A stretch of 48,888 bases of DNA from Deltaproteobacteria bacterium (GCA_024278765.1 JAJRSM010000002.1:1-48888); one strand, 5' to 3'; shown: positions 1 through 48,888, counted from the first letter of the stretch. A program made the numbers and translations. Notes: generated from the letters alone by a model not told the origin.

Positions 1-128
1 AGTTCCAAGGGGTGCCGAGGTCAACCTTTTATTTACACCTTAAAGAGTGCGAATTCCGGTTCAACTACCGGAACAAAAATATCTATGTTATAGTACTTAA
101 AATATGCCGAGAAAAACCTCTCAGCTAG
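1..128 (+). CDS. IS1595-type transposase, C-terminal end (partial)
   Basis: This open frame enters from the left edge (first full codon at position 3) and runs 41 codons to TAG at 126-128. The fragment contains FYLHLKECEFRFNYRN, which resembles the C-terminal end of IS1595/ISXO2-like DDE transposases (a 'lnEfvfRfNrR'-type motif). It is followed after 26 bases by a strong same-strand terminator. The rest of the gene and the element's left end lie outside the window, so I cannot say whether the copy is intact. The family call rests on one short motif. Confidence 0.65.
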   Translation, partial: FQGVPRSTFYLHLKECEFRFNYRNKNIYVIVLKICREKPLS

Positions 129-154
129 TCAAGACCCTAAATATAAATTAGAGA

Positions 155-204
155 GGGATGGCGTGCTTACCGTTAAGACAGGTATGTAGGCCATCCCTTT
201 TTTT
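155..204 (+). terminator. Intrinsic terminator after the IS1595-type gene
   Basis: An 8-bp perfect stem (GGGATGGC at 155-162, GCCATCCC at 190-197) has an inner partly paired extension and is followed by seven T. It suits the end of the plus-strand transposase transcript. Confidence 0.75.
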
Positions 205-237
205 ATGCGGTTTTTTAAGGATTTTAGGCTCTGAGCC

Positions 238-289
238 GAAAAAGAAAGGACCTGTCCCAAGAATATCCCGGGGGGGACTAGGACAGGTC
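238..289 (-). terminator. Intrinsic terminator after the FlgC-like gene
   Basis: GACCTGTCC (249-257) pairs with GGACAGGTC (281-289). Read on the minus strand the stem is followed by a T-rich run (complement of 238-247). It lies about 30 bases past the stop of the FlgC-like gene and probably closes the minus-strand transcription unit. Confidence 0.65.
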
Positions 290-318
290 GGGTGATAAGC
301 CCAGTTGGTAAATATTAG

Positions 319-663
319 TTAGACAAAGATATCCAGCAGACTTCTCTCCACCTCATCGGCGGTCTCAAGTGCTGCTACATTTGCCTTTAGTGAGTTTTCT
401 GCTTCTATAAGGTTGACCATCTCTTCTGCGAGATCTACGTTAGAGCTCTCTACCTGGTCTCCTTCGGGGGGCTGGCGTACATGTCCGCGTTCGCTTATAC
501 GCCCGACGCTGGTCTCTACTCCGCCACCGACGCTTTCTTCCTGAGATACACGACTTTTTTTGAATTCATCAGTATCCTGGTTAGCAATGTTGTGTGCGCT
601 TACCTCTATCTTTCTCTGTGCTGCGGCGATGCCTGAAGCAGCGGAATCAATCGGTCCAATCAT
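319..663 (-). CDS. Short flagellar rod-domain protein, FlgC-like
   Basis: This 114-residue protein has both hallmarks of flagellar rod/hook proteins. The N-terminal rod motif is at about residues 8-36 (AASGIAAAQ, then SAHNIANQDTDEFKKSR). The C-terminal rod domain is at about 72-114 (SSNVDLAEEMVNLIEAEN, ending near DEVERSLLDIF). FlgC proper is usually near 140 residues, so the middle is short. AGGAGG lies just upstream of the ATG. No other flagellar gene is in the window. A terminator follows it and a 380-base spacer separates it from the Sua5 gene, so it may be its own unit. It could be a FlgC variant or a stand-alone rod-domain protein; I do not assign a symbol. Confidence 0.75.
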   Translation of the reverse strand: MIGPIDSAASGIAAAQRKIEVSAHNIANQDTDEFKKSRVSQEESVGGGVETSVGRISERGHVRQPPEGDQVESSNVDLAEEMVNLIEAENSLKANVAALETADEVERSLLDIFV

Positions 664-1043
664 CTTACTATCCTCCTCAACTTACCTGCCATCAGGCAAG
701 TTGCCGAATCCATCCATGGAGTTTAACTTCTATCCTTAAATATATCATACTTTACAGTTCTGCGAAGAGCTGTCTGTCCGCATTATGCGGGTAGTTCTCT
801 CCTCTTACTTTATATTATCGGTATAGTAAGGCCAAGACTTTAGCTAAAAGTGGCTTATCGCTACCCGTGTGGGTAGTTTTTGTATGGCCTGCGCAAGAGA
901 GATCGTTTTGAAAGTGGTTGCTTCTAAAGGGTTTATTCGGACAGGTTTTTTATGTAGATATGCGATTTTATGTAAGTGGGTAATTTTTAAGGTTTGGTTT
1001 TAGGGCTATTTTATTGGGTTTTTAAGGTTGTTAAGGGGAGTCT
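664..1043. other. Intergenic spacer between the Sua5 and FlgC-like genes
   Basis: I found no convincing coding frame in these 380 bases. A small hairpin (TGCC-atca-GGCA, near 688-697) lies in the leader of the FlgC-like gene. Another (CTACCC 861-866, GGGTAG 871-876, then five T) looks like a plus-strand terminator, but no plus-strand gene precedes it. I could not place a confident promoter for the FlgC-like gene. Confidence 0.4.
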
Positions 1044-1673
1044 CTACTTCAAAATCCTGGAAAAGGGTAGCAATCCCTCTCTTACAGGCCTTGGTTTGTC
1101 TTGCGTCATGTCGATTATCGTAGAGGGTAGTTTGCCGGGAAGACTGCCGCCATCTATTATAAGGTCGAGTCGGTCTCCGAGGTAGTTTCTTACCATCTCG
1201 GCGGTGGTGGCCGGCATCATATTAGAGGGGTTTGCGCTAGTCGTTGTAAGTGGAGAGCCTATGGCCTGCACCAGTCTGCGTGCTACCTCTGATCCAGGTA
1301 TGCGCACTGCTACTGTATCGGAGCCTGCGGTAAGCCTGCTGGAGAGGCTCTTGTTTGCCTTTACTATGATGGTCAGCGGGCCGGGCCAGTTCAGTTCCAT
1401 GACTCGTCTGGTCTTAGGTCCCAGCTCAGAGGCAAGGGTCTCGACCATCTCTATTGTGCTTAATATTAGGGGTATTGGTTTGTCAGATGAGCGTCCTTTT
1501 ATCTCGAATAGTTTTTCTACTGCACGCTCGTTGTACGGATCAACTCCGAGGCCGTAGAAGCTCTCGGCCGGGTAGGCTATTATGCCCCCTGCCGAGTAGA
1601 CCTCTAGAGCCTCGGATATATAGTCCTCGGAGCTTGCATCTATTACTTTGAGTCTTTTGAAAGAAGCTGACAT
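1044..1673 (-). CDS. L-threonylcarbamoyladenylate synthase (Sua5/YrdC/TsaC family)
   Basis: Enzymes of this family make threonylcarbamoyl-AMP from threonine, bicarbonate and ATP, the first step of the t6A37 modification of ANN-decoding tRNAs. The 209-residue protein is a YrdC domain without the Sua5 C-terminal domain, so it is TsaC-like in length. Visible motifs are AYPAESFYGLG (33-43), the KGR loop followed by SSDKPIPLIL (59-71), RIPGS (124-128), TTSANPS (144-150) and PSTIID (183-188). The stop is TAG. No clear ribosome site precedes the ATG. It follows purE by about 70 bases on the same strand, so co-transcription with the purine genes is likely. Confidence 0.93.
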   Translation of the reverse strand: MSASFKRLKVIDASSEDYISEALEVYSAGGIIAYPAESFYGLGVDPYNERAVEKLFEIKGRSSDKPIPLILSTIEMVETLASELGPKTRRVMELNWPGPLTIIVKANKSLSSRLTAGSDTVAVRIPGSEVARRLVQAIGSPLTTTSANPSNMMPATTAEMVRNYLGDRLDLIIDGGSLPGKLPSTIIDMTQDKPRPVREGLLPFSRILK

Positions 1674-1746
1674 TATTAATTGCCTATGCTTTATACGCTG
1701 ATGATGGTCTTTGGTATTTCTTATCTAGGATATTCCTTATTCGGTA

Positions 1747-2280
1747 TTACTGTCTGGCGTCGTCTAGTTTTTTTGCCTTTTCTTCAACCTTAGCGGCCTG
1801 AGCCTGACGGTCGAGTACCAGTTTATTGGCAAGTCTTTTATCCGATAGTGCCAGAATTTCTGAGGCAAAGAGCCCTGCGTTCTTGGCTCCGGCCTTACCT
1901 ATGGCCATCGTTGCTACGGGCACGCCGCCTGGCATCTGTACAGTGGCTAGAAGGGCGTCCAGGCCACGCATAGGGGTTGCGTCGATAGGTATGCCTATTA
2001 CAGGCAGGGTCGTCTGAGAGGCGATAAAACCAGCCAGATGAGCAGCTGCACCGGCCCCTGCTATTATTATTTTTATGCCGCGCTCCGCAGCTCCGCCTGC
2101 TATTTTGAGTGTACGTTCCGGCGTTCTGTGTGCCGATGATACCGTCATTTCATATGGTATGCCAAAGCCGTCGAAGACCTTTGAGACTTCTTCCATAATG
2201 GGCAGATCAGAGTCACTTCCCATGAGTATCAGTACTTTAGGACTTGGTGATGCCTTCTTTGCTTTTGTTGTTTTAGCCAT
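1747..2280 (-). CDS. purE: N5-carboxyaminoimidazole ribonucleotide mutase
   Basis: This cytoplasmic purine-pathway enzyme (class I PurE) converts N5-CAIR to CAIR. The nucleotide-binding GSDSDLPIM loop is at residues 21-29, the catalytic SAHRTPER segment at 49-56, and [10 protein letters not shown] at 75-84. A lysine/alanine-rich tail of about 25 residues extends past the conserved core. It lies 21 bases after purD on the same strand. Class I PurE normally works with PurK, which is not in this window. Confidence 0.96.
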
Positions 2281-2301
2281 TGTTTGTTAGGTCTCCATAT
2301 T

Positions 2302-3582
2302 TCAGTTTTTTATTGCTTTTGCGCCTATGTCTCTTCTGTAATACGCGCCGTCCCACCTGATCTGCTCAACAGCGGTGTAGGCGGTCTTGATAGCCTCTTC
2401 TATATCTGAGCCGAGCCCTGTTATGCCCAGAATTCTTCCTCCGTTGGTCGTTACCAAGTTGCCCTCCAGAGCAGTCCCTGCGTGGAAGACCACGGCATCG
2501 GTTATATCGGCTGCGTCCGAGAGTCCTTCGATAACCTCCCCTTTGCGGTAGCTTCCCGGGTAGCCCTCTGCCGTCATTACCACGCAAAGAGCGGTCTTAT
2601 CTGACCAACTGAGGGTGATCTCTGAGAGCCTCTCCTCGGTTGCGGCAAGCAAAAGTTCTGCTAGGTCATTTTCCATGCGCATAAGTATTGGCTGGGTCTC
2701 GGGGTCGCCGAGGCGGCAGTTATACTCCAGAACCTTTATACCGCCGGTGGTTATCATTAGCCCTGCGTAGAGGATGCCTTTGTACGGCGTACCGTCCTTT
2801 GCCATAGCCTCGACAATCGGGGTCATAATGGTCTGCATGACGAGCTCTTCCATCTCCGGGGTAACGATTGGGGCTGGTGAGTACGCTCCCATACCGCCGG
2901 TGTTAGGGCCGGTATCGCCCTCGTAGATAGCTTTGTGGTCTTGAGAGGTCGCAAGCGGTAGTATTGTCTTGCCATCGGTTATGGCTATAAACGAGGCCTC
3001 TTCGCCCTCAAGAAATTCTTCTATGATAATGGTATCACCGGCATCTCCAAAGGCACGTTCATTCATAATGAGATCTATCGCATCGATTGCCTCTTGTTCG
3101 CTTTGGCAGACTATAGCCCCTTTGCCTGCGGCCAGACCATCGGCCTTTATTACAGATCTGGGGCCGAGTTCTTTAAGATATTTTTTTGCGGCCTCTGCAT
3201 CGGTGAATTTTTCGTACGCAGCCGTTGGTACGCCGGTACGTTCCATAAGCTCTTTACTAAAGAGCTTACTTCCCTCAAGCCTTGCGGCAAGTCTGGACGG
3301 GCCAAAGATCTTAAGGCTGTTTTCCTCAAAGAGGTCGACTATTCCGAGTGTTAGCGGAACCTCCGGGCCGACCACGGTAAGACCGATATTGTTATCCAGA
3401 GCAAAGTACATCAGTGCTTCTGTATCGCCTGCGGCGATATTTATATTTTGACCGATATTTGCCGTACCGGCATTGCCGGGGGCTATGAAAATTTCATCAA
3501 CAACAGGGCTCTGGCAAAGCTTCCACGCAAGTGCGTGTTCTCTGCCGCCACTGCCTATTACAAGTACTTTGATCTGTTTCAT
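2302..3582 (-). CDS. purD: Phosphoribosylamine-glycine ligase (GAR synthetase)
   Basis: This ATP-grasp ligase joins glycine to phosphoribosylamine in de novo purine synthesis. The 426-residue length is normal. The N-terminal domain starts GSGGREHALAW (10-20) and APGNAGT follows. The ATP-grasp part shows KADGLAAGKG and EEFLEGEEAS, then DHKAIYEGDTGPNTGGMG, with the metal-binding region ending in NCRLGDPETQ. The AAGGAG upstream sits rather far from the ATG (about 14 bases). It sits between purH and purE in one strand-consistent run. Confidence 0.97.
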   Translation of the reverse strand: MKQIKVLVIGSGGREHALAWKLCQSPVVDEIFIAPGNAGTANIGQNINIAAGDTEALMYFALDNNIGLTVVGPEVPLTLGIVDLFEENSLKIFGPSRLAARLEGSKLFSKELMERTGVPTAAYEKFTDAEAAKKYLKELGPRSVIKADGLAAGKGAIVCQSEQEAIDAIDLIMNERAFGDAGDTIIIEEFLEGEEASFIAITDGKTILPLATSQDHKAIYEGDTGPNTGGMGAYSPAPIVTPEMEELVMQTIMTPIVEAMAKDGTPYKGILYAGLMITTGGIKVLEYNCRLGDPETQPILMRMENDLAELLLAATEERLSEITLSWSDKTALCVVMTAEGYPGSYRKGEVIEGLSDAADITDAVVFHAGTALEGNLVTTNGGRILGITGLGSDIEEAIKTAYTAVEQIRWDGAYYRRDIGAKAIKN

Positions 3583-3653
3583 GATTCAGGGGTGTGCTCC
3601 TTTTTTATTCCGCTCGGGTCTGTGCCTGTAGCGGTTTTTTTACAAATCAGAGC

Positions 3654-5228
3654 TTAATGCCTGAAGTGACGGATGCCCGTAAATACCATTGCAATGCCTG
3701 CGTCGTCCGCGGCCTTGATTACCTCTTCGTCTCGTATCGAGCCGCCTGGCTGGATGATGGCGGTGATGCCGTTCTCTGCTGCCATCTCTATGTTATCGCT
3801 AAACGGGAAGAAGGCATCGGAGGCCATAACAGTGCCTGCTACCTTTAGGCCAGCATCCTCTGCCTTTATCGTCGCTATCTTAGTGGAATCGATCCTTGAC
3901 ATCTGGCCGGCTCCGATTCCGATGCTCTGACCGTTTTTGGCAAATATTATGGCATTGCTCTTTACATGCTTACAGACCTTCCAGGCAAATAACAGGTCGG
4001 CGAGTTCTTCTTTAGTTGGTTGTCTTTTGGTAGCGACCTTTAGGTCCGTGGCCTCTACGATATGCGTATCTAGGTCTTGGATTAGTACTCCGCCCGAGAC
4101 TTTTTTAATGTCAAAGCTCGCCTCTGGAGAGTTGTCCTCGGTCGGTGCAACCTCAAGGACGCGAAGGTTCTTCTTCTTTTTAAAGGCCGCAAGCGCCGCC
4201 TCGTCAAAGCTCGGTGCAATGACGGCCTCTAGGAATATCTCCGTAAGTTTCTCTGCGATCTCGCCGGTGACGTTGCCGTTAAAGCCGACTATGCCGCCAA
4301 AGGCAGATTTACTATCACATGCCAGTGCTAGGTCATAGGCTGCTGACAATCCGTCCTCGCTTGTTGCTACTCCGCACGGATTGTTGTGCTTTATTATTAC
4401 GCATGCAGGTGCTGAAAAATCTCTGGAGATAAGCAGTGCTGCATTTATATCGAGGATATTATTAAATGAAAGTGCTTTGCCCTGATGCTGCTTTGCGGCT
4501 GCAAGTGTGGACGGTGCTGCATCTGGTTCTTTGTAAAAGGCAGCACTTTGGTGCGGGTTTTCGCCGTAGCGAAGGTCTTGGATCTTTTCGTAACGCCTGC
4601 CGTATTTATCAGAGAAGCCTTCGGCCTCTGCCATCTGCGCGTCAAAGCCGCCCAGATAATTAGATATCGCGCTATCGTAGCGGGCCGTCATTTCAAAGAC
4701 CTTTCTGGCCAGCGCAAAGCGGGTCTCCATGCAGAGTGAGGAGTCGTTGTCTTTTAGTTTCTCTATGATGGTCGAGTAATCGGTAGGATCAACCACGCAT
4801 GTTACGTCGCGGTAGTTCTTGGCGGCAGACCTTATCATCGTCGGCCCGCCTATATCGATATTTTCTATGGCGTCTTCAATTGAGCAGCCGCCCTCTATTG
4901 TTTTTTCAAAGGCGTAGAGGTTGACAACTACCATATCGATTGGCTCAATGCCATTTGCAGCCATCTGTGCCAGGTGTTCGTCGTTGTCTCTAATGCCGAG
5001 GATGCCGCCGTGAATCTTCGGGTGCAGGGTCTTTACCCTTCCCCCCAGCATCTCAGGGAAGCCCGTATATGTCGAGATTGGTACGACCTCTATGCCCTCG
5101 CTCTGGAGTAGCTTGCCGGTGCCGCCGGTTGATATTATTTCAATGTCCAGTGCCGCAAGTTCTCTGGCGAACTCAACTACGCCGCTCTTGTCCGTAACGC
5201 TGATGATTGCTCTTTGTATCTTCTTCAT
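3654..5228 (-). CDS. purH: Bifunctional AICAR formyltransferase/IMP cyclohydrolase
   Basis: This enzyme carries out the last two steps of IMP synthesis: formyl transfer from 10-formyl-THF to AICAR, then ring closure. It has the usual length (524 residues). The N-terminal MGS-like cyclohydrolase domain shows SVTDKSGVVEFA (10-21), STGGT (33-37) and GRVKTLHPKIHGG (63-75). The transformylase domain shows LRYGENPHQ (219-227) and the catalytic KHNNPCG motif (Lys270-His271). AAGGAG is 12 bases before the ATG. It follows the ASKHA-protein gene by 45 bases. Confidence 0.97.
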   Translation of the reverse strand: MKKIQRAIISVTDKSGVVEFARELAALDIEIISTGGTGKLLQSEGIEVVPISTYTGFPEMLGGRVKTLHPKIHGGILGIRDNDEHLAQMAANGIEPIDMVVVNLYAFEKTIEGGCSIEDAIENIDIGGPTMIRSAAKNYRDVTCVVDPTDYSTIIEKLKDNDSSLCMETRFALARKVFEMTARYDSAISNYLGGFDAQMAEAEGFSDKYGRRYEKIQDLRYGENPHQSAAFYKEPDAAPSTLAAAKQHQGKALSFNNILDINAALLISRDFSAPACVIIKHNNPCGVATSEDGLSAAYDLALACDSKSAFGGIVGFNGNVTGEIAEKLTEIFLEAVIAPSFDEAALAAFKKKKNLRVLEVAPTEDNSPEASFDIKKVSGGVLIQDLDTHIVEATDLKVATKRQPTKEELADLLFAWKVCKHVKSNAIIFAKNGQSIGIGAGQMSRIDSTKIATIKAEDAGLKVAGTVMASDAFFPFSDNIEMAAENGITAIIQPGGSIRDEEVIKAADDAGIAMVFTGIRHFRH

Positions 5229-5273
5229 GGTGGTTTTATGCTCCTTCCCTTTCTTTTATATAGTATTTACCGT

Positions 5274-6569
5274 CTAGGTGGACGGCTCTGGAAAATCTAT
5301 ATTACTTATAAACTTCTTTTCAAAGTGCTTGCTGCCTGAGAGCGATACGTACTTTGCGACGCGTCCGATCTCATCGGCCTTTGCGCGTTCTGCCGCGGAG
5401 CAAAGGGTGCGAGTCGTGCCGTCAAGGACGGCATTGCCAATGCTCTGGCTTCGCCCCTGCCAGTTCCGATCAAAGAGCCCAATGCCGCAGAGCCCTTCTT
5501 CGGTTATATTGCTGCCAAAGGCCCCGGCTACGAGGATCTTTTCAACGTCTTTAGGTTCTAACCCTGCTTTGCCAAGCACTATCGAGATGCCAGACCTTAT
5601 CGCGGCCTTTGCGACCTGCAGGGCCCTAACGTCTGCCTGAGATACGGTGATCTCCCGGTTCGGTCCTTTAAAGAGCGTAAAAGAATTGCCGTCTTCAAAC
5701 TCCGTAACATGCGTCGAGAGGTTGTTTGGTATTTCAGCTCGTGCCCTTATCCTTCCGCTCGGCTCTATTATTCTTGACTTTAGTAGTGCCGTAATAACAT
5801 CTATAATCCCTGAGCCGCAGATGCCCTTGGGCGAGACATCGTCGATGACATCCAGAGTGACCTTATCTTCGCTTATGCTGATGCCGGTTATAGCACCTCT
5901 CTCTGCCGTCATACCGCTCTCAATTTGGCCGCCTTCGAAGGCCGGGCCTGCTGCCGCAGCCGCTGCGTATAGACCATCCGAAGTAGATAATAATATCTCA
6001 CTATTCGTACCAATGTCAATTATAAGGGTACTCTCTTTTAAAGTTGACATATCTTCTGCCAGGGCGACGCTTACGGCATCGCCGCCGACAAAGCCGCCGA
6101 TCATTGGAAATAGATAAAAAGGCGTATTGTCACGCAGGTTTAGCCCTACGTCGCCTGTCGTGATGAATTTACTTTCTTTAAAGGCCGGTTTGTAGGGGAC
6201 TCGTCCCATTGGTTCCGGCGAGACGCCCATGAAGATATGTTCCATCACTGAGTTTCCGGCTGCCGAGACCTCTTTGATATCTTCCTTGTTTACGCCCGCC
6301 TCGTTTAAAACCTTTGAGATTATTTTATTGCAGGATTCTCTGACCGAGTCCTGCATCTCTTGGAGCAGAGGCGGGTTGGAGTTTATCTTTTCTATGCGGG
6401 CTAGGACGTCGCTGCCGTATTTTCTTTGCGGGTTTGGCGTGGATGCAGAGGCCAGCCGCTTTGCGCTGTTAAGCTCGACTAGAGCTGCCGCAAGTGTGGT
6501 CGAGCCTATATCAATGGCTATTCCATAGCCACCTTTATAGCAGTTAGAAGTTGTGTCTTTATCTATCAT
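5274..6569 (-). CDS. ASKHA-domain corrinoid-activator-like protein lacking the ferredoxin domain
   Basis: This 431-residue protein resembles the C-terminal part (DUF4445) of RACo/RamA-type reductive activators of corrinoid proteins. ASKHA motifs seen are IAIDIGSTTLAAAL (17-30), AAGNSVMEH (103-111), GGFVGGDAVS (158-167), IIDIGTNSE (183-191) and AGPAFEGGQIESGM (207-220), with VAGAFGSNI late in the chain. The N-terminal [2Fe-2S] domain of classical RACo is absent: the chain begins almost directly at the ASKHA fold and has no CxxxxCxxC cluster. GGAGG precedes the ATG. The call of ATP-dependent activator is family knowledge. The partner protein and any redox carrier are unknown. It lies between mlaD and purH, which does not reveal its role. 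Confidence 0.8.
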   Translation of the reverse strand: MIDKDTTSNCYKGGYGIAIDIGSTTLAAALVELNSAKRLASASTPNPQRKYGSDVLARIEKINSNPPLLQEMQDSVRESCNKIISKVLNEAGVNKEDIKEVSAAGNSVMEHIFMGVSPEPMGRVPYKPAFKESKFITTGDVGLNLRDNTPFYLFPMIGGFVGGDAVSVALAEDMSTLKESTLIIDIGTNSEILLSTSDGLYAAAAAAGPAFEGGQIESGMTAERGAITGISISEDKVTLDVIDDVSPKGICGSGIIDVITALLKSRIIEPSGRIRARAEIPNNLSTHVTEFEDGNSFTLFKGPNREITVSQADVRALQVAKAAIRSGISIVLGKAGLEPKDVEKILVAGAFGSNITEEGLCGIGLFDRNWQGRSQSIGNAVLDGTTRTLCSAAERAKADEIGRVAKYVSLSGSKHFEKKFISNIDFPEPST

Positions 6570-6672
6570 CGTAAAAGATCCTCCGCCACTGGTATGGCAT
6601 TTTTTAAGGATTAGCAGATGTGCACGGGCTTGCTGTCTTTGATGAGTTGTTCCGTCAGGTACGGACCGTCGT

Positions 6673-8094
6673 TTAGAAGTTAAGCGATGGCATAGCAGAG
6701 AAGAGGAACTTAAGGTCTTTATCCTCGAATTGGAAGCCTATTCCAGCGTAGGCTGACTCAAGGCCCGAGTCACTGATGAAGTCGTCGTAGCCGGCAGTTA
6801 AGTAGAAGTGTTTGTGAATAATCAATGTCGCACCCACCTTCAGGTGTGTTTCAAAGTCGCTGTCAAAGTCAAAGGCCTCGAAGGTGAACTTGAGTTTGTC
6901 GTCCATTATGTGGTAATCAATGCCGACCCCTCCTGTAGATTCTATCATACCTCCGCGCAGTGTGACGTTACCGAGTCTTTTTGCTATAAGTGCGGTGAAG
7001 GTCACGTCGTCATCGGTGGTAATGGTCTTGACGGTTGTAGGTGTTCCGTTTATTATCTTTGTCTGCTCCTGGCTGGTGCGATGTCCTCTGGGATCGTCAA
7101 CAACCTCTATCAGGTAGTATTTGTCGGGCCTTGGCTGAAGTCTGAGAGAGACGTAGTTCTTTGTATCGCTCTCGTCAAAGAGAAACTCGCTGCGGTAGCT
7201 GACAAATGTACGGAAACTTCCGGCTTTATCTATAAATTCGTTGATTCCAGTCAGCGTCTGGTTGATATTCCTGTGTGTTTCTTCGTCGTTTAAGAGCTTG
7301 CCTATGGTGCCTTCGCCGCGCTCTATTCTCTGCGCGATCTTACTGATGGAGGATACTGTAGAGTTAACACTCGGGGCGATCTTGTTGAGCGTCTCCATGG
7401 CCTCTCGGACGTTTGTCATCGTGGCATTAAAGTTACCTTTGTTGGCCGCTAGCATCTCGGTTATATCTTTGAGCGAGGCCGAGAAACTCTCCATGTTCTT
7501 CATTACGGTAGTAAAGCGTACATCGTTCTCGGCTACTATAGAGTTTACGCTTGATGTGATGTCTTGGAGGTTTTTGATTATGCTGCCAAGAGATGCCTGA
7601 TTATCTTCACCGCCAAGGACGTCTCCGAGAGCACCTGTGATCTTCTTGATATCAACGGCGACATCGGAGAGTGCGGTTATGAGCCTATCCATATCGGAAT
7701 ATGCCGCGATGCTTTTTATCTCATCGCCGTCTTTAAGCAGCGGTGCAGATTTTATTCCGGGGATGAGTGCCAGATATTTCTCACCAAGCAGCCCGCTTGT
7801 CTTAAGTGCTACGGTATAGTTGCGCATTACATCAACGCCGGTGCGTACCTTTATTCGGATAAGTGCCTTTGATCCCTCCAGTACGATTGCCTGGACGTGT
7901 CCGACCTCAACGCCTGCTATGGTAATGGACGCACCCGGGTCCAGCCCTATTGCATTGTCCAGACGCATCGTAAGCTCGTAGCCCTCGTCGCTATTGAAAT
8001 TAACGCCGCCAAGATTTAAGGACATGATGACAAGCAAGACTATGCCCAATACGACAAAGAGTCCTACCTTGGTTTCAGAGGTTAGTTTTCTCAT
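6673..8094 (-). CDS. mlaD: MCE-domain lipid transporter with C-terminal barrel-like domain (MlaD-like)
   Basis: MlaD-family proteins form a periplasmic lipid-binding ring on the MlaEF ABC transporter. The protein has one N-terminal membrane helix (9-28), an MCE domain at about 38-115, a long helical stretch of about 130-275 rich in repeated Ser/Asn/Ile patterns, and a C-terminal part (about 285-473) of alternating beta-strand pattern that ends in Phe, as outer-membrane barrels do. E. coli MlaD is only about 180 residues, so this 473-residue protein is greatly extended. It follows mlaF by about 100 bases. The architecture suggests one polypeptide reaching from inner to outer membrane; that is inference from the fold pattern. 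Confidence 0.88.
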   Translation of the reverse strand: MRKLTSETKVGLFVVLGIVLLVIMSLNLGGVNFNSDEGYELTMRLDNAIGLDPGASITIAGVEVGHVQAIVLEGSKALIRIKVRTGVDVMRNYTVALKTSGLLGEKYLALIPGIKSAPLLKDGDEIKSIAAYSDMDRLITALSDVAVDIKKITGALGDVLGGEDNQASLGSIIKNLQDITSSVNSIVAENDVRFTTVMKNMESFSASLKDITEMLAANKGNFNATMTNVREAMETLNKIAPSVNSTVSSISKIAQRIERGEGTIGKLLNDEETHRNINQTLTGINEFIDKAGSFRTFVSYRSEFLFDESDTKNYVSLRLQPRPDKYYLIEVVDDPRGHRTSQEQTKIINGTPTTVKTITTDDDVTFTALIAKRLGNVTLRGGMIESTGGVGIDYHIMDDKLKFTFEAFDFDSDFETHLKVGATLIIHKHFYLTAGYDDFISDSGLESAYAGIGFQFEDKDLKFLFSAMPSLNF

Positions 8095-8196
8095 CGTTCT
8101 AAAAATACCTTTTAAAGTGCGTTAAGTCTATATCTATATAAAATAACTTTCATATGTCTCTGTCTGGCCCGGTTATGTTATATTTACCGATTTTAT

Positions 8197-8943
8197 TTAA
8201 TCGATGGAGAGTGGCCCGTCCGCGCGTCCCTCAAGGAACTGGCTGAGGATCGGGTCCTCGCTACCGCGCATGTGATCGACCGAACCTTGTTCTATTATTA
8301 TGCCTTTGTGCAGCATTGCAATCATATCGGCTATCTTATAGGTAAGTTTTATATCATGGGTGATGACTATATAGGTAGTTTTAAGCTGCCTTTGAGTCTC
8401 TAAGATAAGATTGGCTATGGCATCGCTGGTTATAGGATCAAGCCCTGTGGTGGGCTCGTCAAAGATGACGATCTCCGGGTCCATGACGATGGCTCTGGCA
8501 AGTGCTACTCTTTTTTTCATGCCGCCGCTGAGCTCGGATGGCATCATGTCTTCTGATCCACTAAGGCCAACCTGGGCGAGTTTCCTCAGTGCTACTTCAC
8601 GCACGGCCTTTGGTGAGAGCCCCGTGTGTTCAGCCAGCGCAAAACCTACGTTATCGGCGACCGTCATAGAGTCAAAGAGCGCACCACTTTGAAAGAGCAT
8701 ACCAAAGCGTTTGAGGACCTCGCTAAACTCTTTGGTCTTCATAGTCGTCAGCTCCTGCCCGTCTAGAAGAATCTTCCCTGAGTCAGGTTTTAAGAGGCCT
8801 ATTATATGTTTAATCAGAACGCTTTTGCCCTCGCCGCTGCGCCCTACAATAACGGTTATCTCACCGCTCTTGATCGTAAGGTCCAGACCGTTTAGGACGC
8901 GCCGCCCATTGAAGCTCTTTTTTATATCGATCAGTTCTATCAT
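8197..8943 (-). CDS. mlaF: ABC transporter ATPase of the Mla phospholipid system
   Basis: This is the cytoplasmic ATPase subunit of the MlaFED lipid transporter. It has 248 residues with Walker A GRSGEGKS (34-41), a Q-loop region near FQSGALFDSMTV, signature LSGGMKKRVALARA (138-151) and Walker B plus D-loop VIFDEPTTGLDP (159-170), followed by the switch His in VITHD. The ATG comes nine bases after the mlaE stop and in the same reading frame. The order mlaE-mlaF-mlaD is typical. Confidence 0.95.
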   Translation of the reverse strand: MIELIDIKKSFNGRRVLNGLDLTIKSGEITVIVGRSGEGKSVLIKHIIGLLKPDSGKILLDGQELTTMKTKEFSEVLKRFGMLFQSGALFDSMTVADNVGFALAEHTGLSPKAVREVALRKLAQVGLSGSEDMMPSELSGGMKKRVALARAIVMDPEIVIFDEPTTGLDPITSDAIANLILETQRQLKTTYIVITHDIKLTYKIADMIAMLHKGIIIEQGSVDHMRGSEDPILSQFLEGRADGPLSID

Positions 8944-8952
8944 AATAAGTAG

Positions 8953-9726
8953 CTAAAACATTATAGATGTAAGAAAGTAGTCGGTCATAAGTATTAATAC
9001 GCAGGAGATGACGACCGTCCCTGTGGCCGCACGTCCTACTCCCTCGGCGCCGCCTTTTGTATGATAGCCCTGATAGCATGCAACAAGTGCTATTATCAGG
9101 CCGAAGGCCGTGGACTTGATAAGTCCGTAGACGACATCATCGATAGATACAAAATCAATGGTACGGCCAATATATACCCCAGCGTTTATGCCCAGCACCT
9201 TTACCCCTATAATGTAGCCGCCGAGCACACCGACAAAGTCGGTTACAATGGCCAGCAGCGGTAGCATCAGGATGCCTGCGAGTATGCGAGGGGTTATCAG
9301 GTACTTAATCGGGTTGATGCCCATGGTGTAGAGCGCGTCTATCTGCTCTGTTACGCGCATAGTGCCAAGCTCTGTGGCCATGGCAGAGCCAGCCCTGCCA
9401 GCTACCATCAGCCCTGTTAGGACCGGGCCAAGCTCACGAGCCATACTAAGGGCCACGGTCGGCCCGACCATGCTTTCTGCGCCAAACCTCTGGAGTGCGT
9501 TAAAGCTCTGCAGAGCGAGGACCATCCCTGTAAAAGATCCTGTAAGTATAACTATAAAGAGGCTCTGAACTCCCACAAACTCCATCTGCTTGAAGATCCC
9601 TCGAAGCTTCACGGGTGGGGTGAATAGATAATAGGTCGCCGTGCCGAGCATGATTAGCATGCTACCGGTTATCTGTACGCTTAACTGGGCGCGTATGCCT
9701 ATTCTCTCTAAAAGGTTTTTATCCAT
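8953..9726 (-). CDS. mlaE: ABC transporter permease of the Mla phospholipid system
   Basis: This is the MlaE/YrbE-family inner-membrane permease. It has 257 residues with hydrophobic segments at about 50-75, 145-175 and 195-250. Family motifs are GSFTGMVLALQSF, the RELGPVLTGLMVAGRAGSA region at about 92-110, and ATELGTMRVTEQIDAL. The stop is TAG, and the next in-frame codons run straight into the mlaF ATG. The start lies 18 bases past the end of the in-frame alr tail, so alr and mlaE are probably co-transcribed. Confidence 0.94.
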   Translation of the reverse strand: MDKNLLERIGIRAQLSVQITGSMLIMLGTATYYLFTPPVKLRGIFKQMEFVGVQSLFIVILTGSFTGMVLALQSFNALQRFGAESMVGPTVALSMARELGPVLTGLMVAGRAGSAMATELGTMRVTEQIDALYTMGINPIKYLITPRILAGILMLPLLAIVTDFVGVLGGYIIGVKVLGINAGVYIGRTIDFVSIDDVVYGLIKSTAFGLIIALVACYQGYHTKGGAEGVGRAATGTVVISCVLILMTDYFLTSIMF

Positions 9727-9744
9727 TTAACTCTATTGCCTTGT

Positions 9745-9861
9745 CTATGCGAATTTTTTTTCTGCCTCTGGGGCTATCGATCTGACCGCTATACGAGGTA
9801 CTCGCCTTGCGACGTTACAGAGTATCTCATAGGGGATAGTCCCTGTCTGCTCGGCGATCTC
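9745..9861 (-). other. In-frame 3' continuation of alr beyond an amber codon
   Basis: After the TAG at 9862-9864 the alr frame stays open for 38 codons to a second TAG at 9745-9747. The translation (EIAEQTGTIPYEILCN, then RRVPRIAV) is the conserved alanine racemase C-terminus, including the family's IPYE tyrosine, which contacts the PLP phosphate in characterised enzymes. Residue conservation shows this stretch was under selection as protein until recently, or still is. Confidence 0.85.
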
Positions 9862-10917
9862 CTATGCTGTTATAACTTCACTACCAAGGCGTCCTATTAT
9901 AATGGCCTCGTCTCCTGCGGTTACGCCCGCAACCGCAGTTACATCTACCATCATAAGGTCCATGCAGATAGTACCGACAATTGGTGCTCTTTGCCCTCTG
10001 ATAAGGACAGAGCCTTTGCTCGTAGCATCCGTGCCGGCCTTGCTGAGCCTTCTGGGCAGGCCATCACCGTAGCCTATGGGTAGTGTTGCTATAATGCTTT
10101 CCTTTTTTGTTATAAAGGTCCTGCCGTAGCTTACTGGTGTGCCCTGGGCGACGCGCTTCTTCTGAATGATACGGGTCTTTAGCGTCATCACAGGGGTAAG
10201 CTCGATCTGCTGCCTGAAGTGCGGGGCAGGGTATATGCCGTAGAGCATAATGCCGGGCCTTATCATATCCAACTGGCTTTCTTTGCAGTCTATCGTAGCC
10301 GCGCTGTTGGCGATATGGTGATAGCGTGCCTTAAAGCCAAGGGTCTCGATCTTTTTTATGGATGCCTTGAATCTTGATAGCTGGGTTATTGAGAATACTT
10401 TATCTTCTGAGTCCATCTCGGCGTACTGCGACATAAGGCCTTCTAATTGTAGGTTTTGGAGCTCTGAAAACGCATCAAAGAAGGTCTTGATTTTGGGAGG
10501 TTGGATGCCGAGTCGACCCATGCCGGAGTCTATCTTTATATGGACGGGTTGCTTGACGTTAGCGGCTCGGGCCTCTTTATTTAGTGCACGCGCGGAGTCT
10601 ATATCGTAGATAACAGGGGTAAGGTTATGCTCTATTATCGCCTCTATCTCTGGTTCGGTCGCACCTGAGAGTACGATTATGGGGCTTTTAATTCCAGCGA
10701 GGCGAAGCTGCGCTCCTTCTTCGGCAAAGGCCACGCCAAAAGAAGAGCAACCGGCATCTGCCAGTGTTTTTGCCACAAGGACGCCGCCGTGCCCGTAGGC
10801 ATTGGCCTTAACTACTGCTGTGGTTACGACACCTTCTGATAGTAGTGCCTTGAGGCTGTTGAAGTTATCTTCAATAGCCTTTGTATTAATGAGTGCGACT
10901 GTGGGTCTGCCTGCCAA
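9862..10917 (-). CDS. alr: Alanine racemase, interrupted by an in-frame amber codon
   Basis: Alanine racemase makes D-alanine for peptidoglycan using PLP. The chain shows the PLP-lysine segment VVKANAYGHGG, the second catalytic tyrosine in GTPVSYGRTF, and CMDLMMVDVTA. I start it at the TTG at 10915-10917 because GGAGG lies five bases upstream; a longer frame starts with TTG at 10953. It stops at TAG right after GSEVITA, where relatives continue 'E-(E)IA...GTIPYEIL'. One G-to-T change (GAG to TAG) explains the stop. The 351-residue product lacks the last 38 residues, and the remainder continues in frame at 9745-9861. It may be a pseudogene, a read-through gene or a sequence error. Confidence 0.9.
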   Translation of the reverse strand: MAGRPTVALINTKAIEDNFNSLKALLSEGVVTTAVVKANAYGHGGVLVAKTLADAGCSSFGVAFAEEGAQLRLAGIKSPIIVLSGATEPEIEAIIEHNLTPVIYDIDSARALNKEARAANVKQPVHIKIDSGMGRLGIQPPKIKTFFDAFSELQNLQLEGLMSQYAEMDSEDKVFSITQLSRFKASIKKIETLGFKARYHHIANSAATIDCKESQLDMIRPGIMLYGIYPAPHFRQQIELTPVMTLKTRIIQKKRVAQGTPVSYGRTFITKKESIIATLPIGYGDGLPRRLSKAGTDATSKGSVLIRGQRAPIVGTICMDLMMVDVTAVAGVTAGDEAIIIGRLGSEVITA

Positions 10918-11134
10918 AAAATCCTCCAATAGATCATCTTGGATGAAGTTCAAAAATAACTTGTTTGATAAAAAGTATCATTGTTAACCTTTGAATGTAA
11001 AGGTAAAAAGGATTGGCTGGACTGAGAGTGAGTAGTGCTTGAGGGGGTGTGATCTTTTTAGCGATAGCGGCGTAAGAGCTCTGTAGGTTGTTGCATTAAA
11101 GGGGGGTAGGTAGCCGATGTGTCAGAGGAGTAAA

Positions 11135-11956
11135 TCAGGCAGTTAGGGCAGGTAACGCGCCAGCTATCATAGGGGAGTCGGTGAGTATTGTCTTGAGTTT
11201 TTTCATGGCAGCGCTCTCTATCTGGCGTACGCGTTCTCTAGAGATGCCAAGCTCTATGCCAAGCATTTGGAGGCTTACGGGTTCTTCTGCCATGGCTCTT
11301 TTCTCAATGATGGCGAGCTCACGCTTATTTAATACGGCCAAGGCATCGGTGACGCTGCGCTTTACCAGGGCTGTTTCTTGAGTGTGGCTTGTAAGTTCAG
11401 CTTGGTCGGCATTTTCGTCTACAAGGCCGTCCATATAGGTCGTAGCATTCTGGTCATTAATAGGGGTGTCAAGTGAGAAGTCCCATGTTGTTATCTCTTT
11501 ATCGCTAAAGTTTTCATTGTTGGCTGCTAGCTGACCCTGACAGGCCTCTGCCTCTGCTGATTTATAGAAGAGTTTTTTCTTAAGCGCACGAGTACCGCGC
11601 TTTACGATGCCGGTGGTCTTGAGTATGTGCTCCTGCATTCTGGATTTTATCCACCATACGGCGTATGTGATAAGACGATTGCCTTTATGCGGGTTGAATT
11701 TTTTAACGGCGGTCATCAGCCCGATATTGCCTTCTTGGATCAGGTCCTTGATAGAGATCCCGTACTGGCGATACTCGTAGGCCGTCTTTACGACAAAGCG
11801 CAGGTTTGATGTGACAAGCTTGTGGGCCGCATCCAGGTCTTTTTTCTCAAAGAAGCGCGTGGCCAGCCTCTGCTCTTCATCTTTACTAAGCAGGGGGAAG
11901 CGGTTGACCTCTACGATATAGGCCTGAATGGAATCGCTAAGTATTGGTAAGCCCAT
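11135..11956 (-). CDS. rpoH: RNA polymerase sigma factor, RpoH (sigma-32) type
   Basis: This is a heat-shock-type sigma factor that directs RNA polymerase to stress promoters. Region 2 reads NLRFVVKTAYEYRQYG, then DLIQEGNIGLM and FNPHKGNRLITYAVWWI, the group-typical block. An RpoH-box-like KKKLFY follows at about residue 127. Region 4 has the helix-turn-helix LGIELGISRERVRQIESAA near 235-253. The 273-residue length fits RpoH and is too short for RpoD. A near-consensus promoter lies upstream. The alr gene follows about 200 bases downstream. Confidence 0.88.
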   Translation of the reverse strand: MGLPILSDSIQAYIVEVNRFPLLSKDEEQRLATRFFEKKDLDAAHKLVTSNLRFVVKTAYEYRQYGISIKDLIQEGNIGLMTAVKKFNPHKGNRLITYAVWWIKSRMQEHILKTTGIVKRGTRALKKKLFYKSAEAEACQGQLAANNENFSDKEITTWDFSLDTPINDQNATTYMDGLVDENADQAELTSHTQETALVKRSVTDALAVLNKRELAIIEKRAMAEEPVSLQMLGIELGISRERVRQIESAAMKKLKTILTDSPMIAGALPALTA

Positions 11957-12024
11957 CTTTTAAGTCCTTAACGCTAGCTAGGTCTTGCTGATAATACAAG
12001 ACTGCTAGTTTTTTGATAGTATTT

Positions 12025-12053
12025 AACCCTATCTAATATTATAAGCTAGGGTT
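12025..12053. promoter_or_regulatory. Palindromic operator candidate over the rpoH promoter
   Basis: AACCCTA (12025-12031) and TAGGGTT (12047-12053) form a perfect 7-bp inverted repeat with a 15-base spacer that encloses the -10 box. A dimeric repressor bound here would block rpoH. It does not match the CIRCE element. No regulator is identified. Confidence 0.45.
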
Positions 12054-12066
12054 AATATTTTGTCAA
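12038..12066 (-). promoter_or_regulatory. Near-consensus sigma-70 promoter for rpoH
   Basis: On the minus strand TTGACA (12061-12066) and TATAAT (12038-12043) are separated by 17 bases, matching the consensus in both boxes. It points at rpoH (ATG at 11956). Confidence 0.85.
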
Positions 12067-12108
12067 GCTGACTGTAGGTGAGGGCAGGTTTTATCGTAAT
12101 GGGCTTTG

Positions 12109-12154
12109 AAAAAACAAGAAAAGCGGAGCAGATACCCAGGGTATCTGCTCCGCT
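12109..12154 (-). terminator. Strong intrinsic terminator after atpE
   Basis: Two 16-base arms (AGCGGAGCAGATACCC at 12122-12137 and its complement at 12139-12154) form a perfect palindrome. On the minus strand the stem is followed by TTTCTTGTTTTTT. It separates the atp unit from the rpoH promoter. Confidence 0.9.
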
Positions 12155-12209
12155 ATATTCTCATTTATATCTTAAACCGTCCAAATTGTCTGGGCGGATT
12201 GTATCGTCT

Positions 12210-12569
12210 TTATAGGAACGGGTTGGCGAGCAAAAGGATCAGTGCTACAACGAGAACGTAGATAGCAAGTGACTCCATCATTGCAAGACCAAGAATCATC
12301 GTGGTCATAAGCTTACCGGCAACTCCCGGGTTTCTAGCCATTCCCTCGCATGCCGCTACGACTGCTTTACTCTGGCCTGTGACCGGTGCAATAACACCGA
12401 TTGCCATTGCGAACGCAGCAGAGATAAATAGCACCGACTGTGCGATTGGGCTTGTTATGCCGCCGCCTGTTGCTGCCGCTGCTTCAGCTGCCATCGCGAG
12501 TGGAGCGTTTAATAAGAGGATTGCGCCTGCTCCGGCGATTCCTGCTAGTAATATTTTTCCCGACTTCAT
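12210..12569 (-). CDS. atpE: F0 ATP synthase subunit c
   Basis: This is the proteolipid of the rotor ring. The 119-residue chain starts with a signal-peptide-like segment (1-28, hydrophobic then LAMAAEA), followed by two membrane helices at about 44-68 and 90-116. The loop EGMARNPG (75-82) and the ion-binding Glu99 in MMESLAIY are clear. Gln66 (in APVTGQ), Glu99, Ser100 and Tyr104 match positions that bind Na+ in the Ilyobacter c-ring; the usual Thr after Ser is Leu here. AGGAGG precedes the ATG. It is the last gene of a short F0 unit, and no F1 genes are in the window. Confidence 0.95.
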
Positions 12570-12669
12570 CTAAATATACCTCCTGAATTTTTAAAGCCTT
12601 ACCGTTAACCGAAGTTAAGTTAGAAGACTTTATCTTTTTGCCTATTGAAAGTCAAGGCTTTTATATCAA

Positions 12670-13326
12670 TTAATGTGCCTCTTCAAGGGCACCACCGAGG
12701 TAGGCCATTGTAAGTAGTGTAAAGACGAATGCCTGAATAACTATAATGAGTATTCCAAGTATCGTTGAGAATGCCAATAGCGGGTAGGCAATAGGCATAA
12801 GTATGATCAAAACCGTAACGACCTGCTCGTGGCTCATCATATTAGCCCATAGCCTTAGCGAGAGCGAGAAGGGACGTGCAAGATGGCCGATGATCTCAAT
12901 CGGGATCATAAGAGGGGCCAGAGCTATATTAGGCCCCATGAACTGCTTGAGGTATTTAAAGCCGTGCTGTTTGAAGCCGACAACGTGTGTTGCGAAAAAG
13001 ACTATAAGCGCGAGGCCGACTGTGTTGTTGAGGCTCTCCGTAGGTGCAAGGAAGCCCGGGAGCAGACTGAAGGCGTTGGATATTAGTATGAACAAGAAGA
13101 AGGATACGATAAACGGTACTAGCTTTCTGGCACCGCGCCCTATTATCTCCTCTGCCTGATCGGCCAGAGCGATGACAACGATCTCAATCATGCTCTGGAA
13201 CTTACCCGGTACTAGCTTGGCTGTGGCTCTAACAAAGATGGATATAAGAAGTAACGCAAAGCAGGCGTAAAGCATAAGTGCCGTCTGTACGGGGAGACCA
13301 AAGGTTGGCATAGGTATATCGTGCAT
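12670..13326 (-). CDS. atpB: F0 ATP synthase subunit a
   Basis: This is the stator channel subunit that passes ions to the c-ring. It has 218 residues with about five or six hydrophobic helices. The essential Arg is in LSLRLWANMMSHE (Arg158), preceded by GHLARPFSLS. The Asn-containing helix (LISNAFSLLPG) and the C-terminal QAFVFTLLTMAYL segment are typical. AAAGGAG lies before the ATG. It lies between the small atpI-like gene and atpE. Confidence 0.96.
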   Translation of the reverse strand: MHDIPMPTFGLPVQTALMLYACFALLLISIFVRATAKLVPGKFQSMIEIVVIALADQAEEIIGRGARKLVPFIVSFFLFILISNAFSLLPGFLAPTESLNNTVGLALIVFFATHVVGFKQHGFKYLKQFMGPNIALAPLMIPIEIIGHLARPFSLSLRLWANMMSHEQVVTVLIILMPIAYPLLAFSTILGILIIVIQAFVFTLLTMAYLGGALEEAH

Positions 13327-13327
13327 A

Positions 13328-13774
13328 TTATTCGAACTCCTTTCTGGATATAAAAATCATTGCTATTATTGTCGTCATTATAGTCGCAGTAAAGCCCGCA
13401 AGTAAAGGAAGCGGGTTCATCTTGAAAAGTAGTATTAAAGCTACAAGCGTTACCATTATGATGGCGAACTTTACGTAATATCTCGACATTATAAAGCTTG
13501 CCATATTGTCAATGGGCTTTGTCAGCCCCTTCTTCAGTATCTTCATGTACATATACAGGTTAAATACACCTGATATCACACCTAAGGTAAATGGCAGTAT
13601 GGCACTTTCTTTTTTTATTGCCAAGCACAGGGCAATGCCTATGCCAAGCATGATCGCGTTGCATACTGCTACCCTAACGCCGGTACTGTCGAGCTGAGGC
13701 AGTATCGTTGATGTATCTATCTTTACAGTCGTGCTATCAATCGTCTTTGAATCCATATCTCTTAACTGCTTCAT
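13328..13774 (-). CDS. ATP synthase subunit I-like membrane protein
   Basis: This small integral membrane protein of 148 residues has four hydrophobic stretches at about 33-50, 55-75, 92-112 and 118-140. Sequence similarity is weak, as usual in this family. The call rests on size, the four-helix pattern and position directly before atpB (one base between them). The first ATG lies inside the upstream atpZ-like gene (38-base overlap). A second in-frame ATG at 13756 is also possible. Family members are thought to help assemble the c-ring. Confidence 0.7.
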   Translation of the reverse strand: MKQLRDMDSKTIDSTTVKIDTSTILPQLDSTGVRVAVCNAIMLGIGIALCLAIKKESAILPFTLGVISGVFNLYMYMKILKKGLTKPIDNMASFIMSRYYVKFAIIMVTLVALILLFKMNPLPLLAGFTATIMTTIIAMIFISRKEFE

Positions 13775-13994
13775 AAAGGTTTTTAAAGCCTGCTGCTATG
13801 CCAAAGCACAGGAACAAAAGCGTAAACCATGGTTTGGTAGAGAAGTATCTGTCTATGTAGTAGCCCATTGCAAGTCCGATAATAATACAGATGACAAAGG
13901 ACATTCCAATGGAGCTTAAGGCTAGCACCTCTTTCATGGTGCTGTCTTTTTTCTTGCCCTTGTTGTTTGGGCCGCCTATGTAGAACTTTGCCAT
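13737..13994 (-). CDS. AtpZ/AtpI-family small membrane protein
   Basis: This 85-residue protein has a basic N-terminus (KGKKKDS), a helix with glycine motifs at about 26-46 (GMSFVICIIIGLAMGYYID) and a second helix at about 53-70 (PWFTLLFLCFGIAAGF), ending with a short charged tail. This two-helix pattern with GYYIDRYF and GFKNLYE is the hallmark of the AtpZ/AtpI family encoded first in bacterial atp operons. It is first in this F0 unit. Its exact role (Mg2+ import, ring assembly) is not settled for the family. Confidence 0.82.
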   Translation of the reverse strand: MAKFYIGGPNNKGKKKDSTMKEVLALSSIGMSFVICIIIGLAMGYYIDRYFSTKPWFTLLFLCFGIAAGFKNLYEAVKRYGFKDD

Positions 13995-14103
13995 TGTTGT
14001 TGCCGTCTTGTCGTCAGAGGCAAGCTGCTGTGTGGAGTCACCTTAATTTTTGTAGTAAATAAGGCCTCTTGAGCGACAAATTGCAACTTACATAAACGGG
14101 CTA

Positions 14104-14133
14104 TATATAGCACAGTTGCTGATGTTAAGTCAA
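14104..14133 (-). promoter_or_regulatory. Promoter candidate for the F0 atp genes
   Basis: On the minus strand TTGACT (14128-14133) and TATATA (14104-14109) have an 18-base spacer, about 110 bases before the first atp gene. Confidence 0.6.
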
Positions 14134-14169
14134 TTAAAACTCGATTTCAACCTTTAAATTACTGCGTTT

Positions 14170-15468
<1,299 letters not shown>

Positions 15469-15527
15469 CTACCTGCTGCCTTAAGACGCTCTGCGCCTTA
15501 TTAGGGTTGTCTGTTCTAGTTGTTTTT

Positions 15528-16544
15528 CTATATTCTATATTGCCTGATCTTTTTTGCTATCTGTAGGGCCGAGACTATATTGTCTACGTTAAATGCAAAG
15601 CCAGTGGCGCTTGTCTTGTACCCGTAGTTGCCGGTAAGATTGTCGTAACGGCCGCCGCCGAGGATGGGCTTGCCGACGTTGCGGGTGAAGCCCTCAAAGA
15701 TGATGCCGGTATAGTAGTCAAAGCCGCGCACCTCACCGAGATCTATCGTTATATATTCACTCAGGCCCTTCTCGTCTATTATAGATAGGACTTTCTTAAG
15801 GTATGAAAGGCTCTGCCCCGCCCCTACCTTATCGGCGATCTCTGTTGCCTTGTCGATGACCTCTTCTTCTCCGTAGAGTGTCGTAAGAGCCAGTAGCATT
15901 TTTTTGTCGTCATCACCTACGGTGCTGTCAATATCGCTTAATAGTTTCTCAAGCCCTGAGTTGTCTTTCTTTGCTACGGTGTTTTTAATCAGTTTACATT
16001 CTTCTTCGGTCACGCCGAGGCCTTCCAGGATCTTTCTGACAAAGCCGACATCGCCGATATCTATTCTAAAGTCTTTTATTCCGATATTTTCAAGTGCCTC
16101 GATTGCGATAATTATCATCTCTGCGTCTATCTCAGGGGAGGGCTCGGAGCTAAAGTGCTCGGCACCGATTTGCAGGATTTCTGCCGGGCCGCCTTTGCCG
16201 CGCTCTTGAAAACGCAGGACGTTTTCTCTGTAGTAAAGTTTTAAAGGCAGTGGCAGCTCACGCATGCGTGTGGCCACAAGCCTTGCTATCTGCGGGGTGA
16301 TATCAGGGCGTATTGCTACTACGCGCCCACCCGGCCCCATAAACTTAAAGACCTTGTCTTTGAGTTCTTGTCCCATGCCAAGACTTAGTACATCAAGGAA
16401 CTCAAGCTGCGGGGTCATTACGCGGCCAAAATTATAGCCCTTAAAGACCTCAAGCGCGGCACTCTCAATAGATGCTATGCTAGCGGCCTCATCCGGCAGT
16501 ATATCGCGCACACCGTGCGGCAGGGAGATTGTAGGTGTCTTCAT
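15528..16544 (-). CDS. hisZ: ATP phosphoribosyltransferase regulatory subunit (HisZ)
   Basis: HisZ is a catalytically dead HisRS paralogue that activates the short form of HisG in histidine synthesis. The 338-residue chain has the class II motifs: LPHGVRDILPDEA (9-21), then AIRPDITPQIARLVATR, the motif 2 region YYRENVLRFQERGKGG and a C-terminal GGRYDNLTGNYG. It lacks the C-terminal anticodon domain and is shorter than true HisRS (about 420 residues). hisG is not in the window. The stop is TAG. Confidence 0.9.
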   Translation of the reverse strand: MKTPTISLPHGVRDILPDEAASIASIESAALEVFKGYNFGRVMTPQLEFLDVLSLGMGQELKDKVFKFMGPGGRVVAIRPDITPQIARLVATRMRELPLPLKLYYRENVLRFQERGKGGPAEILQIGAEHFSSEPSPEIDAEMIIIAIEALENIGIKDFRIDIGDVGFVRKILEGLGVTEEECKLIKNTVAKKDNSGLEKLLSDIDSTVGDDDKKMLLALTTLYGEEEVIDKATEIADKVGAGQSLSYLKKVLSIIDEKGLSEYITIDLGEVRGFDYYTGIIFEGFTRNVGKPILGGGRYDNLTGNYGYKTSATGFAFNVDNIVSALQIAKKIRQYRI

Positions 16545-16657
16545 AAGCTTTGTTGTTTTATGTCCTGACGGGCTTTATCATTTTATAATTGTCTAAGTTA
16601 TGGTGCTACAAATACAGCGAATAATTTACCTTATTAAAGGTAGTTCTGTAAAGACAT

Positions 16658-16700
16658 AAAAAAGCGGTAACCGGTCTTATTGCCTGAGACCGGTTACCGC
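16658..16700 (-). terminator. Intrinsic terminator after serA
   Basis: GCGGTAACCGGTCT (16664-16677) pairs perfectly with AGACCGGTTACCGC (16687-16700). The minus-strand product then runs into six T. It lies about 215 bases past the serA stop. Confidence 0.88.
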
Positions 16701-16797
16701 GCCTTTAACGATTCTTATGACTGTCAGGTGTTACTGTAACTATAATATCTGCCGTCTTGAGCTCGTTTCAGCCCCAGATCCTTTGTGATTTTAAGTA

Positions 16798-16824
16798 CAG
16801 ATGCTGAACTAAATTCAGCATGAC
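16798..16824. repeat. Short dispersed palindrome (ATGCTGAA...TTCAGCAT)
   Basis: CAGATGCTGAACTAAATTCAGCATGAC folds as ATGCTGAA over TTCAGCAT. The reverse complement recurs at 31305-31331 with few changes. Confidence 0.75.
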
Positions 16825-16915
16825 ATGTTTTTCATTAAGCTTCCAACTATAGTACTTGTCATTACTGAACTGGTTTCAGAATTTGTCTTGTTGTAAGTCT
16901 TTGATCTTGCTGGGT

Positions 16916-18499
16916 TTAAAGCTCTACAACCTTCGCAGATATAATGTAGGCTAGATCTGTGAGCTTTGCAAGTACCTCTTTCTCTACAGGGGCATCGACG
17001 TTCCATACGCTCAGGGCCTCTGCGTTGTCTTCCTGGCGACCAAGGTGCAGCCTTGCGATATTCACTGAGTTCTCGCCAAGCAGCGTACCTATCTCACCGA
17101 TAACGCCGGGCTTATCTTCGTTGTGGATGACCAGGAGGTTGCCCTCCGGGACTGCATCGAGGAAGAATTTATTGACCTTTACTATGCGCGGCTCGGTCTT
17201 GCCGAAGAGTGCGCCTTCTATGATATTTTTGCGGTCTTTTGTCTTTATCTTAATCTTAATTGAACTTGCGAAGTCAGTGGACTTCGAGCTCTTTACCTCT
17301 TTAACCTTTATGCCGCGCGCCTCTGCAACACTCGGTGCGTTGACGTAGTTTACGACCTCGTCCAGTACAGGGGTCAGGATTCCTTTTATGCAGGCAATCG
17401 TGATCGGAGCGATATCAAAGTCAGTGACCTCGCCGGAGTACTCAATCTCGATCTCTTCTATTCCGCCTGTGAGGCACTGGCCCTGAAAGCTTCCAAGCTT
17501 CTCGCCAAGCGTAATGTAGGGGCCAAGGGCAGCCATCTGCTCAGCCGGTACGCAAGGTACGTTCAGGGCGTTTCTGACGGTGCCTGTGGTCAGAAGGTCT
17601 GCTATCTGCTCGGCAATCGCTATTGCTACGTTGTCCTGCGCCTCTTGGGTGGATGCACCGAGATGCGGAGTGACGATTACCTCGTCCATTGATAGGAGCG
17701 GATTGTCAGCCGGGGTGGGCTCTTCTTCAAATACATCGAGGGCCGCTCCTGCTACTATGCCGTCCTTTATTGCCTGCGCCAGATCGGTCTCGCTGACGAT
17801 TCCGCCTCTTGCGCAGTGGATAAGGCAGATGCCTTTCTTCATCTTTGCAAAGGCATCTTTATTGATGATGTTTTTTGTATCATTTGTAAGCGGCACATGA
17901 ATCGAGAGGAAGTCACTTTGACTGTAGAGCTCATCAATACTAACGAGCGTTATGCCAAGCTTCTCTGCTGCTTCTTCTGATATATACGGGTCATAAGAGA
18001 TGACGTTCATCTTTAGTCCTTGTGCGCGTGAGGCAACGACAGATCCTATATTGCCGACACCCAAGATGCCAAGGGTTTTACCCGTAAGCTCTGTACCCTG
18101 AAACTTCTTTTTGTCCCATTTGCCGGCCTTCATCGATGCTGTCGCCTGCGGGATATTTCTGGCAAGCGCGAACATCATTGCTATTGCGTGCTCGCCGGTG
18201 GTTACGGTGTTTCCGCCCGGGGTATTCATTACTATAACGCCGTTCTGGGTGGCTGCCGCGACGTCTATGTTATCTACGCCGGATCCGGCGCGTCCAATGA
18301 CCTTCAGGTTTGTGCCTGCTGCTATGACCTCGGCCGTGACCTTTGTACGACTGCGAAGTGCTATTCCGTGGTACTCGTTGATTGTAGCAAGAAGGTCTTC
18401 CGGGGTGATCTTTGGATCAAAGATACACTCAATGCCCTCTGTATTATTTAGTATTTCTACTGCTGCCTGCGAGAGGCCATCGCTAATAAGTACCTTCAT
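16916..18499 (-). CDS. serA: D-3-phosphoglycerate dehydrogenase, ACT-domain type
   Basis: This enzyme oxidises 3-phosphoglycerate to phosphohydroxypyruvate in serine synthesis. The 527 residues show the long (type 1) architecture. The catalytic and NAD domains come first (GRAGSGVDNIDVAAAT; GVGNIGSVVASRA near 146-158; HLGASTQEAQ near 277-286, with His as acid). An intervening allosteric-substrate-binding domain follows, then a C-terminal ACT domain (about 450-527, NLLVIHNEDKPGVIGEIGTL). ACT domains here normally sense serine. It follows a class V aminotransferase gene by about 117 bases, supplying the next step. Confidence 0.95.
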   Translation of the reverse strand: MKVLISDGLSQAAVEILNNTEGIECIFDPKITPEDLLATINEYHGIALRSRTKVTAEVIAAGTNLKVIGRAGSGVDNIDVAAATQNGVIVMNTPGGNTVTTGEHAIAMMFALARNIPQATASMKAGKWDKKKFQGTELTGKTLGILGVGNIGSVVASRAQGLKMNVISYDPYISEEAAEKLGITLVSIDELYSQSDFLSIHVPLTNDTKNIINKDAFAKMKKGICLIHCARGGIVSETDLAQAIKDGIVAGAALDVFEEEPTPADNPLLSMDEVIVTPHLGASTQEAQDNVAIAIAEQIADLLTTGTVRNALNVPCVPAEQMAALGPYITLGEKLGSFQGQCLTGGIEEIEIEYSGEVTDFDIAPITIACIKGILTPVLDEVVNYVNAPSVAEARGIKVKEVKSSKSTDFASSIKIKIKTKDRKNIIEGALFGKTEPRIVKVNKFFLDAVPEGNLLVIHNEDKPGVIGEIGTLLGENSVNIARLHLGRQEDNAEALSVWNVDAPVEKEVLAKLTDLAYIISAKVVEL

Positions 18500-18534
18500 T
18501 TGTTATTTTGTCCTTTTTTTATCTGTTTTTTTAG

Positions 18535-18557
18535 CAACTGCCTCTGGCAGTTGCAGT
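18535..18557. repeat. Perfect small hairpin between aminotransferase gene and serA
   Basis: GCAACTGCC-tct-GGCAGTTGC is a 9-bp palindrome in the 117-base spacer just before serA. No T run follows, so it looks like an RNA-processing or REP-like hairpin rather than a terminator. Confidence 0.55.
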
Positions 18558-18616
18558 CAACCTTTGCTAGTCTGGTCGGCCTGCGCCGAGTTAAACGCCT
18601 TTGGCGATCTGACTAA

Positions 18617-19777
18617 TCAAGCAGGTGTCGCGCTCTTGTAACCCTTTATCAGTACTGCCTGCGCCGCTGCTACGCCCTTACCGGCCTCTATGCTGTGGCC
18701 AAACTTCGTAAGAGCCATCTCAATTGCCGCTACTGCTGTGATCATATCAAAGGTATCGATGTATCCGAGATGTGCTATGCGGAAGATCTTACCCTTGAGG
18801 TGGTCCTGACCACCGGCCATTGTAACGCCGAGCTCGTCGCGCATATACTTTACGAATGCTCCGCCGTTTACGCCTTCCGGGACATATACGCCTGTTGTGG
18901 CAAAGCTCGGGTTCTCTGGTGCAAGAAGCGTCAGGCCAAGTGCCGTCATTGAGTTGCGTGCAGCCTCTGCAAGGCGAGCGTGCCTTGCGAATACATTGTC
19001 AAGGCCCTCTTCTTTGATCATAAGGAGCGATTCCCTAAGGCCGATTATAAGGGATACAGCCGGAGTGTAGGCCGTAGTCTGTTTTGCTATATTCTTCTTT
19101 TCTTTTTTGAGGTTGAAGTAATACTTAGGGCATTTGGAGGTCTCGGCAAAGGCCCATGCCTTATCACTCAGGGAGATAAATGCAAGCCCTGACGGGAGCA
19201 TGAATGCCTTCTGTGAACCTGATACCATAACGTCAACGCCCCATTTGTCCATTGGTACGTCGGCGACGCCAACGGCAGTGATGCCGTCTACTATAAGGAG
19301 GCAGTCGCGGTCTTTGGTAAGCTGTGCGAGCTCTTCGATTGGATGCTGAACCGTCGTTGAGGTCTCACTGGCTTGAGCAAGTACGGCCTTTATGTTCGGG
19401 TTGGCGTCGAGGGCTTCCTTTACGGCTGCCGGCTTGACTGCGTCTCCCCACTCTACCTTTACCCAGTGGACGGTAAGGCCGTAGGCCTCGCTGATCTGTC
19501 CCCAGCGCTCACCGAATTTACCACCGTTGATGGCTAGGACCTCGTCGCCCGGGCTAAAGAGGTTTGTTATGGATGCCTCCATCGCACCCGTGCCTGAGGC
19601 CGAGAGTATCATTACATCGTTCTTGGTCTGGAATACGTCTTTGAGTAGCTCGCAAGACTCTGCGAAGATCTCCGAGAACTGCGGAGTCCTGTGGTGAATC
19701 ATCGGGCCGGACATTGCTAGAAGTGTTCTCTCCGGTACCGGCGTTGGTCCCGGTGCTAATAGATATTTCTTCTTCAT
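18617..19777 (-). CDS. Class V aminotransferase, alanine/serine-glyoxylate type
   Basis: This PLP enzyme of 386 residues starts LLAPGPTPVPERTLLAM and has HHRTPQF, SASGTGAMEAS near 60-70, LLIVDGITAVGV, and the PLP lysine in MVSGSQKAFMLP near 195-206. By family it could be alanine-glyoxylate, serine-pyruvate or serine-glyoxylate aminotransferase. Because serA follows directly, I infer it serves as the amino donor step for phosphohydroxypyruvate in place of SerC, as proposed for some other anaerobes. AAAGGAGGC precedes the ATG, and a good promoter lies about 130 bases upstream. Confidence 0.85.
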   Translation of the reverse strand: MKKKYLLAPGPTPVPERTLLAMSGPMIHHRTPQFSEIFAESCELLKDVFQTKNDVMILSASGTGAMEASITNLFSPGDEVLAINGGKFGERWGQISEAYGLTVHWVKVEWGDAVKPAAVKEALDANPNIKAVLAQASETSTTVQHPIEELAQLTKDRDCLLIVDGITAVGVADVPMDKWGVDVMVSGSQKAFMLPSGLAFISLSDKAWAFAETSKCPKYYFNLKKEKKNIAKQTTAYTPAVSLIIGLRESLLMIKEEGLDNVFARHARLAEAARNSMTALGLTLLAPENPSFATTGVYVPEGVNGGAFVKYMRDELGVTMAGGQDHLKGKIFRIAHLGYIDTFDMITAVAAIEMALTKFGHSIEAGKGVAAAQAVLIKGYKSATPA

Positions 19778-19806
19778 GGCTAGTACTGTGCCTCCTTTAT
19801 GGGCTG

Positions 19807-19842
19807 CGGCAGTCTAAGCAAGTTTACTGCCGTATTTTTTTT
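19807..19842 (+). terminator. Hairpin with T run in the divergent spacer
   Basis: CGGCAGT (19807-19813) and ACTGCCG (19826-19832) form a stem followed by a plus-strand run of eight T after TA. No plus-strand gene ends here. On the minus strand the same stem sits in the leader of the aminotransferase gene, just before its ribosome site, so its working orientation is unclear. Confidence 0.5.
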
Positions 19843-19911
19843 ATTCGTTTAAAATCTTATCCGTCAAATACGCTCTCTTTCCAGTAGAACATTGCCTAAA
19901 TTGAATTAGTA

Positions 19912-19940
19912 AAATTACCAGAGAGGGGGTGTTATGTCAA
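19912..19940 (-). promoter_or_regulatory. Promoter for the aminotransferase-serA unit
   Basis: On the minus strand TTGACA (19935-19940) and TAATTT (19912-19917) are 17 bases apart. The predicted start leaves a leader of about 130 bases that contains the CGGCAGT hairpin. Confidence 0.7.
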
Positions 19941-20061
19941 GGTCTTTATACTTTTTGGCAAGTTTTTGCGCCTTTGTTGTGAGTTGCTTAAAACACAGTT
20001 TTTATGCGGTTTTACGGCGTTTTTGTCTTGTTTTTAACGAAAAAGCCCGTGGAAAATCTTC

Positions 20062-20090
20062 TTGACAGCACTGGTTTTAATGTATACAGT
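20062..20090 (+). promoter_or_regulatory. Promoter for mdh and the downstream cluster
   Basis: TTGACA (20062-20067) and TACAGT (20085-20090) have a 17-base spacer. The predicted transcript has a leader of about 180 bases before mdh, T-rich and without a riboswitch I recognise. The -10 box lies inside a palindrome. Confidence 0.65.
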
Positions 20091-20097
20091 ATACAAT
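20079..20097. promoter_or_regulatory. Palindromic operator over the mdh promoter
   Basis: AATGTATACAGTATACAAT is an inverted repeat (AATGTATAC / GTATACAAT, one mismatch) centred on the -10 box. TGTATACA-type palindromes are typical of GntR/FCD-family repressors. The regulator is not in the window, so the family link is inference. Confidence 0.55.
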
Positions 20098-20281
20098 CTT
20101 CTCGAGTCTCTTATTTTTTTATTGCGACTTGCGGTAGATGGTTTTTACCTAAGTAATGGGCACGGTGCAGTGCGACGTGTTCTACTGCTTTTAATTTTTG
20201 TTGTTTTATGTTAGCGTAATCTTCTGTTCCAGGTCGTGTTTTGCAGTTTGTTTTTTTACTATCTTTATGGGGAGGTTTGGT

Positions 20282-21211
20282 ATGGCTCGCAAAAAAGTAT
20301 CGGTAATTGGCGCAGGTAATGTCGGGGCGCATACCGCCCTCTGGGTAGCGCAGAAAGAGATAGCAGACGTCGTGTTGGTAGATATTATGGAAGGCATGCC
20401 GGCGGGTAAGGCCCTGGATATGATGGAGGCCGCCCCTGTAGAGGGTTTTGATGCTAATATTTCAGGCTCTAATGACTTTAAGGATATCGAAGGCAGTGAT
20501 ATCGTAGTTATAACGGCTGGGCTTGCGAGAAAGCCCGGTATGAGCAGGAGCGATCTTGTTGGCAAAAACACCGCAATCCTCAAAAGCGTAATAGACGAGG
20601 TCGTCAAATACGCACCCAACGCAATCCTGATAATCGTAACAAATCCACTTGATATAATGGTACATATCGCATGGAAGCTCTCGGGCTTTCCGGCTGAGCG
20701 AGTTATCGGCATGGCCGGCGCGCTGGACTCATCCCGCCTTAAGGCCTTTATGGGGATGGAACTTGGTGTATCAATAGAGAATATATCTGCGATGGTCATC
20801 GGCGGTCACGCCGACTCGATGGTTCCGCTTAAGCGTTACTCAACGGTCGGGGGTATTCCTCTTCCGCAACTCCTCCCAGACGATAAGATAGATGCCCTTA
20901 TGCAGCGCACCAAGACTGCGGGTGGTGAGATAGTAGCCCTTCTCAAGACAGGCAGCGCGTATTTTGCGCCGTCTGCCGCATCTGCCGAGATGGTAGAGGC
21001 GATCTTAAAAGATAAAAAGAAGGTAATGCCTTGCGCTGTCTACTGCGACGGTAAATACGGTCTGGACGGCGTTTACGTCGGGCTGCCGGTCATACTTGGT
21101 GCCGCAGGTGTAGAGAAGATCATTGAAATAGAACTTGACGAAGGCGAGCAGGCGGCCTTTGATAATTCCGTAGCTGCTATTCGCAAGCTTGTAGGGGAGT
21201 TAACGATTTGA
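20282..21211 (+). CDS. mdh: Malate dehydrogenase (LDH/MDH superfamily)
   Basis: This enzyme interconverts malate and oxaloacetate with NAD(H). I start it at the ATG at 20282, eight bases after GGGGAGG, giving 309 residues; a longer frame from 20198 has no ribosome site. Motifs are the NAD-binding GAGNVGAHTA, Asp at the end of the second strand (VDIMEG), the substrate loop ARKPGMSRSDL with both arginines, and the catalytic His in IGGHADSMVP. It heads the plus-strand cluster and overlaps the fumarase alpha start. Confidence 0.95.
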   Translation: MARKKVSVIGAGNVGAHTALWVAQKEIADVVLVDIMEGMPAGKALDMMEAAPVEGFDANISGSNDFKDIEGSDIVVITAGLARKPGMSRSDLVGKNTAILKSVIDEVVKYAPNAILIIVTNPLDIMVHIAWKLSGFPAERVIGMAGALDSSRLKAFMGMELGVSIENISAMVIGGHADSMVPLKRYSTVGGIPLPQLLPDDKIDALMQRTKTAGGEIVALLKTGSAYFAPSAASAEMVEAILKDKKKVMPCAVYCDGKYGLDGVYVGLPVILGAAGVEKIIEIELDEGEQAAFDNSVAAIRKLVGELTI

Positions 21212-22044
21212 GGCAGGTCTCTTCAAAATTAATATCGGCAAAGGTAAAGGATCTCTGCCTTAAGGCAGCGACCGATCTTGGCCCAGATATCCAGTATGCG
21301 CTTAAGGAGGCACTCAAAAAAGAAGAGTCTCCGCTTGGCAGGGATATCCTCACTCAGATTATTACCAACTTCGAGATAGCCGATAAAGAAAAGAAGCCCA
21401 TGTGTCAGGACACGGGGCTTGCGGTCTTCTTTGTAGAGCTTGGACGCGAGGTCGAACTAGATGGCCTCTTAGACGAGGCAATCGACGAAGGCGTCAGGCA
21501 GGGTTACGAAGAAGGCTTCCTTAGAAAATCGCTCTGCGATCCCTTCTCTAGAAAAAATACAGGTGATAATACCCCCTCTGTTATTCATACGACTATTGTC
21601 GAGGGTAAGTCTATAAAGATAAGTATGGCCCCCAAGGGCGGCGGCAGCGAGAATATGAGTGCCCTTAAAATGCTCAAGCCATCGGATGGTCTTGAGGGGA
21701 TAAAAAAATTCGTAATAGAAACCATAAAGACCGGCGGCGGTAATCCTTGTCCGCCTATTATCGTAGGCGTCGGTATCGGCGGTAACTTTGAAAAATCGGC
21801 GATACTTGCAAAAAAAGCCCTGATGAGAGAGCTTGGTCATAATAACCCAGACCCTGTATTAGCGGCCCTGGAAGGCGATCTGGCGATAAGCGTAAATAAC
21901 CTCGGCATCGGCCCGATGGGCTTTGGCGGAGTGACAACTGCACTTGGAGTGCACGTAGAGGCAGCACCTTGCCATATCGCAAGCCTTCCGGTCTCGGTCA
22001 ATATCCAGTGCCATGCGGCACGGCATAAAGAGATAACGATTTAA
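21208..22044 (+). CDS. fumA: Class I fumarate hydratase, alpha (N-terminal) subunit
   Basis: This is one half of a two-subunit, [4Fe-4S]-dependent fumarase that interconverts malate and fumarate. The 278 residues correspond to the N-terminal half of single-chain FumA. Cluster cysteines are likely those in KPMCQDTGLAVFF, SLCDPFSRKNTGDNTP and GGGNPCPPIIVGVGIGG. The start is a TTG that overlaps the mdh stop, with GGGGAG upstream, so translation is coupled to mdh. Its last 20 or so codons are echoed downstream at 22092-22190. The symbol is generic; the beta partner is separate. Confidence 0.93.
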   Translation: MRQVSSKLISAKVKDLCLKAATDLGPDIQYALKEALKKEESPLGRDILTQIITNFEIADKEKKPMCQDTGLAVFFVELGREVELDGLLDEAIDEGVRQGYEEGFLRKSLCDPFSRKNTGDNTPSVIHTTIVEGKSIKISMAPKGGGSENMSALKMLKPSDGLEGIKKFVIETIKTGGGNPCPPIIVGVGIGGNFEKSAILAKKALMRELGHNNPDPVLAALEGDLAISVNNLGIGPMGFGGVTTALGVHVEAAPCHIASLPVSVNIQCHAARHKEITI

Positions 22045-22091
22045 GTAGTCGATTTGAAGTTGGTAAGTTTTTAGAGAAATTTTCAATGTTT

Positions 22092-22190
22092 GGTCAATAT
22101 CCAGTGCCACGGGCACGGCACCCCCTTGCAGGGGAGGCAAACTCCCTGCGGGAGATAAAGAAATAACAAATTAAGTAGTTGTTCTGAAGT
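22092..22190 (+). repeat. Degenerate echo of the fumarase alpha 3' end
   Basis: GGTCAATATCCAGTGCCA and the following GGCACGGCA, then (G)ATAAAGAAATAACAAATTAAGTAG, repeat the end of the upstream gene (21996-22050). A 33-base G/C-rich hairpin insert (22121-22153) splits the copy. Confidence 0.75.
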
Positions 22191-22280
22191 TTATTTTGTT
22201 TTTTTGGTTGTTATGGTATCTCAGTAAGGTTTGAGTTTGCTTTTACCCCCCCTTTTGTAAAAGGGGGATACGGGATCTAT

Positions 22281-22324
22281 AAAAGCGAGATTGCTTCGTC
22301 GCTTTAAAAGCTCCTCGCAATGAC
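22281..22324 (+). repeat. TGTCATTGCGAG-family palindrome, right half
   Basis: It contains GCGAGATTGCTTCGTCG and ends CTCCTCGCAATGAC, as the right arm of the full copies at 24439, 25063 and 25531 does. Confidence 0.75.
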
Positions 22325-22389
22325 AATGAATTTTTACATAGTAGAAAACCAGCCGTCTAAGACGGGTTAAAGCTAAAGGTATCTATAAA

Positions 22390-22947
22390 ATGGCAGAACC
22401 GAAAAAATTAACTCCACCGTTTACTGATGCGGATATTGAGGGCCTTAAAGCCGGCGATCTCGTACTTATTACAGGCGTTCTCTATACGGCTCGTGATACC
22501 GCACATAAAAGGATGATGGCAACGCTCGCCGAGGGCGGAGAGCTGCCCTTTGATGTGGCAGGGCAGGCAATATACTATGTCGGTCCGACCCCTCCGATGC
22601 CAGGTGAGGTTATTGGTTCAGCCGGGCCTACGACCAGTAGCCGTATGGATGCCTTTACCCCGCAGTTGCTCGATCTTGGCCTTAAGGCGACTATTGGCAA
22701 GGGTTTGAGGTGCGAAGAGGTCCTGGAATCAATGCAGAAGAACAAGGCCGTATACCTGGCTGCCGTTGGCGGCGCAGCGGCCCTTATTAAGAAGACCATT
22801 AAAAAGGCCGAGGTCATTGCATACGAAGACCTGGGCCCTGAGGCTATACGCAGGCTTGAGGTAGAGGACTTCCCGGCAATCGTTGTAAACGACTGCATGG
22901 GCGGAGACCTCTTTAAGAGTGGAGTTGAGAAATACAGAAAAGATTAA
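22390..22947 (+). CDS. fumB: Class I fumarate hydratase, beta (C-terminal) subunit
   Basis: This is the second half of the two-subunit fumarase. The 185 residues include GDLVLITGVLYTARDTAHKR, the conserved YYVGPTPPMPGEVIGSAGPT block near 59-78, TSSRMDAF, GKGLR, and the C-terminal DFPAIVVNDCMGGDLF. This is the standard beta-subunit pattern. The spacer to the alpha gene is unusually long (345 bases, repeat-filled), where these genes usually abut. The last ten codons are echoed about 85 bases downstream. The symbol is generic. Confidence 0.93.
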   Translation: MAEPKKLTPPFTDADIEGLKAGDLVLITGVLYTARDTAHKRMMATLAEGGELPFDVAGQAIYYVGPTPPMPGEVIGSAGPTTSSRMDAFTPQLLDLGLKATIGKGLRCEEVLESMQKNKAVYLAAVGGAAALIKKTIKKAEVIAYEDLGPEAIRRLEVEDFPAIVVNDCMGGDLFKSGVEKYRKD

Positions 22948-22994
22948 GGGTAGTGTATTACCGTAGGTGAAGGTCGTTGGTGATGGTCTTTGGA

Positions 22995-23040
22995 CCGCCT
23001 CAGGCGGCGGGGTTGAGAAGTATAGAAAAGAAGACTAGCA
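22995..23040 (+). repeat. Palindrome plus echo of the fumarase beta 3' end
   Basis: CCGCCTCAGGCGG (22995-23007) is followed by GGGGTTGAGAAGTATAGAAA and a stop. This copies the GGVEKYRKD-stop end of the fumarase beta gene (22920-22947). Confidence 0.7.
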
Positions 23041-23100
23041 GTCTTCGATGGTTTGAAGTTGAATTTTATCTAAAATGTTAATCTGGAACAGGTGCTGACT

Positions 23101-23508
23101 ATGAAGATGAATATCAACAAAGACGAGATACAGAGTTACGCAATAGAGCAGCTTGAACGCATAAGCGGCGAGGCTACCAAGAATTGTTATCAGTGCGGTA
23201 ACTGCACCGGCGGTTGCCCTGTCTCTTACGAGATGGATATTGCTCCGAGTAAGATTATAAGGATGCTGCAGATAGGTAAGATCGAGGCGGTAAAGGCTGC
23301 CAATACGATGTGGCTCTGTGTTGGATGTTTGCAGTGTCATTCGCGTTGCCCGAAGTCAGTTAGTGTTGCCTCTGTGCTGGATGCGCTAAGGCAGGCGACT
23401 TTCAGAAGCGGCGCAGACCATATAGATGTAAAAGAAATCCCTGTTTCATTCTTGAAAAATACGCCACAGCAGGCGATAGTATGCGGATTTAGAAAATTTG
23501 TAAGTTAG
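23101..23508 (+). CDS. hdrC: Heterodisulfide reductase-like subunit C
   Basis: This is a soluble HdrC with two [4Fe-4S] motifs: CYQCGNCTGGCP (near 26-37) and CVGCLQCHSRCP (near 66-77). It relays electrons between HdrA and HdrB. I start at the ATG at 23101 (135 residues), because the longer frame from GTG at 23092 has no better ribosome site. It ends QQAIVCGFRKFVS at a TAG; many HdrC proteins run some 40 residues longer, so this is a short form. hdrB follows after 41 bases. Confidence 0.93.
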   Translation: MKMNINKDEIQSYAIEQLERISGEATKNCYQCGNCTGGCPVSYEMDIAPSKIIRMLQIGKIEAVKAANTMWLCVGCLQCHSRCPKSVSVASVLDALRQATFRSGADHIDVKEIPVSFLKNTPQQAIVCGFRKFVS

Positions 23509-23549
23509 CTTGTTTTTTTCTGGTTGGCTTTATTGGATAACTTTTCATT

Positions 23550-24416
23550 ATGAAGATACCTTATTACCCTGGATGTACCCTAAATACAACGGCAAAAGGC
23601 TTTGATCTCTCGGCAAGAGAGAGTGCGCAGACGCTGGGCTTTGAGATGGAGGAGCTAGAGCAGTGGAATTGCTGCGGTGCTTGTTTTCCTCTGTCGCCCG
23701 GTAATGTAATGGCTTTGGCCGCCCCTGCAAAGGTCCTGACCAACGCTCGGAAAGAGGGTGAAAGCGTAACGACCCTCTGTAGCGTCTGCTATAACGTCCT
23801 GAAGCGTACCAACGTAGCCCTTAACGAAGACAAGGCAAGGCTCGCCGCTGTAAATGACTTTATAGAAGAAGATTATGACGGCTCACTAAAGGTCGTTCAT
23901 ATGCTTGAGGTTCTGCGCGATACCATTGGCTTTGATAAGGTCAAGGAAGCGGTGATGAGGCCGCTTGGTAAGTTAAAGGTCGGTGCTTACTACGGCTGTA
24001 TGTTGCTGCGCCCTTTTAAGGATGTAGGAATCGACAGGCACGAAGGCCCGACGATTATCGAAGACCTCTTGACTGCGATGGGTTGTGAGGCAATTGATTT
24101 TCCAGATAAGATTGAATGCTGCGGAGCGCATCTGACGATGGGTCGTGAGGATGTCGTCGAGAAGTTATCGGGTAATGTCATCGCATCTGCTGTTAACAGG
24201 GGTGCCGAGGTTATAGTCACAAGCTGTCCGCTTTGCCAGTACAATCTGGAGAAGAGCCAAGAAAGCATTATGGAGACCAACGCCGGACATAAAGAAGTGC
24301 CGATTATTTACTTTACGCAGCTGCTGGGCTTATCTCTTGGTCAGACTGACGAGATGGCAGGTTTGGATGGCAATAAGTTTGATATAAGACCGCTTCTGAA
24401 AGAGAGGGGAGTTTAA
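23550..24416 (+). CDS. hdrB: Heterodisulfide reductase-like subunit B
   Basis: HdrB carries the non-cubane [4Fe-4S] clusters that reduce disulfides. The 288-residue chain has both CCG domains. The first reads YYPGCTLN, NCCGACFPL and CSVCYNV; the second YYGCMLLRP, ECCGAHLTM and CPLCQYNL. All the expected cysteines are present, so disulfide chemistry is plausible. The natural disulfide (DsrC, CoM-S-S-CoB-like or other) is not shown by the sequence. A repeat-flanked two-gene insert separates it from hdrA. Confidence 0.94.
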   Translation: MKIPYYPGCTLNTTAKGFDLSARESAQTLGFEMEELEQWNCCGACFPLSPGNVMALAAPAKVLTNARKEGESVTTLCSVCYNVLKRTNVALNEDKARLAAVNDFIEEDYDGSLKVVHMLEVLRDTIGFDKVKEAVMRPLGKLKVGAYYGCMLLRPFKDVGIDRHEGPTIIEDLLTAMGCEAIDFPDKIECCGAHLTMGREDVVEKLSGNVIASAVNRGAEVIVTSCPLCQYNLEKSQESIMETNAGHKEVPIIYFTQLLGLSLGQTDEMAGLDGNKFDIRPLLKERGV

Positions 24417-24438
24417 TAAGTTAGGCAGGCAGTTTTTC

Positions 24439-24540
24439 TGTCATTGCGAGCGAAGCGAAGCAATCTCATCTTTGAAGTAATAGATTGCTTCGTCGCCAGA
24501 CCCCTTCGCTATGCTCGGGGTTGCGGCTCCTCGCAATGAC
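24439..24540 (+). repeat. TGTCATTGCGAG-family palindromic repeat, full copy
   Basis: It starts TGTCATTGCGAGCGAAGCGA and ends GGCTCCTCGCAATGAC. The ends are inverted (GTCATTGCGAG / CTCGCAATGAC) and an inner pair GCAATCT / AGATTGC adds a second stem. It lies just after hdrB. Confidence 0.9.
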
Positions 24541-24574
24541 GGAAGTGCTGAGTGGGTCAAGGGGAGTTTAGTCA

Positions 24575-25027
24575 ATGTCAGAGAATGATAAGATAAGAGA
24601 ATTGTTTGCCAGTTTTGAACATACCGGAAGTCTGGAGAGCCTTGCCGAGGCTATAGAGATTGTAGAGGGTGTGTTGGAAAATGGGGATGCTGGGGATAAG
24701 GAGATAGCAAAAAATCACTTTAGAACGAACAAGAATAAGCAGCTAGAAGAAGCAAAGAGAATGTTAAAAGAGGAAGATGATTTTCGTAAGATGGAAAAAG
24801 GCTGGAAGATTTTGAATGAATTTTCTGAAGCAGAATTTGCGAATAGCCCTGAAGATATTGTTGAGTTGAATAAAGTTAAGGTTGAGATGTCGGCAATACA
24901 GATAAGACTTGCAATTGATAGGTTTTTTTACGGAAAAAAGGATAGCCCGTTTACTGATAAAAATAGTTTAGATTCTTATTTGGATGATTTAATAAAGAAA
25001 ATCAAAAATGACGTACCTGATTCATAA
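24575..25027 (+). CDS. Hypothetical helical protein inside the hdr cluster
   Basis: I do not recognise this 150-residue protein. It is acidic/basic, predicted mostly helical (for example KQLEEAKRMLKEEDDFRKM), without cysteines, signal peptide or membrane helix. Codon use is more A/T-rich than the flanking hdr genes. It is preceded by TCAAGGGGAGTTTAGTCA, a near copy of the hdrA leader, and flanked by palindromic repeats on both sides. It looks like accessory DNA inserted between hdrB and hdrA. Confidence 0.7.
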   Translation: MSENDKIRELFASFEHTGSLESLAEAIEIVEGVLENGDAGDKEIAKNHFRTNKNKQLEEAKRMLKEEDDFRKMEKGWKILNEFSEAEFANSPEDIVELNKVKVEMSAIQIRLAIDRFFYGKKDSPFTDKNSLDSYLDDLIKKIKNDVPDS

Positions 25028-25062
25028 GTAAGTTTTTGCAGGATAGTTAGAATTTATTTTTT

Positions 25063-25212
25063 TGTCATTGCGAGCGAAGAGGCGAAGCCTCGTAACGAAG
25101 CAATCTCGTTTTTAAAGAATAGATTGCTTCGTCGGCTTATGGCCTCCTCGCAATGACAAAAGTAACATGAAATCATTTCGTTGCTTTAGATCTCAAAAGG
25201 AACTCGCAATGA
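25063..25212 (+). repeat. TGTCATTGCGAG-family repeat, left flank of the GIY-YIG gene
   Basis: A full palindrome (25063-25157) plus an extra half unit ends CTCGCAATGAC at about 25202-25212. The sequence closely matches the copy at 25531-25684 over about 150 bases, including GATTGCTTCGTCGGCTTAT and ATGAAAT(C/T)NTTTCGTTGCTT. Confidence 0.9.
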
Positions 25213-25225
25213 CGGGTTGGTTGTT

Positions 25226-25522
25226 ATGGCAGCAGAGAGACATTATTATGTTTACCTGATGACTAACAAGAAAAATGCGGTTATTTACACTGGAGTTACA
25301 AACGACCTGATCAGAAGGGTCTATGAGCATAAAGAGAAATTGGTTAAGAGTTTTACAAGTAGATACAATATTAATAAGCTGGTTTATTACGAAGTTTTTC
25401 GAGATGTAGGTTGTGCCATAATAAGAGAGAAACAGATAAAAGGTGGTTCAAGAGCCAAGAAGATTGAATTGATCAATAGCATGAATTTAGAATGGAATGA
25501 TTTGTATGATGGGTTGTTGTAA
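25226..25522 (+). CDS. Small GIY-YIG nuclease-family protein (YhbQ/UPF0213-like)
   Basis: This 98-residue single-domain protein has the GIY-YIG core: YYVYLMTNKKNAVIYTGVT (near 6-24), then NDLIRRVYEHK with the catalytic-type Arg, FTSRYN, and LVYYEVF with the expected Glu, followed by REKQIKGGSRAKKIELI. I start at the ATG at 25226; three further codons upstream are open. The gene is tightly bracketed by two near-identical palindromic repeats (13 bases before, 8 after). Family members have nuclease folds, but biological roles are mostly unproven. The context suggests a link with the repeats. Confidence 0.9.
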   Translation: MAAERHYYVYLMTNKKNAVIYTGVTNDLIRRVYEHKEKLVKSFTSRYNINKLVYYEVFRDVGCAIIREKQIKGGSRAKKIELINSMNLEWNDLYDGLL

Positions 25523-25530
25523 TATTTTTT

Positions 25531-25684
25531 TGTCATTGCGAGCGTAGGGGGTTCACCCCCGAATTGGGCGAAGCAATCTCGTCTTTAAAGTAATAGATTG
25601 CTTCGTCGGCTTATAGCCTCCTCGCAATGACAAGAGTAATATGAAATTGTTTCGTTGCTTTAAACCCCGAAAGGGGCTCGCAAT
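25531..25684 (+). repeat. TGTCATTGCGAG-family repeat, right flank of the GIY-YIG gene
   Basis: A full palindrome (25531-25631) plus an extra half unit ends GGGGCTCGCAATGAC. It differs from the left copy mainly by a GGGGGTTCACCCCC hairpin in its first arm. Confidence 0.9.
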
Positions 25685-25725
25685 GACGGAAGTACGGCAG
25701 TAATGGATCAAGGGGAATTTAGTAT

Positions 25726-27699
25726 ATGTCAAGGATAGGCGTCTTTGTATGCCAGTGCGGCAATAACATAGAGAGCACCGTTGATACCGGGCAGGTAGCC
25801 AGCGATATGAAGGAAATGCCCGGTGTGGTATTTTCCTGTACGTATAAGTTCATGTGTTCTTCGCCGGGTCAGGAGATGGTGCGTCAGGCCATTAAAGATA
25901 AACGCCTGGACGGCATCGTCGTATCGGCATGCTCTCCGCATATGCACGAGAAGACCTTCCGCAAGGCCAGCGAGAGCGCGGGGTTGAACCCCTATAAATG
26001 CGAGATAGTCAATATACGCGAGCAGTGCTCCTGGGTGCACCACGATACGACGAAAAAAATAGGCACGCGTAAAAGCAACGACCTGACGCGTATGATAATA
26101 GAGAGGCTCAAGAAGAACAAGCCGCTCAAAAAGATCAATATCCCTGTCAATAAGAAGGCGCTCGTCATCGGCGGCGGTATCGCCGGCATACAGGCGGCCC
26201 TTGATATCGCCGACGGCGGACGCGAGGTCATACTTGTCGAGAGAGAGCCGTCTATCGGCGGCAATATGGCAAGGCTCTCCGAGACCTTCCCTACGATGGA
26301 TTGTTCGCAGTGTATCTTGACGCCAAAGATGGTCGAGGCCGAGCTGCACGATAAAATAAAGATACTGACTTATTCAGAGGTCGAGAAACTCGACGGCTAT
26401 ATAGGTAACTTTACCGTAACGATAAAAAAGAAAGCAAAATACGTTGACGAATCGACATGCACGGGCTGTGGCGAATGTATGGAGAAGTGTCCGTTTAAGG
26501 CCGATAGCGAGTTCGAGCTGGGCCTTAATAAAAGAAAGGTCATCTATACGCCGTTTCCTCAGGCCGTGCCGAATATCCCGGTAATAGATGCGCCAAACTG
26601 CGTGATGCTTACAAAGGGCAAGTGCGGAATATGCGCAAAGGTCTGCGGCCCGGGCTCAATAGATTTCGAGCAGAAGGATGAATTTATAGAAGAGCAGGTC
26701 GGTGCGGTCGTTGTCGCGACTGGCTACGATCTTATGCCGAACGAACGCTTTGGTGAGTACGGCTACGGTAAGATAAAGGACGTAGTAAGCGGTATGCAGT
26801 TTGAGAGGCTCGCCTCTTCATCCGGGCCAACAGGTGGGCAGATCTTTAGGCCTTCGGATGGTAAGGTTCCCGAGCAGATTGTATTTTTGCAGTGCATCGG
26901 ATCAAGGGACGAGGCAAAGGGCGTATCGTACTGCTCTAAGATCTGCTGTATGTATACGGCAAAGCATACGATGCTTTATAAGCATAAGGTACACGACGGT
27001 CAGGCATATGTCTTTTATATGGATATCAGAGCCGGCGGTAAGAGGTACGAAGAATTTACTCGCCGTGCGCAGGAGCAGGAAGATGCTATGTACCTGCGAG
27101 GACGTGTTGCGCGAATATATGAACGTGACGGTAAAGTAGTCGTACAGGGCGCAGATACCCTAAGCGGAACGCAGGTTGTGATAGAGGCCGATATGGTCGT
27201 TCTAGCTACGGCTCTTGTCTCAAGGCCAGGGGCTGATTCTCTGGCGCAGAAGCTCGGTATTGGTTACGATAAATATAAGTTCTATAACGAGTATCATCCA
27301 AAACTTAAGCCGGTTGAGACCGTGACGGCTGGAATATTTTTATCTGGTGCCTGCGTTGGCCCGATGGATATCCCTGAGTCAGTTAGTATGGGTAGTGCCT
27401 CGGCAAGTAAGGTTTTGGCACTCTTCTCAAGCGATGAGATGGCTCGTGAGCCGATAGTTGCAGCCGTTAATAAGCAGCGCTGTAATGCTTGCTGGGACTG
27501 CGTTGTCGCGTGTCCGTATACGGCGATTGAAAAAGAAGAAGTTAAAGATAGGCAGGGCAATGTTATTGGTTGGAATGCCAATGTGAATGAAGGTGTTTGT
27601 CAGGGTTGTGGAGTCTGTGTTGCGGCGTGCCGCAGTAAGGTCGTGGATCTAGCCGGTTATACCGACGAACAGGTTTTTGCCGCCATCAACGCTTTTTAA
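25726..27699 (+). CDS. hdrA: Heterodisulfide reductase-like subunit A (FAD, bifurcating hub)
   Basis: HdrA binds FAD and is the flavin site of electron bifurcation in Hdr complexes. The 657-residue protein has an N-terminal cysteine domain (VFVCQCGNNI, then SACSPHMHEKTFR), an FAD domain starting VIGGGIAGIQAALDIA near 147, a CTGCGECMEKCP cluster near 246-257, a GKCGICAKVCGPGSI cluster near 305, YCSKICCMYTAKH, and two C-terminal [4Fe-4S] motifs (CNACWDCVVACP and CQGCGVCVAAC). It is full length, with GGGGAA before the ATG. No selenocysteine is needed. flxD follows after a repeat-filled 249-base gap. Confidence 0.96.
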   Translation: MSRIGVFVCQCGNNIESTVDTGQVASDMKEMPGVVFSCTYKFMCSSPGQEMVRQAIKDKRLDGIVVSACSPHMHEKTFRKASESAGLNPYKCEIVNIREQCSWVHHDTTKKIGTRKSNDLTRMIIERLKKNKPLKKINIPVNKKALVIGGGIAGIQAALDIADGGREVILVEREPSIGGNMARLSETFPTMDCSQCILTPKMVEAELHDKIKILTYSEVEKLDGYIGNFTVTIKKKAKYVDESTCTGCGECMEKCPFKADSEFELGLNKRKVIYTPFPQAVPNIPVIDAPNCVMLTKGKCGICAKVCGPGSIDFEQKDEFIEEQVGAVVVATGYDLMPNERFGEYGYGKIKDVVSGMQFERLASSSGPTGGQIFRPSDGKVPEQIVFLQCIGSRDEAKGVSYCSKICCMYTAKHTMLYKHKVHDGQAYVFYMDIRAGGKRYEEFTRRAQEQEDAMYLRGRVARIYERDGKVVVQGADTLSGTQVVIEADMVVLATALVSRPGADSLAQKLGIGYDKYKFYNEYHPKLKPVETVTAGIFLSGACVGPMDIPESVSMGSASASKVLALFSSDEMAREPIVAAVNKQRCNACWDCVVACPYTAIEKEEVKDRQGNVIGWNANVNEGVCQGCGVCVAACRSKVVDLAGYTDEQVFAAINAF

Positions 27700-27703
27700 C
27701 TTG

Positions 27704-27843
27704 TTCGCACTCATAAACGTTCATATACGTTGTCGGGATTTTAGATTTGAAGCCTCACGTACTTAATAGTACGCTCCGTTTCCAATCTTCATCCCTCCTA
27801 GTATATGAAGCGTTTCTGAGCACGAAGTGGGAAAAGGCAAGAC
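27704..27843 (+). repeat. Second repeat family, copy A (after hdrA)
   Basis: It starts TTCGCACTCATAAACG, holds an inner CGTAC-ttaata-GTACG stem and ends TTTCTGAGCACGAAGTGGGA. Copies B (29886) and C (31135) match these three blocks in the same order and spacing. Confidence 0.85.
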
Positions 27844-27865
27844 ATAAAAAATAAGACAGTTGTAG

Positions 27866-27882
27866 GGTGGGCTGTGCCCACC
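27866..27882. repeat. GGTGGGC-TGT-GCCCACC hairpin
   Basis: This perfect 7-bp palindrome is preceded by TGTAG. A truncated relative (TGTAGGGTGGTACAG) is near 31401. It looks like a separate small dispersed repeat. Confidence 0.6.
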
Positions 27883-27890
27883 AATTAGTA

Positions 27891-27934
27891 GTTGCGAGCG
27901 TAGGGTCAAAGACCCGTAGCAAAGCAATTTCATT
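27891..27934 (+). repeat. TGTCATTGCGAG-family repeat, left half
   Basis: TTGCGAGCGTAGGGTC, then AAAGCAATTTCATT, resembles the left arm of the copy at 25531. The right half is missing. Confidence 0.6.
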
Positions 27935-27948
27935 AAAAGGAAAAATAT

Positions 27949-28455
27949 ATGTCAGAAGAATTGAAAAAAGTAGCCACGGGCTTTGAACCGAAGATAATGG
28001 CATTTGTCTGCAACTGGTGTACCTACGCCGGAGCCGACCTGGCAGGAACAAGCCGGATGGAATATAAAGACAACGTCCGTATTATTAAGCTGCCGTGCAC
28101 AGGGCGTATCGATCCTTTATTTATTATTAAGGCCTTTGAAAACGGCGCGGACGGCGTGCTCGTCTCTGGCTGTCATCCGGGGGATTGCCATTATACGACA
28201 GGCAACTATCATGCCAGAAGGCGTTGGCGTGCATTTAAAAACCTGATGGACTTTACCGGCATTGACGAGACGAGGTTGCAGTTTTCTTGGGTCTCGGCCT
28301 CCGAGGCACTTAAATGGGTAGACCTTATTAATAAGGTGACGACGCAGGTAAAGGCAGCAGGGCCTTTTATCGAGTATCAGGGGCTTAGTGAAAAGTACGA
28401 TGACGGCCTTGGCGAACTGCCTGCTGAGACCGAGGGGGAGTCAAAAGAATGTTAG
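27949..28455 (+). CDS. flxD: MvhD/FlxD-like [2Fe-2S] electron-transfer subunit
   Basis: MvhD-type proteins hand electrons from an input module to HdrA. The 168 residues show the family cysteines: FVCNWCTYAGADLAGTSR (near 19-36), KLPCTGR (near 48), and the GCHPGDCHY motif followed by TGNYHARRR (near 74-92). In Flx-Hdr clusters this subunit bridges HdrA and FlxABC. Its last seven bases overlap the next gene, so the two are translationally coupled. The stop is TAG. Confidence 0.93.
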   Translation: MSEELKKVATGFEPKIMAFVCNWCTYAGADLAGTSRMEYKDNVRIIKLPCTGRIDPLFIIKAFENGADGVLVSGCHPGDCHYTTGNYHARRRWRAFKNLMDFTGIDETRLQFSWVSASEALKWVDLINKVTTQVKAAGPFIEYQGLSEKYDDGLGELPAETEGESKEC

Positions 28456-28958
28456 TCCCAAAAGAGATGACAGACGAGGCCATTGGCCTGCGTGATGCTT
28501 TTACCGATATGCTTAAGTCGCGTGGCTATGAGGTTTTTAAGCGCGATTCCTTTATGGTTACCCGTAAGGATCAGATCGTTCATCTTATACAGAACGAGGA
28601 TGTATCCGGGATACTCTTTGTAAGGGTCTCTAAGCAGGAAGAAGGCCTCTGGGTTATCTACCCGGATAACTTCCGTGCATTCTCAGAGATGACAAATGCC
28701 GATGAGAATACCGGGATGTTTCTGGTTTTTCTGGATGATACAACGGCAACCGATAATAGCTTTAGAGGGGTCTTTCTGACCTCTGAAAATATAGACAAGA
28801 TTGGCCCGACCTTTGAATTAAATGATGACGGACGAATAGATATCACAGGCGAGCAGCTTAGGAAGGAATTCCCTAATAACTGGTTTACGACCTTTGATGA
28901 GTGTCTTACGATGCTGGAAGCCCCCGGGCTCTGTAATTATAAGGGCCTTGAAGGATAA
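28449..28958 (+). CDS. Uncharacterised protein embedded in the hdr-flx operon
   Basis: I do not recognise this 169-residue soluble protein. It begins at an ATG overlapping the flxD stop and ends 19 bases before flxC, so it is translationally embedded in the operon. Mixed alpha/beta composition is suggested (HLIQNEDVSGILFVRVSK; GMFLVFLDDTTATDNSFRGV), with only two cysteines (DECLTML and GLCNYKG) near the C-terminus, no cluster motif and no membrane helix. Its position between the HdrA-binding subunit and the Fe-S input subunits suggests an accessory, assembly or regulatory subunit of the complex. Confidence 0.85.
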   Translation: MLVPKEMTDEAIGLRDAFTDMLKSRGYEVFKRDSFMVTRKDQIVHLIQNEDVSGILFVRVSKQEEGLWVIYPDNFRAFSEMTNADENTGMFLVFLDDTTATDNSFRGVFLTSENIDKIGPTFELNDDGRIDITGEQLRKEFPNNWFTTFDECLTMLEAPGLCNYKGLEG

Positions 28959-28977
28959 AGAGAAGGTAGAGAGGAAT

Positions 28978-29883
28978 ATGGAAGCAGAACTTAGAGAGAA
29001 GGCAAAGGAACTTTTAGGCTCTGGCGAGATCGGGGTCGTAATAGGTTTCGGCTGGAATAAGCGTAAGACCAGAACGACCCCTGTATTTATTACAAAGGCA
29101 GAAGATACAGATAAGCTCGTCTTCAACGCCTATTGCGTAAATAATCTTTCGGTCTATCTAACGCGTAAATACCCTGACGTAAAGGCAATGGGCAAGGCCG
29201 CTATAGTTGCAAAGGGCTGCGATATAAAGAACCTTGCCGTTATGATCGCTGAAGGTCAGTTCAAGCGTGATGATACCTATATAATAGGTATGACCTGCTC
29301 GGGTGTTGGTTATAAGCAGGAACTCATTGAGGCAAATGGCGGAGAGCTGAAGCCTGAAATCATGCCGGTAAAGTGCCATAACTGTGACGTGCGTAATCCG
29401 CATATAAGTGACGCTGTGATAGGAGAGACCACAGATTTTACCCCGCCCGAAGAACCGGTAGGGATGGTCTTTGATAAGATTAAACAAATAGAAGCGATGG
29501 ACGCTAAAGGTCGCTTTGGTTTTTGGGAGGAGCATTTCTCAAGGTGCATAAAGTGCTATGCTTGTCGCCAAGTCTGTTCGTTATGTTATTGCGACAGGTG
29601 TATTACCGATAAGAATACGCCGCAGTGGATCGATAGCTCGGCGCACGCCCGTGGCAATTTTTCTTGGAATCTAGTCCGTGCGATGCATCTGACAGGGCGC
29701 TGTACCTTCTGCGGAGAATGTGAGAGGGCGTGCCCGGTTAATATTCCGCTTAACGTAATTAATAAAAAGATGGCGGTTGTTATGGAAGATGCCTTTGATC
29801 ACCGCTCTGGTTATGACCCGGAGGTGCATCCGCCGATGATTGTTTTTGATATTGAAAACGACAAGGAAGAGTTTATAAAGTAG
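28978..29883 (+). CDS. flxC: Fe-S subunit of an Flx-type NADH oxidoreductase
   Basis: This 301-residue protein has an N-terminal domain of the coenzyme F420 hydrogenase-beta/MetV-like kind (conserved TCSGVG and CHNCDVRNP) and a C-terminal ferredoxin part: CIKCYACRQVCSLCYCDRC (near 196-214) and CTFCGECERACP (near 248-259). I start at the ATG at 28978 behind AGAGAGG; an earlier frame start at 28894 lies within the preceding gene. Order and domains match FlxC of the FlxABCD-HdrABC complexes. Which of the two Fe-S genes here is B and which is C is assigned by order only. The stop is TAG. Confidence 0.8.
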   Translation: MEAELREKAKELLGSGEIGVVIGFGWNKRKTRTTPVFITKAEDTDKLVFNAYCVNNLSVYLTRKYPDVKAMGKAAIVAKGCDIKNLAVMIAEGQFKRDDTYIIGMTCSGVGYKQELIEANGGELKPEIMPVKCHNCDVRNPHISDAVIGETTDFTPPEEPVGMVFDKIKQIEAMDAKGRFGFWEEHFSRCIKCYACRQVCSLCYCDRCITDKNTPQWIDSSAHARGNFSWNLVRAMHLTGRCTFCGECERACPVNIPLNVINKKMAVVMEDAFDHRSGYDPEVHPPMIVFDIENDKEEFIK

Positions 29884-29885
29884 TT

Positions 29886-30084
29886 TTCACGTCCGTAAAT
29901 GACCATAGGCGTTGTCATGGCTGCGGTGTCAAGTCCTCACGTACCCTACAAGTACGTTGCGGTTTAACACCTTGCCCTTCCTAGCCTTTGGAACATTTAC
30001 AAACGTGAATTTGGAGATACCATATTGTGCCCCGAAGGGGCTTTGCTTCCGGTGCAACCGGTCTGAGCACGAAGTGGGAAAGAC
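29886..30084 (+). repeat. Second repeat family, copy B (after flxC), with insert
   Basis: It has the same blocks as copy A: TCACGTCCGTAAATGACC, the CGTAC-cctacaa-GTACG stem, CTTCCTAGC, then TCTGAGCACGAAGTGGGAAA. About 60 bases (30002-30061, with a CCCCGAAGGGG hairpin) are inserted before the last block. It ends 35 bases before the flxB ATG. Confidence 0.82.
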
Positions 30085-30119
30085 AAAACAAGACAAGGCA
30101 AAGAAGGCATAAAGAATTT

Positions 30120-31127
30120 ATGATTAAAACACTATTTAAAAAAGATGCTCTGGCTGGATTAATTGAAGCCGTAAGAAAGGACGGTGGCGAGTTCGTCGCT
30201 CCGACTCTGGTGGCTCGCCAGGCAAGTTATAAGGCTGTTACCGACGCGGCGGCTATTGAGACCGATTATATCGTTCCGCAGAATTCTTTTAAGGAAGTCC
30301 TCTTTCCTCAGAGCGAGGCGATAGCGACCTTTAAAGAGGCCGGAACTAATATGGCTGGCGTAGAGGTCAATGCAAAGGATACCGTTGTTTTCGGTTCGCG
30401 TCCGTGTGACGCTGCGAGTGTAGCGTCGCTTAGAAGCGTCTTTACATGGGACTTCGTAGATGAGTTCTATACCACGCGCGAAGACAAGGCTGTGGTAATA
30501 AGCATAGCCTGTACAAAAGGCGATAGCTCTTGCTTCTGTACATCCGTAGGGCTCGCACCAGATGCCACAGAGGGTAGTGACGTCCTTCTGCGGGAGACCG
30601 AGGACGGCGACTTCTCGGCAGAGGCAGTAACAGATAAGGGTAAGACCTTTGTAAAGAAGCATAAGGACGTCTTTACTACGTGTAAGGCCGCTAAAGAAAT
30701 AGCGATATTCGAGCCTGTTAAGCTAGACAAGGTAGATCTTGATAAGGTAGGCGAGTCGCTAGCCGATACGACCCATTACGATAACGACAAGATGTGGGGA
30801 GATATCGCACGGAAGTGCATAGGCTGCGGAGCATGTACTTATTCGTGCCCGACCTGCCATTGTTTTGATATCGTTGATGAGGGCTCGTTCTTCGAGGGCG
30901 AGAGGCGCAAGAACTGGGATGCATGCCAGTTTGACTTTTTTACGTTGCATGCCAGCGGCCATAATCCCAGAGATACGCAGTATAAAAGGTGGCGTAACCG
31001 CTTTATGTGTAAGTTTAAGATATACCCCGGGAAGTTCAAGACCAAGGGATGTGTTGGTTGCGGGCGGTGCGTAAGGGTTTGTCCGGTTCGTCTGGATATA
31101 ACAGAGGTTATGGAAGAATTATCGTAA
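30120..31127 (+). CDS. flxB: Fe-S subunit of an Flx-type NADH oxidoreductase (AsrA/HydB-like)
   Basis: This 335-residue protein resembles AsrA/HydB-type [4Fe-4S] dicluster subunits. The N-terminal domain contains FGSRPCDAASVASL and CTKGDSSCFCTSVG. Two clusters follow, CIGCGACTYSCPTCHC (near 225-240) and CVGCGRCVRVCP (near 312-323). I start at the ATG at 30120, because the longer frame from 30027 would begin inside the copy B repeat. With the FAD/NAD subunit downstream it forms the NADH-oxidising input of Flx-Hdr. The B/C letter is assigned by gene order. Confidence 0.83.
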   Translation: MIKTLFKKDALAGLIEAVRKDGGEFVAPTLVARQASYKAVTDAAAIETDYIVPQNSFKEVLFPQSEAIATFKEAGTNMAGVEVNAKDTVVFGSRPCDAASVASLRSVFTWDFVDEFYTTREDKAVVISIACTKGDSSCFCTSVGLAPDATEGSDVLLRETEDGDFSAEAVTDKGKTFVKKHKDVFTTCKAAKEIAIFEPVKLDKVDLDKVGESLADTTHYDNDKMWGDIARKCIGCGACTYSCPTCHCFDIVDEGSFFEGERRKNWDACQFDFFTLHASGHNPRDTQYKRWRNRFMCKFKIYPGKFKTKGCVGCGRCVRVCPVRLDITEVMEELS

Positions 31128-31134
31128 TACATGT

Positions 31135-31268
31135 TTCGCACTCATAAATGACCTGCTGCGTTGTCAGGACTTCAAGCTCTAATCCTTACGTACCTAAAAG
31201 TACGTTGCGGTAAAAGCCTTTTTCCTTCCTAGCATCAGGAAGATTTCTGAGCACGAATTGGGAAAGGT
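31135..31268 (+). repeat. Second repeat family, copy C (after flxB)
   Basis: It starts TTCGCACTCATAAATGACC, has the inner CGTACctaaaaGTACG stem and CTTCCTAGCAT, and ends ATTTCTGAGCACGAATTGGG. The outer ends form an imperfect inverted repeat (TTCGCACTCATAAAT against TTCGTGCTCAGAAAT). Confidence 0.85.
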
Positions 31269-31304
31269 AAGAATGTTTTACAAAGAGGTGAAGGTTGTAA
31301 ATTT

Positions 31305-31331
31305 GTCATGCTGAATTTATTTCAGCATCTG
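31305..31331. repeat. Short dispersed palindrome (ATGCTGAA...TTCAGCAT)
   Basis: GTCATGCTGAA-tttat-TTCAGCATCTG is the reverse complement, with few changes, of the element at 16798-16824. Confidence 0.75.
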
Positions 31332-31340
31332 TTTTTAAAA

Positions 31341-31385
31341 AGACGAGATTGTTTTGGCTAAAAAAAGATTTAGCCTCGCAATGAC
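31341..31385 (+). repeat. TGTCATTGCGAG-family repeat, right half
   Basis: GACGAGATTGTTTTGGCT, then TAGCCTCGCAATGAC, is a diverged right arm. Confidence 0.6.
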
Positions 31386-31425
31386 AAATAAAGGTGGTTT
31401 TGTAGGGTGGTACAGTTTGCTAAAT

Positions 31426-31538
31426 TGTCATTGCGAGGAGTTTTAAAACGACGAAGCAATCTATTTTTTAAAAAGCGAGATTGCTTCGTTTAATCGTTTA
31501 AGACGGGTTGTCGCGAAAAGATCAGCATCACAATGATC
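31426..31538 (+). repeat. TGTCATTGCGAG-family repeat, diverged full copy
   Basis: It begins TGTCATTGCGAGGAG, contains GAAGCAATCT and AGATTGCTTCG in inverted order, and ends CACAATGATC. Confidence 0.7.
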
Positions 31539-31583
31539 AATAAAGGTATTAGATAAAGAAAAGTAACGGAGTTATACTTAATT

Positions 31584-32417
31584 ATGAGTAATATTTATCT
31601 GCCGCATGCGGTTAAAATAGAAGATATCTATCACGAAGCCCCGGATGTGACAAGCTTCCGTCTGGTCTTTGAGAATGAAGAATTAAGGGACAATTTTGAG
31701 TTTCGCACGGGCCAGTTTGGTCTTTATTCGGTTGCCGGCTACGGTGAGGCTACATTCTGTATTGCATCACCATCGACCCGTAAGGGTTATATCCAGTGTA
31801 CCTTCAGGGCCACCGGGCGTGTAACCAATGCTCTTTCGCAGTTAAATATCGGCGATTCAATAGGCTTTAGAGGCCCGTACGGCAATTCTTTTCCTGTTGA
31901 AGAGTGGAAGGGTAAGAACCTGGTATTTATAGCTGGCGGTATCGGGCTTCCTCCTGTCCGGTCGGTCATCTGGACATGCCTGGATAGGCGTGAAGACTTT
32001 GGTAATATAACGATAGTCTACGGTGCTCGGAAGGTAGAGGACTTAGTATATAAAAATGAACTGGATCACTGGGCCGACCGTGACGACGTAAATCTCGTCC
32101 AGACCGTAGACCCAGGTGGTGAGACTCCTGAGTGGAAGGGGAAGGTTGGTTTTGTGCCGACGGTCTTGGAAGAGGCCGCGCCTAGCCCGGACAATACGGT
32201 CTGTATTATCTGTGGCCCGCCGATTATGATAAAGTATTGTCTGGTATCTTTAGACAAGCTCGGCTTTAGCGACGATAATGTCTATACCACGCTTGAAAAC
32301 AAGATGAAGTGCGGCGTTGGTAAATGCGGCAGGTGTAATGTCGGCGATGAGTACGTATGTAAGGACGGCCCTGTCTATACAGCGGCAGAGGTCAAGAGGA
32401 TGTACAGCGATTTCTAG
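31584..32417 (+). CDS. flxA: FAD/NAD(P)-binding subunit of an Flx-type oxidoreductase
   Basis: This is the likely NAD(P)H-oxidising subunit. The 277 residues follow the ferredoxin-NADP reductase plan. An FAD domain has FRTGQFGLYSV and, where RxYS is usual, FCIASPS. The NAD domain has LVFIAGGIGLPPVRSVI near 109-125 and CIICGPPIMIKY near 208-219. A C-terminal [2Fe-2S]-type motif reads KCGVGKCGRCNVGDEYVC near 247-264. It resembles AsrB/PyrK and FlxA. Together with flxB, flxC, flxD and hdrABC it completes a seven-subunit set. The stop is TAG. Confidence 0.88.
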   Translation: MSNIYLPHAVKIEDIYHEAPDVTSFRLVFENEELRDNFEFRTGQFGLYSVAGYGEATFCIASPSTRKGYIQCTFRATGRVTNALSQLNIGDSIGFRGPYGNSFPVEEWKGKNLVFIAGGIGLPPVRSVIWTCLDRREDFGNITIVYGARKVEDLVYKNELDHWADRDDVNLVQTVDPGGETPEWKGKVGFVPTVLEEAAPSPDNTVCIICGPPIMIKYCLVSLDKLGFSDDNVYTTLENKMKCGVGKCGRCNVGDEYVCKDGPVYTAAEVKRMYSDF

Positions 32418-32526
32418 TCTGGTTGTTTGTATTTTGTCTTTGTCATCTCGGCTTGGTTTTTCAACTGGTGAATGCGAAGGCTTCTAAGTTATTTGACGAC
32501 CATCAACTCTTTAAAAGAGTTTACTT

Positions 32527-33315
32527 ATGGTACAGGATACAAAAGCTCTCAGGTTGAATGATCTAAGTTTTTATGGCGAACGTACCTATTACGACTTTAT
32601 GGTCGAGCAGGGTATGGATAGTGCCGACGCCATTATGACCTCTGAGCGTGGCGTGATCGTTGATAAAAATACAGATAAGAAGGTGCACCGGCTGGAAGGC
32701 CCAAGTGGCGAGGTCTTCTTTCTTAAATGTTTTGGAGAAAAACGCCTGACCTGTAAGTTGAAGCGTGTCTTTCAGCAGAAACTTTCAAGTCACGGGCGTA
32801 TAGAGGTTAGAAACCTCCGTTACCTGAACTCGGAGGGTTTTGAGACGGCAGAGCTTCTCTTCTGGGCAAAGACCGGCGGAGATATGATAGACGGTGGTCA
32901 CTCTTTTGTGGCCTTGAAGGAACTTGAGGGTTATAAAGAATTAGGCCATTTATCTAGAGATGAGTGGAGTAGAGGATGGCTCGGCGCAACATCGGTCTTT
33001 TTTAGTCTTTTGGATAAAAGTATTTACTGGCCGGATAGTCATTTAAAGCATTTTTTTATAACCTTTGATGATAGCAGCGTAAAGGTTGCCCTTATAGATC
33101 TGCATGGTATGAGGCCCGGAACACGTCTTACAGCCGGCAGACTAGAGAAGATGGTAAGGCGGTTTTTCAAGTTAAGCAGTGAGGCAGATAGAGATAAGGC
33201 CGCAGGTATGCTTGAAGAATCTATTCGGGATCGCTCTTTAAGAAAGAGCGTGCTTAAGTTAATAAAAGGACGTACGGCACTGCCTTTCAGCGAAAAGCGT
33301 AGTGAGTTGGTATAA
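32527..33315 (+). CDS. Lipopolysaccharide kinase-like protein (InaA/WaaP family)
   Basis: Kinases of this family phosphorylate sugars of the LPS inner core. The 262-residue protein shows a degenerate kinase fold: a phosphate-binding strand region EGPSGEVFFLKCF, a catalytic-loop-like YWPDSHLKHFFI near 172, and a metal-binding ALIDLHGMRPG near 193 in place of DFG. Which step it catalyses is not visible. It lies between flxA and an Fe-S/flavoprotein pair with which it has no obvious functional tie. The kinase call is fairly firm, the substrate is not. Confidence 0.72.
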   Translation: MVQDTKALRLNDLSFYGERTYYDFMVEQGMDSADAIMTSERGVIVDKNTDKKVHRLEGPSGEVFFLKCFGEKRLTCKLKRVFQQKLSSHGRIEVRNLRYLNSEGFETAELLFWAKTGGDMIDGGHSFVALKELEGYKELGHLSRDEWSRGWLGATSVFFSLLDKSIYWPDSHLKHFFITFDDSSVKVALIDLHGMRPGTRLTAGRLEKMVRRFFKLSSEADRDKAAGMLEESIRDRSLRKSVLKLIKGRTALPFSEKRSELV

Positions 33316-33390
33316 TTGGTAAGGTAAAGTAGAGCCGTACGTGCGCGGCGGTCGTAATCTATATTAAGATTTTATAATAAGGAGCAAGTT

Positions 33391-34188
33391 ATGGCAAAGT
33401 CAAAGGATAAAAAATTACTCAAGCCGCTTGGCACAGGGGATACGACGATACCCCCGAAAGACGCCAAGATGATACCCATATTTATTATGGGCAGGGAGTA
33501 TATAGTCCCGGAGACGCTGACTATAATGAAGGCCATTGAGTATTCCGGCTATAAATACGTAAGGGGTTGTGGCTGCCGTGGTGGTATCTGTGGGGCCTGT
33601 GCTACCTTCTTCCGTTTTACCGGAGACTATAAGCTTCGGGCGGGTCTTGCTTGCCAGACAGTTGTTGATGCTAATATGATAATCGTTCAGTTGCCGTTCT
33701 TCCCTGCTAATAGGCCGGGCTACGATCTGGAGGACGTAAACCCTGAGTCTTTGCATGAAGAATTAAGGGCTGTCTATCCAGAGGTCTTTAAATGCGTCGG
33801 CTGCGGTACTTGCACCCGGACCTGCCCTATGGATATCGATGTTATGGATTATATAGCACTTATGAAGAGGGGAGACTTAAAGGGAGCTTCGCATAAGAGC
33901 TTTGATTGCGTCATGTGCGGGCTTTGTGCTGCTCGGTGTCCGGCGCAGATCTCTCAGTTTACAGCGGCTATGTTTGTCAGAAGGCTCTTTGCCAAGTATG
34001 AGATGCCGCAGGCCGAGCACCTTGCCACCAGAGTCAAGGACGTAAATAGCGGTAAGTACGAGAAGATGCTGGATAAGCTTTTAAAGATGAAGCAGGGCGA
34101 TGTGCAAAAGCTCTATGTAGAGCGTGAGAGGGAGCCGGATATGGCCGAGCTTGGCAACTGGCTGCCAGAGGATAAGACACATCTATAA
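33391..34188 (+). CDS. Fe-S subunit of a fumarate reductase-like soluble enzyme
   Basis: This 265-residue protein has an N-terminal [2Fe-2S] domain (GCGCRGGICGACA near 55-67 with a later LACQ cysteine) and two [4Fe-4S] motifs, CVGCGTCTRTCP (near 138-149) and CVMCGLCAARCP (near 178-189). It resembles SdhB/FrdB but with a CxxCxxCxxxCP third cluster. A good ribosome site (AAGGAGCAA) precedes it. The flavoprotein gene follows 76 bases downstream, so they form a two-subunit enzyme with no membrane anchor. I infer a soluble reductase linked to the neighbouring Flx-Hdr proteins. Confidence 0.82.
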   Translation: MAKSKDKKLLKPLGTGDTTIPPKDAKMIPIFIMGREYIVPETLTIMKAIEYSGYKYVRGCGCRGGICGACATFFRFTGDYKLRAGLACQTVVDANMIIVQLPFFPANRPGYDLEDVNPESLHEELRAVYPEVFKCVGCGTCTRTCPMDIDVMDYIALMKRGDLKGASHKSFDCVMCGLCAARCPAQISQFTAAMFVRRLFAKYEMPQAEHLATRVKDVNSGKYEKMLDKLLKMKQGDVQKLYVEREREPDMAELGNWLPEDKTHL

Positions 34189-34264
34189 ATTAGTGATTGT
34201 TGGTACGGGCCGTTTGCTTTTGCAGAGCGGCCGAAACCGGTAACGATCTTTTACGGAGGATAGT

Positions 34265-35917
34265 ATGAGTAGTGGGTATACAAGCGAATTTCAAAAGCTT
34301 ATAAGAAATGTCGAGGCAACGCGCCCCAAGCGTATAGAGATAGCCAAGAAAGGAGAACACTTTCCGGCTCTTACGATGGATCAGCGTAAAGAGTGGCTAG
34401 ACCTCTACCACCCTGATTATAAGGATGAGGGTAGGCGTAAGGTCGCTCTGGGGCCGAACAAGGGAGATATTCTCCCTGAAGAGGTCGCAGCCCTGCTTGA
34501 GTCTCGTACCATGCTTGATATAGATAACGTAGACCTAACCAAGTCTGACTATGAAACCGATGTTCTGGTCCTTGGTGCGGGCGGCTCTGGAACGGCTGCG
34601 GCACTTACGGCAGTGGATGCAGGGTGTGATGTGATACTTGCTACAAAGCTCCGCCACGGCGATTCTAATACGGTTATGGCAGAGGGCGGCATCCAGTGCG
34701 CGGATCAGGAAGGGGACTCTCCTTATTATCATTACCTTGATGTTATCGGTGGTGGGCATTTCAGCAATAAGCCGGAGCTCGTAGCAGCCCTAGCTAATGA
34801 TGCGCCTCTTACGATCCATTGGCTCGAGCAGCTTGGTATGATGTTTGATAAACTGCCAGGCGGGCGCATGAAGGTTAGGCACGGCGGTGGTACATCAAGG
34901 AAGCGTATGCACTCGGCCGGAGATATGACAGGGGCCGAGATAATGCGAGTCGTCCGTGATGAGGCGCGTAATCGCACCGACAAGATAAAGGTTCTGGAGT
35001 TTTCTCCGGCAGTAGAGTTGCTGACGGCTAAGGACGGCAGTGTCTGCGGAGCGATCTTATATAACCTGGAGACGAAGGAATATTATATTGTTAAGGCCAA
35101 GTCCGTTGTTATAGCTACGGGTGGTTTTGGCAGGCTTCACATTCAGGGTTTCCCTACGACCAACCATTACGGCGCAACCGCCGATGGTATAGTTATGGCC
35201 TATAGGGCCGGTGCCGAGTTGCAGGATCTGGATAGTACGCAGTATCATCCGACAGGCTGCATCTTCCCGGAGCAAAATGTCGGCCTGCTTATAACTGAAA
35301 AGGTCCGTGGCCTTGGCGCACAGCTTCTTAATATAGATGGCGAGCAGTTCTGCTTTCCGCTTGAGCCAAGAGATGTTGAGTCGGCCTGTATCTTGAGGGA
35401 GTGTCTTGATATCGAAAAGGGCATACAGACTCCAACTGGGCGGTACGGCGTATGGCTTGACTCACCGATGATCGATATACTGCACGGAGAGGGTACGGTA
35501 AGGAAAGAGCTTCCGGCAAAGTATATACAGTTTAAGCGTTATAATATTGATATTAGTAAGGTGCCGATGCTTGTCTATCCGACGCTTCATTATCAAAACG
35601 GCGGTCTGGCCATAGATGATAAGAGTCAGACTAATGTAGCCGGGCTTTATGCCTCGGGCGAGGTCTCGGGCGGCGTGCATGGAAGAAACAGGCTTATGGG
35701 TAATTCTCTTTTGGATGTTCTAGTCTTTGGAAGACGAGCCGGAACGAGTGCTGCTGAGAATGCAAAGTCTATAAAAGCACATCCTGATGCTACGCTTAAT
35801 CACTTAAAGGCCTTTGATAAAGAGCTTAAAAAGGCAGGTGTGACTGATCCTATGACAGGACCGATTATTCTGCCGGAGTACACGCCGGAGCATGTTAAGA
35901 GTAGGCAGTGGGACTAA
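34265..35917 (+). CDS. FrdA/SdhA-like flavoprotein with altered active site
   Basis: This 550-residue flavoprotein belongs to the fumarate reductase/aspartate oxidase family. About 95 extra residues precede the FAD motif LGAGGSGTAAALTA (103-116). SNTVMAEGG (134-142) lies where covalent-FAD enzymes have a histidine-containing motif, so FAD is probably non-covalent. TEKVRGLGAQLLN (345-357) keeps the catalytic-type Arg348 but has Leu where fumarate reductases have Glu (RGEG). HYQNGG (442-447) replaces HYTMGG, and GRNRLMGNSLLD retains its arginine. Substrate may be fumarate or another unsaturated acid. It is paired with the preceding Fe-S gene, with ACGGAGG upstream. Confidence 0.85.
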   Translation: MSSGYTSEFQKLIRNVEATRPKRIEIAKKGEHFPALTMDQRKEWLDLYHPDYKDEGRRKVALGPNKGDILPEEVAALLESRTMLDIDNVDLTKSDYETDVLVLGAGGSGTAAALTAVDAGCDVILATKLRHGDSNTVMAEGGIQCADQEGDSPYYHYLDVIGGGHFSNKPELVAALANDAPLTIHWLEQLGMMFDKLPGGRMKVRHGGGTSRKRMHSAGDMTGAEIMRVVRDEARNRTDKIKVLEFSPAVELLTAKDGSVCGAILYNLETKEYYIVKAKSVVIATGGFGRLHIQGFPTTNHYGATADGIVMAYRAGAELQDLDSTQYHPTGCIFPEQNVGLLITEKVRGLGAQLLNIDGEQFCFPLEPRDVESACILRECLDIEKGIQTPTGRYGVWLDSPMIDILHGEGTVRKELPAKYIQFKRYNIDISKVPMLVYPTLHYQNGGLAIDDKSQTNVAGLYASGEVSGGVHGRNRLMGNSLLDVLVFGRRAGTSAAENAKSIKAHPDATLNHLKAFDKELKKAGVTDPMTGPIILPEYTPEHVKSRQWD

Positions 35918-35954
35918 TCAAAATAGGTAGAGTGCTTCATTAAAGGCTTTTAAC

Positions 35955-35983
35955 TTGACTATTTTAACACGTTAAGGCATAAG
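35955..35983 (+). promoter_or_regulatory. Promoter candidate for sucCD-kor
   Basis: TTGACT (35955-35960) and CATAAG (35978-35983) are 17 bases apart, with a TTAACacGTTAA palindrome inside the spacer. A second, weaker candidate (TTGTTG near 36002, TTTATA near 36025) follows. Confidence 0.45.
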
Positions 35984-36132
35984 TGTAGTCCCGACGATTT
36001 AGTTGTTGGCAGTGCGTACAGCTTATTTATACTCGTATTTGAGAGAGACGATACTAGAGAGCTGCCAGAGATATTTTCAACATGGTTGGCTGCAACCGCC
36101 TGAGTGGCTTGAGTCGCTTATGGTGGACTGAA

Positions 36133-36145
36133 CCGTCTCAGACGG
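36133..36145. repeat. CCGTCTCAGACGG palindrome before sucC
   Basis: This perfect small palindrome sits immediately upstream of the sucC ribosome site. Relatives are CCGTCTAAGACGG (22353), CCGCCTCAGGCGG (22995) and CCGCCACGGCGG (39796). Confidence 0.6.
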
Positions 36146-36158
36146 CATGGAGGGTTTA

Positions 36159-37352
36159 ATGAACATCCACGAGTACCAGTCAAAAGCACTTTTAAAGAAA
36201 TACGGTGTAAAGGTTCCAAGCGGTAAGGTTGTATTTACGCCGAGCGAGGCAGAGACCGCAGCAGAAGAGTTGTTTGCTACAAATTCGGTAATAGTTGTCA
36301 AGGCACAGATCCATGCCGGTGGTCGAGGAAAGGCCGGTGGTGTTAAGGTTGTTAAGAGCAAGGAAGAGGCCGTTGAATTTGCCAGAGGCCTTCTTGGTAA
36401 AACACTTGTTACCCACCAGACAGGGCCGGAAGGAAAAGAAGTAAAGAAGCTCTTGCTTGAGCAGGGCTGTAGCATAGCAAAAGAATATTACGTTGGTCTG
36501 GTAGTAGACAGAGGCAGCCAGCGCGTCTGCATGATGGCCTCTAGCGAGGGCGGCATGGAGATTGAAGAGGTCGCCGCCAACTCTCCCGAGAAGATCCTAA
36601 AAGAATTCATAGACCCCGCTACGGGGCTCATGCCGTATCAGGCACGTAACCTTGCCTTTGCAATAGGGCTCGGTGATTCCGATGACAAAAAAATAGTAAA
36701 TAAAGCTGTTAAGTTTATGATGGCCCTTTACCGGGCATTTGTTGAGCTTGACGCCTCTATGGTCGAGATCAATCCGCTCGTTACAACGACCGATGGCGAT
36801 GTGATGGCCTTGGATGCAAAGATCAGCTTTGATGAGAGTGCGCTCTTTAGGCATAAAGATATCGAAGAGATGCGCGACCTTGATGAAGAGGATGCCCGTG
36901 AATTAGCGGCAGCCCGTTTTAATCTTAATTACATTGCTCTAGACGGCAGCATAGGTTGTATGGTCAATGGTGCTGGGCTTGCCATGGCAACGATGGATAT
37001 GATTAAGAGAAGTGGCGGCAGCCCTGCTAACTTTCTTGATGTCGGTGGCGGTGCAACGAAAGAGACCGTTACCGAGGCCTTTAAGATTATTATGAGCGAT
37101 GATAGTGTCAAGGCGATGCTTGTTAATATCTTTGGCGGGATTATGCGTTGCGATATTATAGCAGAAGGCATTGTTGCTGCTGCTAAGGACGTCGGCGTAA
37201 AGGTGCCGCTGATAGTCAGGCTTCAGGGTACGAATGTAGAGCAGGGGAGAGAGATACTCAAGAACTCCGGCATAGATATTATTACAGCCGAGCATATGGA
37301 TGAGGCCGCAGATAAGGCCGTTGCTGCTGTAGGCGGGGAGGCGTTAGCATGA
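36159..37352 (+). CDS. sucC: Succinyl-CoA synthetase, ADP-forming, beta subunit
   Basis: This ATP-grasp subunit interconverts succinate and succinyl-CoA with the sucD product. I start at the ATG at 36159 ([17 protein letters not shown]), preceded by GGAGGG; the ATG at 36147 overlaps that ribosome site. The 397 residues show [16 protein letters not shown], a central EINPLV and the C-terminal [11 protein letters not shown] block. The stop overlaps the sucD start by ATGA. Confidence 0.97.
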
Positions 37353-38224
37353 GTATTATAATAAACAAAGATACAAAGGTAATTTGTCAGGGTATAACAG
37401 GGGCTCAGGGTACTTTTCATAGCCAGCAAATGGTTGCTTACGGCACGCAGATGGTTGGCGGTGTTACGCCCGGTAAGGGTGGTGTTATGGTTGATGCTAT
37501 CCCTGTTTTTGATACTGTTGCAGAGGCAAAGGCCGAGACCGATTGCGACGCAACTGTTATATATGTCCCTGCGGCCTTTGCGGCAGATGCGATAATGGAA
37601 GCTGTTAGTGCGGGTATTGAGACGGTAGTATGCATAACCGAGGGCATCCCTGTTGAAGATATGGTAAAGGTCAGGCGTTTTATGGAAGGTTCTAGCTCAA
37701 GACTAATCGGGCCGAACTGTCCAGGTGTTATTACCCCTGACGAGTGTAAGATAGGGATCATGCCGGGTCATATCCATAAGAAGGGAAATGTCGGGGTCGT
37801 ATCCAGGAGCGGTACGTTAACGTACGAGGCTGTTGATCAGCTCACAAGGCTTGGCCTTGGTCAGTCAACTTGTGTTGGCATAGGCGGAGACCCTATTAAT
37901 GGAACTAACTTTATAGATGTAGTATCGCTCTTTGAGGCTGACCCGGAAACTAGTGCTATAGTTATGATCGGAGAGATAGGCGGTAGCGCAGAGGAAGAGG
38001 CAGCGGACTATATCAAGGCGAATGTCACCAAGCCTGTCGTATCATATATAGCAGGGGTTACTGCACCTGCCGGAAAGAGGATGGGGCACGCCGGAGCTAT
38101 CATAGCCGGTGGTAAGGGGACAGCCGATGAGAAGTACGCGGCTCTTGAGGCTGCTGGTGTAAGGACTACGCGCTCTACTGCGGATATTGGTAAGACCGTT
38201 CTAGAAGTTTTAGAAAAAGTATGA
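37349..38224 (+). CDS. sucD: Succinyl-CoA synthetase, alpha subunit
   Basis: This CoA-binding, phospho-histidine subunit is coupled to sucC by a four-base overlap. The 291 residues show [18 protein letters not shown] (CoA site), [22 protein letters not shown] and the phosphorylated His247 in [16 protein letters not shown]. In the reductive TCA direction it activates succinate to succinyl-CoA for the kor enzyme encoded next. Confidence 0.97.
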
Positions 38225-38320
38225 TATAGGTTAGACTGGGTTTATGGTTTTTAAGTTTTGCCTAGTCCGAGCTTGATAGTTTAGAACAGATAAACAGATA
38301 AAAAGTAGGATGGAGGCGTG

Positions 38321-38527
38321 ATGACCGAGGCTGCAGAGAAGATATTACCAAGAATAGAAATTGATCCGAAACGTTGTAAAGGCTGTAGCATCTGTGTGGA
38401 CTTTTGTCCGACAAATGTATTAGAGATGAAGGGGGCACTGGCTACCGTAGTGAAGCTAGAGGCTTGCACCAGATGTGATCTTTGTGATCTTAGGTGTCCT
38501 GATTTTGCAATAAGGGTATTCGATTAA
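38321..38527 (+). CDS. korD: 2-oxoglutarate:ferredoxin oxidoreductase, delta (ferredoxin) subunit
   Basis: This small ferredoxin-like subunit (68 residues from the ATG at 38321, behind GGAGG) carries two [4Fe-4S] motifs, CKGCSICVDFCP and CTRCDLCDLRCP. It passes electrons between the TPP-containing core and free ferredoxin. It is first of the kor gene set, in the order D-A-B-C seen in many anaerobes. A frame start three bases earlier (GTG) is possible. Confidence 0.93.
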   Translation: MTEAAEKILPRIEIDPKRCKGCSICVDFCPTNVLEMKGALATVVKLEACTRCDLCDLRCPDFAIRVFD

Positions 38528-38585
38528 TCGTAATATAAGTAAAATTGAATTAAGCATATAGTCTTAATGTGGAGGTTTTGTTTAA

Positions 38586-39722
38586 ATGGCGGCAGAAAGA
38601 GTAAAGAAACTTATGCAGGGTAATGAGGCTTGCGCAGAAGGTGCACTATACGCAGGTTGTGAGTTTTACGCAGGCTATCCAATAACGCCATCTACAGAGA
38701 TTGGCGAGATCTTGTCGTATAAACTGCCACTAATAGGTGGTAAATTTATACAGATGGAAGATGAGATTGGTGGGATGGCAGCGACTATCGGTGGTTCGTT
38801 GGCCGGCAAGAAAAGTCTTACGGCTACAAGTGGTCCAGGACTGTCACTGAAGCAGGAATGCATTGGCTTTGCAGCAATGGCCGAGGTCCCTTGCGTTATC
38901 ATCAACGTTATGAGGGGAGGACCTTCTACGGGTTATCCTACAGGGCCTAGTCAATCTGATATAATGGCGACTAAGTGGGGCACTCACGGTGACACTCCTG
39001 TGATAGCGGTTACGCCTTCTTACGTTCCTGAGATATTTACAGAAACGGTCAGGGCCTTTAATCTCGCCGAGAAGTACAGGACCCCGGTCTTTGTACTCTT
39101 TGATGAGATAATCGGACATATGAGAGAGGTCGTTACTATTCCTCATCCAGGTGAGCTTGAGGTTATTGACAGAGCAAAGACAGATGTCGAGAACAAGGAA
39201 GATTACCTTCCTTACGATAACCGCTTTGAGATCCCGCCTTTGGCACCGTTTGGAGAAGGCTACAGGTATCACGTCACGGGGCTTAACCATGACGAGGATG
39301 GCTTCCCGACAAATGACTCAAAGAAGATAGATGCTGGTAACAGAAAGATACTTGCAAAGATCGAGAATAACAAAGAAGATATATGGAGCTGTGAGGAGGT
39401 TGATACCGAGGATGCAGAGGTTTTGGTGTTCGCATTCGGATCATCGGCTAGGAGCGCAAGCTTTGCAGTACGTGAGGCTCGTAAGCAGGGAATAAAGGCA
39501 GGTCTTTTAAGGCCGCTTACGATTTGGCCCTTCCCTGACGAGCCACTTCGCAAGGCTGCTTCAAAGGCAAAGGTCGTAATCGTGCCCGAGCTTAACCTTG
39601 GTCAGACTGTATTAGAGGTAGAGCGCACCTTACCTGGAGTAAAGGTTGAGGGACTTCATCGCGTAGATGGTGAGCCAATAACACCTGCTGAGATACTTGA
39701 AGTAATAGACAAATACAAATAA
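38586..39722 (+). CDS. korA: 2-oxoglutarate:ferredoxin oxidoreductase, alpha subunit
   Basis: The 378-residue alpha subunit shows the domain I pattern GNEACAEGALYAGCEFYAGYP, then ITPSTEI and EDEIGGMAATIGGSLAG, and the pyrimidine-domain stretch NVMRGGPSTGYPTGPSQSD. A C-terminal transketolase-like domain has GLLRPLTIWPFP. The gamma domain is separate (korC). The kor assignment over the related pyruvate or branched-chain enzymes rests on the adjacent sucCD and frd genes. TGGAGG precedes the ATG. Confidence 0.93.
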   Translation: MAAERVKKLMQGNEACAEGALYAGCEFYAGYPITPSTEIGEILSYKLPLIGGKFIQMEDEIGGMAATIGGSLAGKKSLTATSGPGLSLKQECIGFAAMAEVPCVIINVMRGGPSTGYPTGPSQSDIMATKWGTHGDTPVIAVTPSYVPEIFTETVRAFNLAEKYRTPVFVLFDEIIGHMREVVTIPHPGELEVIDRAKTDVENKEDYLPYDNRFEIPPLAPFGEGYRYHVTGLNHDEDGFPTNDSKKIDAGNRKILAKIENNKEDIWSCEEVDTEDAEVLVFAFGSSARSASFAVREARKQGIKAGLLRPLTIWPFPDEPLRKAASKAKVVIVPELNLGQTVLEVERTLPGVKVEGLHRVDGEPITPAEILEVIDKYK

Positions 39723-39730
39723 ACTTGTAA

Positions 39731-39787
39731 GGCTCTTCCCGACCATTTATGGTTACTAGCTAGATAAACTGGCAGGATGGGAGAGTC
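39731..39787 (+). promoter_or_regulatory. Intercistronic hairpin between korA and korB
   Basis: GGCTCTTCCC (39731-39740) can pair with GGGAGAGTC (39779-39787) across a long loop, followed by CTTTAA. It is weak as a terminator and may be an RNA stability or processing element. Confidence 0.35.
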
Positions 39788-39839
39788 TTTAATGACCGCC
39801 ACGGCGGATCATAGTTAAATTTTTTGGAGGTCTTTAAAG

Positions 39840-40706
39840 ATGGCAGAAGGTGCTGCAGTAAAAAAGAAGCAAAAGGTAAATGTCCCCTTTGATTACGATA
39901 AGTATCTAAGGAAAGGCAAACTACCGCATATCTGGTGTCCAGGATGCGGGCACGGTATCGTGCTTAAGTCGCTTCTTCGTGCAATTGACAAAGTCGGGCT
40001 TGATAAAAGTAGTATTTGCATGGCTTCAGGTATTGGTTGTTCCAGTAGGACGCCGGGCTATGTAGACTTTAACACTCTGCATTCTCTGCACGGCAGGGCG
40101 ATAGCCTTTGCAACTGGTGTAAAGCTTGCAAAGCCAGAGATGAACATACTGGTTACAATCGGTGACGGTGATGCTCTTGCTATCGGTGGTAATCACTTTA
40201 TCCATGCATGTAGGCGTAATATAGATATGACGGTTATTATCTACAGTAATGCAATCTACGGTATGACAGGTGGTCAGGTATCGCCGACGACACCTGAAGG
40301 GGCTATGTCAACGACGAGTCCTCACGGTAATATGGAGCCGGCATTTGATGCCTGCGCCGTAGCCGAGGCATCTGGTGCTTCCTTTGTTGCCAGAAGTACG
40401 GCATATCATATGCAGGAGCTGGAGAAGGTGCTGACGGCAGCGATAGAGCACAAAGGAATGAGTGTTGTCGAGGTTCTTGATTCATGCCCTGTATACTATG
40501 GTCGTCAGAATAAGTACAAGAGTGCTTCTCATATGATGGAGGAGATAGAGAAGAAAGGTACTGTGTCAGGCGCACAGGCAAAGAACCTCTCGGAAGAAGA
40601 GATTGGTGATAGGTTTGTACGAGGCATCCTCAAGCAGGATAAAGATGGTGTCGAGTACTGTGATGCGTATGATAATTTGATCGCAAAGGTTCAGGTAAAG
40701 AAGTAA
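39840..40706 (+). CDS. korB: 2-oxoglutarate:ferredoxin oxidoreductase, beta (TPP) subunit
   Basis: The 288-residue beta subunit binds thiamine pyrophosphate. Visible are WCPGCGHGIVLKSLLRA (near 32-48), ASGIGCSSRTPGYV, HSLHGRAIAFATGVKLA and the TPP/Mg motif TIGDGDALAIGGNH, followed by YGMTGGQVSPTTPEG. TTGGAGG precedes the ATG. It works with KorA, KorC and KorD to carboxylate succinyl-CoA reductively using ferredoxin, or the reverse. Confidence 0.95.
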   Translation: MAEGAAVKKKQKVNVPFDYDKYLRKGKLPHIWCPGCGHGIVLKSLLRAIDKVGLDKSSICMASGIGCSSRTPGYVDFNTLHSLHGRAIAFATGVKLAKPEMNILVTIGDGDALAIGGNHFIHACRRNIDMTVIIYSNAIYGMTGGQVSPTTPEGAMSTTSPHGNMEPAFDACAVAEASGASFVARSTAYHMQELEKVLTAAIEHKGMSVVEVLDSCPVYYGRQNKYKSASHMMEEIEKKGTVSGAQAKNLSEEEIGDRFVRGILKQDKDGVEYCDAYDNLIAKVQVKK

Positions 40707-40722
40707 CGTATAACAACTGAAA

Positions 40723-40749
40723 GGGGCGGCGGCGAATAGCCGCTGTCCC
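40723..40749 (+). promoter_or_regulatory. GC-rich hairpin between korB and korC
   Basis: GGGGCGGCGGC-gaat-AGCCGCTGTCCC forms a compact stem 17 bases after korB, without a T run. It is probably an intercistronic mRNA hairpin. Confidence 0.5.
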
Positions 40750-40796
40750 TAAGATATAATTTGTTAAAAAAGTTTTGATATAAACGGAGGATCTAG

Positions 40797-41351
40797 ATGG
40801 GAGACAGATACGAACTGCGTTTTAGTGGGTCAGGTGGTCAGGGAATGATACTTGCGGGTATTGTTATGGCCGAGGCCGCTGCTATATATGATAATAAAGT
40901 CGCTGTTCAGAGCCAGTCTTATGGGCCTGAGTCAAGGGGCGGAGCCAGTAAGGCCGAGGTTATAATCAGCGATAGTGGTACAATTGATTATCCTAAGGCA
41001 ACAGCAATTGACTGTATGTTGGCACTTACTCAGGAGGCATGCACGAAATATCACGGTGATATCAAGAAAGACGGTATACTTCTGATAGACTCTGATGAAG
41101 TGAAGGATATACCAGAAGGTGACTTTAAGGTATATTCGTTCCCAATAATCGAAACGGCAAGAGGAGAGCTTGGCAAGATTATTGTTTCCAATATCATCTC
41201 TCTTGGATTGATAGCCGAGCTTACCGGCATTGTTAGTCACGGTGCTATGGAGAAGGCGGTCCTAGCGCGTGTACCGGTAGCATTTACCGAACTTAACAAG
41301 AAGGCTCTCCAGATCGGTTTCGACAAAGCGAGGGAGCTTAAGGGAAATTAG
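40797..41351 (+). CDS. korC: 2-oxoglutarate:ferredoxin oxidoreductase, gamma subunit
   Basis: The 184-residue gamma subunit has RFSGSGGQGMILAGIVMAEA near 8-27 and QSQSYGPESRGGASKAEVII near 38-57, the family pattern. ACGGAGG lies before the ATG. It is the last kor gene. A terminator-like hairpin separates it from frdA, and the stop is TAG. Confidence 0.95.
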   Translation: MGDRYELRFSGSGGQGMILAGIVMAEAAAIYDNKVAVQSQSYGPESRGGASKAEVIISDSGTIDYPKATAIDCMLALTQEACTKYHGDIKKDGILLIDSDEVKDIPEGDFKVYSFPIIETARGELGKIIVSNIISLGLIAELTGIVSHGAMEKAVLARVPVAFTELNKKALQIGFDKARELKGN

Positions 41352-41376
41352 AGATATTGATTTTTAGTTTGTTTTT

Positions 41377-41446
41377 AAAGAGAGAGGCGAGTTTGTTTTT
41401 GGAGTGCAACTGCACTGCGGAGCAAGGCGTCTCTCTCTTTTTTTTT
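41377..41446 (+). terminator. Terminator-like hairpin abutting the frdA ribosome site
   Basis: AAAGAGAGAGGCG (41377-41389) pairs with CGTCTCTCTCTTT (41428-41440), and nine T follow at 41438-41446. GGAGG of frdA starts at the next base. An inner GTGCAACTGCAC stem adds to it. It could attenuate transcription from kor into frd. Confidence 0.65.
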
Positions 41447-41459
41447 GGAGGTCTAAGCG

Positions 41460-43130
41460 TTGGTAATCCATGATGTGATAGTTATAGGGGCTGGGCTTGC
41501 CGGGATGCGGGCAGCGGTTGAGCTCGCTGAGGCTGGCCTTGACGTGGCTATTGTTACAAAGGTACATCCGATCAGGAGTCATTCCGTGGCGGCGCAGGGT
41601 GGTATAAATGCTGCGATGAATAAGGCCGATTCATGGAAAGACCATATGTATGATACCGCCAAGGGTAGTGATTTTCTTGGTGACCAGGACGCTATTGAGG
41701 TGCTCTGTAAAGAGGCCCCTGAAAATATCAAAGAACTAGAGCGTATGGGTGCGATCTTCAACCGTGATGATAAAGGTAATATCGCGCAGCGTGCTTTCGG
41801 CGGTGCAGGTTACGCACGTACCTGTTATCTGGCCGATAGGACCGGCCATAGCATGTTGCATATTATCTTTGAGCAGGTAATAGCACGCGGAATTTGCCGC
41901 TATAACGAGTGGCATGTGGTCGAGGTTATTGTCGAGGACGGGGTGGCACGGGGAGTTATTGCCATCGAGCTCTTGACCGGCAAGCTGCACAGGCTGCATG
42001 CTAAGGCCGTGCTTTTGGCAACCGGCGGTTACGGAAGGGTATTTAGTGCCTCTACCAATGCATTAAGTTCGACAGGTGACGGAATGTCGCTGGCCTTGAG
42101 GGCCGGTGCGCCGCTTATGGATATGGAGTTTGTCCAGTTCCATCCGACGACTCTTAAGCGTACCGGCATCTTAATGACCGAGGGTGCGCGCGGAGAGGGC
42201 GGATACCTGATAAATGCTAATGGCGATAGGTTTATGCATAAATATGCTCCAAACAAATTGGAGCTAGCCTCGCGCGATGTCGTCTCACGCGCCGAGCAGG
42301 AAGAGATAGATGCGGGCTTTGGTGATGACGGCTGTGTCTTTCTTGATCTTCGCCATCTGGGCGAGAAGAAAATAAGTGAAAAACTCCCGCAGATCAGAGA
42401 TCTGGCGATAAAATTTGAGGGCGTTGACCCTGTCAAAGATCCTATACCAGTAAAGCCCGGGGCGCATTACTCGATGGGTGGTATTATGACCGACATCGAT
42501 GGTAAGACTCCGATTAAAGGGCTCTTCGCCGCAGGCGAGAGTGCTTGTCTGAGTGTGCACGGAGCCAACAGGCTCGGTGGTAACTCGCTTTTAGAGGCCG
42601 TTGTCTTTGGCAGGCGGGTCGGCCGGGGTGTCGCAAAGTTTGCAAAAACAGCTAAGCTCTATCCTTTCCCTGAAGACGCCCTTAAAAACGCAGCGCATGG
42701 CATAGCCCTTCTCATGAACAGAGAGGTCGGTGAGAGTGCCTCTAAGATTGTCGATGGCGTTAGAAAGGCGATGCAGAAGCATTGTGGTATTTATAGGGAT
42801 AAGAAGAGTCTGGAAGAGGGGCTCGCAAAGGTGCGCCAGTTGGCTGCTAAGCTTGATGAGATTGCTCTGGTAGATACAGGGGATATCTTTAATACAGAGA
42901 TGATAAATGTGCTTGAGCTCGGCCATATCGTTGAGATATCAGAGGCGATGCTGCTCGGTGCCCTGAATAGGGAAGAGAGCAGAGGCTCGCATTCACGCTC
43001 GGATTTTCCAACGCGCGATGACGAGAATTGGCTAAAACATACTCTGGTTTATTTAGAAGATGGCAAGTTCAGGGTTGACTATAAGGGCGTATCGATTACG
43101 CGTTTTCAACCGGAAGAACGTAAATATTAG
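41460..43130 (+). CDS. frdA: Fumarate reductase/succinate dehydrogenase flavoprotein subunit
   Basis: This catalytic FAD subunit of 556 residues starts at TTG with TTGGAGG eight bases upstream. The FAD motif is VIGAGLAGMRAAVELAE. The covalent FAD histidine is His41 in RSHSVAAQGGIN. The catalytic Arg lies in MTEGARGEGGYLIN near 240, the substrate motif HYSMGG near 341, and HGANRLGGNSLLEAVVFGRR follows. All key residues are standard, unlike the flavoprotein at 34265. frdB and a CCG-domain gene follow closely and no membrane anchor gene is present. Confidence 0.95.
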   Translation: MVIHDVIVIGAGLAGMRAAVELAEAGLDVAIVTKVHPIRSHSVAAQGGINAAMNKADSWKDHMYDTAKGSDFLGDQDAIEVLCKEAPENIKELERMGAIFNRDDKGNIAQRAFGGAGYARTCYLADRTGHSMLHIIFEQVIARGICRYNEWHVVEVIVEDGVARGVIAIELLTGKLHRLHAKAVLLATGGYGRVFSASTNALSSTGDGMSLALRAGAPLMDMEFVQFHPTTLKRTGILMTEGARGEGGYLINANGDRFMHKYAPNKLELASRDVVSRAEQEEIDAGFGDDGCVFLDLRHLGEKKISEKLPQIRDLAIKFEGVDPVKDPIPVKPGAHYSMGGIMTDIDGKTPIKGLFAAGESACLSVHGANRLGGNSLLEAVVFGRRVGRGVAKFAKTAKLYPFPEDALKNAAHGIALLMNREVGESASKIVDGVRKAMQKHCGIYRDKKSLEEGLAKVRQLAAKLDEIALVDTGDIFNTEMINVLELGHIVEISEAMLLGALNREESRGSHSRSDFPTRDDENWLKHTLVYLEDGKFRVDYKGVSITRFQPEERKY

Positions 43131-43141
43131 GTCTTTATAAA

Positions 43142-44119
43142 ATGCGACAAGTTATAAAATTTAAGATCAAGAGATTCGATCCGATGGGAGCTGAAGGCAA
43201 CGCGCCTTACTGGCAGGCCTATAATGTCAAGCTCGACCATGGGATGACGGTCCTTGAGGCCCTTCTAAAGATAGAGAAGAATGACGATCCTACCTTGTCT
43301 TTTAGGCGTTCGTGCCGCTCGGCTATATGCGGCTCTTGCGCAATAATGATAAACGGCACGAGCAAGCTAGCGTGCCACACCCAGATCGCCCCTGAGTTTG
43401 AAAAGCACGGTGAGATGGTGATAGGTCCTCTGGATAACTATCAGGTTTTGAAGGATATGATAGTAGACTTTACGCCTTTCTGGATGAAGATGGAGCGTGT
43501 GAAGCCGTATTTAGTGCCGAAAAAAGAACCAAAGGGCGGCTGGGTAATAACCAATGAAGATACCAAGGTAATAGATGCCTCTCAGAAATGTATAATGTGC
43601 GGCTCCTGCAATGGTGCTTGTAATAGCCAAGAGATAGATGAGGGATATATAGGGCCTTCGGCCTCGGCAAAGGCGTGGAGGTTTGTGGGAGATATCCGTG
43701 AGGGTGATAAGCGCCTCAGGCTCGACCGCATAAGCCAAGAGCACGGTATTTGGGACTGCGTCAGGTGCGTAAGCTGCACAGAGGTCTGCCCGAAAGACGT
43801 CGCCCCTATGACTGCAATAGAAAAGCTGCGTGAAGAGGCCCTTGCCGAGGGCTTGGATGATAACCCCGGGGCCAAGCATGCGCTTGCTCTGGTCGATTCG
43901 GTTAAGCGCGTAGGTAGGCTGGATGAGGCTACGATGACCTTTAAGACCCTTGGTTTTCTGCGTTCTTTAGGGATGATTCCGTTTGGTCTGAAGATGCAGA
44001 TGCATGGTAAGATGCCGCATCCGATCTTGTTTCCTGCTATAGGTAAGCTGGATGAAGTACGTGGTATTTATAAGGCTCGTGAGAGGCAGAGAAAAAATGA
44101 ACGAAAAAAGAAGGGATAA
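43142..44119 (+). CDS. frdB: Fumarate reductase/succinate dehydrogenase Fe-S subunit
   Basis: The 325-residue Fe-S subunit has the [2Fe-2S] motif SCRSAICGSCAIMING near 59-74, a CIMCGSCNGAC cluster near 150-160 and CVRCVSCTEVCPKDVAP near 206-222. The last motif has an extra cysteine compared with the classical [3Fe-4S] site (CxxxxxCxxxCP), as in type E SdhB of Sulfolobus. A basic C-terminal tail (about 75 residues) follows. It is 11 bases after frdA. Together with the CCG protein it looks like a soluble or peripheral, thiol- or Hdr-linked enzyme. Confidence 0.93.
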   Translation: MRQVIKFKIKRFDPMGAEGNAPYWQAYNVKLDHGMTVLEALLKIEKNDDPTLSFRRSCRSAICGSCAIMINGTSKLACHTQIAPEFEKHGEMVIGPLDNYQVLKDMIVDFTPFWMKMERVKPYLVPKKEPKGGWVITNEDTKVIDASQKCIMCGSCNGACNSQEIDEGYIGPSASAKAWRFVGDIREGDKRLRLDRISQEHGIWDCVRCVSCTEVCPKDVAPMTAIEKLREEALAEGLDDNPGAKHALALVDSVKRVGRLDEATMTFKTLGFLRSLGMIPFGLKMQMHGKMPHPILFPAIGKLDEVRGIYKARERQRKNERKKKG

Positions 44120-44122
44120 GAA

Positions 44123-45016
44123 ATGGCTTTGAACTACGCATATTATCCGGGCTGCGCCTCGCAGGAGATAACAAAAGAGGCTAATAAGACTACGCGGAAG
44201 GTCGCGAAGATTCTGGGTATCGGGCTTCACGAGATGCCGGATGCCAATTGCTGTGGTGCGGGTCTTATGACCGACTACGACCGTAAGCTCTGGCTAACGC
44301 TGAATGCGCGTATATTTGCACAGGCCGAGGCCATGGGTATGGATATCATGACGATCTGTTCTACCTGTCTTATGGTTATGAATACGGCCAATAAAGAACT
44401 CAGGGACGACCCAGTGCTGCTTAAAGAGGTCAATGACCTGATGGCCAAGGGTGTAGCAAAGGGCAGCGAAGCTGCGCTTTGCTATAGCGGCAAGGTCGAG
44501 ATAAAGCAGCTTCTGTGGGTATTGGCTGGCGAGTATGGTCTGGAAAAGCTCAAGGCCAAGGTAAAGCGGCCTCTCAGCTGGTTAAAGGCCGCTCCTTTTT
44601 ATGGCTGTCATACGCTTCGCCCATCGGATGCTCTGGGTTTTGATGACCCAGAGAAGCCCTGGTCTCTAGAGGCCGTAATCAAGGCCTTGGGCGGAGAAGT
44701 AGTTGACTATAAAGGTAAAACACGTTGTTGTGGTTTTCAGGTAGATCTGGTCGCACCTGATACGGCTGTCTCGATGACGGCAAAGAGATTGCTAGATGCC
44801 AAGGATATGGGTGCTGACTGCATGGTCACTCCGTGCCCGTTCTGTCATATAAACCTTGATAACTATCAGGGGATGGCCGAGAAGAAGGTCGCTAGAAAGA
44901 TATCCCTTCCCATATTTCACTTGCCACAGCTTGTAGGACTCGCTCTGGGCCTTAACGAGGCTGAAATGGGGCTGGATCGCCATATGGTCTCCCCAGAGAG
45001 TGCATTGAACAAGTAA
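44123..45016 (+). CDS. CCG-domain (HdrB/SdhE-like) subunit of fumarate reductase
   Basis: The 297-residue protein has two CCG domains: YYPGCASQEI, NCCGAGLMT and CSTCLMV, then FYGCHTLRP, RCCGFQVDL and CPFCHINL. The gene starts three bases after the frdB stop. Such subunits replace the membrane anchor in type E SQR/QFR and carry the disulfide-reducing cluster in thiol:fumarate reductase. Whether the electron partner is a quinone, a dithiol or another Hdr protein cannot be read from the sequence. Confidence 0.92.
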   Translation: MALNYAYYPGCASQEITKEANKTTRKVAKILGIGLHEMPDANCCGAGLMTDYDRKLWLTLNARIFAQAEAMGMDIMTICSTCLMVMNTANKELRDDPVLLKEVNDLMAKGVAKGSEAALCYSGKVEIKQLLWVLAGEYGLEKLKAKVKRPLSWLKAAPFYGCHTLRPSDALGFDDPEKPWSLEAVIKALGGEVVDYKGKTRCCGFQVDLVAPDTAVSMTAKRLLDAKDMGADCMVTPCPFCHINLDNYQGMAEKKVARKISLPIFHLPQLVGLALGLNEAEMGLDRHMVSPESALNK

Positions 45017-45232
45017 GCAAACTTGTTTCTGGTAGGGTTTAAGTTAAAACAGGTTGGTCTGTCTCAGGTAGCTCCTGCTTCCAAAACGTAGTATACTCTT
45101 TTGATAATGTTTTAATGCGCAGATATGCGAAGACCACCGGATTTTTTCAGGTGGTGGAGACTTGGTATTATGTCAGCAGGATTCCAGTGGGAAGAAGAGG
45201 CGTTGACGCCTCGGGACAAGGGAGAGAGGGCT

Positions 45233-46120
45233 TTGAAGGTCAGGTTTATTGTGAATCCTAAGGCCGGTACAGGTGAGAACCTGGCAGCCGCTATTATGGA
45301 CAGTATCAGAGCCGAGCTTACCGGTCTGCGCGGACTCTTTGAGATCAAGGTCAGCAAATCCCGCCACGATGCACTTAGGCTTTCAAAGGAAGCAGCCGAT
45401 AAGGAATATGACGCTGTCTTTGCCTGCGGCGGAGACGGAACGGTCAATATTATTGGCTCAGCACTTGTCGGAACGAATACAGTGATGGGGATAATCCCGG
45501 CGGGCTCTGGTAACGGGTTGGCGCATGCCCTGGGCATTCCCCAGAAGGTCCAGGGTGCCGTAAGTGTTTTAAACTGCGGGCGTATATTAAAGATGGATGT
45601 TGGGACTGCCTGTGAAAAGTATTTTTTCTCTACGGCTGGCGTCGGATTGGACGCGGTGGTGAGTAAGGAATACGGCAAGTGGACCGGCAGCGGCGGGCGA
45701 AGGGGGGTCTTGCCTTATCTGCCGATTGTCCTTAAAGAATACCTGATGTCAAGGCCGGAGTGCGTTACGGTAAGGTGGGATGACGATGTCTTTATGGGTC
45801 ATCCATTGATACTGACCGTAGCCAATACGCGCGAATACGGCGGCGGCGCGGTGATAGCCCCTGAGGCCGAGCCCTTTGACGGCCTGCTTGATGTTTGTCT
45901 GATAGAGAAGGCCGGGTGGTTAAAAGACGCTACACTGGCTATGAGGATATTTAGGGGGAATTTAGCTGCTTCAAAGCAGTATAGGAATATAAAGACCAAG
46001 GCCGTGACTGTAGTAAGGGGAAGTGCCGGGCTTATTCAGCTCGACGGTGAGACCTTTGCAACAGAGGCAAAGGTAAGTTTCGGTCTTTTGCCACAGGCCC
46101 TTCGGGTCTGGGCTTTTTAA
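45233..46120 (+). CDS. Diacylglycerol/sphingosine kinase-family lipid kinase (YegS/DgkB-like)
   Basis: This ATP-dependent lipid kinase family member has VRFIVNPKAGTGEN at the start, the nucleotide motif FACGGDGTVNIIGSAL near 65-80 and IIPAGSGNGLAHALGIP, with a C-terminal beta domain including IQLDGETF. I choose the TTG at 45233 (GGAGAG just upstream), because it places the first conserved strand at the N-terminus and gives 295 residues. ATG codons at 45125 and 45170 would add 36 or 21 residues of unrelated, hairpin-rich sequence; the 45170 ATG has a plausible GGAG. The lipid substrate is unknown. Confidence 0.83.
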   Translation: MKVRFIVNPKAGTGENLAAAIMDSIRAELTGLRGLFEIKVSKSRHDALRLSKEAADKEYDAVFACGGDGTVNIIGSALVGTNTVMGIIPAGSGNGLAHALGIPQKVQGAVSVLNCGRILKMDVGTACEKYFFSTAGVGLDAVVSKEYGKWTGSGGRRGVLPYLPIVLKEYLMSRPECVTVRWDDDVFMGHPLILTVANTREYGGGAVIAPEAEPFDGLLDVCLIEKAGWLKDATLAMRIFRGNLAASKQYRNIKTKAVTVVRGSAGLIQLDGETFATEAKVSFGLLPQALRVWAF

Positions 46121-46135
46121 GGAGAGGGTGGTGTT

Positions 46136-47410
46136 ATGAGTGATGATCTGAATTTTATAGCTGGCAATAATGCCCTGGAGTACAAGCTCAAGAGTAAGGT
46201 CTTTCGAGACCTGTCATCAAAGGAAAAACTCATCCTTGCTTATCGGCATCTGGAAGGACTTCGTCAGATAAACGGAGGCTACGTGGCCTCGCCATATACA
46301 GGAGAGCAGGGCGGGGATATGTACAAGGTCTTCTGGCTTCGTGACATTATGTACGCAACCTATGCCAATGAATATATAGGTGCTTACGATAAGATGATAG
46401 AGAGCTATAGGCTCGTGTTGCAGATCTTTAAGAAGTATAGCCATAAGATAACAAACGGTGCGCGTAAACGCCATTATATGGGCAGTTGCGCAGATGAGGT
46501 CGTTCACGCTAGAATTCATCCATCATCGCTGGAGGAGATAACGAGCGAATGGGGGCATCATCAACTTGATATTCTGGGTCTTTTTCTCTATAAGAGCGGA
46601 GACCTGATAAAGAAAGGGCATAGGGTCCTAGGGGCGGAAGAGGCCGAGGTGCGCATACTTCTGCGTGATATCGTCCTCTATCTGACGACCGTCAGGTGGC
46701 ACTCGGACCCTGATTTTGGTATGTGGGAGGAAGGCCCTGAGCAGCACTCCTCAAGTGTTGGCTCGGTGCTGGCCGGCCTTACCATGTGGCATGACGACGG
46801 CCATTATCACAGTAAATACAGGCATCGGGTGGACCTTTACAACTACGTCCCCGTACCGCAGGAATTCCTTGAAATAGGCCGGGAGTCGCTCAATAAGTTG
46901 CTGCCGGCTGAGAGTGTATCAAGGCCCTATGATATGGCGCAGCTAAGTCTTATCTGGCCTTACAATATCGTCACAGAGGTGCAGGCAAAGACGATAATTA
47001 GCAATATAGAGACGAATCTTGTCAGAGATAGAGGCGTTATAAGGTATAGAGGAGACGTCTACTATAGTGCTGATAAAGAGAATCCCGTGGGCAATGAGGC
47101 ACAGTGGCCTCTTGGTTACGCCTGGCTCAGTATCGTCTATTCAAAGCTTGCCAGCCGCTCTATGAGTGTTGGTAAGCTGCTTGGTTCACCTGATGAGTTT
47201 ATTCGGAAGTCTCAAGAGTATCTCGATAGGCTTGAGGCCGTAATGACCGATGATGGCAAGGTCCCGGAGCTCTATAGCGGAGATAAGATGAACCCTAATG
47301 TGCCGCTTGCATGGGCGCAGAGCTTTTATATAGTAGCGCGTCAGAACCTTGCCAATGTTAGAGATGTCGTACAGTTTAATATGGAGCCTGAAGGGCGTAG
47401 ACCTAAATAA
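46136..47410 (+). CDS. GH15-like (glucoamylase/phosphorylase kinase-like) protein
   Basis: The 424-residue protein resembles GH15 (alpha/alpha)6-barrel proteins. Landmarks are YKVFWLRDIMYATYA near 63-77, a possible catalytic-acid region GMWEEGPEQHSSSVGSVLAG near 197-216, ARPYDMAQ-like SRPYDMAQLSLIWP, GNEAQWPLGYAWL near 322-334 and VPELYSGDKMNPNVPLAWAQS near 375-395. There is no signal peptide, so it would act in the cytoplasm on an alpha-glucan or serve as a regulatory fold. It follows the lipid kinase gene by 15 bases with AAGGAGAGG upstream. Confidence 0.8.
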   Translation: MSDDLNFIAGNNALEYKLKSKVFRDLSSKEKLILAYRHLEGLRQINGGYVASPYTGEQGGDMYKVFWLRDIMYATYANEYIGAYDKMIESYRLVLQIFKKYSHKITNGARKRHYMGSCADEVVHARIHPSSLEEITSEWGHHQLDILGLFLYKSGDLIKKGHRVLGAEEAEVRILLRDIVLYLTTVRWHSDPDFGMWEEGPEQHSSSVGSVLAGLTMWHDDGHYHSKYRHRVDLYNYVPVPQEFLEIGRESLNKLLPAESVSRPYDMAQLSLIWPYNIVTEVQAKTIISNIETNLVRDRGVIRYRGDVYYSADKENPVGNEAQWPLGYAWLSIVYSKLASRSMSVGKLLGSPDEFIRKSQEYLDRLEAVMTDDGKVPELYSGDKMNPNVPLAWAQSFYIVARQNLANVRDVVQFNMEPEGRRPK

Positions 47411-47442
47411 ATCGGCAAATCGGCGATGCCGAAGCCAGATAG

Positions 47443-47634
47443 GCAGCACTGAAGTCTTTTGTGTTGCCGCGTAAGGGCCGTTACCTCATTACAGCCAGTT
47501 ATTATGATGAGGAGCTGGCACTGGCAGCAGGTCGATATCTTAATTTATCCGTGCCACCTTGGAGGGCCTTGGGTCGGCAACTACGGTCTTTTGAGCCGGG
47601 AGCGAGTATAGGCGATGAAGTCCGTTGTCCTTAG
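47443..47634 (+). other. Unassigned open frame before the CDF gene
   Basis: Sixty-three codons are open between stops in this frame, with a GTG at 47461 as the only likely start. The translation (for example RYLITASYYDEELALAAGRY) looks protein-like, but I recognise no family and see no good ribosome site. It overlaps the CDF start by 20 bases. It may be a gene remnant or a short leader frame. Confidence 0.25.
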
Positions 47635-48466
47635 AGCCACATTAATAAATATCCTAGGTAATACTCTGCTTTTTTGTCTTAAGCTGTGGGTAGCACTTTT
47701 CTCCGGCAGCGTCGCACTCCTCTCCGATGCCTTTAACTCACTTACCGATATAATCTCCTCAATCGCTATCTTCATCTGTGTGCGGGTCTCGGGTAAGGCC
47801 CCTGATGAGGACCATCCTTTTGGTCACTCGCGTGCCGAGCCGATTGCCGGGCTGATAGTAGCGATTCTGGCAGGGATTCTGGGTTTTGAGATAATCAGGG
47901 AATCAGTCGGTATGCTCCTGCGTGGTGGTGAGGTAGTAGTAAGCCCCTTTGTCGTTGCTGTTCCTTTGATAACAATAGTCGTAAAGTTATTAATGTTTCT
48001 TTATTTTAAGGCCGTTGGGCGTGCGGTCAATAGCCCGGCGATTACGGCAAGCTCTGTGGATTCCTTCTGCGACGTCTTTGCCGCACTCGCTGTCCTTGCC
48101 GGAATCCTCGGCGTATACCTTGGTTACCCTTTCCTCGACCCTATCGCTGGGCTCTTGATAAGTCTCTGGATAATCTATACCGGCTACTCTATCGGGGTAA
48201 AGAATATCGATTACCTGATGGGTAAGGCTCCGGGGGCTGAGTTGACCGCCCAGATAGAAGAGGCGGCGCACCGAGTTGATGGTGTTGTCGGCACTAATAC
48301 CATCAGGGCGCATTATGTCGGCCACCATATTCATGTCGAGCTGCATGTAGAGGTCGCTAAGGAGATATCAACTCTGGAATCTCACGAAATATGCGTTAGT
48401 GTCGAGCAGGCCGTAGAGCGTATGGAGAAGATAGGTAAGGCCTTTATCCATATAGATCCTGTCTAA
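47615..48466 (+). CDS. Cation diffusion facilitator metal exporter
   Basis: This proton-driven divalent metal exporter of 283 residues has six membrane helices and a C-terminal cytoplasmic domain (about 205-283, ending HIDPV). The transport-site motifs are NSLTD in helix 2 (Asn41, Asp45) and DSFCD in helix 5 (Asp149, Asp153), with HPFGHSRAEP between helices 2 and 3. An N-D-D-D tetrad is the pattern reported for manganese-type CDF proteins such as pneumococcal MntE, whereas zinc types have His. GGGAGCG precedes the ATG. Mn2+ export is an inference. Confidence 0.92.
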   Translation: MKSVVLRATLINILGNTLLFCLKLWVALFSGSVALLSDAFNSLTDIISSIAIFICVRVSGKAPDEDHPFGHSRAEPIAGLIVAILAGILGFEIIRESVGMLLRGGEVVVSPFVVAVPLITIVVKLLMFLYFKAVGRAVNSPAITASSVDSFCDVFAALAVLAGILGVYLGYPFLDPIAGLLISLWIIYTGYSIGVKNIDYLMGKAPGAELTAQIEEAAHRVDGVVGTNTIRAHYVGHHIHVELHVEVAKEISTLESHEICVSVEQAVERMEKIGKAFIHIDPV

Positions 48467-48535
48467 GACTCTGTCTATTATCCAACTACCCAGATCGAGA
48501 TGACTTGCCATTAAAACTTAACTAAAGGCCACAGC

Positions 48536-48563
48536 TTGACATGGTCTTTAAGTGGTGTAGACT
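48536..48563 (+). promoter_or_regulatory. Promoter-like site in the right intergenic region
   Basis: TTGACA (48536-48541) and TAGACT (48558-48563) are 16 bases apart. No gene follows on this strand before the palindrome at 48668, so a small RNA or a chance match is possible. Confidence 0.35.
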
Positions 48564-48667
48564 CTTTATTGCAGAGTTGCGGGCAAGGCGAGTTCGTTGC
48601 TAGGCCCTTCTATTCTTTGCTATTCGATCAAGTTCATCTTTGTTAACTTGGGTCATCCTGGAGTATA

Positions 48668-48701
48668 TTTTCATCTTCGGTCTTTCGGCCGAAGATGAAA
48701 A
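48668..48701. repeat. 13-bp palindrome beside the right-edge transposase
   Basis: TTTTCATCTTCGG (48668-48680) and CCGAAGATGAAAA (48689-48701) are perfect complements with an 8-base loop. It could act as a two-way terminator between the CDF gene and the minus-strand transposase gene. Confidence 0.6.
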
Positions 48702-48766
48702 ACACTTTAAGGTACCGAATGCTTTGTTTGAAAGGGCGGTGCACATAGGTATGCCTAGCCCCATTG

Positions 48767-48888
48767 TTAGGACAGCAAATCAGGCTGAATAAGGTGGATC
48801 GTGTCAGCCTTTACCGGGTTTGTTAGTTCTGTTTCTTTATCGAAATATACTTCAAAGGGAGTGCGATAGTCAAGAGACTCGTGGATCC
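48767..48888 (-). CDS. IS3-like transposase, C-terminal end (partial)
   Basis: The frame enters from the right edge and ends at TAA (48767-48769) after 39 codons. The text HESLDYRTPFEVYFDKE matches the C-terminal end of IS3/IS481-type integrase-core transposases ('HqsLgYrtPaEvy'). The catalytic part is outside the window, so completeness cannot be judged. Confidence 0.7.
   Translation of the reverse strand, partial: IHESLDYRTPFEVYFDKETELTNPVKADTIHLIQPDLLS

Follow-up and report, generated by a model that had tools for sequence, protein, structure and literature searches.

Hairpin elements behind hdrA, flxC and flxB of a deltaproteobacterium: probable travelling DNA from a putative branch of the ERIC superfamily

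The window, i.e., the whole stretch of 48,888 nucleotides that was analysed (Deltaproteobacteria bacterium, GCA_024278765.1, JAJRSM010000002.1:1-48888), contains an hdr-flx operon region in which the genes considered here all lie on the plus strand: an hdrC-like gene of 135 aa (23101..23508), an hdrA-like gene (25726..27699), a flxD-like gene with an FlpD/MvhD domain (27949..28455), a flxC-like gene with Fe-S domains (28981..29883) and a flxB-like gene with Fer4_22 (30120..31127). Between flxD and flxC, positions 28449-28958 encode a protein of 169 aa without Pfam or NCBIfam match; of the other 45 hdr-flx loci looked at, just two (G002 and G005) give a tblastn match.

Directly behind hdrA, flxC and flxB stand three full elements (R1, R2 and R3, plus strand), each of them one long imperfect hairpin of about 125 nt. 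R1 (27704..27826; 122 bits with the covariance model) starts 4 nt past the hdrA stop codon (27697-27699), R2 (29886..30009; 117.5 bits) 2 nt past that of flxC (29881-29883) and R3 (31135..31257; 124 bits) 7 nt past that of flxB (31125-31127). For the elements, sense means the orientation of the upstream gene. The first-pass annotation had given these starts, the shared orientation and the placement behind the three genes correctly. The ordered blocks that it regarded as shared are indeed similar but not identical, since R1 has TTCGCACTCATAAACG and CCTCCTAGT. The block TCTGAGCACGAAGTGGGAAA, which it ascribed to R2, actually lies 52 nt beyond the R2 hairpin (30062..30082, plus strand), where it is the leftover 3' arm of an R1-type copy; this orphan arm (TCTGAGCACGAAGTGGGAAAG) shows no pairing with the 5' arm of R2.

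Over 131 nt, R1 and R3 share 71% identity, and BLAST of the own genome with R3 as query returns R1 at 2.9e-13 and R2 at 7.9e-11. R2 has its own divergent arms (TTCACGTCCGTAAATG...CATTTACAAACGTGAA), different from those of R1 and R3. The core of the element reads, on the sense strand, TCTGCGTTGTCAGG...TCCTCACRTAC-loop-GTAYGCTSCGG...CCTTCCTAGCATC. The z-scores against shuffled sequences, for the better strand, are −7.1 for R1 (RNA), −4.5 for R3 (RNA) and −5.6 for R2 (DNA). In the case of R3 the mRNA strand folds poorly (z −0.5) and the complementary strand well (z −4.5). The element is a long imperfect hairpin whose arms change freely and covary around a conserved core of internal loops.

Eight full copies are found in the genome by BLAST and by the R1 covariance model (built from 21 sequences): besides the three of the window, contig 4 has two, and contigs 26, 28 and 92 have one each; fragments occur as well. 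The genome-wide search with such a model, proposed in the first-pass annotation, does therefore yield further full copies. The genes upstream of the copies outside the window are unrelated (dihydrolipoyl dehydrogenase, aspartate kinase, an aminotransferase, a PmbA-like protein and others). In a tree of 57 copies, drawn from a short alignment and with rough support values, R1 falls together with the copy that follows dihydrolipoyl dehydrogenase on contig 4 (100/99) and R3 with the copies of contigs 26 and 28 (96/86), and R2 stands apart. Since the window copies cluster with copies elsewhere, they are separate insertions of a dispersed family, and the local duplication of one copy inside the operon is rejected on the same tree. 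The elements are thus not specific to the hdr-flx operon. The hdrC copies from four species of one genus also cluster, as do the hdrA copies of G032 and G024, which means that some sites are inherited. On contig 53, at about 60246-60640, three tandem 5' half-elements plus adjoining sequence are present; this suggests slippage or amplification of half-elements.

A search of about 85,000 genomes for the exact core pattern gives 15 stretches, which all belong to MAGs labelled Deltaproteobacteria, Proteobacteria or plain bacterium. Model R1 (E<=1e-8) has matches in 38 of the 63 class genomes and in 10 of the 198 genomes sampled from the phylum; model R2, which represents a second subfamily (49 sequences), has matches in 41 of the 198 at E<=1e-6. 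Up to dozens of copies are found per genome, and these counts from model searches are lower bounds since only the top candidates per genome were scored. The plasmid collection searched with the hdrA-flxB region gives no match. Rfam yields no family at the gathering score and nothing relevant at a relaxed threshold. A full-text literature search for the core sequences and for ERIC in Deltaproteobacteria finds no description of these elements.

Gene contexts were established from our own open-reading-frame calls, not from curated annotation. On this basis a sense stop codon lies within −15..+10 nt of the start of the element in 44 of the 60 high-scoring copies (within −3..+5 in 39), while an antisense stop in the same range at the other end is found in 3. 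The corresponding values for the 48 lower-scoring copies are 35 (31 within −3..+5) and 2. Position and orientation, a point that the first-pass annotation had left to be checked, are thus non-random in the pooled classes (79 of 108 copies at a sense stop vs. 5 antisense). Seventeen further copies come from 17 genomes, mostly of other families of the phylum, and were not used in finding the stop-codon rule; 11 of them start between −1 and +6 of a sense stop. The distance from the element to the next gene is variable, and many copies are intra-operonic with the next sense gene 14-60 nt on. REPs, i.e., intergenic palindromes, are also localized near the 3' end of the upstream ORF, often within 20 bp and sometimes providing the stop codon, with varying distances to the downstream ORF (Di Nocera et al., PMC3733652). 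Proximity to a stop codon is therefore not new by itself; in the present elements the rule is stricter and orientation-specific.

The automatic consensus structure misses the lower stem because the arms of different genomes are misaligned; the arms were analysed by anchoring. The outer arms vary between genomes yet stay complementary, with three or four Watson-Crick types at most outer positions and all four types at many of them (57 copies). The pairing of own arms amounts to −25.6 kcal/mol vs. −15.4 kcal/mol with the arms of other genomes. The outer arms thus show the compensatory changes whose inspection had been suggested.

The strand complementary to the mRNA is the more stable one in 54 of 60, 47 of 48 and 17 of 17 copies (118 of 125 in total, the copies being not independent, in this count as in that of mismatches). 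The consensus fold gives −34.3 kcal/mol for the complementary strand vs. −14.9 kcal/mol for the mRNA strand. Arm mismatches on the mRNA strand, scored symmetrically, comprise 80 A.C and 25 G.T. This excess of A.C means that the mismatches of the complementary strand are mostly G.T pairs, by which the helix is kept. The opposite pattern would be expected from cytosine deamination on the coding strand, a common bias. The conserved TC/TC loops of the mRNA strand correspond to tandem GA/GA on its complement. In the middle stem, however, the ratio is reversed (G.T 43, A.C 22, on a crude alignment), which counts against the strand asymmetry. In our reading, it is the complementary strand whose fold is conserved, most simply in the form of single-stranded DNA, and the results point to a DNA hairpin selected for mobility rather than to an mRNA structure. 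Given the better fold of the complementary strand and the A.C mismatches, covariation alone lends no support to the control of subunit ratios. RNA structures setting the ratios of Hdr/Flx subunits had been put forward; as the reason for the conserved structure they are not supported, since the complementary strand is favoured and the elements follow many unrelated metabolic genes.

The R1 and R2 models were also run without filters on 46.5 kb of E. coli sequence that surrounds ERIC elements. Seven matches are obtained with model R1 (E<=2), all seven on E. coli ERICs, and nine with model R2, of which eight are on ERICs. Since the individual scores are low (12-24 bits) and several matches are near-identical copies, a control with pair-preserving decoys was added. 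With the profile of the delta elements in global alignment, four ERIC copies are 3.6 to 7.3 SD above the pair-shuffled decoys, and none of the 240 decoys reaches the scores of the ERIC copies. No ERIC match is reported by nhmmer.

Like ERIC (also IRU or RU-1), the elements are single long imperfect stem-loops (about 127 nt for ERIC, about 125 here) present in multiple intergenic copies, with the same order and spacing of motifs (TGCTGCGT, TTCG, TCAC-TTAC..GTAAGCTCC, GCCTTCCTGCA). ERIC too folds better on the complementary strand, in all seven full-length E. coli copies tested, and three E. coli loci start 2-7 nt past a sense stop. On the contrary, most E. coli copies do not, and the orientation and stop-codon rule of the present elements is far stricter than that of the E. 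coli copies examined. The overall similarity is low (again 12-24 bits), and the hosts are Deltaproteobacteria, whereas ERIC is found in Enterobacteriaceae and Vibrionaceae (PMC10969869). The TA ends that are typical of ERIC are scarce, TA being near both ends in just 6 of 57 strong copies. No target-site duplication is visible, repeats in the flanks being no longer than with shuffled partners. The ERIC matches and the shared strand asymmetry, together with the absence of TA ends and duplications, lead to the elements being filed as a putative new, deltaproteobacterial branch of the ERIC superfamily and not as ERIC itself.

In a survey of 46 genomes read by eye, an element or a remnant is found directly after hdrA, at the junction with flxD, in 17, and at least four subfamilies are represented. 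The empty hdrA junctions are often short (14-86 nt). Elements stand after hdrC or flxB in other genomes; the 3' end of hdrC is occupied in six genera and free in the window. The high-scoring class was seeded from R3, and its concentration in the hdr-flx operon is therefore in part an effect of that seeding, to which the hdrA survey is less exposed. Occupancy of the operon looks above chance (17 of 46 hdrA junctions, by eye). Phosphofructokinase, dihydrolipoyl dehydrogenase and phoU (the last in three genera) are further genes that are followed by an element more than once. The hdrA copy of G020 has lost its inner half at a GGGC microhomology, another repeat is inserted in the apical loop of the element in G053, G057 and G062, and the hdrC-hdrB interval of G016 holds a 5' half-copy and a full inverted copy. 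These are marks of mobile DNA that is not strictly needed. A different repeat, CCCCTTTTCTAAAGGGGGC, lies directly past the hdrA stop in G016, G046, G036 and G027, all without an element there, so that this site may attract inserted repeats in general.

Among other known systems, the RAYT-associated REP palindromes are 20-40 bp long and carry a GTAG or CGTC tag. The present elements have 125 nt, no tag and no consistent Y1 transposase, and the REP reading was rejected. The search for a Y1 transposase (PF01797, E<=1e-5) gives a match in G000 and 26 other genomes and none in the copy-bearing G016, G018, G020, G023, G029, G032, G035 and G052. Several of the genomes lacking it are rich in copies, including G016, which is a single contig; no transposase partner is thus found by the search of this family. 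The best Y1 match of G000 (contig 76, 5660-6022) has an internal in-frame TAG. The Chunjie MITE of Geobacter uraniireducens is likewise a non-autonomous intergenic repeat of a deltaproteobacterium, with one copy in an operon (PMC10969869). By its description it differs from the present elements, being 178-235 bp long with terminal inverted and direct repeats.

R1, R2 and R3 are best explained, with a probability of about 0.6, as independent insertions of a non-autonomous mobile hairpin from a branch of the ERIC superfamily. An interspersed repeat of about 125 nt, itself non-autonomous, would have inserted three times independently. Its conserved fold would be a DNA hairpin on the complementary strand, through which a factor acting in trans would mobilise the element. 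Copies would be kept mainly at stop codons because a hairpin is least harmful there in compact operons, and any effect on the stability or translation of hdr/flx mRNA would be secondary, possibly a by-product. In other words, the elements are probably DNA that travels rather than dials made for the hdr-flx operon. The MITE-like alternative of the first-pass annotation gains from the additional copies, their non-local clustering, the half-copies, nested insertions and inner deletion, and the relatives in many genomes. The missing Y1 partner, the missing target-site duplication and the reversed mismatch ratio of the middle stem count against this explanation, and so do two further points: selection against harmful insertions would not obviously produce an anchor of −3..+5 nt, and a purely selfish element need not occupy the hdr-flx operon above chance.

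A less probable but serious reading is that the hairpins act at the 3' end of the mRNA, where they would alter ribosome release, tmRNA tagging or RNase attack at the stop codon and so determine how much of the upstream subunit is made. Similar effects on the upstream gene have been reported for E. coli REPs that lie near stop codons. The sense orientation and the start a few nt from the stop in most copies agree with such a role, as do the repeated occupation of the same operon and of the 3' ends of phoU, phosphofructokinase and dihydrolipoyl dehydrogenase in different genera, and the vertical inheritance of copies behind hdrC and hdrA within some genera. Moreover, according to a review (PMC2229807), the upstream transcript is destabilised by ERIC in Yersinia, and the effect depends on orientation. 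Nevertheless, the selected fold is on the other strand, G016 carries its full copy inverted between hdrC and hdrB, G020 has an hdrA copy without the inner half, and most genomes are element-free at any given junction.

The better fold of the complementary strand could also be that of a structured RNA, either antisense or stand-alone; its possible tandem G.A loops (GCTAGGAAGGAC/GTCCTGACAACGC) are of a kind frequent in structured RNAs. This is unlikely: the next gene is usually in the same direction, so that no natural antisense transcript is expected, Rfam gives no match and the copies reach dozens per genome. A stable bottom strand, a position past the stop codon, a fixed orientation and an imperfect palindrome of about 130 nt are likewise features of integron attC sites. 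It is very improbable, however, that the elements are attC-like recombination sites behind each gene, because the outer RYYYAAC / GTTRRRY (R/L) boxes are not seen on inspection, the arm ends differ between genomes, conservation is central instead of terminal, and the genes are those of ordinary metabolic operons, not cassette arrays. Intrinsic terminators are hardly to be expected either; long hairpins right past stop codons, with TTTTT within the 3' arm in some subfamilies, would suit them, but the window copies have no U-run and the next sense gene is, as stated, often 14-60 nt on within the same operon.

The elements also bear on ERIC itself, which is used worldwide for typing although no origin, mobiliser or strand of action is known for it. 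ERIC has been placed in two gammaproteobacterial families (PMC10969869), and a related family would now be present in another phylum. The stricter orientation and position and the measurable strand asymmetry are new material on the nature of ERIC; from the asymmetry one would expect the complementary (DNA) strand to be the working form. A bolder idea, conceivable but doubtful, concerns the ERIC superfamily as a whole, in Deltaproteobacteria and in Gammaproteobacteria alike: its elements would move as single-stranded hairpins formed by the template strand of the gene, and their integration or retention would be linked to translation termination, which would give one orientation exactly at stop codons. 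If true, the factor and this coupling would constitute a new kind of target choice. A caution also follows, i.e., covarying hairpins past stop codons are not automatically mRNA regulators.

The operon region contains other repeats. A different palindromic repeat, GTCATTGCGAGCGAAGC...GAAGCAATCTC...CTCCTCGCAATGAC, has several copies in spacers (22276-22338, 24431-24546, 25055-25163, 25523-25693 and 31424-31491). The hdrB-hdrA interval contains a direct repeat of 106 nt with 87% identity (25110-25215 and 25584-25689). A further family of short palindromic repeats is represented by a 42-nt inverted pair, GTCATGCTGAATTTATTTCAGCATCTG, at 16789-16830 and 31299-31340; a stretch similar to it adjoins the contig-26 element.
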